DNA from: a virus
Strand: one strand, 5' to 3'
Virus record (IMG/VR): IMGVR_UViG_3300034103_000888
Location: 1 to 40,265 of that record
DNA length: 40,265 nucleotides
Position numbers and translations under genes: made by a program
Part shown: positions 1 to 40,265 of the stretch, piece by piece
How the letters are laid out: every line of letters starts with the position of its first letter
How positions within the stretch are numbered: position 1 is the stretch's first letter
Notes under the pieces: generated by a model
Told to the model about the DNA's origin: nothing
Databases searched by the model: none
Seen by the model: only the letters and a program-made list of their open reading frames with translations

Positions 1-63
1 TGCCACAAGTTGCTGACCTATCGCAAGCAGGGAGGCATTGACTGCCTGTAATTTAGTGACCAT
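1..63 (-). CDS. tail tubular protein A, N-terminal fragment (overlap copy)
   Basis: These bases encode the first 21 codons of the gp11-like gene whose full copy is at 39668-40201. The fragment exists only because the contig ends are duplicated; it is not a second gene. Confidence 0.9.
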   Translation of the reverse strand, partial: MVTKLQAVNASLLAIGQQLVA

Positions 64-72
64 GTTTGGTTT

Positions 73-80
73 CCTATAAG
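73..80 (-). promoter_or_regulatory. CTTATAGG octamer upstream of gp11
   Basis: The minus strand reads TTACTGGCTTATAGGAAACC just before the gp11-like start. The octamer CTTATAGG is shared with the palindrome upstream of SSB (12742-12749) and resembles a T7-type initiation region. AGGAAA within it may simply be the ribosome-binding site, so the call is tentative. Confidence 0.25.
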
Positions 81-87
81 CCAGTAA

Positions 88-112
88 GCCCCCACTTCGT
101 AAAAGTAGGGGC
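88..112 (-). terminator. hairpin between capsid and gp11 genes
   Basis: A ten-pair stem (arms 88-97 and 103-112, five-base loop) follows the capsid stop codon in the minus-strand transcript. One pair is G-U in minus RNA but would be C-A in plus RNA, so the structure fits minus transcription. No U-run follows. T7 has its main terminator at this position, after gene 10; this may be a weak analogue or a processing hairpin. A copy lies at 40226-40250. Confidence 0.5.
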
Positions 113-129
113 GTGTGGTTGATTAGACG

Positions 130-1092
130 TTAGGGGATAGCAATTTCTACCGCACCTTGAGGGTTGACAGTACCGATGCCGTAAGCATGGTAGCCGAACA
201 AGAACAAGTCAAGCTCGTTCCCTTCTGCCGTACCTTCAATCGTTTTAAATTGAACTTGCCATTGCGTAGCGATACCGAGAGCTTCCTTATGCAAGACAAG
301 AGCTTTCGTCTTGGAGAAGTCACCATGATAGGTGTTTCTTGCACCAGCTTCAGCAGAAGCAATGTTAGTCTTGGGCAAGCGGTTGGTTTTAACAATCGTC
401 ATACCAGCAGCCGTCAAGAATTGACGGTTCGCAATAGAGCCTTCTCCGCCTAATTGAGTAGAGAAGAGGTCGGTTTTGCTAAAAAGGAGGTTATACAGGA
501 AAGGATCAACGAAAACATAACGGTCATCTTCTGGGACGTTCTTGGTATCCATTTCGGCACCAGCTTGCAATAAGGCTGCGTAGAAAGTATCAGCGTTCGT
601 GTGTACGTTAGCAGCTTCAATCTTCAATCCACCAGGAATATAGTTGCTGTTGCCAGCGGTTCCTTTAGCAGCAGTCCGAGCAGCAAGCACACCAGCTTGG
701 AGGGCTTGGATTTCTTTCTTACGAGCTAACGCATCACCGATTTTCTTAAGGTGCCAGTCTTTGACAGAGTAAGAACGGAAAGCGGCGTCCTGTAAGTCAA
801 CCTTCGTTTTGCCCTTGATAGGACGGTCGATTAAGATAGTACGAACATCTTCTTCTGGTTCACCAGTAGATTCAATAGCAGAATCACGAGTGTAGTAGGA
901 AGCCGTAACATCCGTTAAGTATGGGAAGTCAACACCCTTGTTGGACTCCGTAACGGACTCTTCTTGGATAAGCCCAGTCAATTTGTATGACTCTTGGTAG
1001 GCGGAAAGGACACGTCCTTCCATAGTGCGGAAAAGTAACTCTTGGTCGGCTACGCCGTATTTTTTTCCAAGATAAGTAATAGTGTTTGGCAT
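130..1092 (-). CDS. major capsid protein (T7 gp10-like)
   Basis: A 320-residue protein that builds the icosahedral shell. Its length and its place directly after a scaffold-like gene match T7 gp10A, an HK97-fold capsid protein. The N-terminal half has the usual pattern of an arm (residues 1-60), then charged and Tyr-rich segments around residues 65-130. The start ATG has GAAGGG upstream. No slippery site or extended frame is visible after the stop, so a 10A/10B-type frameshift product is not supported. A hairpin (88-112) and then the gp11-like gene follow. Confidence 0.9.
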   Translation of the reverse strand: MPNTITYLGKKYGVADQELLFRTMEGRVLSAYQESYKLTGLIQEESVTESNKGVDFPYLTDVTASYYTRDSAIESTGEPEEDVRTILIDRPIKGKTKVDLQDAAFRSYSVKDWHLKKIGDALARKKEIQALQAGVLAARTAAKGTAGNSNYIPGGLKIEAANVHTNADTFYAALLQAGAEMDTKNVPEDDRYVFVDPFLYNLLFSKTDLFSTQLGGEGSIANRQFLTAAGMTIVKTNRLPKTNIASAEAGARNTYHGDFSKTKALVLHKEALGIATQWQVQFKTIEGTAEGNELDLFLFGYHAYGIGTVNPQGAVEIAIP

Positions 1093-1132
1093 TATGCAAA
1101 ACCCTTCGTTGTTGATTTTTAATAATTAAGGC

Positions 1133-1900
1133 TTAGTATTTGGATGCCTTGATCCGTTGTTGAACTTGCTCGAAGTATTCAGGGTTGTTGATTAAAAGAT
1201 TGCCTTTTGCATCCTTCTTTCCCATAGCTTCTGCAACTTCTTCCCTTGATTTGAAAGGACTATTGTCGGAACCTGCTGTTGTTGAACCTGTGAATAGTTG
1301 AGGCTCACCAGTCTTGACACCAGTGTTAGATTCATACAAAGCCTTAAGTGCTACGGCTGCGTGTTTAGCAGAACGTGGGTTGTTTAAAGCTTCGTTGTAG
1401 TAGTCAAGTTCTGCGTCACTTAGCTTCTCTTCCGCCCAGCTTAAGATTTGTTTAGAGCTGTTAGCGTCACCTAGAACGGCGTTGCGTTCCTTCCAAGCTG
1501 TTTGAACATCAACCTGTTGTTGTTCGCCTGCCTGTTTAGCAGAAGTGAAATCCTTCTCGCAGTCATCCATGTATTTTGTGATGACTGCTTCGGGGATACC
1601 GATTTTTTTTCCAATTTCTAAAGCTTCGTCTCGCTTGGCTTGAGAAAACTTGCCGTCTTCGCTGTTTGCTAAGTCGTCATTGAAGGACTGGTGGTCAAAG
1701 GGGGATTCAAGCGTTTCAGGAGCTTGCTCACCTTCTGTAGAGGATTCTTCTTGAGAGCCTTCTGCTTGACCCTGTACACCTCCGTTCGCTTCACCTTGAT
1801 TGGAATTACCTAGTTCACTGTCAGGCGTTTCTGTAGAGGTGTCGCTAGCCTCTGGTGGGCTTTCTAGTTTGATAGTTGTTTCGCTGGTTTGGTCTGCCAT
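1133..1900 (-). CDS. capsid assembly scaffolding protein (T7 gp9-like)
   Basis: A 255-residue acidic protein, rich in Glu, Ser and Gln in its first 100 residues and helical and charged after that, located immediately upstream of the capsid gene as in T7. It would direct procapsid assembly and then leave the head. The open frame extends to 1963, but the ATG at 1900 has a strong AGGAG site about nine bases upstream, and starting there removes overlap with the preceding gene. Assignment rests on position, size and composition rather than on a diagnostic motif. Confidence 0.82.
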   Translation of the reverse strand: MADQTSETTIKLESPPEASDTSTETPDSELGNSNQGEANGGVQGQAEGSQEESSTEGEQAPETLESPFDHQSFNDDLANSEDGKFSQAKRDEALEIGKKIGIPEAVITKYMDDCEKDFTSAKQAGEQQQVDVQTAWKERNAVLGDANSSKQILSWAEEKLSDAELDYYNEALNNPRSAKHAAVALKALYESNTGVKTGEPQLFTGSTTAGSDNSPFKSREEVAEAMGKKDAKGNLLINNPEYFEQVQQRIKASKY

Positions 1901-1913
1901 AAGAGGCTCCTTA

Positions 1914-2540
1914 CTAATTGAACCAGTTGACAAAGAAAGAATTGCCAACTCGCTGTACAACACATTTACTATTAGGGTCTAACGCTTGATTGCGTTCTCG
2001 CACGGCTTCTAGCTCGGGGTCTTCACTACCCAAAATGCTAGGGCTATCGCTAACAGAATCCCCATTATTGGAATGAGAATCACTACCCCCTCCAAGATCG
2101 ATGCTGGATGTATTGGGTGTGGGGTCTTGTTCCACTCCTCCCATGCCTTCACTTGTCTGCTGTGAATCCTCATCTCCTCCTCCGAAGTCCCCACTGGTGG
2201 AGTCGGTGGCGGTTGTGGTGGTGGATGATAAATTACCATTGGTTGAATCCTCTCCCTCTAGCTTGTCGTCCACGCCCAAAGCACTAGGGCTAGTATGAAC
2301 ATCGTTAATAAGAAGAACATCACCATTAGGAAGTCCATCATCGAATTGTGATTGTTCGCTTGTTGCTTCTTCCAGCGTTTCCAAAGTCTCAATTTCTCGT
2401 GGTAAGTCTCCCACTCCTTCTCCGATGCTTTCGGTTGGGGGAGGGGTGGTTCCATTGGTGGTATTGTCATCTGTGATTTCGTTAGGGGGAACATCAGTAG
2501 TGACTCCTTCCACTTTTGGTTCAGGTTTATTTCTACCCAT
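1914..2540 (-). CDS. acidic low-complexity protein between portal and scaffold
   Basis: A 208-residue protein rich in Thr, Ser, Asp, Gly and Pro and predicted to be disordered apart from a short C-terminal segment (residues 175-208, ending in aromatic residues). Its ATG overlaps the end of the portal gene by eight bases and has an AAGGA site upstream, which favours coupled translation. Two tandem small ORFs lie inside it in the +1 frame (2258-2494 and 2009-2239). Its own sequence carries traces of the same duplication (SPSALG and SPSILG). It is unclear whether this frame, the nested frame or both are expressed. The 95 bases below 2009 belong only to this frame, which supports it. Function unknown; possibly a minor virion protein. 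Confidence 0.5.
   Translation of the reverse strand: MGRNKPEPKVEGVTTDVPPNEITDDNTTNGTTPPPTESIGEGVGDLPREIETLETLEEATSEQSQFDDGLPNGDVLLINDVHTSPSALGVDDKLEGEDSTNGNLSSTTTTATDSTSGDFGGGDEDSQQTSEGMGGVEQDPTPNTSSIDLGGGSDSHSNNGDSVSDSPSILGSEDPELEAVRERNQALDPNSKCVVQRVGNSFFVNWFN
2009..2239 (-). CDS. nested small membrane protein, copy B
   Basis: A 76-residue protein read in the +1 frame inside the 208-residue ORF. It has a Pro-rich N-terminus (residues 5-15), a charged Trp-containing helix (about 18-38, with W at 32 and 35), and one hydrophobic segment (about 47-71) near the C-terminus. Its ATG has a GGAGAGGA site eight bases upstream. The same architecture and spaced residues (SEEE, H, WxxW, K) occur in the neighbouring copy A, so the pair arose by tandem duplication. 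The topology suggests a C-tail-anchored membrane protein. Possible roles include membrane attachment of assembly intermediates or a lysis accessory; no family was recognised. Confidence 0.55.
   Translation of the reverse strand: MVIYHPPPQPPPTPPVGTSEEEMRIHSRQVKAWEEWNKTPHPIHPASILEGVVILIPIMGILLAIALAFWVVKTPS
2258..2494 (-). CDS. nested small membrane protein, copy A
   Basis: A 78-residue protein in the same frame as copy B, ending 18 bases before copy B starts. A Pro-rich N-terminus (about 10-25) is followed by a basic amphipathic stretch with WxxW (about 28-45) and one long hydrophobic segment (about 50-75). Its start has an AAGGAG site nine bases upstream, one of the better sites in this region. 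It overlaps the 208-residue acidic gene entirely in another frame. Paralogy with copy B plus independent ribosome-binding sites argue that this is a translated gene rather than a chance frame. Confidence 0.55.
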   Translation of the reverse strand: MFPLTKSQMTIPPMEPPLPQPKASEKEWETYHEKLRLWKRWKKQQANNHNSMMDFLMVMFFLLTMFILALVLWAWTTS

Positions 2541-4137
2541 TTTGTAAGTTTCCTTGTACTTGATTGTTTACGAGTCCCCCAAGCTGTTTAACGCCTTCGG
2601 GGATTGCACTTTGCATGACTTGCTGTTGCATTGCTTGTTGTTGTTGAGCCTGCGTCTCTGCCTGTAGCTGCTCTTCACTTATGAGCAGCCCTTTAGGATT
2701 GACGTTGGCACTCAAGAAGACACGGTTCATAAACTCCGTAATGTTGATTCGTTTAAGGAGTTCAGGGGGAAATGCCTGCAATAACTGCAAGCCTTGTGCT
2801 GCTTCTGCCAGACGGTTTAAATCGTGACCACGCCCTAGTGCTTCAACCCCTGTAATGATAATGGGGTCTACAAACTCTCTAAGGCGACTGGGGATAAGCC
2901 CCTTCTTGTCACAGACATACATCTTCCTTGCAATGTAAGGCAGTTGTTCTTCTTGGTCGGCTAGCATAATGAAGCCACCCAAGCCGTCTTCTAGTTCACG
3001 ACGTAAAGCGTTAATCTCTACCGCTGTTACACGTTCTGCATCTCTCACGATACTGCTTGTCATCAGGAGGTTACGTTGGATGCGTCTTGAAATCTCTTGA
3101 AGCATCTGAAACGCAAAGGCAATATCAGCCGTCTTGTTGACCTGTAAAGGCTGTACGGCGTTGACTTCACCACGAACAAATTCACCACTCTTGGCTTTCG
3201 TTAAAGCTTTTTCTCTAACGGAACTACCAGGATTCACCATGAATACGGTTTTGGTTGCAATCTTAATGTAGGTGTAAAGGAACGTGGTAATTAACTCCAA
3301 GTTCTCTAAATCCCCAATAAAGCTTTCAACATAAGGTCTGCCGTAATCTTCACCGTCAACCTTTGTGGCTCTCACTGGCACATAGGGACACGCATATTCA
3401 GGGAATGAACCCTCACTGCCTTGTACCTTAACGCCCAAGAACTCCTGATGTACCGCCCAAACAGGGGTACTGCCATTCACAAAGCGAACGTGGGTGTAGA
3501 GGGGTTTCTTTTCAGGTTCAGTCGTGGACTTATCGTCGTAACGCACTTCTGCCAAGTAGATGTTCTTAATCTCTTCGGGAGCTGTGCGTGGGTCGATGTC
3601 TTCCTTCGTGATAATCTCAATCACACGCCCTAACGGATCACGCTTGACCACATAACGGCTCAAGTGGTACACCTTCATCGGTGCGTCTTCGGGGATATAC
3701 TGTAAAGCATTTCCTGTAATCAATTTGAGCTTTTGTGTTTCCAGTTGAGACGGTCTGTCTTTGGATGCCTCAACTTCACTCATCGTAATTTGTTCGAGTT
3801 CAGAGAGCATCTGTTCATCTTCGGTTCTTGCCTTGTCATCTGTCTGTTCCGTGTACTTCTTTTGAAGTTCAGGTTTCATCTGATACCGAAAGAAGGCGGC
3901 ATTAGGTGGGTATTGAGATAGAACAATCTTGTTGGCAAGGGTGTTGATGCCGTCGGCTGCCAAACTCACCTGCGGATACTCAATCGTGCTACCTGGTGTA
4001 AAGGAGCTTGTTTGGTAAATCGTTGGGATTGTGAGCTTGGCACACTTTTCAGCAGCATCTTCAAACGGCTTACGCACCGTTACTAAGGCATTGTACCGTT
4101 TGGCGGTCATGCCTGCTTCATAAAATAACTTTTCCAT
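2533..4137 (-). CDS. portal / head-tail connector protein (T7 gp8-like)
   Basis: A 534-residue protein matching T7 gp8 (536 residues) in size and gene position. It would form the dodecameric ring at the capsid vertex through which DNA is packaged and ejected. The N-terminal part resembles podoviral connectors (charged helices, then a segment around residues 40-90 on subunit placement); the C-terminus (about 490-534) is a Gln-rich helix typical of the connector crown. It lies after the gp6.7-like gene, and its last bases overlap the start of the acidic ORF. Confidence 0.9.
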   Translation of the reverse strand: MEKLFYEAGMTAKRYNALVTVRKPFEDAAEKCAKLTIPTIYQTSSFTPGSTIEYPQVSLAADGINTLANKIVLSQYPPNAAFFRYQMKPELQKKYTEQTDDKARTEDEQMLSELEQITMSEVEASKDRPSQLETQKLKLITGNALQYIPEDAPMKVYHLSRYVVKRDPLGRVIEIITKEDIDPRTAPEEIKNIYLAEVRYDDKSTTEPEKKPLYTHVRFVNGSTPVWAVHQEFLGVKVQGSEGSFPEYACPYVPVRATKVDGEDYGRPYVESFIGDLENLELITTFLYTYIKIATKTVFMVNPGSSVREKALTKAKSGEFVRGEVNAVQPLQVNKTADIAFAFQMLQEISRRIQRNLLMTSSIVRDAERVTAVEINALRRELEDGLGGFIMLADQEEQLPYIARKMYVCDKKGLIPSRLREFVDPIIITGVEALGRGHDLNRLAEAAQGLQLLQAFPPELLKRINITEFMNRVFLSANVNPKGLLISEEQLQAETQAQQQQAMQQQVMQSAIPEGVKQLGGLVNNQVQGNLQNG

Positions 4138-4147
4138 AATATCCCTT

Positions 4148-4342
4148 TTACTGTGTAGGGACGCTTAATCCAACACCGTCACCTTGTAACGTTAAGGCTC
4201 GTAAGCCTGTTCTCTGCCCTCTCTTGGCGAGTTTAATCTTGCCTTGAATATCTGGGGCTTCTGCCACCTGTTCAGGTGCTGGGGGAGCGACAGGGGCTAC
4301 ATACGGTTCGGTCTTTGGCATTTTCGGAGTACTAAAACACAA
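4148..4342 (-). CDS. small virion protein, T7 gp6.7/gp7.3-like
   Basis: A 64-residue protein starting MCFSTPKMP, resembling my recollection of the T7 gp6.7 N-terminus (MCFSPK). The C-terminal tail, with RGQRTGLRALTLQ and then Gly-rich GVGLSVP, recalls the G-K/R-x-S-L plus GxGLNIP-type tails of T7-like small head-tail proteins. The start codon is TTG, supported by AAGGAG seven to eight bases upstream and by the N-terminal match. The middle is Pro/Ala-rich and probably flexible. Such T7 proteins are ejected or sit at the head-tail joint. It sits immediately upstream of the portal gene. Confidence 0.55.
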   Translation of the reverse strand: MCFSTPKMPKTEPYVAPVAPPAPEQVAEAPDIQGKIKLAKRGQRTGLRALTLQGDGVGLSVPTQ

Positions 4343-4353
4343 AGTGTCTCTCC

Positions 4354-4593
4354 TTATTGTTCGATAAAATTAAAGGTCTCTTGCTTGGAGCCAGTGTCAC
4401 GGAGCTTGTACAAGTCCTTGATTGTGTTGACCACGTCTCGTTGACCTGCACGGTACTGAATATGCTCCATTGTGTCGGTTGGTTGAATGTGTGGTTCAGG
4501 AATAAGGTCTTCAAGAAATGCTATCAGGTCTTCTGAAATATACGGAGTATCTGTCGCCTGACTAAGTATCTCGTCAATGGTGTTTGAGTGCAT
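4354..4593 (-). CDS. hypothetical protein, head-gene cluster
   Basis: A 79-residue acidic, helical protein of unknown function. The frame stays open to 4614, but the ATG at 4593 follows GGGGAG at good spacing, so it is the preferred start. It overlaps the end of the preceding gene (stop at 4574) and is followed within 12 bases by the TTG start of the gp6.7-like gene, so it belongs to the head-assembly transcript. No membrane segment or known motif is visible. Confidence 0.7.
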   Translation of the reverse strand: MHSNTIDEILSQATDTPYISEDLIAFLEDLIPEPHIQPTDTMEHIQYRAGQRDVVNTIKDLYKLRDTGSKQETFNFIEQ

Positions 4594-4882
4594 AGAATAC
4601 TCCCCTGCTTTCAATCGTTGAAATCACTTTGTAATATTCTTCTAGGATTGATTCATTTGAGACACCAAGCATTTTGAGTAAGGCAAGGGTTCCTCGTAGA
4701 TATGACCACGCCAAGATTCTCATGTCTAAAGCACCCATGCGTCGCTTGGATGTAAGCTGTTGCGTGTACGTTGCTGTAACGGTATTCTTCAACTTACCCC
4801 ATAATGGTTTCAAAGATGCTAGGACTTCATCGACAATCCAGTCATGTTCTAAGAAGGCGGTGTTTATAATTTCTTTAGTCAC
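4574..4882 (-). CDS. hypothetical helical protein
   Basis: A 102-residue protein starting with GTG at 4882, supported by AGGAG nine bases upstream. It appears alpha-helical, with a moderately hydrophobic central stretch (residues 50-75) that is too interrupted to be a clear membrane segment. It lies between the nucleotide kinase and head genes, the T7 gene 6-7 interval, which in T7 holds small virion and accessory proteins. Function not recognised. Confidence 0.7.
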   Translation of the reverse strand: MTKEIINTAFLEHDWIVDEVLASLKPLWGKLKNTVTATYTQQLTSKRRMGALDMRILAWSYLRGTLALLKMLGVSNESILEEYYKVISTIESRGVFYALKHH

Positions 4883-4885
4883 TTG

Positions 4886-5533
4886 TTAAGCTCCTAACTT
4901 ATAAAGCACTTCGGCGACACTTGCTTTTAGCTCGGCTAGTGTACCGTCGTTCGTGATAACGTGGTCAAACTTACAGTCGTCCAACTGTCCTTCTGTGGCA
5001 TGAGTCACAACGTCTGCATTAGGTCTTACAACCTTAATGAGGATTGCACCCATTGCCTTCATGCGTTCATATTCATTAGGCATACGGAGGTCATCAACGA
5101 TAATGTTCCACGAGATAGACTTAGCGACTTGGTTTTGCCATAAGTCAATCCAAAAATCTTTACCCCATGCTTCCCTTGCGAAAACGCCAAAGGTCTGCAT
5201 CATTTTACGACCTGTTAGTTCAGAGTTTGTGATTACAGGCATTTCCTTTAGGTCGCCGTGTAGCATTTGATAGGCTGTCCCATAAGGGATGCCCATATCC
5301 GCAAGAAGCCCTTGAAGACATTCCTTGAGTGGATTCGCTAAGGGGACTCGTGATGTATGCCCTTCAAGCTCCAAAGCCTCCCTTAAGGCTCTTGCTACTG
5401 TGGACTTGCCACTTTGAGGAGTTGGTGAGTAAATGGCGATAATACGCTTACGACGTGGAGCTTCATGTTTACGACGCTCAAAGGCACTGTCTACGACTGC
5501 CTGCACTTGGTCTAGTTGTTCAGGTTTAAGCAT
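4886..5533 (-). CDS. deoxynucleoside monophosphate kinase-like P-loop protein
   Basis: A 215-residue protein with a Walker A loop, PTPQSGKST, at about residues 37-45, preceded by a hydrophobic beta strand (IIAIYS). A later segment, WNIIVDDLRMPNEYERMK (about 142-159), is typical of phage dNMP and adenylate kinase-like proteins, where an R-x-x-x-E region follows a beta strand. It probably phosphorylates dNMPs released from degraded host DNA, feeding phage DNA synthesis in the cytoplasm. The ATG has TAGGAGG upstream. It sits after the exonuclease cluster, consistent with nucleotide recycling. Exact substrate unknown. Confidence 0.75.
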   Translation of the reverse strand: MLKPEQLDQVQAVVDSAFERRKHEAPRRKRIIAIYSPTPQSGKSTVARALREALELEGHTSRVPLANPLKECLQGLLADMGIPYGTAYQMLHGDLKEMPVITNSELTGRKMMQTFGVFAREAWGKDFWIDLWQNQVAKSISWNIIVDDLRMPNEYERMKAMGAILIKVVRPNADVVTHATEGQLDDCKFDHVITNDGTLAELKASVAEVLYKLGA

Positions 5534-5545
5534 TGGCTGATCCTC

Positions 5546-5848
5546 CTAATTAAAAATACTTTTTACTTTTTCTTCTATGGAAGTCATGGCATCATCCCAG
5601 CCTTGTTCATACGAACGCTTTTCTACGCTTGCACGTCCGTCGTCGTAGCAAAGTTGTGCGACGCAATTTAAGAAGTGTTCGCTCACTATGCTTTTTCCGT
5701 CACGCCATTCTTTGCAACTTGGAGCCTGTAAAGCTATTTGCTTTAGATACAGAACTCTTTGCGATATTTCAGGGTCTCCGTTTGACAGAGTAGCCAAGTG
5801 TAAGCTATCAGCTTCCTTTTGTATTTTGTCCCAAAACTCATTAGACAT
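5546..5848 (-). CDS. hypothetical protein
   Basis: A 100-residue charged, helical protein with several Cys residues (around 50, 67 and 73) but no clear metal-binding spacing. The ATG at 5848 has GGGAG about nine bases upstream and is preferred over the in-frame ATG at 5869. It overlaps the preceding gene by eight bases, suggesting coupled translation. It belongs to the DNA-metabolism transcript; function unknown. Confidence 0.7.
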   Translation of the reverse strand: MSNEFWDKIQKEADSLHLATLSNGDPEISQRVLYLKQIALQAPSCKEWRDGKSIVSEHFLNCVAQLCYDDGRASVEKRSYEQGWDDAMTSIEEKVKSIFN

Positions 5849-6047
5849 TAGCGGATTCTCCCAAGTCAAAAAGACGTGCTTTCAGGGATTCAATCTCTTG
5901 ATTTGCTCCGCATAGCTGTCTTTCTAACTCATCCTTCTCATTGTCAAGCTCAACCCATGCCTCTTCAAGTTCTTTGAACTTGTCGCCCGTAGAGGCATGG
6001 GAGTATCTAAAGTCTTCTGCTAAGCTTCTAAACTCTTTAAAATCCAT
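5841..6047 (-). CDS. small coiled-coil protein
   Basis: A 68-residue protein dominated by a heptad-like charged helix (about residues 20-60), probably a short coiled coil. The open frame extends to 6152, but the ATG at 6047 has AGGAAGGA upstream and the upstream part only shadows the exonuclease gene, so the shorter form is called. Its stop overlaps the next start. No enzymatic motif; possibly an adaptor or inhibitor. Confidence 0.65.
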   Translation of the reverse strand: MDFKEFRSLAEDFRYSHASTGDKFKELEEAWVELDNEKDELERQLCGANQEIESLKARLFDLGESANV

Positions 6048-6051
6048 TTCT

Positions 6052-6840
6052 TTATCCTTCCTGTGGGGGTTGCCACAATATAATTTCTTTACTCTTCGCT
6101 TTGTAGTCTTTGGCTTGTAGAATGTACGCAAGCCGTGCCGTCTTAATGGCATCGTCTACCGTCATTCCTTTACTTTCATAAGCCTTGACAACACTCGCCC
6201 AAGTCCAGCCTTCTTTATCAAGCCACTTGGTCGCCGTCTTAATACCAAAGCCTTCACATCCCTTGTAGCCGTCACAAGCGTCACCCATGAGTGTTTGTAG
6301 TAGGTGAAACTTTCTAGCGTCTTCTGGGCTTACTAGCACGCTCTGCTCGTCATTGAATAAATCTTGAAGTAAGCCAGGTATGGTCTTCATGTCTTTATCA
6401 ACCGTCCAGATTGTTTTCTCGTAATCAGGCATGAACTTTTTAGATGTCGAAAGAATCCCTAACACATCGTCGCCTTCAAGTCGTTCAATCGTTTTGCACC
6501 TGTAATGCTTTGTAGCCTCATGTTTCACCTTGAGTAAGTGATTCGGTCTTGGCTTACCTGCTCTGTTGGACTTGTAAAAGGAGTCGATGTCTTTACGAAA
6601 ATTGCTGTATGGATCTGAAAACACAATCACGATGTCGTCAACAACATTTTTGATTGCATTTACATACGTTTCAAAGACTTCCCACGCATCATGGAAGTAT
6701 CCTTCAACGGAAGAGAAGTCGTCGGTCTCTGCGTCACCTGGAAAAAAGACTTCATAGACAACACCAGCACACGCCTTGTAGGCGAGAATGTCACCGTCAA
6801 TCAAGGCTAGTTTAGGCTTGTCCTTCTTTAGGTTGCCCAT
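6052..6840 (-). CDS. 5'-3' exonuclease (T7 gp6 / FEN family)
   Basis: A 262-residue flap/5' nuclease. The N-terminal metal site LALIDGDILAYKA (about 11-23), the central segment ERLEGDDVLGIL (about 119-130), the following TVDKDMKT loop and the DACDGYKGCEGFGIKTA helix-hairpin-helix-like region (about 187-203) are signatures of the family. In T7 this enzyme degrades host DNA, removes RNA primers and helps concatemer processing. The ATG has GAGGAG upstream. In T7 it follows the DNA polymerase gene; here it follows a methyltransferase and a phosphoesterase. Confidence 0.88.
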   Translation of the reverse strand: MGNLKKDKPKLALIDGDILAYKACAGVVYEVFFPGDAETDDFSSVEGYFHDAWEVFETYVNAIKNVVDDIVIVFSDPYSNFRKDIDSFYKSNRAGKPRPNHLLKVKHEATKHYRCKTIERLEGDDVLGILSTSKKFMPDYEKTIWTVDKDMKTIPGLLQDLFNDEQSVLVSPEDARKFHLLQTLMGDACDGYKGCEGFGIKTATKWLDKEGWTWASVVKAYESKGMTVDDAIKTARLAYILQAKDYKAKSKEIILWQPPQEG

Positions 6841-7633
6841 AACGACTCCTCATTTCTTCATAACTGATTTGTTCTAACTCAAAGCGTCCTTCTACCACGT
6901 TGTGCAACACCACTAAGCCCTTCCACCAAGCGTTGTTGTCGTCGCCTGCATAGTCTTGGTGGTGGTCAAAGTAACACCCTGCCACAACGATATTGATTTC
7001 TTTGCCTGTGGGTGTTCTATAATTTCTGTACTCAAAGCGGTGACTATGCCCTTGTACGCAAGACTGTTGCCAGTCCCTCGCAATGTGCATCGTCATGTAG
7101 TCGCCAGAGTACCCACGATTGGTTCCACGCTTGGTAAAGTAATGGTTGAAGATAACACCTTCTACCTCTACCCTCTCTTGGAAGTTGTAGAACTCCCACC
7201 CCTGCCCTGCTGCGTCGCTTATATCTTGCGTCCACATTCCATAAAGGGTTGGATTGTCTTGCATATAACGCTCTATGCGTTGCTCGTGGTTGCCTGCAAG
7301 GGCGATTAAGCGTGGCTTGTACACTTTGTGCTTAGATGCCTTTTGGGCTTCTTGTAGCCTGCGTAGGGGGGCTGTGACTAAACGTCTCGCCTCTTTGGCA
7401 CTTGCCATATCACGCTCAAGGCGTTTGTTCTCTGCTCGAACTGTGCCTTTATCATAGTGGCTTATGCTATTCATATCGGCAAAGTCGCCTAAGTCCACGA
7501 TAATATCGGGTCGTAGTTCTACGATTAACTGACCTAGCCACTCGTAACGTTCTTGTGAGACAAGGGGGTCGTCGTGACTATCTGGAATGACAAGAATCGT
7601 CTTGCCAAGCCTTTGTTTTTTTCTTTTACTCAT
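6812..7633 (-). CDS. calcineurin-like metallophosphoesterase
   Basis: A 273-residue protein with the ordered metal-binding motifs of the superfamily: PDSHDD near the N-terminus (about 16-21), DLGDF (about 47-51), AGNHEQR (about 112-118), a later His block and GHSHRFEYR (about 199-207). It would hydrolyse phosphoester bonds in a nucleic acid, nucleotide or protein; the substrate cannot be told. The ATG at 7633 (AAGG upstream) is preferred to the far upstream frame start inside the methyltransferase. It overlaps both neighbours by a few bases. It lies in the slot where T7-like phages usually carry DNA polymerase. Confidence 0.85.
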   Translation of the reverse strand: MSKRKKQRLGKTILVIPDSHDDPLVSQERYEWLGQLIVELRPDIIVDLGDFADMNSISHYDKGTVRAENKRLERDMASAKEARRLVTAPLRRLQEAQKASKHKVYKPRLIALAGNHEQRIERYMQDNPTLYGMWTQDISDAAGQGWEFYNFQERVEVEGVIFNHYFTKRGTNRGYSGDYMTMHIARDWQQSCVQGHSHRFEYRNYRTPTGKEINIVVAGCYFDHHQDYAGDDNNAWWKGLVVLHNVVEGRFELEQISYEEMRSRYGQPKEGQA

Positions 7634-8595
7634 TGATTCGCCTTGATTGGTTTTAAGAGGTGTGCGATCACATCCACCGTCCACCCATTACCGATAGCCT
7701 TGTACCGTTGGGTGTCACTGATTGGTGTGAAGCCTTTATAGTCCTGCATATCGCCTAGCTTGGTGTAGTTGTCTGGCAAGGTCTGTAAGCGTTCAGCTTC
7801 AATAGGCGTAAGCTTGCGTACAAGGTAATCACCGTCGGGTAAATCCACCTTATAAAGCCCAGTTTTGGCTCCTTGACCACCGCCATTCGCCGTCAAATTG
7901 ACGGACTTTCCTTGAATGGAATAGATGCGTTGACCTTGACCACCTTTACCGATATGCCCTAGTCGTACTGGTTCTGCAACCATTGTCCGTTGGCTTTTAA
8001 TGATGCTATTCCAAAACACGGCTCCACTATAACGTGCTGTCAAGCAGTGTGCCTTGTCTTGATACGGAATGCCAGACTCTAAGATGTCTTGCATCACAAC
8101 GCCCTTGTCCTGTGGCATCCCTGCAAAGGGTATGTTCGTCCAGTACAAGCGTTTGCGTTGTTGAGCGGATACCAACGAGCTGTTAATCTCGATAGGTTCT
8201 ACCCCTAACAGTTGGCTTACGGCGTTTCTCACATCCTTGTGAATAGAGGCGTTGTTCTCAACAAGAAAATACTTGGCGTTGGTCTCTTGAATTGCATCAA
8301 GCAATCTATGAAACAATTTGCCAGTCTCGCCGTCAAGGGTCGTCTCTCTGTCACGTTTGGCAATGGAGATACCTGTGCATGGGAATCCACCCATAACCAA
8401 GTCCATGTCGCCTAGTGCTTTAAAATCTGCATCAAACACATTCCCTAGTTGTTGAGTGTAGGGAAACCTTAATTGTGTAATTGCCTTAGCGTATTTGTCA
8501 ATCTCACACGCATAGTAATAATCGTAATCAATACCTGCCTTTTGCAAGGCAATCTGACCGCATGATATGCCGTCGAATAAACTTAATACTTTCAT
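7630..8595 (-). CDS. DNA (cytosine-5) methyltransferase
   Basis: A 321-residue C5 methyltransferase. Visible motifs are LSLFDGISCGQIAL (SAM binding, residues 4-17), GGFPCTGISIA (catalytic Cys, about 69-79), FLVENN (motif VI), QQRKRLYW (motif VIII, about 145-152), RKLTPIEAERLQTLP (motif IX) and YKAIGNGWTV (motif X), in canonical order and intact. It would methylate cytosine in phage DNA, most simply to evade host restriction. There is no adjacent endonuclease gene, so it is an orphan enzyme. Its position directly after primase-helicase is unusual for a T7-like replication cluster. Confidence 0.93.
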   Translation of the reverse strand: MKVLSLFDGISCGQIALQKAGIDYDYYYACEIDKYAKAITQLRFPYTQQLGNVFDADFKALGDMDLVMGGFPCTGISIAKRDRETTLDGETGKLFHRLLDAIQETNAKYFLVENNASIHKDVRNAVSQLLGVEPIEINSSLVSAQQRKRLYWTNIPFAGMPQDKGVVMQDILESGIPYQDKAHCLTARYSGAVFWNSIIKSQRTMVAEPVRLGHIGKGGQGQRIYSIQGKSVNLTANGGGQGAKTGLYKVDLPDGDYLVRKLTPIEAERLQTLPDNYTKLGDMQDYKGFTPISDTQRYKAIGNGWTVDVIAHLLKPIKANQ

Positions 8596-8604
8596 TGGGT
8601 GTCC

Positions 8605-10338
8605 TTAAAAATTGTCGAAGGGATCGCTCTCGTCTTCAAATGCAGTAGACTCCTGTTTTGCTTTGGGAGCTTCTTCTGCTGTGAATAAATGCCTTACGTC
8701 TTTACGCTTTTCTTCAATGCGAAAATTGTGAGAGTTGTATTCAAGGTGAAATACTTCGCCACATGATGAGCCGACGTTACGATTCTTGAGTACCTTGATT
8801 CTCAACTTGGAGCGTTCGCTAGGGTCTTCTGCCACTTTGTTACGCATCAAGGCAAGGGTAACGTGTGCGGTCGATGTGACCATACGGCTACCTTTAAAGT
8901 GACGCTCAACAACATCTCCGCCTTCTTCGTGGGTCTTGCCTGTTTCGGGGGCTGTAAGATGTGACGCAAAGATTAAAGCAATATCAAGCTCTTGAACAAG
9001 GCTTGCTGCTTCACCCATGATTCTTTCAAGCAAGGTGTTTTCTTTTTCTTCCCTGCCTGTTGCAAGCTGTGTGAGGTTGTCGATAATGACGTACTGAACG
9101 CCGTCGTTGTGATGCCAGTGTCGAACGATTGTCTTCACCTTGTCCCACTCACACATTCCCATGTGTCGATAAACATGGAGTCTGTCTCGTGGCATATTCT
9201 CAAGGATTACACGCTTGCCTGCTTCTTTATCTTCTTTGTTATTGGGTAGATGATAGGGCTTGCCTGTCTGTTTGGCAGCTAGGATTAAGGCTAGGGTACT
9301 CGGCTGCATCTCAAACGAGAATAAGCCTACCTTAGCAGTCGTGTGTTTCAACAAATGAAATATCATCTCTGAAAACAGTTCTGTCTTACCAATGCCTGTA
9401 CCTGCTCCCACCAGGATAATCTCGTGGGTACGGATGCCTAGCATCTTCTCGTTCATCGAATCCCACGGATACGGTACACCTGCCTCTGTATCCACAAACG
9501 CTTCGTCGATCAAGTCTTCAAGTAAGCACACACCGTCTGGTGCAAACTTCTTGGGACTGTACAAGGCGTTACGAAGTTCGGCTCCCTTGTCTGCTATCAA
9601 CATTTCGTTAGCGTCTTTGTAAGGGCTTGGCAATTCAACAATGTGAGCCTTGCCGTTTGGTATAAGGGCTGCACATTCATTGCTTGCTTCACGTCCTGCG
9701 TCGTCCATATCGAAACAGAAGACGACCTTCTCAAATGAGCATAGCCATTCAAGGTTGGATGCTATGGTAGACTTGGCTTCTTTGCATCCTTTAGGGATAC
9801 TTACAACGGCTCGGTTATGTTTAACGCTTGCATTGAACACTTGATGTACCGTGATAGCGTCAACCTCACCTTCTGTTATGAAGATGTCCCACTTGGGGGC
9901 GTTGTTCCACAGATGCCTACCGTAAAGCTCTTTGTGTTTGCCGTCGCCTAGTAATGAGAACTTTTTATCTTTCATTCTCACCTTCTGACAAAGCAATACA
10001 CCTTCGGCATTACGGTAGTTCGCCACTTGGCAAGACTTGCCGTATAGTGTGCTTGTGCCGTACTCAAAGAAACGACACGACTCTTCACTCAACCCACGTT
10101 TAAGGAGTGGCTTGTAAGTGAGTTCAATAAAATCTTCTTTCACAAATAGAAGCTCCTCCTTTTTTTCTTGTGGAATATAAACAGGCTTGTCTTTCTTGGG
10201 TCTTGCGTTGGCATAGCCATAGTAGCCACACCCCATGCCGAAGCACTTCTCGTAGCCGTCGTTGTAGGTGGCTAGATTATTCTTGCTTCCGCATTCAGGA
10301 CAAGCCATGTGTTTGACAAGCTTACGTTTTAGATTCAT
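8605..10338 (-). CDS. fused DNA primase-helicase (T7 gp4-like)
   Basis: A 577-residue protein. An N-terminal zinc-binding domain (CPEC at about 12-15, then a second Cys pair near 31 and 36) is followed by a TOPRIM core (ITEGEVDA near 161-168; CFDMDDAGREA near 211-221) and a RecA-type helicase with Walker A GAGTGIGKTE (about 314-323), Walker B YVIIDN and an FKGSR element like that of T7 gp4. The acidic tail ends DPFDNF; in T7 the acidic tail of gp4, ending in Phe, docks on DNA polymerase. The ATG at 10338 has GGAGGGA upstream. Here it would unwind DNA and prime lagging strands. Confidence 0.94.
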   Translation of the reverse strand: MNLKRKLVKHMACPECGSKNNLATYNDGYEKCFGMGCGYYGYANARPKKDKPVYIPQEKKEELLFVKEDFIELTYKPLLKRGLSEESCRFFEYGTSTLYGKSCQVANYRNAEGVLLCQKVRMKDKKFSLLGDGKHKELYGRHLWNNAPKWDIFITEGEVDAITVHQVFNASVKHNRAVVSIPKGCKEAKSTIASNLEWLCSFEKVVFCFDMDDAGREASNECAALIPNGKAHIVELPSPYKDANEMLIADKGAELRNALYSPKKFAPDGVCLLEDLIDEAFVDTEAGVPYPWDSMNEKMLGIRTHEIILVGAGTGIGKTELFSEMIFHLLKHTTAKVGLFSFEMQPSTLALILAAKQTGKPYHLPNNKEDKEAGKRVILENMPRDRLHVYRHMGMCEWDKVKTIVRHWHHNDGVQYVIIDNLTQLATGREEKENTLLERIMGEAASLVQELDIALIFASHLTAPETGKTHEEGGDVVERHFKGSRMVTSTAHVTLALMRNKVAEDPSERSKLRIKVLKNRNVGSSCGEVFHLEYNSHNFRIEEKRKDVRHLFTAEEAPKAKQESTAFEDESDPFDNF

Positions 10339-10684
10339 GGAAGGTGTCCCTCCAGATCTCAAGCTGTTGCTCAAAGCGTTTCAAGACAGGGTGGTTTTGG
10401 TCGACTCTTGTAAAGAACCTTGTAAGGGCTTCAATCGTTTCTTCTCTCGTCATGCCTTTTTGTGAGGATGTGAAGTAGTATTTGTTACGACTCCCACCAC
10501 CTGCCATAGGCGTGATTTCAAGGGTGAAATTAAATTGAAGTACCGCTCGGTTAGGGTTCATGCGTTGAGTCAACGCCCTAGCCTCTTCAACATCTTTCTC
10601 TTTACTGACTGGCACTGAAAACCCTGTGAGCATATCTGAACAAAAGAAGCTAAAAAGGATTTGTTTTTTTACGTTTGCGTACAC
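10322..10684 (-). CDS. hypothetical protein upstream of primase-helicase
   Basis: A 120-residue protein starting with GTG at 10684, chosen because AAAGGAG lies eight bases upstream. It appears to be a compact mixed alpha/beta protein with a beta-rich middle (about 47-72) and a C-terminal helix. It overlaps the primase-helicase start by 17 bases and the preceding gene by 35 bases. Function not recognised; the context suggests a replication accessory. Confidence 0.7.
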   Translation of the reverse strand: MYANVKKQILFSFFCSDMLTGFSVPVSKEKDVEEARALTQRMNPNRAVLQFNFTLEITPMAGGGSRNKYYFTSSQKGMTREETIEALTRFFTRVDQNHPVLKRFEQQLEIWRDTFHESKT

Positions 10685-10958
10685 GCCTGTTACTCCTTTG
10701 GTTCTTTCGCTTGGTTGCCCAAGCTTTTACGGTTTCTAGTGACTGCACCGCAATACAGGGGGGGACTTCATTCCACGCCATAACGGAGTAGTCGTCATAA
10801 GTGTTGGGCTTGTCATATCTAGGGAGTAGTCTGTAGCCAACTTCGTGAAGTTCACGCCTAGCCCCTTCATGCGCCCTGTGAGACGATATAGGGAATTGCC
10901 TGAACCAAACTCTACGTTCACGCAAACGAAAGCATAGGGGCTTAACAGTACGGCTCAT
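10650..10958 (-). CDS. hypothetical basic protein
   Basis: A 102-residue strongly basic protein with an Arg-rich N-terminal third and a C-terminal tail of alternating Arg/Lys (about 85-100), suggesting nucleic-acid binding. The ATG at 10958 overlaps the last base of the preceding stop (TAATG arrangement) and has TTGGAG upstream. It lies in the DNA-metabolism transcript. No family recognised. Confidence 0.7.
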   Translation of the reverse strand: MSRTVKPLCFRLRERRVWFRQFPISSHRAHEGARRELHEVGYRLLPRYDKPNTYDDYSVMAWNEVPPCIAVQSLETVKAWATKRKNQRSNRRVRKRKKTNPF

Positions 10959-11383
10959 TATGGACTCCAACACACAAAGCTTGAAAAACTGCCGTCATAA
11001 GTATTCAAGTCAATCTCTGGCAAGTCCAGTGCATCGACTCTCTCATCAAGGATTGCGTCAATCTTGGCGATAGTATCCATGCCTAACTGCATACAACGCA
11101 CTGGCTTAGGCAAGGCACCAGCAATATCAATCTCTTGATTCATGCCTGCTGAACGTCCAAGTTCTGTGAATACCCACACTTCGTCACAATCGACAAGCAT
11201 TTGAATACCACGCTTGATGCCAGCTTGCCGACCTGTCCGCTCATCGATGAACTGTGGGTAGAACAAGTGAGGGGCGAACGGATTGTTGCCTGTCCCTACA
11301 ACAAACCTACACGCTTCTTGTGCGTACAACGTGTTTCGTTCAATGTCCCCAGCGAAAGGGGAGCATACGAAAATCTTTTTCAT
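10958..11383 (-). CDS. DUF4406 / nucleoside deoxyribosyltransferase-like protein
   Basis: A 141-residue protein with the fold signature of nucleoside 2-deoxyribosyltransferase-like and DUF4406 proteins: IFVCSPFAGDIERN at the N-terminus, GNNPFAPHLFYPQF in the middle, and CDEVWVFTELGRSAGMNQEI around residues 66-85, where the conserved SxGMxxE-type segment would hold the catalytic Glu. It may act on deoxynucleosides or nucleotides in salvage. Its place among nucleotide and DNA enzymes fits. The substrate is unknown, and many phage members are uncharacterised. Confidence 0.7.
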   Translation of the reverse strand: MKKIFVCSPFAGDIERNTLYAQEACRFVVGTGNNPFAPHLFYPQFIDERTGRQAGIKRGIQMLVDCDEVWVFTELGRSAGMNQEIDIAGALPKPVRCMQLGMDTIAKIDAILDERVDALDLPEIDLNTYDGSFSSFVCWSP

Positions 11384-11509
11384 CTACTCTTCCTCTTCCA
11401 CTTGGCAGAACATTTCGTCAATCAATACTTCTATTTCATCAATGACTGATTGAAGAGAGGCTGTCTTGAGTCGAAGCTCATTGACTGCTGTTGCAAGATC
11501 TTTAGACAT
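11384..11509 (-). CDS. small acidic helical protein overlapping endonuclease I
   Basis: A 41-residue protein found by hand: ATG at 11509 with AAGGAG eleven bases upstream, an open frame, and a stop directly before the next gene's start. It reads as one charged helix (MSKDLATAVNELRLKT...) with a Glu-rich end. Its first 79 bases overlap the C-terminal extension of the endonuclease gene in another frame. Resembles small helical adaptor proteins of phage early-middle operons; function unknown. Confidence 0.5.
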   Translation of the reverse strand: MSKDLATAVNELRLKTASLQSVIDEIEVLIDEMFCQVEEEE

Positions 11510-11967
11510 CGTTTCTTGGTCTCCTTGAGGTCTTGGAATATGTCTGCATCACTCCATGCTGTCTGTTCGTGAATCCACGATAAAATGGATTCCTTATCTT
11601 TGGCGTCGCACCACTTAAACCCATGCTTGGTCGCCCACATTGAAATTGTGGTTTTGCTTCCCTTGTTGATTGGTTGTGTTGGACGGTCAAAGATAAAACG
11701 AATATCCAAGTGAGGAGCTGACGCTTTAACTAGTAACATTTTCTGTCGGTCTGCGGACTCGAACATTCCCTTTGTTTCAAGGATGATGCCGTTTCCGAGT
11801 ATCCAGTCTGGCTTATAGAAGTGAAGCTTTGCTGGTTTTATGTAATGTAGTTGTTCTGATTCGTAAGTGAACTTTGCCCCTATGGACTTGAGCCACTCGC
11901 CAAGTTGTTTCTCGCTTCCACTACGGTATCCGCCACCACGCTTAAAGCGAAATGGTTGGTATGCCAC
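11431..11967 (-). CDS. endonuclease I, Holliday-junction resolvase (T7 gp3-like)
   Basis: A 178-residue nuclease with the catalytic set of T7 endonuclease I in order: Glu in RSGSEKQL (residue 19), Asp in YKPDWIL (about 54), and Glu and Lys in LETKGMF (about 64 and 66). It resolves branched DNA and helps break down host DNA. It is about 30 residues longer than T7 gp3; the extra C-terminal part overlaps a small gene in another frame (11384-11509). The start overlaps the SSB stop by one base. As in T7, it follows the SSB gene. Confidence 0.92.
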   Translation of the reverse strand: MAYQPFRFKRGGGYRSGSEKQLGEWLKSIGAKFTYESEQLHYIKPAKLHFYKPDWILGNGIILETKGMFESADRQKMLLVKASAPHLDIRFIFDRPTQPINKGSKTTISMWATKHGFKWCDAKDKESILSWIHEQTAWSDADIFQDLKETKKRCLKILQQQSMSFDSRQPLFNQSLMK

Positions 11968-12650
11968 TAGAAGTCGTCCTCGCCTAGCTCTTCATCGTCT
12001 GCTTGACTGGGAGCTGTTGCCGTGTGAACGTAGCCGTCTTCTTCGGATTCGTCAAACATGAGAGCATCATTGCTGCCAGTGTATTCTTCAAGTTTGATAA
12101 TCTGTACGGCTTTTAATTTAGTTGAAACGCCAAGTGATCCACCAGATGCTAGCATATTGTAGACGCTCGCTTCAAACTGAACACGACAAATAGAGCCGTT
12201 GCCTACAAGTAGGTTGGTATCCGTGATGCGGTTTGCTTTGGCATCAACAACGGATACATGGCGTTCAAACGTCGTGCCGTCTTTCTTCCCAGCCTTTGAT
12301 GCGGTCTTGAAGCTCATACGAATCTTCCCTTCGGGGATCGACTCATTCATATCATGGTTTTTGTAGAAACGGTTGGTGAAGTTGCTGTATACATCCTTAA
12401 TGTCTTTAGGTTTCTTGCCTTTAGACTTGAGTACCTTTAGCACTTCTGAACCATTTTCACGGAGATACTCTTTGAGCATATCATCTAGCTTGGAAATCAT
12501 CTCTTGCGTGTTTACGTCTGACTCATCAAACGTCATGGTAATCTCGTAATTCTCTTCACCAGGATTAAACTTGTCTTCACGAGGCTTTGTAAGCCACGCA
12601 TAACTCGCTTCACCTTTCGGTGTTAGTACCTGAACATATTTCTTACTCAT
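11967..12650 (-). CDS. single-stranded DNA-binding protein (T7 gp2.5-like)
   Basis: A 227-residue protein located just before endonuclease I, as T7 gp2.5 is. The body is a mixed OB-fold-like sequence; the C-terminus is acidic and ends DDEELGEDDF, the hallmark terminal Phe tail of gp2.5 proteins, which in T7 contacts DNA polymerase and primase-helicase. It would coat single-stranded DNA at forks and recombination intermediates. AAAGGA precedes the ATG. It is the first gene after the 637-bp non-coding stretch, so it probably starts the middle transcription unit. Confidence 0.88.
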   Translation of the reverse strand: MSKKYVQVLTPKGEASYAWLTKPREDKFNPGEENYEITMTFDESDVNTQEMISKLDDMLKEYLRENGSEVLKVLKSKGKKPKDIKDVYSNFTNRFYKNHDMNESIPEGKIRMSFKTASKAGKKDGTTFERHVSVVDAKANRITDTNLLVGNGSICRVQFEASVYNMLASGGSLGVSTKLKAVQIIKLEEYTGSNDALMFDESEEDGYVHTATAPSQADDEELGEDDF

Positions 12651-12741
12651 GTTCTTTCCTTTTACATTTAGGTATCTTTCACTGTAGATACACGACAGGA
12701 TTGGATCATGTTGTTACAAGAATAATCCTGTTGTATAGCTA

Positions 12742-12758
12742 CCTATAAGTCCTTATAG
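12742..12758 (-). promoter_or_regulatory. candidate phage RNA polymerase promoter / palindrome upstream of SSB
   Basis: A perfect inverted repeat CTATAAG-TC-CTTATAG lies about 95 bases before the SSB start. Read on the minus strand it ends GGACTTATAGGTAGC, similar in form to the TATAGG initiation region of T7-type promoters. The same CTTATAGG octamer precedes the gp11-like gene (73-80). Two occurrences are weak evidence for a consensus. Confidence 0.3.
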
Positions 12759-12770
12759 AGTACGTTAAGG

Positions 12771-12796
12771 GCATTTCTTACTTCGTAAGAATATGC
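12771..12796 (-). other. RNA hairpin in SSB leader region
   Basis: TTCTTAC and GTAAGAA form a seven-pair stem around a three-base loop, extended past a small internal bulge by GCA/TGC. In minus transcripts it lies between the candidate promoter and the upstream terminator. There is no U-run, so an RNase III-type processing site is as likely as a terminator. Confidence 0.35.
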
Positions 12797-12945
12797 TCCT
12801 TCTTACCTTCTATGTGTTTTGTTTATCTATCCTTCCATTACCTTCCATTTTTATGCTCTTGTTGACCCTATCCCCCCCTTACCCCCCCTTTCCACGTCCT
12901 GCCGCCCTATCCCCATAGGCTCAAAACCCCTATCCACAAAGGAAA

Positions 12946-12970
12946 GCCCCCCAAAGTGAGATGGGGGGTT
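12946..12970 (-). terminator. rho-independent terminator
   Basis: On the minus strand, CCCCCC pairs with GGGGGG across a ten-base loop, with A-A and T-T neighbours extending it, followed by CTTTCCTTT. It lies between the RNA polymerase and SSB genes and would isolate the middle unit from read-through. Confidence 0.65.
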
Positions 12971-13130
12971 CTGTGTAGAAATTAGAAAGGAATCTTGAGA
13001 GAAAAAGAAGGATGTTTTGTTATCGGCTTCTCTGTCCTATGGGGAGTCATGGCGGAAACCCTTGCGAGAGTAGGGTTTAGACCTTATAAAAAAAGTGATT
13101 TTTAAAAACAATTAGATTTTTCAATGAGTG

Positions 13131-13174
13131 ACTGGGTTTCAGCGATTTTATAAAATGTTTTTACTGGGTTCCAG
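13131..13174. repeat. direct repeat ACTGGGTTYCAG, two copies
   Basis: ACTGGGTTTCAG at 13131-13142 recurs as ACTGGGTTCCAG at 13163-13174, with starts 32 bases apart (about three helical turns), next to the AT-rich block. This could be a protein-binding iteron pair at the origin or part of two promoters. Only two copies are present. Confidence 0.4.
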
Positions 13175-13245
13175 GCACACAACAAATGCGTTAATAGTGA
13201 ACAAATGAGTATACCATTTTTTCGTTATCGGCAACATGGCTTAAA

Positions 13246-13275
13246 AGCAAAAACCCTCCCTTGAAAAAGGAGGGT
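13246..13275 (-). terminator. terminator after RNA polymerase gene
   Basis: Twelve bases after the polymerase stop codon, the minus transcript forms ACCCTCC / GGAGGGT (seven pairs, nine-base loop) followed directly by a run of T (TTTTTGC). This is a clear factor-independent terminator. Confidence 0.85.
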
Positions 13276-13287
13276 GCGTAGCTTGGC

Positions 13288-15756
13288 TTAAGCAAAGAAA
13301 AATTTCGACTGCAAAATCTGGTCCAGGTTAAGCTTGCCTTTAGGAGGAAGTGCGTATACTTCACCCCCTAGTGAACGTGCCAAGTCTTCAAGGGGGTAGT
13401 GGTCTCGGTACAATTCGACAAAGGCTTCCCTTAACAACTGTGACGCTAGTTCGGTGTGCTTAGGGGTTGTGCCGTAAGAGTCATGGACGAGAGCGAACTT
13501 ATCCAGACCTTGACGCTTTGCCTTATTCACATACATCATTAAGGCGGTGGCATCCATGCTATGTACGAAGTTGGGACTCACGCCTAACACTTGGGCTTCA
13601 ACGTCAATTTTAGACGTGGCTTTCGTGAGGCGTGGCTGGTAACGCTTGTCGTACAACTTGATATTCAAGCGTGACGTTGCCAACTTAAAGTTTTCCATAA
13701 GTACAGGAAAGCCTATCGGCGTCGTCCATTCTATACGATTGCCTGCCTTGCTTTCTCTTAGCGTTATGGCTTGAATCCAGTCCATGACAAGGGGAGCGGA
13801 TGACACCACTTGCTTAATGGCGTTCCACACATAGGGCGTTATGGCTTGGCTTGCGATGAAGTGATCTGCGAAGGGAATCTTCACGCCTTCATCTTGAAGT
13901 TCTTTCAGGTAGAGTTGGACGTATTCTAGGCAACTCCATTCCGTGCCACCATAAGGCAGAATCATAACAGGACGCTTAGTCAACTTGCGGTTGGTATGTT
14001 CCCACTCAAGCCAAGTCCTAAGCATAGCCTCGCCCTTGCTAGGTCTCCCTGCTCCCTTGTCACTCTTTAGGTTGCGTTCTTGCTTCGCCTTGTCAACATC
14101 TAACTTGACATTCTCTTTCATGGCATCACACACGGCTTGGTAGATGTCCTTCGGTTTATCGCTTGGTACAAGGTTGACTTCTGCTCCGCCTACCTCATCG
14201 AGCATCATAGCACTAAAATGTTGTAAGCCGTTGCAAGTACCGTCAAGGGCGATAGGCAAGTGAGAGACAAAGCCATAGCCTTGTTGCTTGAATCCTGACC
14301 ACTCCAAACAGAACGCCAAAAACTGAAACGGTGAATCGGCTTCACTCCACATCGTGTTACTGTAGGGGTCTTCTGCAATGGCTAGAATAGCCCCTTCATT
14401 GCTCTGTACCCATGCGATACGCTCTTCAAAGGATACTTTATCGACGCCGTACAAGTTTGCACCGTGTATGGCAAGCCAGTTCGACTCTGTTTGGTTGTCG
14501 ATTGAATCACCTTCCGCAAAGTGAAGCATTGCCTTAGCCCAGTCCGCCCCTTGTGGGTTCAACAAACTAGGGACGGCATACACACGCCCTCTGTAGTCCA
14601 AGTTGTAGGGAAAGTAGATGCGTTCCTCCCTGCTAAACTGTTCGGCAATGTTTAGTGTGAGTTCGATTTGGATCCGATGCCCTCGACTCTTGGCGTTCTT
14701 ATTGCGGATGTCTCGGGTTTCCTTCTTCCACGTTTCAAGCCGTTTCTTTTGCTTGGGTGTAAGCGTTTGGTTCTTGTCATAGGCTACTGGTGTTGGAGGG
14801 AGGTCGTCGTCGTAACGGCTAGGTAGGGCAATGGTTGAGCCTGCTTCCCACAACTGCGTGATGATGCCAAGCACTCCTCCGTTAATCTTCCACGCCGTCG
14901 CCTGTATGGCGTTTAACGCATCATAAACTTGGGGCATCTCGGGGAGGTTGTTGAGGTACTGCTTGTTGCCCTTCTTAATGAGTGGGACTTGGAGCATATC
15001 GTGCCAGTATCCACCCTCAAACGCACTGCTCCACGCCTTCGGTTCACACACCATAGGCAAGAACTTAGGGCGTAACATCTCTACGCTATTGTTGAAGTCC
15101 TTAATCCACTCAATCACTTCACGCTTGGGTTGAATCATGTTGGTGGTCTTGCCTTTAGCGATTGACGTTTCAACTTCTATAAGCTCTGTCGCCTCCATGA
15201 AGCAATGAATCAACGCAAAGCCTACATGAGCCTTGCCCTCATCACTCCACCTGTCCCAACGCACATCCTTCTTCTCCATAAGATGATTGAAGGCTCCCTT
15301 GATGTGCTTGTTTTTGGTCTGTTTCTTTCGATAATCGTCTAGGCAATACTCAACGTACTTGGGATGTTCTTTACGAAACTTTGAAAATTTGAGGTTGTCT
15401 TCAACGGCGTTACCTACACGACACGCCAAGCTGCTGAACTTAATCGGCTTAAGTATTAGATTGATGACGACTTGCGACACGATGAGAGCCAAGACTTTAG
15501 AAGGCACGTCTTGAATAATCACAAACGCCTTGTGACCAAAGCCTGCTCCGCCGTTCTTACATTCCTTTTTAAATTGGTCGATGCGGTCAATCACCTTGTT
15601 TAAGTTCTTGTCAAGGATACGGCTAGCTGGTGCTGTTTCAATTAACGTGTCACGGTCTACCGCTTTACTGAAATTGCGACGGTAACGGTACACGCCCTTC
15701 TGGAGCATCTCTTCTTCGGCAATCAATTCTCTTTCTAAGTCAGCCATAAAATCCAT
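13288..15756 (-). CDS. single-subunit DNA-directed RNA polymerase (T7 gp1-like)
   Basis: An 822-residue enzyme that transcribes phage middle and late genes. Landmarks: the first catalytic Asp in ALDGTCNGLQHFSAM (about residue 505), the Lys and Tyr region KLTKRPVMILPYGG (about 595-608), VHSMDATALMM and the second catalytic Asp in LVHDSYGTTP (about 760). All match the T7 RNA polymerase active site. The ATG at 15756 has GAAGGGA nine bases upstream and is preferred to 15774. Here the gene is cut off from the early operon by an attP-like site. A strong terminator follows it. Confidence 0.96.
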   Translation of the reverse strand: MDFMADLERELIAEEEMLQKGVYRYRRNFSKAVDRDTLIETAPASRILDKNLNKVIDRIDQFKKECKNGGAGFGHKAFVIIQDVPSKVLALIVSQVVINLILKPIKFSSLACRVGNAVEDNLKFSKFRKEHPKYVEYCLDDYRKKQTKNKHIKGAFNHLMEKKDVRWDRWSDEGKAHVGFALIHCFMEATELIEVETSIAKGKTTNMIQPKREVIEWIKDFNNSVEMLRPKFLPMVCEPKAWSSAFEGGYWHDMLQVPLIKKGNKQYLNNLPEMPQVYDALNAIQATAWKINGGVLGIITQLWEAGSTIALPSRYDDDLPPTPVAYDKNQTLTPKQKKRLETWKKETRDIRNKNAKSRGHRIQIELTLNIAEQFSREERIYFPYNLDYRGRVYAVPSLLNPQGADWAKAMLHFAEGDSIDNQTESNWLAIHGANLYGVDKVSFEERIAWVQSNEGAILAIAEDPYSNTMWSEADSPFQFLAFCLEWSGFKQQGYGFVSHLPIALDGTCNGLQHFSAMMLDEVGGAEVNLVPSDKPKDIYQAVCDAMKENVKLDVDKAKQERNLKSDKGAGRPSKGEAMLRTWLEWEHTNRKLTKRPVMILPYGGTEWSCLEYVQLYLKELQDEGVKIPFADHFIASQAITPYVWNAIKQVVSSAPLVMDWIQAITLRESKAGNRIEWTTPIGFPVLMENFKLATSRLNIKLYDKRYQPRLTKATSKIDVEAQVLGVSPNFVHSMDATALMMYVNKAKRQGLDKFALVHDSYGTTPKHTELASQLLREAFVELYRDHYPLEDLARSLGGEVYALPPKGKLNLDQILQSKFFFA

Positions 15757-15852
15757 GTGGTTAAATCCCTTCATAATTCGTTACAAACGGTGTTAAATGA
15801 AGGAGTGAAGGCGGTCTTGCACCACGCAAAAGCCACGCTGTGGTTTATGAAT

Positions 15853-15881
15853 AATTAAGAATACAAGCCTGTATTTGTTAA
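15853..15881 (-). promoter_or_regulatory. candidate host promoter with operator upstream of RNA polymerase
   Basis: On the minus strand TTAACA (15876-15881) and TTAATT (15853-15858) are separated by 17 bases. The spacer is almost entirely an inverted repeat, AATACA-AGCC-TGTATT (15860-15875). The -35-like hexamer is good and the -10 poor. A repressor bound in the spacer could silence the polymerase in a lysogen. Confidence 0.3.
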
Positions 15882-15924
15882 GCCTTGTCTTTACTATACT
15901 TTGTGATTTAATTGTTGGTGGTGG

Positions 15925-15966
15925 TCTGCAAAATCCTTATCCCCAGTTCGAATCTGGGTGTCGCCT
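15925..15966 (+). other. attP core: 3' half of tRNA-Cys(GCA)
   Basis: The plus strand reads as a tRNA 3' half: anticodon loop CTGCAAA (anticodon GCA after U33), 3' anticodon stem ATCCT, four-base variable loop, T-arm CCCAG-TTCGAAT-CTGGG with a perfect five-pair stem, 3' acceptor strand TGTCGCC and discriminator T, as usual for tRNA-Cys. No 5' half is present, so it is not a functional tRNA. Phages that integrate into tRNA genes carry such a half to restore the target. CCA is not encoded. Confidence 0.8.
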
Positions 15967-16108
15967 TTTTTAAAACCCTTTAATACCAACGATTAAACCG
16001 ATTGTATAGCTCTTAACATTCAGTTACAAATCGACCACAAACCGCCACATATTGGGCTAAAAAACCACATTTGAGGTTCATGGACTCCACTCCGAGAGCT
16101 AGGGAACA

Positions 16109-16342
16109 TCAGGTTCCTTTCTTGTTAAAAAATCTTTCAAGGGCTTCATCTATGATCGCAATGTGCCTTTTTGAATACTGGGATTTCTTTGCTTTTCTAT
16201 TTTTTGCTTTTCTATTTAAAGATTTGTGATTTTTTACCCTTGTCATAGAATCGATTATCATTTTTTGAGGTAGAGTTAAATCCACAAATCCATATCTTAC
16301 CAACCACTCCTGAAATGTCATTCGTGCGTGTGCGTTACTCAT
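16109..16342 (-). CDS. hypothetical basic protein
   Basis: A 77-residue protein with a Lys/Arg-rich middle (about 36-60) and a helical C-terminus, suggesting nucleic-acid binding. It is the last early gene before the attP-like region and overlaps the stop of the ASCH gene by four bases. Its position between integrase and attP would suit an accessory recombination factor, but no family is recognised. Confidence 0.65.
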   Translation of the reverse strand: MSNAHARMTFQEWLVRYGFVDLTLPQKMIIDSMTRVKNHKSLNRKAKNRKAKKSQYSKRHIAIIDEALERFFNKKGT

Positions 16343-16734
16343 AACAATTCACCGCCTTTCAATTTCCACTGGATCAGATACCCCTCAAAAGGTAAGTCGC
16401 CGTATTGAGCCACAAAGAACGCCTTCATTTCTTCAAAGTCTTTGAAGCCGTCGTCTTGAGCAAGGTTATCAAGGACTTCTTGTGTATCCTCCGCACCAAA
16501 ATCAATAGTCTCTGCACTTGAGCTGGTTTCTATCCAGTCTTCGGATATTATGACTTTGCAAATATGAGTTACTAAAGCTTCGCCCAATTTGCGACACGCC
16601 TTAGTGCGTTGCCCTGTGTAGAGCTGGAGGGTGTCCCCCACTTTGAAGCGGTTCGTCCGTCGTATGGTTTGCGTCTTTTTGCCAGTGGCGACCAAGTCCG
16701 CAAACTTGGCTTTAAAGTTAATTGCTATCATCAT
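16339..16734 (-). CDS. ASCH-domain protein
   Basis: A 131-residue protein with the start of an ASCH/PUA-like domain: INFKAKFADLVATGKKTQTIRR (about 4-25), then KVGDTLQLYTGQRTKAC (about 31-47) and a beta-rich VTHICKVII. ASCH proteins bind RNA or act on modified nucleosides; bacterial YqfB is an N4-acetylcytidine amidohydrolase. The exact role here is unknown. It may modulate host translation or RNA early in infection. Two ATGs lie at the start; AGGTG precedes the first. Confidence 0.7.
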   Translation of the reverse strand: MMIAINFKAKFADLVATGKKTQTIRRTNRFKVGDTLQLYTGQRTKACRKLGEALVTHICKVIISEDWIETSSSAETIDFGAEDTQEVLDNLAQDDGFKDFEEMKAFFVAQYGDLPFEGYLIQWKLKGGELL

Positions 16735-17069
16735 TCACCTGCTTTCTCTAATTTAAAATTGTCACAATACCATTCCCATACTAAGGGCTTCTTTTGAATG
16801 TAAGGCTCCGCACGGCGGAATCTTTTCTTTGTGATGACGGCATACCGATAAGCACGATCCGCATCGTCAAAAAATACATTCTCCGCCCAATCACAAGCCC
16901 CATAAACTTCGCAGTATTTCAAGAGCCAATCGGGGTCTAAGTTAAGTCCTGCGTGTATGTCGTGCAATTTTATAAAGAAATCACAGACGCTTTCTATAAA
17001 TTGTGCAAAAGATTGACAGAATATAATCAAACGTGGCTGTATCCACAAAGGTACTTTTTTATCAAGCAT
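16731..17069 (-). CDS. hypothetical protein, early region
   Basis: A 112-residue aromatic-rich protein (many Trp, Tyr and Phe, several Cys). Its ATG has a near-perfect GGAGGTGA site upstream. It overlaps both neighbours by a few bases, so it is part of the early operon. No known motif; the composition suggests a small globular host-takeover protein. Confidence 0.65.
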   Translation of the reverse strand: MLDKKVPLWIQPRLIIFCQSFAQFIESVCDFFIKLHDIHAGLNLDPDWLLKYCEVYGACDWAENVFFDDADRAYRYAVITKKRFRRAEPYIQKKPLVWEWYCDNFKLEKAGE

Positions 17070-17199
17070 GGCTCACCTCCTGCGGTGGTTGGGCAAGCGG
17101 TTGCCAGTGAGTAGGATTCATAATCAGTGCCAACGGAAACAGTGAAAGCCACGTTCCGTATGCGATGATGTCGATAATGCGTAGTATAGTCTCACTCAT
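17062..17199 (-). CDS. small single-pass membrane protein
   Basis: A 45-residue protein with one hydrophobic segment (about 5-28) and a Pro-rich tail. The ATG at 17199 overlaps the preceding stop in an ATGAGTGA arrangement, implying re-initiation; the longer frame to 17250 lies inside the upstream gene. Probably an inner-membrane protein of the early operon. Function unknown. Confidence 0.55.
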   Translation of the reverse strand: MSETILRIIDIIAYGTWLSLFPLALIMNPTHWQPLAQPPQEVSHA

Positions 17200-17461
17200 C
17201 GGATGACGCTCTTCTAGCCGCTTCTTTAGCAGCCGTAAGTTGACGAGCAAATCGAGCCGATGTTTCCCTTTCGATATTTACTCGGCTCTCAAGGGCTTCA
17301 GCCTTTTCCTCAAGGACTTTATTCCTTGTAAGCAAGCGGTCGTTCTGTATCTCTAAGTCCCAAATCTTTAAATCAGCTTGAGTCAACATTTTCTTGTACT
17401 GATTTAATTCGTCCTTAACGTGGTTTTCATCGTCAACAGAATACCAGCGATCTTTATTCAT
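17192..17461 (-). CDS. coiled-coil protein
   Basis: An 89-residue, almost wholly helical protein with heptad-like Leu/Ile spacing from about residue 18 to 80 and many Glu, Lys and Arg residues. GGAGAA precedes the ATG. It follows the integrase gene directly and is translationally coupled to a small membrane protein. The pair could form a membrane-bound coiled coil similar in plan to a spanin, but there is no export signal here. Function unknown. Confidence 0.6.
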   Translation of the reverse strand: MNKDRWYSVDDENHVKDELNQYKKMLTQADLKIWDLEIQNDRLLTRNKVLEEKAEALESRVNIERETSARFARQLTAAKEAARRASSDE

Positions 17462-17472
17462 GGCGTTCTCCT

Positions 17473-18480
17473 TTACTTCATTGCTACTTCAAACGCACGG
17501 CTCAAGGCTTCGGGGCTTAAGTGTGCATAACGGTGTGTACTAACGGTGGAGCTATGCCCCATTGCCTTACCTGTGTCAAACAGTGGTACTCCACTGCTTA
17601 CTAAGGTCGAAGCAAACGTGTGTCGTGTGACGTATGGGACTAGCTCATCAGGCAATTCTAGTTCTGCTTTCATACGGTTCCAACGCTTGTACCAAGACTG
17701 ATAGGAATAAGGGTAGAGTCTGCCGTCTGGCGTAGCGTAAAGCACACGACGCTTGATAAAGTCCCTTACCTCACCCATAAGTGGGACGACGTGTTGCTTG
17801 CCGTTTTTCATCTCTTCTTTAGGGATGACAATCATGTCCCCCTTGACGTGATAGGTTGACAAGTGCAAGGCGTTACGAGTCCTTAAGCCTGTCTTCAACA
17901 TAATAATAAACATCTCTTCAAGCTTCTTGTCTTCACGACGCATCCACTGACGGATGTCTTGGATTTGTTGATGGTTCAAGTAAATTTCTCGTGTGCTGTC
18001 CTCCTTCGTTCTCGGGATTCTGACAAGTCTTTCGATGTAGTCACCTTCCATGCCCCACTTGAGCATCAACGATAAACTAGAAAGCTTACGATTGACGGTG
18101 GTGTTTGTGTTTTCTTTCTGCAAGTGTGCCGTATAAACTCTAATCTTGCGTGTGTCGATGTCTTTAAGGGGTGTCTCTGCTCCGAAGTAGTCCAACGCAC
18201 ACTGCCCTCTCTGGCGTGATTTAAGTCCGTCCTTAGCAAACTGCCAAGTCTGATTCCAGACACCGTAGAGAGCATCCTGTAGCGTTGCCTCGTAGAGTCC
18301 TTGCTTGACGGCTGGTTTCAAGTTACTGATTAAGTCAACTTGTAGCCAGTCGCCTTGTTTAACGTAGAAGTCTAGGGTTTCTGCTTCCCTCAAGGTCTTA
18401 AAAGATTTGCGGACACGTCGTCCGTCTCTGCCGTCTGTAAATAAAACTTCAAATGAATTACCACGTTTAGAGATTGCCAT
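17473..18480 (-). CDS. int: tyrosine-type site-specific integrase
   Basis: A 335-residue recombinase. An N-terminal arm-binding/SAM-like region (residues 1-150) is followed by a catalytic domain with Arg in KTGLRTRNAL (about 199), a beta-hairpin Lys region (EEMKNGKQHVVPL), PYVTRHTFAS (Tyr in the usual first His position, Arg conserved), MGHSSTVSTHRYAH with the His and the nucleophilic Tyr (about 317). All but the first His of the RKHRHY set are present, and that substitution is tolerated in many integrases. The ATG at 18480 has AAAGGA upstream. Supports a temperate lifestyle; the partner attP is at about 15.9 kb. Confidence 0.93.
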   Translation of the reverse strand: MAISKRGNSFEVLFTDGRDGRRVRKSFKTLREAETLDFYVKQGDWLQVDLISNLKPAVKQGLYEATLQDALYGVWNQTWQFAKDGLKSRQRGQCALDYFGAETPLKDIDTRKIRVYTAHLQKENTNTTVNRKLSSLSLMLKWGMEGDYIERLVRIPRTKEDSTREIYLNHQQIQDIRQWMRREDKKLEEMFIIMLKTGLRTRNALHLSTYHVKGDMIVIPKEEMKNGKQHVVPLMGEVRDFIKRRVLYATPDGRLYPYSYQSWYKRWNRMKAELELPDELVPYVTRHTFASTLVSSGVPLFDTGKAMGHSSTVSTHRYAHLSPEALSRAFEVAMK

Positions 18481-18548
18481 ATTATCGATTCCTTTCATGT
18501 TCAATTTAGGGGTGATAGAAAGCCCCATTCTTATTTATGTTTTATGTG

Positions 18549-18839
18549 TCAGTCGATGCTCAAAAACTCTTCAAGGCGTTTGCTTAATTGATAAGTTTTG
18601 TAGATCCCCTTGTGTGTGTCACGGATACTCACTAAGCGGTGCTTGTGCATCTCGTAGAGGTGTCTTAGTGCTACTTGCCTTGTAACCATAAGGTACTGCT
18701 CCGCTTCTCTCACTGTGCAAAGTCCTACTTCATCTAGCCAAGCAATGATTACGCTATAGACTAGGACTGTGCCTTTCTTGGTGTCGGGGGGAACAAGTCC
18801 CCCCTCCTTGAGATTGTTACTCAAGCCGTTAATATCCAT
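18549..18839 (-). CDS. winged-helix-like regulator upstream of integrase
   Basis: A 96-residue protein. Residues about 25-90 read as a winged helix: a helix (GTVLVYSVIIAWLDEVG), then TVREAEQYLMVTRQVALRHLYEMHKHRLV, which fits a helix-turn-helix, and a short wing before YQLSKRLEEFL. The ATG at 18839 has the ideal AGGAGG ten bases upstream. Its place just before int suggests control of integration or excision, or of early transcription. It could be an excisionase-like factor. Fold assigned by eye only. Confidence 0.6.
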   Translation of the reverse strand: MDINGLSNNLKEGGLVPPDTKKGTVLVYSVIIAWLDEVGLCTVREAEQYLMVTRQVALRHLYEMHKHRLVSIRDTHKGIYKTYQLSKRLEEFLSID

Positions 18840-18840
18840 T

Positions 18841-19002
18841 CTACCAAAACCTCCTGAAACCGATTGAGACTTCAAACAAGCCCAATCCTATTGTAACATT
18901 GTGCCAGTTATAAAATCTAGCAACCTTTGAAAAATCAAACTGTAAATAAAATCCTTTCGTTCTACTGATAAATACTTGAAACACTTTTAAATCTAAAAAC
19001 AT
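18841..19002 (-). CDS. small beta-rich hypothetical protein
   Basis: A 53-residue protein found by hand: ATG at 19002 with AGAGGA about eleven bases upstream; stop TAG two bases before the ATG of the next gene. It is rich in Phe and Ile, with the C-terminal segment VTIGLGLFEVSIGFRRFW alternating in a beta-like pattern. The unbroken frame and tight junction with the next start support translation. Function unknown. Confidence 0.6.
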   Translation of the reverse strand: MFLDLKVFQVFISRTKGFYLQFDFSKVARFYNWHNVTIGLGLFEVSIGFRRFW

Positions 19003-19048
19003 GGGTGGTTATTTCCTCTCACAATTACGGAATACAAAACTAAAACAA

Positions 19049-19174
19049 TTAAAAAATGTGTGTCAACGTCCAGACAAAGAAGGCTATTAGCACGCCTCCG
19101 ATCAACTCTCCGATAATGAAGCAACGCTTGGGGTCTCTAAACCACCACTCGGTGAAAGTGTGGATTTTACGCAT
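19049..19174 (-). CDS. small membrane protein
   Basis: A 41-residue protein: a short basic/aromatic head (MRKIHTFTEWWFRDPKR) followed by one hydrophobic segment (about 18-38). The ATG at 19174 overlaps the previous stop by eight bases and has AGGGGGCAGG upstream; the longer frame to 19246 merely shadows the preceding gene. Probably an inner-membrane early protein. Confidence 0.55.
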   Translation of the reverse strand: MRKIHTFTEWWFRDPKRCFIIGELIGGVLIAFFVWTLTHIF

Positions 19175-19436
19175 TGCCTGCCCCCTGCACCGACGGCATC
19201 TTGTAAAGAGCATAAAGTTCTTTACGGATTGCTCTCTGTTCAGCAAAGTGGGAATCCATTTCCCTAGAGCTTGCAGACATCCATACCCCTAAGTTCCTCC
19301 TGTCTGCTTCGAGCCTATCCACAAATCGGATATAATCATTATTAAAAGCTCGAAGCATATTAGGAAGCCTTTTTGCGGTGTACTCGAACTCCTTGTCAAG
19401 CCCCTTGTCTTCAAGTGTCAACCCACGTTTAAGCAT
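19167..19436 (-). CDS. hypothetical helical protein
   Basis: An 89-residue, highly charged, probably helical protein with no recognised motif. It overlaps the preceding gene by eight bases and the next small membrane gene by eight bases. Part of the early operon; function unknown. Confidence 0.65.
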   Translation of the reverse strand: MLKRGLTLEDKGLDKEFEYTAKRLPNMLRAFNNDYIRFVDRLEADRRNLGVWMSASSREMDSHFAEQRAIRKELYALYKMPSVQGAGNA

Positions 19437-19623
19437 TGTAGTCTAGCCCTTTCCTTACTTGATTTAATCCCTCGTTGTAGTCGATGCGTTCAAGCATCTT
19501 AGCTGCCTTCCTAAGGTCTTTCAGTGCCTCTAGAACTGGTGTAACCTCTTGTCGTGGGACTTGTTCACCTGGTGGCTTTAATGTCGGGTAACTAGGCTTG
19601 GTGACGGCGTTGTAAGGGTACAT
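19429..19623 (-). CDS. hypothetical protein
   Basis: A 64-residue protein with a Pro/Tyr-rich N-terminus and a helical C-terminal half (about 28-60). The frame is open to 19680, but the ATG at 19623 has TGGAG eight bases upstream and reduces the overlap with the previous gene to 32 bases, so it is preferred. Early operon; function unknown. Confidence 0.6.
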   Translation of the reverse strand: MYPYNAVTKPSYPTLKPPGEQVPRQEVTPVLEALKDLRKAAKMLERIDYNEGLNQVRKGLDYNA

Positions 19624-19819
19624 AGTCGCTACTCCATATCGTTTTCTTTTCATTCGGGGGAACGTCGGGTTCAACATCATCCAAGATGAGTAAATGGGGG
19701 GCGTTGACGGTATCTCTACCGATCCAGTTTAAGTCCCCTCCGCAAAGGCTTACACGGTCGTCAGGTGTCCTTAATAGGATTCGTGCCAACTCTAGGCAAG
19801 TGAGTTCTTTCTTAGGCAT
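19592..19819 (-). CDS. hypothetical protein
   Basis: A 75-residue protein beginning with a helix (ELTCLELARILL) and then a short beta-type segment (DRVSLCGGDLNWI, LLILDDVEP). This layout resembles small phage proteins of unknown function. It overlaps the preceding stop by one base and the following gene by 32 bases. Early operon. Confidence 0.62.
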   Translation of the reverse strand: MPKKELTCLELARILLRTPDDRVSLCGGDLNWIGRDTVNAPHLLILDDVEPDVPPNEKKTIWSSDYVPLQRRHQA

Positions 19820-20034
19820 TAAATGTTCTCCTCGAAACGGTATCTTGTACCTTTTTTAATAACTCTAAAATCTTTGCTTGCTGTACCGTCTTTGGCTTGC
19901 AAGTAGTAGCCCTCCCCCTTCCCCTTTGGGAATGTAGCAGGGAGCAAGACGACCTCTCTCTCAAGGTAAAAATACTCCTTTATCATTTCCTTGATACCTT
20001 CAACGCTTGGGGCGGATGCAATCAGTCTAGGCAT
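19819..20034 (-). CDS. hypothetical protein
   Basis: A 71-residue protein with an N-terminal helix (about 10-22) and beta-type C-terminal half with several Lys/Arg residues (KDFRVIKKGTRYRFEE). It overlaps neighbours on both sides by one to eight bases. No motif recognised; part of the early operon. Confidence 0.62.
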   Translation of the reverse strand: MPRLIASAPSVEGIKEMIKEYFYLEREVVLLPATFPKGKGEGYYLQAKDGTASKDFRVIKKGTRYRFEENI

Positions 20035-20266
20035 TATTTAAGCCTCCTTTTTTGGCTCTGTTGATTAGTAACTTTCCAGCATCGGCTAGTCCTAGTGCAT
20101 AGCCTCTTAGGTATTGTGTAGACTCATTGCTAGGGGCTTGCTCTGCCTTTACTGCCATGTTCTTGGCTCGCTGATTCAATGCTGGGACTACACTCCCTAG
20201 TGTAACGCTTGTACTGTGCATCCCTAGACGGTCTAGCTGGTCTTGAATGTTCATGTTGTCTTTCAT
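20027..20266 (-). CDS. hypothetical protein
   Basis: A 79-residue, mostly helical protein with no recognised domain. AAAAGGA precedes the ATG at 20266, and its stop overlaps the next start. It contains a small-residue-rich helix (YLRGYALGLADAGKLLI), which could be amphipathic or pack against a partner. Early operon. Confidence 0.62.
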   Translation of the reverse strand: MKDNMNIQDQLDRLGMHSTSVTLGSVVPALNQRAKNMAVKAEQAPSNESTQYLRGYALGLADAGKLLINRAKKGGLNNA

Positions 20267-20271
20267 GGTGT

Positions 20272-20436
20272 TTAGTCCTTTTCTAGTTCTTTTATGTTTT
20301 GTTCAAGTTCAAAGATGTGTCTCTCAAGGTTTTTAATCTCTTGATACTGTTCTTTACATTCAGAGGCTACTTTCATGTAGGCTGTTTTCAAGTCTTCATG
20401 CGTCATCGTTTCTAAAAAAGAAAATGTTGGGGTCAT
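20272..20436 (-). CDS. small coiled-coil protein
   Basis: A 54-residue protein read by hand. The ATG at 20436 has AAAGGA nine bases upstream and the stop lies six bases before the next ATG. Residues 14-54 are a charged helix with a heptad pattern, probably a dimeric coiled coil. Function unknown. Confidence 0.6.
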   Translation of the reverse strand: MTPTFSFLETMTHEDLKTAYMKVASECKEQYQEIKNLERHIFELEQNIKELEKD

Positions 20437-20449
20437 GGTATTCAATCCT

Positions 20450-20569
20450 TTACTTTGCTATTGCGTAAACGCTGTAAACTGTTTCGTGTGCCTCGTGGTA
20501 CGCTTTCAACGAAATGAGAGAAGCCACGACGACGGATAAAATAACAAGGGCGATGATTTGGTTCTTCAT
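20450..20569 (-). CDS. small membrane protein
   Basis: A 39-residue protein with an N-terminal hydrophobic segment (residues 4-20) after MKNQ, then a polar helix. AAAGGA lies six bases before the ATG. Its codons for YHEAHE contain one copy of a 14-base sequence (20486-20499) that also occurs twice in the 22.1-22.7 kb non-coding region. Likely an inner-membrane early peptide. Confidence 0.58.
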   Translation of the reverse strand: MKNQIIALVILSVVVASLISLKAYHEAHETVYSVYAIAK

Positions 20570-20579
20570 GGCGTATCCT

Positions 20580-20699
20580 TTACGGTTGTTCAGTGAATAG
20601 AAAAAGATTCATTTGCTTTTCTTCTTCAACTTGGAATAGGGTCAACTGTCCACGGATGCCTAGATCTTCGTCTTGGCTAGGGAATGTTAAAAGCTCCAT
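20580..20699 (-). CDS. small acidic protein
   Basis: A 39-residue protein read by hand, with GAAAGG eight bases before the ATG and a stop ten bases before the next start. Acidic (seven Asp/Glu), no membrane segment. It is the second gene of the early operon, directly after the 20753-20774 terminator. Function unknown. Confidence 0.55.
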   Translation of the reverse strand: MELLTFPSQDEDLGIRGQLTLFQVEEEKQMNLFLFTEQP

Positions 20700-20752
20700 T
20701 ATTCAGCCTTTCTGATTGATAAATCTGACTTTTACAACTCACTAAAGAAAAG

Positions 20753-20774
20753 GGGGAGGGTTTGACGGCTCCCC
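20753..20774 (-). terminator. early terminator / attenuator
   Basis: On the minus strand GGGGAG and CTCCCC pair around a ten-base loop, followed by CTTTTCTTT. It lies between the first early gene and the rest of the early operon, so it may set the ratio of the first product to the others. Confidence 0.6.
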
Positions 20775-20788
20775 TTGTACCACAATGC

Positions 20789-21130
20789 CTATGCGTTTTC
20801 TTTCAATTCCAACAAATAAGCCTTGTCTTCCTCGTGGAGGTCGTTCAGATTGTTTTCGTCTAAAATATCAGAAAGAAACCCTTCAATTCCACCGTAGGGC
20901 GTGTTTATGAATAGGTCCAACTTGCCATTGTTTACCATTAGCACGTTGTAGTCTTCATCCTCAAGCCATACGTCGCCGCTGTTAGGGTTGAAGCCCACTC
21001 TTTTGAGTTCTCCAAAAGTATTTCTTGCAAGTGTTGTAAAGCTGTTGCTTCTGTATAATTTCAAAAGCTCATCTTGCAAATAGGTTTCACGGTCACAAGT
21101 AAAGTTCAATTCATTGTATAAGACGGTCAT
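20789..21130 (-). CDS. acidic first early protein (possible DNA mimic)
   Basis: A 113-residue protein, the first gene of the early operon. By my count it has about 22 Asp/Glu and 9 Lys/Arg, concentrated in GDVWLEDEDYN and the C-terminal third. T7's first early gene, 0.3, encodes Ocr, a 117-residue acidic DNA mimic that blocks restriction enzymes; position, size and charge are alike, but I see no sequence similarity and the acidity is milder. The ATG at 21130 has AAGGAG nine bases upstream; the longer frame to 21166 is less likely. An anti-restriction role is inference only. Confidence 0.7.
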   Translation of the reverse strand: MTVLYNELNFTCDRETYLQDELLKLYRSNSFTTLARNTFGELKRVGFNPNSGDVWLEDEDYNVLMVNNGKLDLFINTPYGGIEGFLSDILDENNLNDLHEEDKAYLLELKENA

Positions 21131-21272
21131 TAGGTGGTACTCCTTAACATTTCGCAACACAAGCAACGCCTAACTTGACGCTTCTCTTGACTGCGTGGTA
21201 CTATTGGACTTAATCAACTTGGCTAAGTGGTCTGGAGCGTGGCTCCGTTCCGTCTGTGCTTCGTTGTGGTTA

Positions 21273-21302
21273 TGTGTACAACATTGACACAGGTTGTACA
21301 AC
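21273..21302. promoter_or_regulatory. tandem palindromic operator with embedded -35 hexamer
   Basis: TGTGTACAAC (21273-21282), a ten-base spacer, then the perfect palindrome GTTGTACAAC (21293-21302). The half-sites repeat with a 20-base period (two helical turns), as expected for cooperative binding of two dimers. TTGACA, a perfect -35 hexamer for plus transcription, fills the spacer (21284-21289), although no good -10 follows. It sits between the divergent early operon and the plus-strand regulator gene, so the regulator is the likely ligand. Confidence 0.6.
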
Positions 21303-21344
21303 TTTGCAAGTGTTTGTTACGAAATTGTTACAAAGCTACATCAA

Positions 21345-21539
21345 ATGAATGATACAGTAAGCCAAAAGCATATATTAAAAGACGGTCGAAAACGCCGTGC
21401 TTTGCAGGTTTCAGACCATGCGTGGGATGTTGTGAGCCGTCTCGCATTGCGTAACGAATACCGAACGGTTTCCCTATTGGTTGAAGCCATTGGCAATGGG
21501 GAGATAGAGCTTAGAAAGAAAGACACTAGCAATGAATAA
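21345..21539 (+). CDS. ribbon-helix-helix-like regulator
   Basis: A 64-residue basic protein on the plus strand. After a basic arm, RRALQVSDHAWDVVSRLALRNEYRTVSLLVEAI (about residues 17-50) fits a strand, helix, turn and helix, as in Arc/CopG-type repressors. The frame opens at a TTG (21294), but that lies within the operator; the ATG at 21345 gives a normal-sized protein, although its Shine-Dalgarno is poor. A tandem palindrome lies just upstream. Its stop overlaps the next start by eight bases. Likely represses the divergent early operon and itself; the fold is assigned by eye. Confidence 0.65.
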   Translation: MNDTVSQKHILKDGRKRRALQVSDHAWDVVSRLALRNEYRTVSLLVEAIGNGEIELRKKDTSNE

Positions 21540-22074
21540 GATGCTTTTAAGCCTTTATCTTGTCTTTGCCTTAATTGCCTCCCCCTGTTTGGCTTTGGCT
21601 GACTATGAACACATTGAGATTGAATCCGTAGAGGTTCCACTAAAAAGCACTAAACTAAGAAAGTATTTTAGGGGCTACTCGTTCACTGTTCAAAACAAGG
21701 CATCAAAGCCAGTTCACTTAATCAATGCACAAGTAAAGAACGGTATCGACGGATCAATGGCTTACGCTCTTATTGATGACGGGAGCGGTGTTGGTATTTG
21801 GTGGGCGATATGCGGACCAGTTGGCTTAATCACGTTCGGGATAGGTTGGGCTGTTGGTTTGGTTGGGACGCCTGTTTACCTTATTGTCAATAGTGTGAAA
21901 AAGAAGAAAGCTCGGGTCGAGTCATTAGCCTATACAAGCGTTGTGGACTTAGGAGTTCTAAACACTGGCGACACAATAGAAGTCAAGACGCTTGCACGAC
22001 TTGGGACAAAACCACAATTAAAACTAACCATGCAAGATACGGATACAAAAGAAGTCTTTTCAGTCTCTCACTAG
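21532..22074 (+). CDS. exported membrane protein, lysogeny-module candidate
   Basis: A 180-residue protein with a classical signal peptide (MNKMLLSLYLVFALIASPCLALA, probable cleavage after ALA at about 23). A polar beta-type domain (25-85) is followed by a Gly/Trp-rich hydrophobic hairpin (about 89-122), the basic block KKKK and a C-terminal beta domain (about 130-180). It is translationally coupled to the regulator on the plus strand, so it would be expressed from the repressor transcript, for example in a lysogen. Such genes often alter the cell surface or exclude other phages. No family was recognised. The lipobox-like SPC lacks a normal residue before Cys. Confidence 0.75.
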   Translation: MNKMLLSLYLVFALIASPCLALADYEHIEIESVEVPLKSTKLRKYFRGYSFTVQNKASKPVHLINAQVKNGIDGSMAYALIDDGSGVGIWWAICGPVGLITFGIGWAVGLVGTPVYLIVNSVKKKKARVESLAYTSVVDLGVLNTGDTIEVKTLARLGTKPQLKLTMQDTDTKEVFSVSH

Positions 22075-22121
22075 CCAACCACCCCACGCCCTTACAATGT
22101 ATCCAAACAATCCCTAACACC

Positions 22122-22654
22122 TCACCACGAGGCACACACTAGCCTCTCAATGAACGTATGAATAACGCACACACGACACGAGAGAGTAACGCAAGGCATC
22201 CTCAAGCATACGTTCACTAGTCATGCGGTTGTGGTGTAATGGGACGCAAAAATAAAGCAAACATTTGTTTACCTTTTCACTCAACATACACGTGAACAAC
22301 GTATAACCATACTACTATTGCCATTTGTTTACTACTATTCGGTTGTCAAGGTACTAAAGGAATGTTTAATCCCCTATACTATCCACTAAATACGCCTGTC
22401 AAGCCCTCCTTGTGGCGTGTGGTGTGGTCTAAAGTGTGGTTAAGGTGTCATCAAAGCCATTCACATACAGGCAAGGCGAGGGGGCTAGGGGGGAAGTCTG
22501 AATCCCAATAGTACGTTATACCCCCACACAAATCTTGGAGTGGTTTTTACGTTACCCATTCTCTCAATACATAATTCCTGCCAAGTTTTAGAGACGACTA
22601 CGTTGTGAGAGAGAGCGTAGTGTCCTATGAGAGCGATTGTGTGCCTCGTGGTGA
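22122..22654. repeat. 17-base inverted repeat pair
   Basis: TCACCACGAGGCACACA at 22122-22138 is the exact reverse complement of 22638-22654. Fourteen of these bases occur again at 20486-20499. The match is too long for chance in a 40-kb genome and may mark a protein-binding or packaging element. Confidence 0.7.
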
Positions 22655-22788
22655 TGTCTTACGGTGTGCTTGGCTATGTTCTTATGCGTTTGCTTGTTAC
22701 GTTGCTTAGGGAGGCGTACAGTTGCCTTGAAGGTGTCTGTTCATTATTACAAATGTTTAAACATACTTCAAGGCATTGTAACGTTTAA
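22627..22788 (+). CDS. possible small Cys-containing membrane protein
   Basis: A 53-codon plus-strand frame starting at ATG 22627: a hydrophobic N-terminus (residues 3-27) then a polar tail, with five Cys. The upstream GAGAGAG is only a weak ribosome site. It contains the second arm of the 17-base inverted repeat and the palindrome near 22.76 kb, and it lies antisense to late transcription. The frame could be accidental. Confidence 0.28.
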   Translation: MRAIVCLVVMSYGVLGYVLMRLLVTLLREAYSCLEGVCSLLQMFKHTSRHCNV

Positions 22789-22803
22789 TAGCTAAAGTCT
22801 TTA

Positions 22804-23340
22804 TTAAAGTTTGTCGTAGTACCATTGCACTTTGTTTCTTAGGTAGTCCCCAACCTCTTCGGGCTTAAGCTTACGAATCACATTGTTTATAAGCAACGGA
22901 TAAGGTAGTGAGGAGATGTCGGGCTTACCACGACTTGATGTCTTAGGGTTCTTAAGTCCAAACTCATAATGAGTGTACACGGTGTCTGGTGCGATAGGGA
23001 TGTTGTATTGCTTGCAAAGATCCGCTATGGTGTAACACATGAGTTCAACTTGGTTCTTGGTAAACAAGGCTTTAGGGTTTGTAGGATGTCCGCACAAGGC
23101 GATACCGATAGCAAAGCTGTTGCCTCCACCACAATGAGCTGCATAAGGTTTATCAGCATCAGGCTTGTTGTAATGCTTCGCTTGCTTCCAAACATTAGGA
23201 CTAAGGACTCTGTTGTTTGCTTCTACAGGGTACTTGCCTCTTATGACGCTCTTGTTTGTGACAAGGAAGTGATAGTGTTCTTTGTCTGTGGCATTCGGGA
23301 TGAGTCCACCTGCCGTCCAGTGCATACAGATTCTTTTCAT
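22804..23340 (-). CDS. N-acetylmuramoyl-L-alanine amidase (T7 gp3.5-like endolysin)
   Basis: A 178-residue Amidase_2 enzyme. The first zinc ligand His is in MHWTAGG (residue 7), the second in YTHYEFG (about 118), and the acidic/third-ligand area is GKPDIS (about 138). The core NSFAIGIALCGH matches the family. It would cleave the amide bond between MurNAc and L-Ala, releasing phage. T7 gp3.5 also inhibits RNA polymerase; whether this one does is unknown. It lies after the terminase genes rather than between endonuclease I and primase, so it has moved relative to T7. Confidence 0.88.
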   Translation of the reverse strand: MKRICMHWTAGGLIPNATDKEHYHFLVTNKSVIRGKYPVEANNRVLSPNVWKQAKHYNKPDADKPYAAHCGGGNSFAIGIALCGHPTNPKALFTKNQVELMCYTIADLCKQYNIPIAPDTVYTHYEFGLKNPKTSSRGKPDISSLPYPLLINNVIRKLKPEEVGDYLRNKVQWYYDKL

Positions 23341-23594
23341 CGTGTGCTTACCTTTCTTGGGGGTAACTCGTCTTGGTCGTCGTCGTCATGCTTGAATGCA
23401 ACGTCTTCTGGGTCATAGTCTGGTGACTTCAATAGGGCATAGTTTAGGGATTCAATGTCATCAAGCCGCAAGTTGACGGTCAACAAACGAACCTCCGCAA
23501 TGCGTAAGTTGTCAAAAAGGATTACGTTTACGCCAATAAGCCAAGCCGCTACACTTTGAATCAGTAGGCTTGCAAGTGCCTTCGTTCTAGTCAT
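23337..23594 (-). CDS. small membrane-anchored protein, lysis candidate
   Basis: An 85-residue protein with one N-terminal hydrophobic segment (about 6-27) and an acidic C-terminus ending in a run of Asp (DDDDQDE). It sits between terminase and amidase, overlapping the amidase start by four bases. The plan, one N-terminal anchor with a polar helical body, fits an inner-membrane spanin or a T7 gp19.5-like protein; no nested Rz1-type lipoprotein is visible. Assignment is by context. Confidence 0.6.
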   Translation of the reverse strand: MTRTKALASLLIQSVAAWLIGVNVILFDNLRIAEVRLLTVNLRLDDIESLNYALLKSPDYDPEDVAFKHDDDDQDELPPRKVSTR

Positions 23595-23598
23595 TCCT

Positions 23599-25314
23599 CT
23601 ATTCTCCTATCCAGTTATAAGTTTGACCCTCGTCGGGGTCTATTCCCATTGCTTTAAAGAAGGCGTTCTCCTCCTCTACAACGGCTTGATACGCAAGTTC
23701 CTTAAGTGTCTTCTCATCATCACGATTAACCTGTTCCATGAGGTAGCCACAAGCCCCTGCTAGGGCATCTAGTCTATCGTCGTGGGCTAGGCATCCTCTC
23801 TCTTCACTCAAGCGTGTGAGTTGGTAGAAAAGACAATAACGTAGAGGATGTGAGGTTGATTGTTTGCCTGTGTCTTCTGCTTGTAAGTCTTGAGTAATAA
23901 CAGACGTATCAACAACAAGCTTGTGACTTGAGATTAAAGGCTCAAGAACATTCAGAATACGCTTCTCTTTGTACGTTCTGTTGGAGACACTGGCATCTTC
24001 CACCATGACAGGGAACTTCTTGTTAAGTTCTGCTTGAAGGAGTTGTGTAAACATCCCTCCACCGTAGTTCTTTTCAGTGATTATTTTGTTGACTTGAAAC
24101 TCTTTGGCAAGATTCACAATACCATTGAGTGTGTCGATTGAATAACCGTCTCTAAAGCCTGTAGACTTCATTAGATAGAGCCTACCTGCTAGGGTGTAAA
24201 CAATCACAACGCCTGTTTCATCTTTACCCTGACCAGACGGATCGATGTACATGAGTTTCATGTCGTAAGGGAGCATCTGTTCTTTGGTAATGTGCAAGGG
24301 GGAATAGTAGTAGTCGTTACGCATCCCTACGGATTTAAGATAATCCACCTTATTTTCGGGGTTATTCGTCCATACGACACGAATCGGAGCCACTTCTCTA
24401 TCACAATCCATAACAATTAGGTTGCGAAGTTTCAAAGGGGTACGCTCATCGTCTGTAAGTGTGGTGTCTAGGTTGTATTGACGTTCAAAACCTGCCTTAC
24501 CCATGCCGATTAGACGTCCTCTAAGGTCTTCATCGTCCAAACGTTCGGGGTCTGTAGCCCTTCCTGCGAGGTCTGGGTTCGCTCTCACGGCTTCAATGAT
24601 GCTAGGGGCGTATGTTTCTTCAAACTGTTCAGCTTTTTCAAGCGTGGGGTATGTGGCTCGCCATTGACGAATGCGATAGCCCTTTTCTTTAAGCTTGTTG
24701 TAGACGGTATCCTCACTGTGAGGTGTGCCTAACGCACAAATGCCTCCACCTTTCTTTAGAACGGCTTCGTATTCTTCAAAGACTGCTTCAACTCTTGCTC
24801 TTGCAGCATGGGTCAAGGTGTTGCGTGGGGTTTCGTTATCATCAGGAAAGATATGGTCGGCTCGGAAGCCTGTAATCTGTGATGTAATCGAACGCCCCTC
24901 AACGCTAGGGTCTTTCGTGATGCGGTTTGGTCTCACATAGAACATGGAGGCACTGTCGATCTGGTCGGGGTCTGGTATTAGAAAGCCACAATAAGGGAAC
25001 TGTGCAATAATACGCCGTGCTTGCTCAACAAACTTCTTGGCAAGGTTGTACGTTTCAGACGTAATTAGGATGTTAAGTTGTGGCTGTATCATCAGTAGCC
25101 AAACAACGAAACATTGAAGGATTGAGGACTTACCACACCCACGATAGGCTTGTAGAATGTCTCGTCCATTGCCTGTTAGGTATTCGTCTTGGAGATAATC
25201 TGCCATTTCACGTTGAATGAGTGAAGGCGGTTGCCAGTGGTACAGGTCAACGAATACATCCGTCATAAAATTTACAAAACGGCTGTACTTCTTTGGTATT
25301 GGGTGTTGACTCAT
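23599..25314 (-). CDS. terminase large subunit (T7 gp19-like)
   Basis: A 571-residue packaging motor. The N-terminal ATPase has Walker A QAYRGCGKSS (residues 55-64), an adjacent LNILITSETY strand, a Walker B-like DHIFPDDNET (about 159-168, with D-E) and ICALGTP, typical coupling-motif sequence. The C-terminal RNase H-like nuclease has MYIDPSGQGKDETG (about 356) and HDDRLDALAGACG (about 513-525). The product cuts concatemers and drives DNA into proheads. The start overlaps the small subunit stop by four bases. Confidence 0.93.
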   Translation of the reverse strand: MSQHPIPKKYSRFVNFMTDVFVDLYHWQPPSLIQREMADYLQDEYLTGNGRDILQAYRGCGKSSILQCFVVWLLMIQPQLNILITSETYNLAKKFVEQARRIIAQFPYCGFLIPDPDQIDSASMFYVRPNRITKDPSVEGRSITSQITGFRADHIFPDDNETPRNTLTHAARARVEAVFEEYEAVLKKGGGICALGTPHSEDTVYNKLKEKGYRIRQWRATYPTLEKAEQFEETYAPSIIEAVRANPDLAGRATDPERLDDEDLRGRLIGMGKAGFERQYNLDTTLTDDERTPLKLRNLIVMDCDREVAPIRVVWTNNPENKVDYLKSVGMRNDYYYSPLHITKEQMLPYDMKLMYIDPSGQGKDETGVVIVYTLAGRLYLMKSTGFRDGYSIDTLNGIVNLAKEFQVNKIITEKNYGGGMFTQLLQAELNKKFPVMVEDASVSNRTYKEKRILNVLEPLISSHKLVVDTSVITQDLQAEDTGKQSTSHPLRYCLFYQLTRLSEERGCLAHDDRLDALAGACGYLMEQVNRDDEKTLKELAYQAVVEEENAFFKAMGIDPDEGQTYNWIGE

Positions 25315-25583
25315 TGACGCTTTCTCATGGGTAGGACGTTCTGCACATCGTCAAGGCTCATGAACTCATCATCGCTAGGGATTGACTCTAAAGTCTTTTC
25401 AAGCTTGTTGAGAGCAGAGCCAGGTGTGTTGACGGCGGTAATGTTGTTGTGCTTAAGGATGTCTAAAGCGACACGCATCAAGTTAGGTGTACGCTTCTCT
25501 TTGTCTTTCAAGTCCTTAAGCACGTCCCCTAGCAATTGTTCATGTATCTGGGCTAGGGTCTTGTTGAGGTCGTTGTTAGCCAT
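25311..25583 (-). CDS. terminase small subunit (T7 gp18-like)
   Basis: A 90-residue protein, the same length as T7 gp18 (89), directly before and overlapping the large subunit gene. It is helical: an N-terminal helix (about 3-28), then MRVALDILKHNNI, and an acidic C-terminal segment. It should bind the packaging site and regulate the motor. Assignment by size, position and general pattern. Confidence 0.78.
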   Translation of the reverse strand: MANNDLNKTLAQIHEQLLGDVLKDLKDKEKRTPNLMRVALDILKHNNITAVNTPGSALNKLEKTLESIPSDDEFMSLDDVQNVLPMRKRQ

Positions 25584-25725
25584 TGAGCCTGTAGTCCTTC
25601 TCGTCTTCGTAAGCTTGCTCGCCTACGTCCTGCCAGTGGTCGTACTCCTGAATCTCGTCTTCTTCATCGTCATGGTCTAGTGAATCAGTGTGTTGGTTCG
25701 TCCAGTATTCATAGGGGCATCCCAT
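25576..25725 (-). CDS. small acidic protein
   Basis: A 49-residue, highly acidic protein (HDDEEDEIQEYDHW and more). The ATG at 25725 has AAGGA nine bases upstream; the longer frame to 25758 runs into the holin-like gene. It overlaps the start of the small terminase gene by eight bases. A DNA-mimic or packaging-partner role can only be guessed. Confidence 0.6.
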   Translation of the reverse strand: MGCPYEYWTNQHTDSLDHDDEEDEIQEYDHWQDVGEQAYEDEKDYRLNG

Positions 25726-25729
25726 AATG

Positions 25730-25975
25730 TTAATCCTTGCTGTTGTGAAAACCAGCAATGACTCTCAACAACTCTTCATGGAGTTTGTAAGCCATTGTGA
25801 TGTTCTGTATATAAACTTGACGGTCTTCCTTATTGGATTGGTCTCTGCTTTCTAAAGCTTTGATGTGGATCTCCCTGTCGTTCTTGTTCTGCTTGAACAA
25901 CATAAACATGAAGACGAGCAAACCGCCTGTTGAGCCGACTTCTGCGACGGCTTTAATAAGTTCTAAATCAAACAT
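25730..25975 (-). CDS. holin-like membrane protein (BhlA-like plan)
   Basis: An 81-residue protein with one N-terminal hydrophobic segment (about 5-27, GGLLVFMFMLF) directly followed by KQNKNDREIHIKALESR and a charged coiled-coil tail. This layout is that of BhlA/UviB-type holins and related phage membrane proteins. It would permeabilise the inner membrane to release the amidase. It lies with the terminase genes, similar to T7 gp17.5 preceding gp18. A spanin alternative cannot be excluded. Confidence 0.6.
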   Translation of the reverse strand: MFDLELIKAVAEVGSTGGLLVFMFMLFKQNKNDREIHIKALESRDQSNKEDRQVYIQNITMAYKLHEELLRVIAGFHNSKD

Positions 25976-25994
25976 AAATACTCTCTTATGGTTG

Positions 25995-26018
25995 AGGGAG
26001 GGCTTTTACACCCTCCCT
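25995..26018 (-). terminator. symmetrical hairpin before holin-like gene
   Basis: AGGGAGGG and CCCTCCCT form an eight-pair stem around an eight-base loop. The minus transcript has no U-run after it, while the plus strand has a short TTT. More likely a processing or attenuation hairpin than a full terminator. Confidence 0.45.
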
Positions 26019-26032
26019 TTACATCCTATGTA

Positions 26033-26197
26033 CTAGGTGGTAGGGTCTGTCCCTGTGATTGCTTTAAACAACTTGCGAGCAAAGTCTGCTACCTTGTTGT
26101 CTTTGTTGGTCTTGGTGACTTGTGCAACGGTGTGTAATACACGAATTGCAAGTCCAGCGAAAGTGACTCCTAATGAGCCAGCGAGAAAGTCTATCAT
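26033..26197 (-). CDS. small membrane-associated protein
   Basis: A 54-residue protein read by hand from ATG 26197, with AAGGA nine bases upstream. A hydrophobic or amphipathic N-terminal segment (about 2-28, MIDFLAGSLGVTFAGLAIRVL) is followed by a basic stretch and a helical C-terminus. It lies in the lysis region beside the holin-like gene and could be a second holin or antiholin. No family identified. Confidence 0.6.
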   Translation of the reverse strand: MIDFLAGSLGVTFAGLAIRVLHTVAQVTKTNKDNKVADFARKLFKAITGTDPTT

Positions 26198-26209
26198 GGT
26201 TGTGTTTCC

Positions 26210-27910
26210 TTAAATGGGTACGGTTACGCCTGCGAATGTAGATAGGGAGTGCATCGCACAAAGCAATCTAGGTATACGCAAGCCTGTTCTTCGGTCTGTA
26301 ATAACGGTTGAAGCAATCTTTTGCCCAACGACTGCTGTGGAGGACGCTATTGTAATCCTTGTAAAGGGCTGTAGTGTCCGAGTCCGTGCGTCAAAAGTCA
26401 ACATAGTTGTCCCTGCGTTAAAGATATACGCACAAGTGCCTTGCCTGTCTAGCCCTCCACTTAGTGGTTCGATAGGAGCAGATACAGGGCTATAGGTGCA
26501 ACATGCCCCAGTGTTAAAGGCAGGAAACCCTTCGTAAGGGGCTGTATTAGTCCATGTCCCATTAGCTCCACCTGCAATATCTAACACGTCTAAAGAAGTT
26601 GAGTTAGCCCCTCTAAAACTAAAGATTTGACTGTAGCGAGCGTTCTTAGCGATGTCGAGCTTCATCCCAAAGGGTTGAAATGACATCACGCCAGCTCCTA
26701 CGGCGTTACCCCTAGCCCCATAAGTCGTGGTACTCCAAGTGTCCGCTGCTTGACCACCTACAATAGCATGGGCTGCGTAGGTGTAGGTCGTTGCCACTGC
26801 ATTTGTAAACAGTAGAATCTCGTTGGCATTCTCAACAACGTATTTGGCGTTAGCAGAAGGTGTAACCGTCCATGTTGGCACGGTGTAGATAGGACTCACC
26901 CCTGCCGTGTGTGACGTAATCTTACGCCGTTGCCCTGTGGCAGTAGGGTTTACAAGGTCTTCCACGATACGAATCTGGAAGTTTCGATACTCATTGGCAA
27001 GAACACTAGAATCCCCACCTGATACTTGACCTGTCAATGTAGTTGCACTAATTGCCGTTGCTACAAGTGCCTTCATTTGGTGTTCTCGTGACAAGGAGTT
27101 GTAGCTATATTCTCCTTCAATAAAGCCTTCACCTGGCTTTTGAAAGTACGGTGTATAGAGGGAGTCAAGGGCAACCATTGAAGAATCAGTGGCGATTGTG
27201 GCAGGGAGGTTAGTCGTTGCAAGGTTGCCTGAAAGTAAGTTTAACGCAGGGTCAAACCACTTGAAGATACCAGCCGCTACTGTGCCTGCCCCTAGCATAT
27301 AGACTCGCCCACTTAATATCTCAATAGCCGAACCCACTACAGGCGTGAAGCTCAAAGGGGCTGCGAGTGTAATCAATGGGGTAGTCGATGATGTGTTCCC
27401 CACAATGTGACGCTCTTCTGTTTTGCCTGTACCACCTGTACCGTTGTCGATGACACGAATCTTGTAGCCGATACCGTCTCCACGATTAGCAAGCTGATTG
27501 ACTCCTACAGTCGTTCCTAGTGTTGCACTTGGCGTAACGGTCGTCGTTGTAGCCCCAGACGCAATCGTTCCACGAAAGCCATGTGAGGGAGCGAATACGG
27601 AGGCAGCACCAGCACCAAAAATACCTGCTAGCGAGGGGTTTACCTTTCCTGCCCAGTCGTTCGTAATTGGATTGTAGAGATTCAAAAGTGTTGCCGAAGC
27701 GAGGCTGTAAGTAAGAGGATGTGCATCTTGATTGTTCCGTAGATCGCTTGCTAGGGCTGTGCCTACACCGAATACACTTGGACTATTGTTTAATACTTGA
27801 TAAGTAATGAGGTCTAAGCCTCGCTTAAAAGCGTTCGGCGTGAGGTTTGTTGTTGTGAGACTGGTTGTATCTGTCTCAAACGAACTGTCTTGCGTTGTTG
27901 TAATTGCCAT
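26210..27910 (-). CDS. large beta-rich structural protein, possible receptor-binding or appendage protein
   Basis: A 566-residue protein dominated by Thr, Ser, Gly, Ala and Val with few charges, as expected for beta-propeller or beta-sandwich virion proteins. Repeated segments such as RVYMLGAGTVAAGIFKWFD (about 210), YAAHAIVGGQA (about 390) and YIFNAGTTMLTFDARTRTL (about 500) look like propeller blades. It follows the tail-fiber genes, so it may be a second fiber, head fiber or spike. Weak similarity by eye to T7 gp17 N-termini is absent, so it is probably not attached in the same way. The family is not recognised. Confidence 0.65.
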   Translation of the reverse strand: MAITTTQDSSFETDTTSLTTTNLTPNAFKRGLDLITYQVLNNSPSVFGVGTALASDLRNNQDAHPLTYSLASATLLNLYNPITNDWAGKVNPSLAGIFGAGAASVFAPSHGFRGTIASGATTTTVTPSATLGTTVGVNQLANRGDGIGYKIRVIDNGTGGTGKTEERHIVGNTSSTTPLITLAAPLSFTPVVGSAIEILSGRVYMLGAGTVAAGIFKWFDPALNLLSGNLATTNLPATIATDSSMVALDSLYTPYFQKPGEGFIEGEYSYNSLSREHQMKALVATAISATTLTGQVSGGDSSVLANEYRNFQIRIVEDLVNPTATGQRRKITSHTAGVSPIYTVPTWTVTPSANAKYVVENANEILLFTNAVATTYTYAAHAIVGGQAADTWSTTTYGARGNAVGAGVMSFQPFGMKLDIAKNARYSQIFSFRGANSTSLDVLDIAGGANGTWTNTAPYEGFPAFNTGACCTYSPVSAPIEPLSGGLDRQGTCAYIFNAGTTMLTFDARTRTLQPFTRITIASSTAVVGQKIASTVITDRRTGLRIPRLLCAMHSLSTFAGVTVPI

Positions 27911-27926
27911 AAGGCATATACCTCTT

Positions 27927-28283
27927 TTATTGGTTAATGATATTTCTTATTTGAGTGATGAACGAAGCGTCGGCGTTCGGGTGCTGCGAGGCTCCCTGTA
28001 TCAACGCTAAGGCGAGTTCTTTGTCGTCTACAGTCAATGCACCGTGAATGTCGCTGGCGAAGCCTACGAAGGCGACACGTTCCGCTAGGGGGCGTTGCTT
28101 GAATAGGTCTGCTACTATGTCACGCTTTTCAAGAGGTGTCTTGGGCGGAGGCGGCGGAGCAAGTTCCATCAAGCCATCGAGAGACTCTGCAAATGTTTCA
28201 TTTTCTTTAAGTTCTAAATTATCTTGGACCATTCTCCACCCTGTATAGGTGTCATTTACTAAATCAGAAACGGCGTAAGGCAT
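27927..28283 (-). CDS. hypothetical protein between fiber and large beta-rich protein
   Basis: A 118-residue protein with a Pro-rich linker (PPPPPKTP, about 43-50) joining an N-terminal acidic part and a helical C-terminal domain. AAGGAGG precedes the ATG. Position suggests a fiber chaperone or a virion adaptor. No motif confirms either. Confidence 0.65.
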   Translation of the reverse strand: MPYAVSDLVNDTYTGWRMVQDNLELKENETFAESLDGLMELAPPPPPKTPLEKRDIVADLFKQRPLAERVAFVGFASDIHGALTVDDKELALALIQGASQHPNADASFITQIRNIINQ

Positions 28284-28297
28284 GGTTGCCTCCTTTC

Positions 28298-29869
28298 TTA
28301 GACTTGGAATCTATAACCTGTAACAGACACATCTATGTTTAGGTTTGTTATGTCAGTGACGGCTTGAAATTGACGGTTTGAGTCGGTAGGTAACTCTAGG
28401 CTTTGGTCAAATGCCCTTGCAGATTGTGTGGTTGTATACCTCTGTGCATCTATACCTGTTTGAGACGTGACACCACGCATGGCAAACCATATGTTCCCTG
28501 CACCACCAGCCGATACAACATAAACATAAATATCTGCCGTTACCGCACCAACAGGTGTAAGACTTGATAAATCAAAGGTCGTGTAGTTTGTAATCGTCGC
28601 ATTGTAAATGTTGACATTTGACCCTACACGGTTGTCCGTCTGCCCTGTTTGAATAGAACTATTCCAAGAAGGGTCTGCAATCCCTGTAATACCACGCTTC
28701 CATGCCTTATGGTAGTTGATTTTAGAAGAACGCATATTCCATTCACTCACGATGAAGTTAATGATGTTCGCAGAACTATTTGTTCTCAAAGCCAAAGGCA
28801 ACTGCACAACTTTCTGTGATACAGAAGCAATAGTTAAAGTAGTAGCATTATTAGTGGTAGAAGCAACGTAACCGCCTGAATAAGCGTAAACGTAATACCA
28901 TGTATTGTTGGCAACCGTTAAGCCGTCGGCTAGTCCGTTGGCTCCGTTGGTAGCAAGGTCAAGGTTACGACTAGCTGAACTTAGCACGATGTTTACCGTG
29001 TTGTCTCGACTACGAGCGGTTAAAGCTCCGTTGAAGTTTACTCGTCGAGGACTCGCTGTATCAAAGGTCGGTAGGGGAGCATAGATAAATCCGTTGGGTA
29101 CCGTTAATGCTTCTACTACATCTAAACGCCCAGACAGGGCGTCTGTAATGACCTTCGTTGATATGCGTGTCCAGTTGGCGTTTACCGTCGTTGGTGCAGA
29201 GTTCGTGTTGTTAATTAAACACATCCACATTTCGTTAGTATGAAGCACAACGTTACCCACAACGTAAGCCGTAGCCGAACTCCACGCTGAACCCCCAGCC
29301 TGTCTCAAGGTGTCTACCTTGTTTGTGGTTGCGGTTAGGGTTGTGTTAGTGGTCGCTAGGTTCCCTTGTAGGGTTATAAGGTCGGCAACGATTGCTCCTC
29401 CACCCCCTACATCAATACCTGTAATAGCTTGTACCTGTCCGACTGTTACGGCATCGTTGACATTGACACCGCTTGCTAGATTTTTAATGACTCGTGACGT
29501 GGCATTAAGCTTTCCGTCAAAGTCTTGCTTAAGGATGTTGGCTACATCCCCTCGTACTTCAACCGCTGCATGAAGGGCTTGAGTAATGCCCTTCTGAATC
29601 GTTTCGCCGTCAAGGACGACTGCATTGGCAATGTTGACCTTGAGTGCGTCGGCATCTGTTACACGCTTAAAGACAATCAAAGCCCCATTGGCAGGGGCTA
29701 CATTAAAGCGTATCTCGGTGTCAGAGTGCCAAACATAATCGGTTGTGATTACCTTTAGCGATCCACCGACATACACCTTAACAAAGTCCCTGCTTGAGTA
29801 TTCAAAGCCTAATGCGTATATCGTGGTTGAACCATTCCCTGTGTAGGGAGTTTCACCAGTTGTTGGCAT
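28298..29869 (-). CDS. tail fiber protein with T7 gp17-type N-terminal domain
   Basis: A 523-residue protein. Residues about 1-150 match the T7 fiber N-terminal anchor (YTGNGSTTIYALGFEY, TTDYVWHSDTEIRFN, ALIVFKRVT, VVLDGETIQKGI), which binds the tail. A linker precedes a carbohydrate-binding-module-like unit at about 193-238 (WSSATAYVVGNVVLHTNEMW, then NWTRIS), of the CBM5/12 type. The C-terminal half is a beta-rich receptor-binding region ending in DVSVTGYRFQV. It determines host recognition. A short spacing separates it from the gp16-like gene. Confidence 0.88.
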   Translation of the reverse strand: MPTTGETPYTGNGSTTIYALGFEYSSRDFVKVYVGGSLKVITTDYVWHSDTEIRFNVAPANGALIVFKRVTDADALKVNIANAVVLDGETIQKGITQALHAAVEVRGDVANILKQDFDGKLNATSRVIKNLASGVNVNDAVTVGQVQAITGIDVGGGGAIVADLITLQGNLATTNTTLTATTNKVDTLRQAGGSAWSSATAYVVGNVVLHTNEMWMCLINNTNSAPTTVNANWTRISTKVITDALSGRLDVVEALTVPNGFIYAPLPTFDTASPRRVNFNGALTARSRDNTVNIVLSSASRNLDLATNGANGLADGLTVANNTWYYVYAYSGGYVASTTNNATTLTIASVSQKVVQLPLALRTNSSANIINFIVSEWNMRSSKINYHKAWKRGITGIADPSWNSSIQTGQTDNRVGSNVNIYNATITNYTTFDLSSLTPVGAVTADIYVYVVSAGGAGNIWFAMRGVTSQTGIDAQRYTTTQSARAFDQSLELPTDSNRQFQAVTDITNLNIDVSVTGYRFQV

Positions 29870-29873
29870 TTGT

Positions 29874-32800
29874 TTAATTTCCTAAATTATTTAATAACGA
29901 GTTTGGATCCACATCAGGAGAAGATTGTTCTTGTGTATCAAGCTCATCCCTTAAAGATGTGTTCTCGTTTTGAAGCTGTTGGTTTTGGTCTTCAAGCTGT
30001 TTGGCATTATCAAGCTTTGAACTTCGTCTCAACTTATCGAGTGCCTTCGCTTGGCTCAAGGTTACGACGTTACCGTCTTTGTCCTTGAAGAAGAAGCCTT
30101 GCTTTTCAAGTTCTTCAATAACGGCTTCATGGTAGTCGTGAATCTTGTTCTTCAACAACATTGCTTTACCACCCTGAACCTCTGTTACATCGAGTCCGCT
30201 CGCTTGGCTTGTCCGTGTGGGGTAGCTCGCTTGCTTGTAGTCTTCTGTGTTGATGACATCAGACAATGTTCCACCGAGTGTTCCACCGCCTGCTACACCG
30301 CCACGAAGTAACTCGTTGAAGACAGTGTAAGCGTCCCTGCCGTCTTTATTTCTAAAGTCGTTCAATGGAATACCGTTAATCTCTTTAAGCTTAAAGGGTT
30401 CAAAAGAAACGCCTGCCTTACTCATCTTAGTGATTTCACCCATAACGGTGTCATATTTCTGTTCAGCTTGCTTACTTGCTCTGAACAAGTGGCTTGTGTA
30501 AGCAACTGGCATACCGAGTAAGTCATGTCTCAATGGAAGATTTGCATCAGTACCAAGTCCAACACGGTCAACAATATCATCCCCAAACTCTGGTGTTTGA
30601 TTGGTATATTCTTTACCGATAATAGCGTTCACATCTTTTAAAGCACTCGGGAGCAAAGACACGCCTTGCTTCTCGAACCACGTTGTCAAAGCTTTCACGT
30701 CACCGTCTCGGGTGTATTGACTAAACAGTCCCATGAAATCCGTAAGCCCCTGTGTGAGGTTTGTATCCATAAAAGCAGACAAAGCCTTAGAGCCATAAGC
30801 TAACGCTCGTTCAGGAGATTCTCCGTCGTTGTATTCGTCATTGGCAAGCACTGCCATAGCATCAGCCCCAAGCCTAAGCACATTGCCTGCAACACCCACT
30901 CTGTCGTAAGGGATGTAAGTATCGCCTAGCTTGATGCTGTAAGGACGCCAGCCTGTGTCTGTTAAGGTCTTTTGAAGTTGAGGGTCTTTCGATCCACCGT
31001 CTGTTATCAAGCCGTTCATATAAGCCATTGAAGCACCAGCCATAAAGGTTGCACCCATTAGGGTTTTACCGACGGCTTCATCTCTCGTCTTAGGGTTATT
31101 GAAAAGCTTTCTGTAGCGTGATGAAATCAAGTAAGCGATAGGGCTTACGTCGATTGTCCCTTGTGCAATGTTTGCTGGGACGTTAATAAACGGTGTCAAC
31201 CACTTACCTACAAGTCTCAACTCTCGACTATTTGAATTGCGGAGTGAGCCAGCAACGGCAAGCATTCCTCGAACAGGAAGACTCGTGTCGCTAGTGTCTT
31301 GTGTGAAGGTAGCCTCTAAGGCTGAATCGAACGCACGTTGATTGACAGGAGTACCGTCTGGGTTAAATTGTAGTTCACCGTCACGGATTGCTTCTTCAAG
31401 CTTTCCTTTTACGGTCTGCTCCCATTCAGGAGAACCCATAGAGAACCCTTTAGCTCTTGCAATTTCCATGCCTTCAAGCCTTGCTTCTGTTGCAATGGCT
31501 GTACGCTTAAAGTAATCATCTGCGATAGACAAGGCTCTAAATGGCATGCTTGCGACCTTGCCTAGTACACCAGGTATATCAGACTTTCCGTCGAACTCAC
31601 TTGGAATGAGAGGCTTGTATTCAATGGTTCCAGTCAACTCACCAACAATCTGTTTGCCTGTGTTGACAATGCCCTTCTGACTAATGCCAGCGAGCGTATC
31701 GCCTACAGCCGCACCAAGTGCCACGAAGTTGTCTAAGCCGTTTTGAATAGGGGCTGTGTTGCCTACAAGCAATGGAGGAATACCACCTAGAAACCGACTC
31801 AAGGGTTTGTTGAATGCCTGCAAGCCGTTACCTGTGATGTTTATAACATGGGTGTTCATTGAAGAAAGCATCGCTGCCGTTCGGTATTCAATCAATCCCT
31901 CAAGCACATCAAGCACTTTGTTTTTGGCTGAATTAACCTTGCTCATCGTAATGGCTTGTTCAACCATGTTCTTAGCTGCTTGGGGGTCTGCATCGGCGAG
32001 CTGCTGTAGTTTCTCTGCATACTTGCTTGGTCTAGGAGGGAGCTTTGCAAACTCATCTACCTTCAATGACAACAAGGCACGACCTGTAGCAGAGCCAACA
32101 TCTTTGCGTATAGCTGATATTTGGAGCCAGTCCTTAAATCCTTTCACCACGACTTCATTGTATTGGTCAAGTGGAAGGTCTTTGTACGCCTCGTGAAGGG
32201 ACTTATATTGAGCCTCTAACACTGCACGTTGCTTTGTTAGTGCAAGCACGACAGGAGGCACGTCAGCCAGGTTGTCGGCTGTCATCTGACCAGTCTTTAC
32301 AAGGTCTTCGTAGAACTCGGGGTCGTCAAGCTTAAACATCTCTGCTGTGGTCTTTGAGACTTTGGTTGATTCAAGGAGCTTGGCTCCCTCTGCAATTCTC
32401 TGTTCAACTGGGATGTTTTGATTCTTGGCAATCGCTTCCATTTGGTCATTGAAATACTTGCTTGCACGGTTGATTAAGGGAGCTTCACTCCCTGTCACCT
32501 CTTGAGCCAGTGAAGGCTTAGGCTGTTCACCTTGTGGGTAGATTGCGTCTAGTCCGTCTTCGACTTGGGCTTGCTTGGGATTCCTTAAGGCTTCTTCCGC
32601 CTGCTGTGCTGCACTGTCTATGTCACTAATGAAAGAGTCAGCGTCTTGAACGCCACCTAGATTCTTTTCAGAATAAGCATCAGTGACTATTGAGCCGATC
32701 TCGTCTGCATCCTTCGCAGAACGCAACTGCTGAACATAGCCATGCACTCGCTTCTTTTGCTCATAAGCCTGTAATGGCGTAAGCTCTTCAAGGAAAGTCC

Positions 32801-34640
32801 TTGTTGCTTCTAGTTCGCCAGCCAGTGCTTTCTTAAGCTCGTCAGGGTATGCCAAGTTTTTAGATGCGTCTTCTATGTTTGCCTCTACACTTTTAAGCTC
32901 TTCAAGGCTAGTGACTGCATTTAAATCTCTCACAAACCCTTGTTGATAGGCTTCCTGCTGGGCGAGTGACATATCTAGTTCAAAGTCACGCTGTGAGTAA
33001 GGAGTCCCACTTAGCCTCTCTTGAAGTTTAGTATAAGCCGAGCCTCCAAAGTCTGCTGCAGCATCACCGTTGCTTCCTGCGTTTATGCGTACCCATTCGT
33101 CCAAGACGCTAAGGTCTCCAGTTTTCTTAATCTTCTGTGCAAGGCTGTTGGTAATATCTATCTTGTAGTTATTGAATAACCGATTGTTTAAAGCCCCTAG
33201 ACTGTCTTGCCCCTTGAAGAGAATGTTTTTACCAGCGATATTGACACGGTAGTTTACACCTGCTCTCGACTCGACGTTCTTGGTATTGGAGCTTACTTGC
33301 TCGACCTTATAGCCAAGTGATTTCAAGCTATCTACGGCGTAGGCATCGGATACGTTTGTCCCTAGTCCGATTTGCTCGCTAACAACATCTTTGATTTCAG
33401 ACAATTTCGCTTCGACTATGTTTGACTTGACTACCTTTGGGGTAACAGGTGTACCGATAGGTGTCTGTGCTTTCGTAGCCTGTCTCGTTGCCAGTTCGTC
33501 GTTTACCCATGAAGGTAGTTCAGGCTTGGGTTCCGTAAACGGAGCGTCTACAGTAAGCCTTAGCAGTTGCTGTTTAGCCGTCAAGACGTTTGTACTTCTT
33601 AAGGCGACCTGTTCTGCGTTCTCTTTGGTGGGGTTCTTTGTGAAATTGTCCGTAGCCACTTCTTGAAAGTATTCGGCTGCGTCTAGTTGATTCACTTTAG
33701 ATTTAAGTACAGGGTTGTCAGTAGATACGGATTTAATTACATTGCCTGCTTCATCCGTATAAGATGCCTGTACGGTCTTGGATGCTTCACTTTGAAGCTC
33801 AAGGACTTTCGCTTCCTGTTCAGGTGCTAAGCCTCGTAGAGAGGCTTCTGCTTGGTCTGCAAAGCCTGCCTTGCGTAATGCGTTGGCTGTACGCATCTTA
33901 GACAAGCCTCCGATAAGTAAGCCTGCACCGTTGACACCTGCACCAAGTAGTCCACCTTCAAGTGCATTCTTCAGTCCACTTATCGCTTCATTGTCATTCG
34001 GGTTGGTGGCTAGAAAGCTTGTGACAGGATTCTTGAGTTGCGGATAGTTGTCGATAATACTTGAAAGGTTGCCTTCTGATTTGTCCCAAATAACAGAGTC
34101 CACAACTGCACCCTTGACTAAGCCTTCTCCAAGTTTTCCAAGCCAGCCTACGGCTTTTGCTTTTCCACCTGGTGTTACGGTGAAGCCTATTGCGAAGCGA
34201 GCAAAGGGTTCCGCTAAATCTTCAACGCCTGCATAGCCTTTAGCGTATGGGTCGGTCGTGTCCTTGCTTGTGAGAGGCTTGAAGTTGAATTGTGGAATAA
34301 GTCCACCTGTCAGCTTATTAAGCCCTACAGAAGCAAGCTCTGCGGTCTCTCCTGCCATATTGAAGGCTGCACGTCCTACAACATTCTCTACTGTATTCAC
34401 AACCTTGTTGGCTACACTTGCTACATTAGAAATGCCACTACCCACACTGTTTAGGACATCCCCTGTTTGTTGCATGAGTCCCTTCTTGGGAGCCTGCTCT
34501 TGAGGGGCTTGTACTTGGGGCTGTGGAGGAGTAGCAAGGGTCGATTCTGTTTGTTGGATCGTATCAGGTTCATAACCACGAGCCTCCTCAATCAAGGCAA
34601 GCTCTTCTGGCGTGTAATTGCTTGTATCTATTTGTTCCAT
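29874..34640 (-). CDS. internal virion / ejection protein (T7 gp16-like)
   Basis: A 1588-residue protein, the largest in the genome, in the T7 gene 16 position. It would form part of the internal core and the trans-envelope ejection channel. Residues about 50-100 are Val/Ala/Gly-rich with helix-forming repeats. The central region (about 945-1100) holds RTAAMLSSMNTHVINITGNG and DDYFKRTAIATEAR, characteristic of large phage polyvalent ejection proteins. It is about 270 residues longer than T7 gp16. I see no lytic transglycosylase catalytic Glu context in its N-terminus, unlike T7. The C-terminus is a charged coiled coil (about 1540-1580). Confidence 0.85.
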   Translation of the reverse strand: MEQIDTSNYTPEELALIEEARGYEPDTIQQTESTLATPPQPQVQAPQEQAPKKGLMQQTGDVLNSVGSGISNVASVANKVVNTVENVVGRAAFNMAGETAELASVGLNKLTGGLIPQFNFKPLTSKDTTDPYAKGYAGVEDLAEPFARFAIGFTVTPGGKAKAVGWLGKLGEGLVKGAVVDSVIWDKSEGNLSSIIDNYPQLKNPVTSFLATNPNDNEAISGLKNALEGGLLGAGVNGAGLLIGGLSKMRTANALRKAGFADQAEASLRGLAPEQEAKVLELQSEASKTVQASYTDEAGNVIKSVSTDNPVLKSKVNQLDAAEYFQEVATDNFTKNPTKENAEQVALRSTNVLTAKQQLLRLTVDAPFTEPKPELPSWVNDELATRQATKAQTPIGTPVTPKVVKSNIVEAKLSEIKDVVSEQIGLGTNVSDAYAVDSLKSLGYKVEQVSSNTKNVESRAGVNYRVNIAGKNILFKGQDSLGALNNRLFNNYKIDITNSLAQKIKKTGDLSVLDEWVRINAGSNGDAAADFGGSAYTKLQERLSGTPYSQRDFELDMSLAQQEAYQQGFVRDLNAVTSLEELKSVEANIEDASKNLAYPDELKKALAGELEATRTFLEELTPLQAYEQKKRVHGYVQQLRSAKDADEIGSIVTDAYSEKNLGGVQDADSFISDIDSAAQQAEEALRNPKQAQVEDGLDAIYPQGEQPKPSLAQEVTGSEAPLINRASKYFNDQMEAIAKNQNIPVEQRIAEGAKLLESTKVSKTTAEMFKLDDPEFYEDLVKTGQMTADNLADVPPVVLALTKQRAVLEAQYKSLHEAYKDLPLDQYNEVVVKGFKDWLQISAIRKDVGSATGRALLSLKVDEFAKLPPRPSKYAEKLQQLADADPQAAKNMVEQAITMSKVNSAKNKVLDVLEGLIEYRTAAMLSSMNTHVINITGNGLQAFNKPLSRFLGGIPPLLVGNTAPIQNGLDNFVALGAAVGDTLAGISQKGIVNTGKQIVGELTGTIEYKPLIPSEFDGKSDIPGVLGKVASMPFRALSIADDYFKRTAIATEARLEGMEIARAKGFSMGSPEWEQTVKGKLEEAIRDGELQFNPDGTPVNQRAFDSALEATFTQDTSDTSLPVRGMLAVAGSLRNSNSRELRLVGKWLTPFINVPANIAQGTIDVSPIAYLISSRYRKLFNNPKTRDEAVGKTLMGATFMAGASMAYMNGLITDGGSKDPQLQKTLTDTGWRPYSIKLGDTYIPYDRVGVAGNVLRLGADAMAVLANDEYNDGESPERALAYGSKALSAFMDTNLTQGLTDFMGLFSQYTRDGDVKALTTWFEKQGVSLLPSALKDVNAIIGKEYTNQTPEFGDDIVDRVGLGTDANLPLRHDLLGMPVAYTSHLFRASKQAEQKYDTVMGEITKMSKAGVSFEPFKLKEINGIPLNDFRNKDGRDAYTVFNELLRGGVAGGGTLGGTLSDVINTEDYKQASYPTRTSQASGLDVTEVQGGKAMLLKNKIHDYHEAVIEELEKQGFFFKDKDGNVVTLSQAKALDKLRRSSKLDNAKQLEDQNQQLQNENTSLRDELDTQEQSSPDVDPNSLLNNLGN

Positions 34641-36154
34641 TATCGTTTACCTTGTTTGCTTCTTAATAATTGTTGAGCTTTTAGAACAACCTTCTTTTTA
34701 CGGACGGCTTCTGCTACATAGGCTTGTGCAATGTCTTTATTCATAGGACTGCCTGCTTTCCTTGCAGTAGCGATAAACTCGTTAAAGGCGGCAGTAGCCG
34801 TCTGGTCTAGCTCTTTTTTGTTTACATCATAGGACGAAACGCCATTTGCCTTTAAGGCTGTAGATGTGATGATAGGGGCGGATGCCTTAACGACCTTCAC
34901 TGCTCTTGCATGAGCTTCATCGTCCTGCTTCTGCTTTAAACTCCCCACGAGCTTTCTCCCTTCGGGAGTCGTCACGTTCTCATTGATAACCCCTGTTTCT
35001 TGGTACTGTATTTGCGTTGACAGTACCTCTTGCTTCGCTTGCTGTGAGGTCTCTCTGTTGCCAATGGATTCTAGCTTAAACTCCCATTGTGCTACCTTGA
35101 CGGGATTCGTCTTAGCAAACGCCTTAAGGGTCGCTTTTACATTGCCACCATTCAACAGGGCTTCTGACACTTTCACGTCAACCGCTCTATCAGACTCAAC
35201 ACGTTGTCGATTCTTTTCGTTAAAGGCGTTGTTGCGTTCTTGGTACACTTGGTCAATAATCTGACTTCTCTTTTGAAAAGCTTTCTCTTGCCAGTAGGGT
35301 GTAGAATCCAACTGCACTTCACCAAAGCCAAAGTTGACCTTTGTTTTGCCTACCTTGTCAATTAAAGAAGGGTCTCTGTCTTGAGTTGCTTTGTTGAGGA
35401 CGGCATCAATACCACCACTTACCAAGTCTTCTGTTTTAAGTCCGAGTTGGCTTGCATTGTCGGTATACGCCTGAATCTGTGTAGATACCTTCGATAAGCT
35501 CGTAGGGTCTTTAGGATTGAATCCACTTAATGAATTGATAACATTCTGCTGATAAGTGTTCTCCAAGCCAAAGTAGTTGGCTTTCTGCCTGTCAGTGGCG
35601 TGTAGTTTAAGGATCTCTGCTTGGGTTGCTTGCAAGTCCCCAGCAATGCCTTTAACGGCTTCGGGGTAATAACCCTTGAACTGCTCTTGAAACGCCTCTG
35701 TACGGTTCTGTATCTCTTCCTTCAAGCGTGTAGGGTCGTCTTCATTATTGAAGCCACCTGTTGCGTAAAGCTGTTTGATTTGGTTGTTGAAATCGGCTAC
35801 CGCCACCTTCGCCTGTTGGGTCTGATAGCCAAGTTTGACGTAAGGGTTTTCTTCTTTGAGAAGTATTCCCTGTTCAACGGCTTGTTTATAGTCCACTTGG
35901 TTCTGAAAGGCAAGGAGCTTTCCTTGTTCCTGTAGTGAGTCTCGTTGCCTTGTAAGGTCTGCTTCAAGGTTTCTGTCAATCAAGCCATTTAAACCAGAAA
36001 GTACGTTTCTAAAGTCTTGAGCCACGTTTAAGCCGTTGGGTCTAGCCACCTGTTCGAGTACAGGGGTTGTGTAAGTATTCACTGGTTGAGCGACAACCCC
36101 TGCCTGTTCAGGAGCGAGGATGTCTTGTCTCAACTTTAATCTTCGCTGTGCCAT
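34640..36154 (-). CDS. internal virion protein (T7 gp15-like)
   Basis: A 504-residue, highly helical protein rich in Gln, Lys and Asn, in the T7 gene 15 position between gp14- and gp16-like genes. It overlaps the next start by one base. T7 gp15 forms the core ring and the periplasmic tube of the ejection apparatus. It is shorter than T7 gp15 (747 residues), typical of divergent podoviruses. Assignment by position, size class and composition. Confidence 0.78.
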   Translation of the reverse strand: MAQRRLKLRQDILAPEQAGVVAQPVNTYTTPVLEQVARPNGLNVAQDFRNVLSGLNGLIDRNLEADLTRQRDSLQEQGKLLAFQNQVDYKQAVEQGILLKEENPYVKLGYQTQQAKVAVADFNNQIKQLYATGGFNNEDDPTRLKEEIQNRTEAFQEQFKGYYPEAVKGIAGDLQATQAEILKLHATDRQKANYFGLENTYQQNVINSLSGFNPKDPTSLSKVSTQIQAYTDNASQLGLKTEDLVSGGIDAVLNKATQDRDPSLIDKVGKTKVNFGFGEVQLDSTPYWQEKAFQKRSQIIDQVYQERNNAFNEKNRQRVESDRAVDVKVSEALLNGGNVKATLKAFAKTNPVKVAQWEFKLESIGNRETSQQAKQEVLSTQIQYQETGVINENVTTPEGRKLVGSLKQKQDDEAHARAVKVVKASAPIITSTALKANGVSSYDVNKKELDQTATAAFNEFIATARKAGSPMNKDIAQAYVAEAVRKKKVVLKAQQLLRSKQGKR

Positions 36155-36873
36155 TATAGCGTCCTTCTTGATTCACTTAGTCCAAGCAGTTTTAAACGCT
36201 TGCTGTTTCTTGCTTTCTCATTTGCTTTGCCGAGTGTCTGAAAGCTTTGTGTAATATCACCAACACCTTGAAGTGCGAGTGCTAAACCGTTGCTTTGAAT
36301 TGGATCTTGAACGAATGGTTGAAGGCTATTGCCTTGCTCTATTGCCATTGCTCTATAACCCTTGATACGTTCACCACGCTGTAAGGCTTCGAGTTGGGTA
36401 TTGTAGTCGATAGATTGATTCAGCATGGCTTGCTGACGTTCATAGTCCGCTTGCAAGGCTTCAATCGACAATCCACCAACACCTGCTTCCATTGAACTGT
36501 TAGCTAGGGCGGAGGAGGCTTCCAACGCTTGTACGCTGGCTTGTTGCTTCTTTTGGGCTTGTGCCACTTGGAGCTGTGCCAGACGATTATTCTCTTGTTG
36601 AGCCTTGTCTCCAAACGCTTGCGTAGCGTTGACTTGGTTCTGTTCTATTTGTTGCTGTCGGGCTTGGGCTTGCTGTTTTTGGTAACGGCTTTGACCTGCC
36701 GAGCCTGCTAAACCTACCCCCAGACTAGCCGCACTACCGATAGCCCCAGCGATTGCAAGTGCTTGTGAGAGCGTAATACCTGTGGTTGCTGCTGCGGTTG
36801 TTGCTGCCGCCGAAGTTGCCGCAGCAGTTCCAGCCGCTACCGCCCCTGCTGATGCACTAATGGGTTCACACAT
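36154..36873 (-). CDS. internal virion protein (T7 gp14-like)
   Basis: A 239-residue protein. MCEPISASAGAVAAG at the N-terminus leads to an Ala/Thr/Gly-rich hydrophobic region (about 8-60), then Gln-rich helices (about 62-180). This order, an MC-type start followed by a small-residue hydrophobic stretch and Gln-rich coils, is characteristic of T7 gp14 family proteins, which insert into the outer membrane on ejection. AAGGGGG precedes the ATG. It overlaps the gp13-like gene by eight bases. Confidence 0.82.
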   Translation of the reverse strand: MCEPISASAGAVAAGTAAATSAAATTAAATTGITLSQALAIAGAIGSAASLGVGLAGSAGQSRYQKQQAQARQQQIEQNQVNATQAFGDKAQQENNRLAQLQVAQAQKKQQASVQALEASSALANSSMEAGVGGLSIEALQADYERQQAMLNQSIDYNTQLEALQRGERIKGYRAMAIEQGNSLQPFVQDPIQSNGLALALQGVGDITQSFQTLGKANEKARNSKRLKLLGLSESRRTL

Positions 36874-37354
36874 TATTTGACCCCCTTATGAAATCAAAGT
36901 AAACGAACTCGGTACGATCGTCGTCGTCTTTGTGCATGGTTGCCCCTATTCTCTTTAACCAATTAACGTGGGCTGTATTCTTTTCATATACTTGGTTGTA
37001 AAGGTATTCATACTTCTTAAGAAAGAACTTCACAAACAAGCGTCCATAATTCATCAAGCCTTTACGCCACATGGAACTTTCAAAGGTTCCTTTAGCAACA
37101 AGACACCAGAGGATGCCAAAGTTGAAACCGCTACAATCATCATCCACGCCAAACATTGCCATAGGCTTGTGAGGCTTGGCTGTCGAGTAAGCCGTGTAGC
37201 AATAGTCCCCTGTGAGGGAGCTTTCTAGGATGTTGTAAGGCGAATACCCTGTCCCTGCTTTTATTTCGGCGAGGTCTTCATCTCTCAACGTCTTTGAAAG
37301 CATGAATACATCGTCTAGCGTTGAGCGTCTAAACTTAATTCTTTCTTGAGGCAT
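36866..37354 (-). CDS. internal virion protein (T7 gp13-like; acetyltransferase-like)
   Basis: A 162-residue protein in the T7 gene 13 position. The C-terminal portion, VNWLKRIGATMHKDDDD (about 130-146), matches the T7 gp13 pattern HIRFLKTIGAVFHEEY, also seen in GNAT-like folds. The N-terminal FRRSTLDDVFMLSK recalls the start of a GNAT domain. gp13 in T7 is needed for core assembly. It overlaps gp12-like and gp14-like genes. Catalytic activity is unlikely to be retained, as no acetyl-CoA loop is obvious. Confidence 0.75.
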   Translation of the reverse strand: MPQERIKFRRSTLDDVFMLSKTLRDEDLAEIKAGTGYSPYNILESSLTGDYCYTAYSTAKPHKPMAMFGVDDDCSGFNFGILWCLVAKGTFESSMWRKGLMNYGRLFVKFFLKKYEYLYNQVYEKNTAHVNWLKRIGATMHKDDDDRTEFVYFDFIRGSNNV

Positions 37355-39668
37355 AACGTCCTTCCCATTCTGCTTTTATAAAGGTTGCTGGCGTCCACGA
37401 TTCAGATAGAACTTCTATCTTCACTTGGTCGCTACGGTGTCGAATGAAGGTACGCAAGTTGCCAGAAGGCATATTGAGCTTGCCACTTTCAGCACTGAAC
37501 GAACCTGCCACAATCCCTGTAAAATTAACATCTGTTTGTGGATAATTGTTGGGCTTAATCTGAATCTTGAAACCGCCTGTCTTGGCATACGACAAGATGA
37601 TTGAAGACACCTGCAAGCGTCCCTGTGTTCTCACGTCTACCGTCCCTTGCGAGTTGGGAGTCTGTGCGTAAAAGTCAGAGAATCTGAACATGGCTGTGTA
37701 AGGGATTCCCCAGTAAAGCCTAGCCCCTGTGTAGTTCCCTTCAAGGATGACGGCTGTTGCTCCAACGCTAGGGAGGTTCCCTAGATGCTCGACAATATCA
37801 CCGTCCTTCACCGTAATAAGCTTCACACCCTCCATATAAGGCGGTAGCCCTGTAAAGGTTGTCTTGCCAGTGAGTACGTCATACGTCCCACCGATGAAGC
37901 TACGCTTACTGTCCAGGTGGATTCTGAAATCCAAGCCTTCGTCAAGGACACTCTTGTTCAGGTTGATTGATTCGATATTGAACTCACTACCACGTTTGAC
38001 CAACAAGTAAAGTGAGTCTTCCACGATATAGGCATTATAGATAAGGGCGTTGGGAAATTGCCACTGTGACCAAGCCTGTTGCTTGTATTCACCGTCTTGC
38101 ACATACCATTTGTAGAGGTAGAGCTTATTAGTTCTTGTCTTGGGTACGGCATACATTGCACTACGTTCTATATCAACCACCATTCTATCTATTTGAGGTA
38201 GATACGTTTCAACGTGTTGAGTCGTTGTGACCACTTGAAGCTTAATTGTATCGCCTGCACGAATTGCCTCACGAACGGTTGTGATGTCGCCTGTGGCTTT
38301 CGTGAATAAGACACTGTTTCCTGCAAAGACTGGTTGACAGTTGGCATCACACGCATAGGAGGTGGTATGGCTTATGCCGACCGTCTCTGTTGTGAGTGAT
38401 GTACCGTCGTCGTAAAGCAAGAACTGGTCTGTGTCACTGAATAAGATAAGCACATCGTCAAGGGTTTGAGCGTGTTGAATGTTCACCGTTCGGTTGGTTA
38501 AGGCTGTTGCGTCGATTGGATCTGTGTCAAGTACCGTTAAGGCTGTTTCCTTGAAGAAGCTAAACACATCGTTTGAGCGTGACAAGACAGGGCTGTCACC
38601 TGATACTAAACCGACTCTCCCTTTGTGGATGAAAACATTGTTGAGCTTCTTTCCAACAAAGCTAGGGAAAGGGATTGTATCGTCGTCTCCTGCGTCTCGT
38701 GGAGTCCAGTCTGCACGTTTGAAGGTAAATGTACCGTCTACGTTTCTTTGAATCACATGAGGCATCGTAGCCTTGTCTAGTTGGTGTTGTGCGTTAGGCT
38801 TGGCACATTCGAGCCATACCCCTTCACCCATTGTTTCACCGTTATGAGTCTTAAACTCAACATAGTAATTGTCTTTGTTGCTTTCACTGTCACCTAGTAC
38901 CTCAACCACAAATCCATTTCTAGCCAGTTTAGGTAAATCTGACACAAGAGCAACACTGCCTTTAATAGCAGATAAATTCCTGCCTGAATTAGAATCTTCA
39001 CACTTGATAGTAAAGTCTGTTGTGTTGTGGGTGATATAGATAACATGGTTGGCTCCTCCACGATCGGCTGTGAAACCTGCTGGGAGGTTGGCTGTGAGTT
39101 GAGTGGTTAAGTCTTGAGCAATGGTATTGGTTCTGATGTCTGTAGCGACTGACGCACTCGTTGTTTTGGTGGCTCTTGTGACTCCGTTTACAATCACATT
39201 GTAGTCGTTGGAGTAGTTGCCTTGCTTGACAAATACAAGAGCTTCAAAGGGACGTGCGGTGCTTAACGTAGCGGATTTAGCAACCGTCTTGGTTCTATTG
39301 AGAACGAAGGTAAACTCACCGCTTGTCATAAATCTAAAGTCATCTTCTCCACCTGCCAGATACGATGTACCGTCTGGGGTGGTGACTGTTTTCTCCACGC
39401 CTGCTAAATCAAAGATGCGTGGTACGCCTGCCACAATGACCAATAAAAACACATCCACGCCGTTAGGGCTAAAGAAGTGTGAGCGGTCTACCGTTGCTAG
39501 GCTGTTTAGCTTGGCGATAAAATCAGTGGGGAAGCGTTTGATGAGACTGTCTACAATCGACGGATTAAAGTTGATACACTCATCCACCTGCGAACGCTGT
39601 CTCAAGTTCTGTGGCTGTTGTGACACGCCTTGAATAAAGGAAGGGATTGACCCTCTAACGATTGTCAT
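37335..39668 (-). CDS. tail tubular protein B (T7 gp12-like)
   Basis: A 777-residue protein, similar in size to T7 gp12 (794) and located directly after the gp11-like gene. The N-terminus GSIPSFIQGVSQQPQNLRQRSQVDECINFNPS... (first 35 residues) is characteristic of gp12-family nozzle proteins (the GVSQQP segment). The body is beta-rich with propeller-like segments around 330-560. It forms the tail nozzle. The start overlaps the gp11-like stop by one base. Confidence 0.93.
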   Translation of the reverse strand: MTIVRGSIPSFIQGVSQQPQNLRQRSQVDECINFNPSIVDSLIKRFPTDFIAKLNSLATVDRSHFFSPNGVDVFLLVIVAGVPRIFDLAGVEKTVTTPDGTSYLAGGEDDFRFMTSGEFTFVLNRTKTVAKSATLSTARPFEALVFVKQGNYSNDYNVIVNGVTRATKTTSASVATDIRTNTIAQDLTTQLTANLPAGFTADRGGANHVIYITHNTTDFTIKCEDSNSGRNLSAIKGSVALVSDLPKLARNGFVVEVLGDSESNKDNYYVEFKTHNGETMGEGVWLECAKPNAQHQLDKATMPHVIQRNVDGTFTFKRADWTPRDAGDDDTIPFPSFVGKKLNNVFIHKGRVGLVSGDSPVLSRSNDVFSFFKETALTVLDTDPIDATALTNRTVNIQHAQTLDDVLILFSDTDQFLLYDDGTSLTTETVGISHTTSYACDANCQPVFAGNSVLFTKATGDITTVREAIRAGDTIKLQVVTTTQHVETYLPQIDRMVVDIERSAMYAVPKTRTNKLYLYKWYVQDGEYKQQAWSQWQFPNALIYNAYIVEDSLYLLVKRGSEFNIESINLNKSVLDEGLDFRIHLDSKRSFIGGTYDVLTGKTTFTGLPPYMEGVKLITVKDGDIVEHLGNLPSVGATAVILEGNYTGARLYWGIPYTAMFRFSDFYAQTPNSQGTVDVRTQGRLQVSSIILSYAKTGGFKIQIKPNNYPQTDVNFTGIVAGSFSAESGKLNMPSGNLRTFIRHRSDQVKIEVLSESWTPATFIKAEWEGRYASRKN

Positions 39669-40201
39669 TATAAGCCCTCTAATAAGTTGTATTGACCAAC
39701 ACTGTTGTCCCAGTTCCTTAAGCGTAACAAGGCTTGCTGTTCTTCTAAAGCAAGTGTCTGTGTCATTGTGGAGTCGCCTAAGAAGCGTTCCTGAAAACGA
39801 CGTACCAATAACGACTTAACATACAAGGCAAAGGGAGCTGGCGTCTCTTCAAAAGGGACAAGGCGTATGACCTCTGCTGTGACATCACTTGTGAACACAT
39901 CTGTTTGTGTAGATTGATTGTAAAGCTTGCCGTTACGGACTTGTACGGTGGGAGTCCCCACTGAACGCACGTTGATATAGTTTGAAGGAATTGTGATATA
40001 CCCTGTGAGGCTGTTTGGTGTGAGTACCAAGTTGTCATCGGTATTGAACGCCCAGCCTTCGGATTGAATCTCTTCGTTGATTTCATCAAGAAGAATCAAG
40101 GCTTGCGTCGCATCAATATCTAAAGCGTCTTCAAGTGTTGCCACAAGTTGCTGACCTATCGCAAGCAGGGAGGCATTGACTGCCTGTAATTTAGTGACCA
40201 T
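39668..40201 (-). CDS. tail tubular protein A (T7 gp11-like)
   Basis: A 177-residue adaptor that links portal to nozzle. The N-terminal MVTKLQAVNASLLAIG, the INEEIQSEGWAFNTD segment (about 42-56) and the C-terminal LLRLRNWD fit gp11-type head-tail adaptors (196 residues in T7). AGGAAA precedes the ATG, and the TATAGG of a promoter-like octamer overlaps it. Its first 21 codons are repeated at the start of the window owing to the contig overlap. Confidence 0.9.
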   Translation of the reverse strand: MVTKLQAVNASLLAIGQQLVATLEDALDIDATQALILLDEINEEIQSEGWAFNTDDNLVLTPNSLTGYITIPSNYINVRSVGTPTVQVRNGKLYNQSTQTDVFTSDVTAEVIRLVPFEETPAPFALYVKSLLVRRFQERFLGDSTMTQTLALEEQQALLRLRNWDNSVGQYNLLEGL

Positions 40202-40265
40202 GTTTGGTTTCCTATAAGCCAGTAAGCCCCCACTTCGTAAAAGTAGGGGCGTGTGGTTGATTAGA
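40139..40265. repeat. terminal redundancy of contig (copy 2)
   Basis: Exact second copy of bases 1-127. It includes the first 21 codons of the gp11-like gene and the capsid-gp11 intergenic hairpin (here 40226-40250). Treat as an assembly overlap. Confidence 0.95.

Follow-up and report, generated by a model that had tools for sequence, protein, structure and literature searches.

Putative dual coding and tandem duplication of nested membrane-protein ORFs between the portal and scaffold genes of a T7-like phage

Organization of the portal-scaffold locus

The DNA between the portal and scaffold genes of an uncultured T7-like phage of the Autographivirales type contains an acidic open reading frame, ORF208, within which two short membrane-protein ORFs, ORF78 and ORF76, are nested in a different frame (Table 1). 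An earlier note, made by a model from the DNA letters, had described the three ORFs, and its coordinates, lengths, shared frame of the pair and nesting in the 208-residue ORF are all exact. The late genes are encoded on the minus strand in the order portal, ORF208 locus, scaffold and major capsid (130-1092). The gene junctions on both sides of the locus are tight: the ATG of ORF208 lies 8 nt inside the end of the portal gene, and its stop codon is 13 nt before the ATG of the scaffold gene at 1900, which is preceded by TAAGGAG. The ORF208 protein is presumably disordered. The last part of ORF208, just ahead of the scaffold ribosome site, can form a 9-bp stem (AGTTGGCAA/TTGTCAACT, with one G-U pair; 1914-1955, minus strand). 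The fold of 1860-1975 has a z-score of -1.5 and is therefore weak evidence for a processing or regulatory hairpin.

ORF78 and ORF76 share one plan, composed of a Pro-rich head, a helix with the pattern SExE...WxxWxK, and a C-terminal hydrophobic helix, with hydropathy maxima of 2.78 and 2.83, respectively. The likeness, proposed in the earlier note, is above chance: the BLOSUM62 score of the pair is 84, whereas shuffles that keep the head, helix and membrane plan average 37.5 (P=0.0003). The AlphaFold prediction of the nested protein, based on the four available sequences, contains helices 20-38 and 46-73, with a mean pLDDT of 75. Neither protein contains cysteine. Each ORF has its own ATG and its own Shine-Dalgarno sequence, in agreement with the ribosome sites noticed earlier; both spacers are 9 nt long, and the longest AAGGAGG-type runs are 6 nt for ORF78 and 4 nt, within GGAGAGG, for ORF76. 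No sigma-70-like promoter was found inside the region, and the RNA folds at the nested starts are unremarkable.

Table 1 Features of the portal-scaffold locus
Feature	Positions	Strand	Description
Portal (head-tail connector), upstream	2533-4137	-	PHROG 449 E=3e-136; Pfam Head-tail_con E=7e-54
Shine-Dalgarno AAGGA of ORF208	2551-2555	-	
ORF208, 208 aa	1914-2540	-	Acidic, pI 4.1; Ser/Thr/Gly/Asn-rich
Shine-Dalgarno AAGGAG of ORF78	2504-2509	-	9-nt spacer; longest AAGGAGG-type run 6 nt
ORF78, 78 aa	2258-2494	-	+1 frame of ORF208, wholly inside; Pro-rich head, Trp-containing helix, C-terminal membrane helix
Copy 1, aligned part of tandem in-frame duplication	2250-2462	-	Codon alignment
Shine-Dalgarno-like GGAGAGG of ORF76	2249-2255	-	Directly after ORF78 stop; 9-nt spacer
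ORF76, 76 aa	2009-2239	-	+1 frame, wholly inside ORF208; ORF78 paralogue, same plan
Copy 2, aligned part of tandem in-frame duplication	2001-2222	-	Codon alignment
Scaffold, downstream	1133-1900	-	PHROG 1018 head scaffolding protein E=2e-8

The window, which is the whole stretch of 40,265 nucleotides analysed (IMG/VR record IMGVR_UViG_3300034103_000888), begins and ends with the same 127 nt (1-127 and 40139-40265). Because this terminal direct repeat is exact, we regard the record as complete, in the form of a circular or terminally redundant assembly. The genome encodes a T7-type RNA polymerase (PHROG 414), portal, scaffold, major capsid, terminase and primase-helicase. Among named phages, Pseudomonas phage LUZ100 is the closest by RNA polymerase (38.6% identity); it is a T7-like phage with temperate features (PMC10134795), and the phage described here is of the same temperate T7-like type. 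An amidase endolysin is encoded at 22804-23340 (Pfam Amidase_2 E=1e-10), about 20 kb from the nested ORFs, and other small membrane ORFs are located around the terminase gene (26033-26197, 25730-25975 and 23337-23594). No DNA polymerase of family A, B or C was found in the apparently complete T7-like genome (window 1-40265); at the place where the T7-like gene order has it (6052-8595), between the primase-helicase and the 5'-3' exonuclease, there are instead a C5 cytosine methylase and a metallophosphoesterase. Upstream of the T7-type RNA polymerase in the gene order are a tyrosine integrase and, adjacent to it, a weak MarR-like ORF (17473-18875, minus strand).

Tandem duplication of the overlap

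The repeated motifs SPSALG and SPSILG, which the earlier note had pointed out in ORF208, are part of a longer, diverged, in-frame DNA duplication. A codon-unit alignment of the two copies spans 71 codons and scores 30.4, compared to 18.7 for the best of 200 codon shuffles. The best-conserved pieces of the copies, 2029-2046 and 2275-2292, are spaced by 246 nt. The DNA identity between the copies is about 52%, and amounts to 0.56, 0.46 and 0.61 at ORF208 codon positions 1, 2 and 3, respectively. Compared as proteins, the two halves in the ORF208 frame have no significant similarity (P=0.13). The codon-alignment and nested-protein scores therefore indicate a genuine and old in-frame tandem duplication by which both frames were copied. 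As judged from the aligned copies, a duplication of about 0.24 kb is what produced the pair.

Synonymous changes to ORF208 seldom yield a comparable pair. When its synonymous codons were shuffled, a pair of ATG ORFs, each 60 aa or longer and with a membrane segment, appeared in 0.06% of the trials, and when it was recoded by the genome codon usage, such a pair appeared in 0 of 5000, which gives at most 6 cases per 10,000 synonymous trials overall. Recoding yields a single such membrane ORF in 6-18% of cases, which is not a rare event, and the duplication of a chance ORF therefore needed separate examination. Of the 11 nested ORFs of 50 aa or more that start with ATG on the minus strand of the window, only one other than the pair combines a Shine-Dalgarno run of at least 4 nt with a hydropathy above 2 (50 aa, 38894-39046). 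In 533 kb of coding sequence from relatives, the thresholds of 4 nt and hydropathy 2.2 are passed by three nested ORFs of 50 aa or more.

Constraint on the two reading frames

The wobble bases of ORF208 are position 2 of the nested membrane frame. Because the DNA duplication confounds any comparison of the copies in the nested frame that keeps ORF208 fixed, we used the identity at codon positions instead. In an alignment blind to wobble, 41 of 70 ORF208 wobble bases (59%) are identical between the copies, whereas 28-31 of 70 (about 42%) are expected from shuffling within blocks of 4-12 codons (P<=0.001; P<=0.0008). The wobble bases are thus conserved as much as positions 1 and 2. At codons for which the copies have different ORF208 residues, the wobble bases agree in 52-55% of cases, compared to 25% expected from the genome wobble frequencies. 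Shifting one copy by 1 to 5 codons reduces the agreement to 34-46%. If the DNA encoded only ORF208, the wobble position would be the least conserved; its conservation is what chiefly speaks for selection on the membrane frame.

The ORF208 frame bears its own marks of coding. With the membrane proteins held fixed, it stays open with P=0.002 under the genome codon usage, but with just P=0.098 if the codon pools are kept. The wobble positions of the nested frame contain 44 G, compared to 24.2 expected, and 16 T, compared to 38.8 expected. This G-rich, T-poor composition is the codon-position-1 pattern of the phage and a signature of ORF208. The codon score of the ORF208 frame is 0.27 in the ORF78 half and a weaker 0.11 in the ORF76 half, whereas the nested frames score -0.03 and -0.20, like ordinary +1 frames. 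ORF208 correlates with the genome codon frequencies at 0.35 and the nested frame at 0.08; for other genes, the true frames lie at 0.43-0.78. By codon usage, a criterion reviewed in PMC8227390, ORF208 is likely the older frame, on which the membrane frame would have been overprinted.

The wobble conservation, the recoding test and the position-1 signature indicate that both frames of the same DNA are under constraint. To this extent the sequence tests bear out the dual-coding region proposed in the earlier note, with translation of the nested frame being putative. The note had also attributed the dual coding to DNA duplication. The codon alignment confirms a duplication at the DNA level, and both frames are constrained, but the origin of the overlap is a different matter: the evidence supports the overlap first and the duplication second, so that the duplication doubled a unit already coding in two frames.

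Relatives and the portal-scaffold slot

Searches with the ORF208, ORF78 and ORF76 proteins yielded no match by tblastn against 50,697 phage records, no significant match in Pfam and PHROGs, and one weak, sub-threshold match of ORF78 in NCBIfam (E=0.012, 15.7 bits compared to a cut-off of 80). Scans of viral contigs with each nested protein, their alignment, the capsid and the scaffold found the locus only in one close relative, and a scan of genome contigs with the nested pair found none. Portal scans provided 187 loci, all of which, except for the close relative, are just 27-41% identical.

The sole close relative (IMGVR_UViG_3300037189_004884; L031, the same as L001) has a portal protein 98% identical, and its contig runs across the terminal-repeat junction. 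Every frame, start and ribosome site is kept in this genome; none of the losses that the earlier note had named as evidence against dual coding occurred in the one 98% relative examined. The relative differs by 7 base changes in ORF208 (1.1%), compared to 3.9% in the portal and 3.3% in the scaffold gene. Four of 162 ORF208 wobble bases are changed, compared to 74 of 791 in the portal and scaffold genes together (Fisher P=0.002), in a single relative that is too close for a real selection test. The short flank outside the overlap likewise has few changes, as does the capsid gene (1.6%); local recombination may therefore play a part.

At the distant portal loci, which are 27-41% identical, the space between the portal and scaffold genes, here called the slot, is in most cases empty or occupied by a gene of 36-96 aa. 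No strong membrane ORF was found in the slot in a subset of the portal-scan loci, those whose portal was located automatically, and no small ORF combining WxxWxK with a membrane segment was found in any fetched locus. Most slot proteins contain a C-terminal G-hydrophobic-aromatic motif. In L063, L078, L121-L198, LUZ100, RHEph21 and ProddE, the motif reads G-hydrophobic-x-hydrophobic-x-aromatic and follows a low-complexity stretch. The small portal-scaffold gene of many Autographivirales seems to be one widespread, uncharacterised head-operon family.

ORF208 has the position of these slot proteins, right after the portal and before the scaffold gene. Its C-terminus had looked like theirs by eye, but membership in the family failed the test with an HMM built from 28 slot proteins: ORF208 scores -1.2 bits, compared to 6-20 bits for members, and 72% of decoys reach its score. 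The score in a simpler anchored motif is borderline (P about 0.04-0.06). Given its position and its overlap with the portal stop, but lacking the motif, ORF208 is therefore placed in the slot and not in the family. We propose that it is probably a fast-evolving occupant of the small-gene slot.

Proposed origin and function of the locus

We favor the explanation, to which we assign a probability of roughly 70%, that the locus is dual-coding, and that a membrane ORF was overprinted on ORF208 before a tandem duplication copied both frames. The starting state would have been an acidic ORF208 gene in the portal-scaffold slot, in the +1 frame of which a short membrane-protein ORF arose. The in-frame duplication of about 0.24 kb would then have lengthened the acidic protein and turned the membrane protein into two paralogues, which diverged yet retained their starts, ribosome sites and plan. 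ORF208 would be translated after the portal gene, and each of the two internal ATGs would serve for a separate initiation by ribosomes. Both small proteins would be inserted in the inner membrane so that their Pro-rich and Trp-containing part faces the cytoplasm, and would be expressed late, together with the head genes.

A simpler explanation is that only ORF208 is a gene and the nested ORFs are by-products of its composition, since one base on, T-ending Asp, Ser and Asn codons read as hydrophobic residues and C-ending Thr codons as Pro. A chance ORF, once duplicated, would be seen twice. The frequency of single membrane ORFs in recoded ORF208 and the codon usage of the nested frame, which resembles an ordinary +1 frame, agree with this. 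However, the wobble bases should then diverge freely, yet they are conserved between the copies, and the ATG, ribosome site, openness and strong hydropathy are kept in both copies despite the DNA identity of about 52%. We consider this explanation unlikely. The reverse case, in which ORF78 and ORF76 are ordinary tandem paralogues and ORF208 is a spurious open frame, is very unlikely in our judgment. A layout without ORF208 is plausible, with gaps of 38, 18 and 108 nt; the openness of ORF208 is not striking when the codon pools are kept, and the motif of the slot proteins is absent. Against it, ORF208 has its own ribosome site and the codon-position signature of the phage, starts inside the portal gene by the same 8 nt as LUZ100 gp35, and ends just before the scaffold gene.

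It is quite unlikely, on anatomical grounds, that the membrane pair is the main holin/antiholin or a spanin pair nested like Rz1 in Rz. A small gene embedded in the +1 frame, with a Shine-Dalgarno sequence and a membrane segment, is a typical form of phage lysis gene (PMC6139136, PMC7693330), and LUZ100 has no recognisable spanin. However, the absence of cysteine excludes a lipobox, the membrane helix is C-terminal, and the amidase endolysin and the small membrane ORFs around the terminase gene are located elsewhere. As a two-component spanin (Rz/Rz1), the pair lacks both the lipobox cysteine of the o-spanin and the N-terminal membrane helix that goes with a periplasmic coiled coil in the i-spanin. 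The C-terminal membrane helix would suit a u-spanin, but the N-terminal lipobox is absent. A main holin/antiholin would be expected in or beside the lysis cassette, from which the genes are remote. The anatomy fits an embedded Sgl/amurin, but phages with such genes lyse without an endolysin, and this phage has an amidase endolysin.

Under the favored explanation of an overprinted and then duplicated membrane ORF, we speculate that the nested proteins might be late membrane effectors that help or time lysis, a possible role suggested by the embedded lysis-gene hallmark and by a paralogous membrane pair that would fit an effector and a modulator. The amidase endolysin, the other small membrane ORFs around the terminase gene and the missing spanin features speak against this role. 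The pair may instead act in superinfection exclusion or be associated with the virion. Even more tentatively, both frames of the duplicated dual-coding unit might have diverged as functional paralogues, which would give a matched pair of overprinted membrane proteins, for example an effector and its modulator, translation-coupled to the head-operon protein in which they are nested.

Overprinting and gene duplication are commonly viewed as two distinct routes to new genes. A duplicated overlap is an internal replicate, as one genome contains two diverged copies of the same dual-coding DNA, so that constraint at each codon position can be assessed even when no family of relatives is at hand. If it is expressed, the pair would consist of membrane proteins that gene finders miss, encoded within a head-operon gene of a T7-like phage. 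A described phage case of a tandemly duplicated overlap was not found in a small literature sample.

Comparison with known systems

The hallmark used for finding lysis genes of ssRNA phages is a small ORF embedded in the +1 frame with a Shine-Dalgarno sequence and a membrane segment (PMC7693330). The nested pair has this embedded Sgl/amurin anatomy, and the Sgl genes, likewise small, often in the +1 frame and with one membrane segment, are similar also in their de novo origin and in that two per genome are known in Beihai9 (PMC7693330). Unlike the phages that use Sgl for single-gene lysis without an endolysin, the phage described here has dsDNA and an amidase endolysin, and its nested ORFs are paralogues made by duplication. 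Embedded Rz/Rz1 spanins and u-spanins (PMC6139136) are likewise small membrane genes that are entirely contained in another gene and read in a different frame; the C-terminal membrane helix is shared with u-spanins, and the Pro-rich stretch with o-spanins. The nested proteins differ from the spanins in having no cysteine or lipobox and no N-terminal helix of the i-spanin type, and in their location outside the lysis cassette (PMC6139136).

ORF208 resembles the slot proteins LUZ100 gp35, RHEph21 and ProddE in its position, its overlap with the portal end (8 nt in LUZ100), and its hydrophilic, low-complexity make-up. The slot proteins, however, are usually 36-96 aa long, compared to the 208 aa of ORF208, have a conserved C-terminal motif, and contain no nested membrane ORF. 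The locus shares with overprinted viral genes a codon usage of the novel frame that is far from that of the genome, a narrow distribution, and disorder, presumed here for ORF208, in one of the overlapping products (PMC8227390). Overprinted phage genes are already known; unlike the overprinted viral genes of PMC8227390, the overlap described here is itself tandemly duplicated and diverged in both frames.

Follow-up and report, generated by a model that had tools for sequence, protein, structure and literature searches.

The membrane proteins by which prophages exclude superinfecting phages are small envelope proteins encoded apart from the lytic operons of temperate phages, and an accessory gene unit that has its own regulatory signals is known as a moron. 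According to the LUZ100 report (PMC10134795), LUZ100 and other temperate T7-like phages place a regulator, an integrase, and an RNA polymerase gene in that order within a single-strand T7 layout, and a MarR-like regulator co-transcribed with the integrase is proposed for LUZ100. We analyzed a 40,265-nucleotide stretch of viral DNA (IMG/VR record IMGVR_UViG_3300034103_000888; the whole stretch is called the window here), which shares this order and layout and also carries a divergent pair of genes, ORF1 and ORF2; the protein product of ORF2 is called P0001. We consider it somewhat probable that the two genes form an autoregulated moron, carried by a temperate T7-like phage whose hosts belong to the Vampirovibrionales lineage, with modification of the lysogen envelope as the most likely role of P0001.

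The window is a complete phage genome with a circular assembly: the 127 bases at its start recur unchanged at its end, the match stops before 128, and the genome without the end overlap is 40138 bp long. All but two of the convincing genes are minus-strand genes, and their succession is that of T7 (early genes, integrase, T7-type RNA polymerase, SSB, endonuclease I, primase-helicase, exonuclease, portal, capsid, tail, terminase, endolysin), the capsid and tail tubular genes being assigned from position and from BLAST matches to prophage genes. A T7-type RNA polymerase, the T7 gene order, an integrase, and an attP site in a tRNA gene are all present, the set expected of a temperate T7-like phage (Autographiviridae in the nomenclature of the records); the integrase and the tRNA-Cys attP support a temperate lifestyle. 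Using PF00476, we detected no T7-type DNA polymerase gene in the closed record (0 matches at E ≤ 10), even though positions 4886-12650 carry primase-helicase, SSB, endonuclease I, and exonuclease genes. A relative of the phage, L002, is a 7.8-kb viral contig with an RNA polymerase 98% identical to that of the window; it does not contain the region of the plus-strand pair, and no DNA polymerase gene was seen between its primase and the contig end.

Three observations concern other parts of the genome. A C5-cytosine methyltransferase gene (7630-8595) lies between the primase-helicase and phosphoesterase genes, is apparently missing at that place in L002 (compared by eye), and looks like a recent insertion or loss. 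The T7-type tail fibre (28298-29869) possibly contains a carbohydrate-binding module (CBM_5_12, E = 9.9e-5, below the cut-off). The stretch between the plus-strand genes and the end of the late operon, a probable genome-terminus region, has no Rfam match and is bounded by a 44-nt imperfect inverted repeat (22100-22143 and 22633-22676, 80%), which has ACCACGAGGCACAC in common with the minus strand at 20499. A search for a phage RNA polymerase promoter motif by expectation-maximisation on 11 gaps returned only low-complexity motifs, and a search for exact repeats returned none.

The attP core, located between the RNA polymerase and integrase genes, points to a host in the Vampirovibrionales lineage, non-photosynthetic relatives of cyanobacteria. 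It matches 328 of 382 genomes of the class; one genome (G051) is identical at 49/49 bases, the next best reaches 92%, and ARAGORN identified a tRNA-Cys(GCA) at the G051 match. The class is defined here as that of G001, a genome which holds Vampirovibrionales bacterium contig L099, and G051 belongs to the same order as G001; NCBI taxonomy places the order Vampirovibrionales in Vampirovibriophyceae, Candidatus Melainabacteria. Among 200 Pseudomonadota genomes, a sample centered on Chelatococcus sambhunathii (contig L107, G003), the core gave weak matches in five and was covered in none. After that of L002, the RNA polymerases closest to that of the window among those found are in T7-like prophages of G002 and G001 (40-41% identity), versus 38.6% for LUZ100, the best phage record. 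We found few phage reports for this lineage in the open-access literature; in one of them (PMC13157829), the prophages are related to a jumbo phage. Our finding links a complete temperate T7-like phage to this lineage.

We scored ORFs with a codon model trained on 12 known phage genes. Because the scores of ORF1 (0.164) and ORF2 (0.126) exceed those of every other plus-strand ORF of 60 aa or more (n = 47; mean -0.109, maximum 0.114), we consider these two the only convincing genes on the plus strand, in agreement with the preliminary description; the 12 known phage genes score higher than either (0.18-0.31, leave-one-out). Also as described there, the two genes overlap by 8 bases (21532-21539) and diverge from the early operon. 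ORF1 more likely starts at the ATG at 21345 (64 aa) than at the TTG at 21294 (81 aa). The P0001 gene also has a lower G+C content (0.429 against 0.456). Coordinates are collected in Table 1.

Table 1. Coordinates of the features discussed, as positions in the window.
Feature	Position	Strand	Basis
attP core, 3' half of tRNA-Cys(GCA) with T-run	15923..15971	+	49/49 identical to G051 tRNA-Cys
Tyrosine integrase	17473..18528	-	Pfam Phage_integrase E 7.4e-21; 26% identity with LUZ100 integrase
Winged-helix protein, gene directly upstream of integrase	18549..18875	-	MarR_2 E 0.0021, below cut-off
Tandem TGTACAAC sites around TTGACA; candidate operator/promoter	21275..21302	.	Palindrome scan and shuffles
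ORF1, small probable DNA-binding protein (RHH-like), 64 aa	21345..21539	+	Codon score; predicted secondary structure
ORF2 = P0001, exported membrane protein, 180 aa	21532..22074	+	Codon score; chromosomal family of Vampirovibrionales class
Stretch without convincing gene, 729 b, between plus-strand module and late-operon end	22075..22803	.	

Inspection by eye and a crude rule both indicate a signal peptide in P0001, cleaved between ALA and D. A Gly/Trp-rich hydrophobic block of 39 residues (84-122) is followed by KKKK. The signal peptide and the hydrophobic block bear out the earlier proposal of an exported envelope protein; the beta domains that it included did not receive support from the single-sequence structure model, which is too poor for use (pLDDT 40.7). 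We identified no relative of P0001 in Pfam, PHROG, NCBIfam, PADLOC, or PDB, and none in phage records, INPHARED, the 168 loci compared, or IMG/VR contigs, where scans with short conserved peptides had only close relatives within reach.

Relatives of P0001 occur in bacterial chromosomes, and they first came to light as weak hits in the genomes that hold two T7-like prophage loci. As a single query, P0001 matched 20 of 194 genomes of the class (best match: 46% over 176 aa, E = 1.7e-46), and the closest members by identity are those of G161 (46%), G171 (41%), and G041 (39%). At E ≤ 0.001, a 21-row profile of the family matched 53 of 289 class genomes, in some cases weakly. The phylum sample gave matches in 24 of 244 genomes, and all 24 had also been drawn by the class searches; the ~131 genomes first drawn in the phylum sample, some of which may belong to the class, yielded 0 matches. 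None of the 200 Pseudomonadota genomes matched the profile, which works in the class, although this sample has no positive control of its own. By sequence similarity, these searches show that P0001 is carried by a phage but belongs to a chromosomal family of predicted envelope proteins of the host class. None of the libraries searched annotates the family, and Pfam has no model for it; open-access literature on phages of the lineage and on temperate T7-like phages yielded no account of the family or of a regulator associated with it.

In a tree of 31 rows, P0001 clusters (support 92/70) with the members from G161, G171, and G255 plus a long three-row branch; from this grouping we infer transfer from chromosome to phage. 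No relative of P0001 was identified in G051; therefore, if the class was the source of the gene, it was donated by another member. The chromosomal relatives occupy ordinary and differing places, e.g., near ileS in G161 and mutL in G171 (named by eye). We read the surroundings of 11 family loci (L192-L201 and L249). Beside the members in G161, G171, and G255 lies a divergent gene for a small DNA-binding protein, at distances of 77, 83, and 58 bp, respectively; the G161 neighbor is RHH-like (HicB, E = 0.0011, just under the cut-off), the G171 neighbor is an HTH_3 protein (E = 6.9e-7), and the G255 neighbor resembles the latter by eye. No divergent small regulator gene was seen by eye on the ORF lists of the other eight. 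It is conceivable, yet in our estimate quite unlikely, that the closest family branch is a mobile cassette of a regulator and an exported protein between Vampirovibrionia chromosomes and phages, conferring envelope-level immunity, with the phage regulator replacing the MarR switch.

The chromosomal members share with P0001 a signal peptide, a hydrophobic insert, and a K-rich stretch. The insert ranges from 18 to 43 residues and is absent in 1 of 21 rows (L170); because its length varies and one row does without it, the parts that flank it may well lie in one compartment. In G041, two tandem copies (L194:8534-9930) lie beside sugar-epimerase and polysaccharide-export-like genes, as judged by eye, a neighborhood that hints at an envelope role of the family. 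The combined data support P0001 as an exported membrane protein, probably from the host lineage, and not as a protein of lysis or of the virion. If P0001 instead served lytic growth, it would be made early and replace or disturb its host relative for DNA entry, envelope loosening, or assembly, with the RHH protein as the timer. Such a role would fit a gene that adjoins the beginning of the early operon, close to what is probably the left end of the genome, and is a near neighbor of the endolysin gene, although on the opposite strand; however, the family is chromosomal and scattered without similarity to lysis or virion proteins, the amidase endolysin has its own gene, and the match for a possible holin-like gene is weak. 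We regard a lytic role as decidedly unlikely.

AlphaFold2, run on the ORF1 sequence alone, predicted a strand (16-22) and two helices (24-36 and 39-50) with a pLDDT of 74; the beta-alpha-alpha order of this predicted structure is that of the ribbon-helix-helix (RHH) monomer in MetJ/Arc regulators. Regulators of the MetJ/Arc type bind short tandem operator repeats. A Foldseek search against PDB returned nothing below E = 4.2, and no significant match was found in Pfam, NCBIfam, PDB, or PADLOC. PHROGs of unknown function gave two weak matches (E = 0.0036 and 0.0049), and the IMG/VR scan and phage records gave no relative. The remaining matches were a single weak one on a Gloeothece plasmid (E = 0.2) and, in 194 genomes of the host class, a broken one with four internal stops (E = 0.007). 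The label of an RHH-like regulator used in the preliminary description therefore stands on the predicted fold order and lacks a significant fold or family match, and we keep RHH protein as the likely label for ORF1.

An RHH antitoxin gene that overlaps the gene of its toxin is another way to read the pair, as the gene order and an 8-base overlap, both seen here, are typical of type II toxin-antitoxin pairs, and the top Foldseek row for ORF1, itself nonsignificant, is a chain of a VapBC complex. Yet P0001 is a predicted exported membrane protein whose chromosomal counterparts, in the loci read, have no overlapping partner; ORF1 ends only ~14 residues past its last helix; and neither protein has a PADLOC match. 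We consider a toxin-antitoxin function highly improbable, and we rejected the type II form with a cytoplasmic toxin and a C-terminal antitoxin tail based on the signal peptide and hydrophobic insert of P0001.

The MarR proteins of LUZ100, Limnohabitans, Pasto, and Lo5R7ANS and four prophage genes from Vampirovibrionales are mutually homologous; all were taken from the MarR place of LUZ100 or near it, as was the gene picked for BB8, which is not homologous to this group. A profile of the family (LUZ100 gp10) against the 306 ORFs in the window that are 35 aa or longer gave nothing better than E = 2, and ORF1 has no match to it. Since the window has no MarR homologue, another protein must do the work of MarR. 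The winged-helix gene upstream of the integrase was rejected as a MarR of the LUZ100 type (best pairwise E about 0.6, with profile comparison also against it), and because it is not homologous to the MarR proteins of the relatives, the RHH protein remains a candidate. Either of the two may have taken over the regulation of lysogeny, the winged-helix protein being the likelier.

Upstream of ORF1, GTTGTACAAC at 21293-21302 is a perfect 10-bp palindrome that encloses TGTACAAC at 21295-21302, and a second, 8-base copy of TGTACAAC lies at 21275-21282; the two sites are 20 bp apart, and TTGACA (21284-21289) sits between them. Perfect 10-bp palindromes are scarce genome-wide, with 11 observed versus a mean of 35.7 in dinucleotide shuffles, the pattern expected of a genome that avoids them. 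Only GTTGTACAAC among the 11 has a near copy within 34 bp; in the shuffle control, a palindrome with a near copy occurred at a mean of 0.06 and was present in 6 of 100 shuffles. No -10 hexamer was found at 16-18 bp from TTGACA, and this site was not among the predictions of a sigma-70 promoter scan. Of the tandem palindrome with a -35 hexamer noted previously, the TGTACAAC pair around TTGACA is confirmed, whereas a complete promoter is not. We interpret the sites as the probable operator and promoter region of the gene pair.

These sites also bear on the earlier proposal that the RHH protein acts as the immunity repressor, silencing the divergent early promoter as well, and that the exported protein serves superinfection exclusion, the two forming one compact immunity unit. 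One protein bound at the tandem sites, which lie between the pair and the early operon, could block transcription in both directions, and the MarR protein common to the phages and prophages named above lacks a counterpart in the window. However, the winged-helix gene directly upstream of the integrase occupies the place of MarR in LUZ100; the exact palindrome GTTGTACAAC occurs once in the genome, with no second exact operator at the RNA polymerase or integrase gene; and the sigma-70 scan did not locate an early promoter. ORF1 itself has no clear relative, and its fold match is nonsignificant. On this evidence the RHH protein is a candidate immunity repressor at most, and we rate the joint immunity unit as unlikely.

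We return to the autoregulated moron as the preferred interpretation. The pair is out of line with the phage operons and has its own tandem site, a candidate promoter, and its relatives indicate acquisition from outside, as they are chromosomal in the host class and none was found among the phages searched. The codon score and G+C content of the P0001 gene, both on the low side for this phage, speak for the same reading, while the failure to find a -10 element, the nonsignificant RHH fold match, and the lack of a P0001 relative in G051 speak against it. Under this interpretation, host RNA polymerase would transcribe the pair rightward, away from the early operon, and the ORF1 protein would bind the tandem TGTACAAC sites over the -35 hexamer, keeping the unit at a low or conditional level. 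Translation of ORF2 would be coupled to that of ORF1 across the overlap. P0001 would be exported by the Sec pathway and cleaved after ALA; the Gly-rich hydrophobic insert would anchor it in the membrane, with the remainder outside the cytoplasm, and its expression in the lysogen would change the envelope. As for the purpose of such a change, superinfection exclusion, in which P0001 would mimic the host relative or compete with it, is our leading guess, a tentative one. Among the phages searched P0001 was found in no other, which gives nothing to show that phages keep the gene. An unannotated envelope-protein family, taken up by a phage with a probable regulator, makes envelope-level exclusion concretely testable.

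In comparison with known systems, the window differs from phages of the LUZ100 type (PMC10134795) in having neither a MarR homologue nor a DNA polymerase gene and in having the divergent pair; its attP lies in tRNA-Cys, whereas LUZ100 has a tRNA-Leu beside its integrase. With neither a MarR nor a DNA polymerase gene found, the phage is an instructive exception among T7-like genomes. The T7-like prophages of G001 and G002 (L243-L247), from the order of the att match, are similar in RNA polymerase and in TerL (about 40% identity); they carry MarR-type genes beside the RNA polymerase gene and a gene for a 598-606-aa protein that resembles a T7-type polymerase by eye, and the window phage carries neither. 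P0001 and the RHH protein had no BLAST match in the stretches of these prophages that were read. The G002 prophage has a layout unlike T7, with replication genes leftward and late genes rightward; a gene for an exported 137-aa protein (L244:14463-14876, minus strand) lies opposite TerL at its right end, before tRNA-Val.

A general moron slot, i.e., an exported gene opposite the late operon after TerL, as in Limnohabitans phage L004 and prophage L090, was considered and rejected: it was found in 4 of 97 loci compared to 8 of 77 upstream controls, in a scan by a crude signal-peptide rule that missed the L090 gene and in which at least one of the four positives looks spurious. Limnohabitans phage YIMV22061 resembles the window in having one divergent exported gene, encoding a lipoprotein-like protein of 125 aa, between the early operon and TerL (L004:15510-15887); that protein is not homologous to P0001, and no regulator gene is annotated beside its gene. 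P0001 is phage-borne, and its gene is on the same strand as a regulator gene and overlaps it, whereas the regulator genes beside the closest chromosomal members are divergent. P0001 has the same type of gene placement as prophage superinfection-exclusion proteins, and no sequence relation to them was found. A moron with an envelope protein is a known kind of element; the P0001 family has no annotation in the databases covered here.
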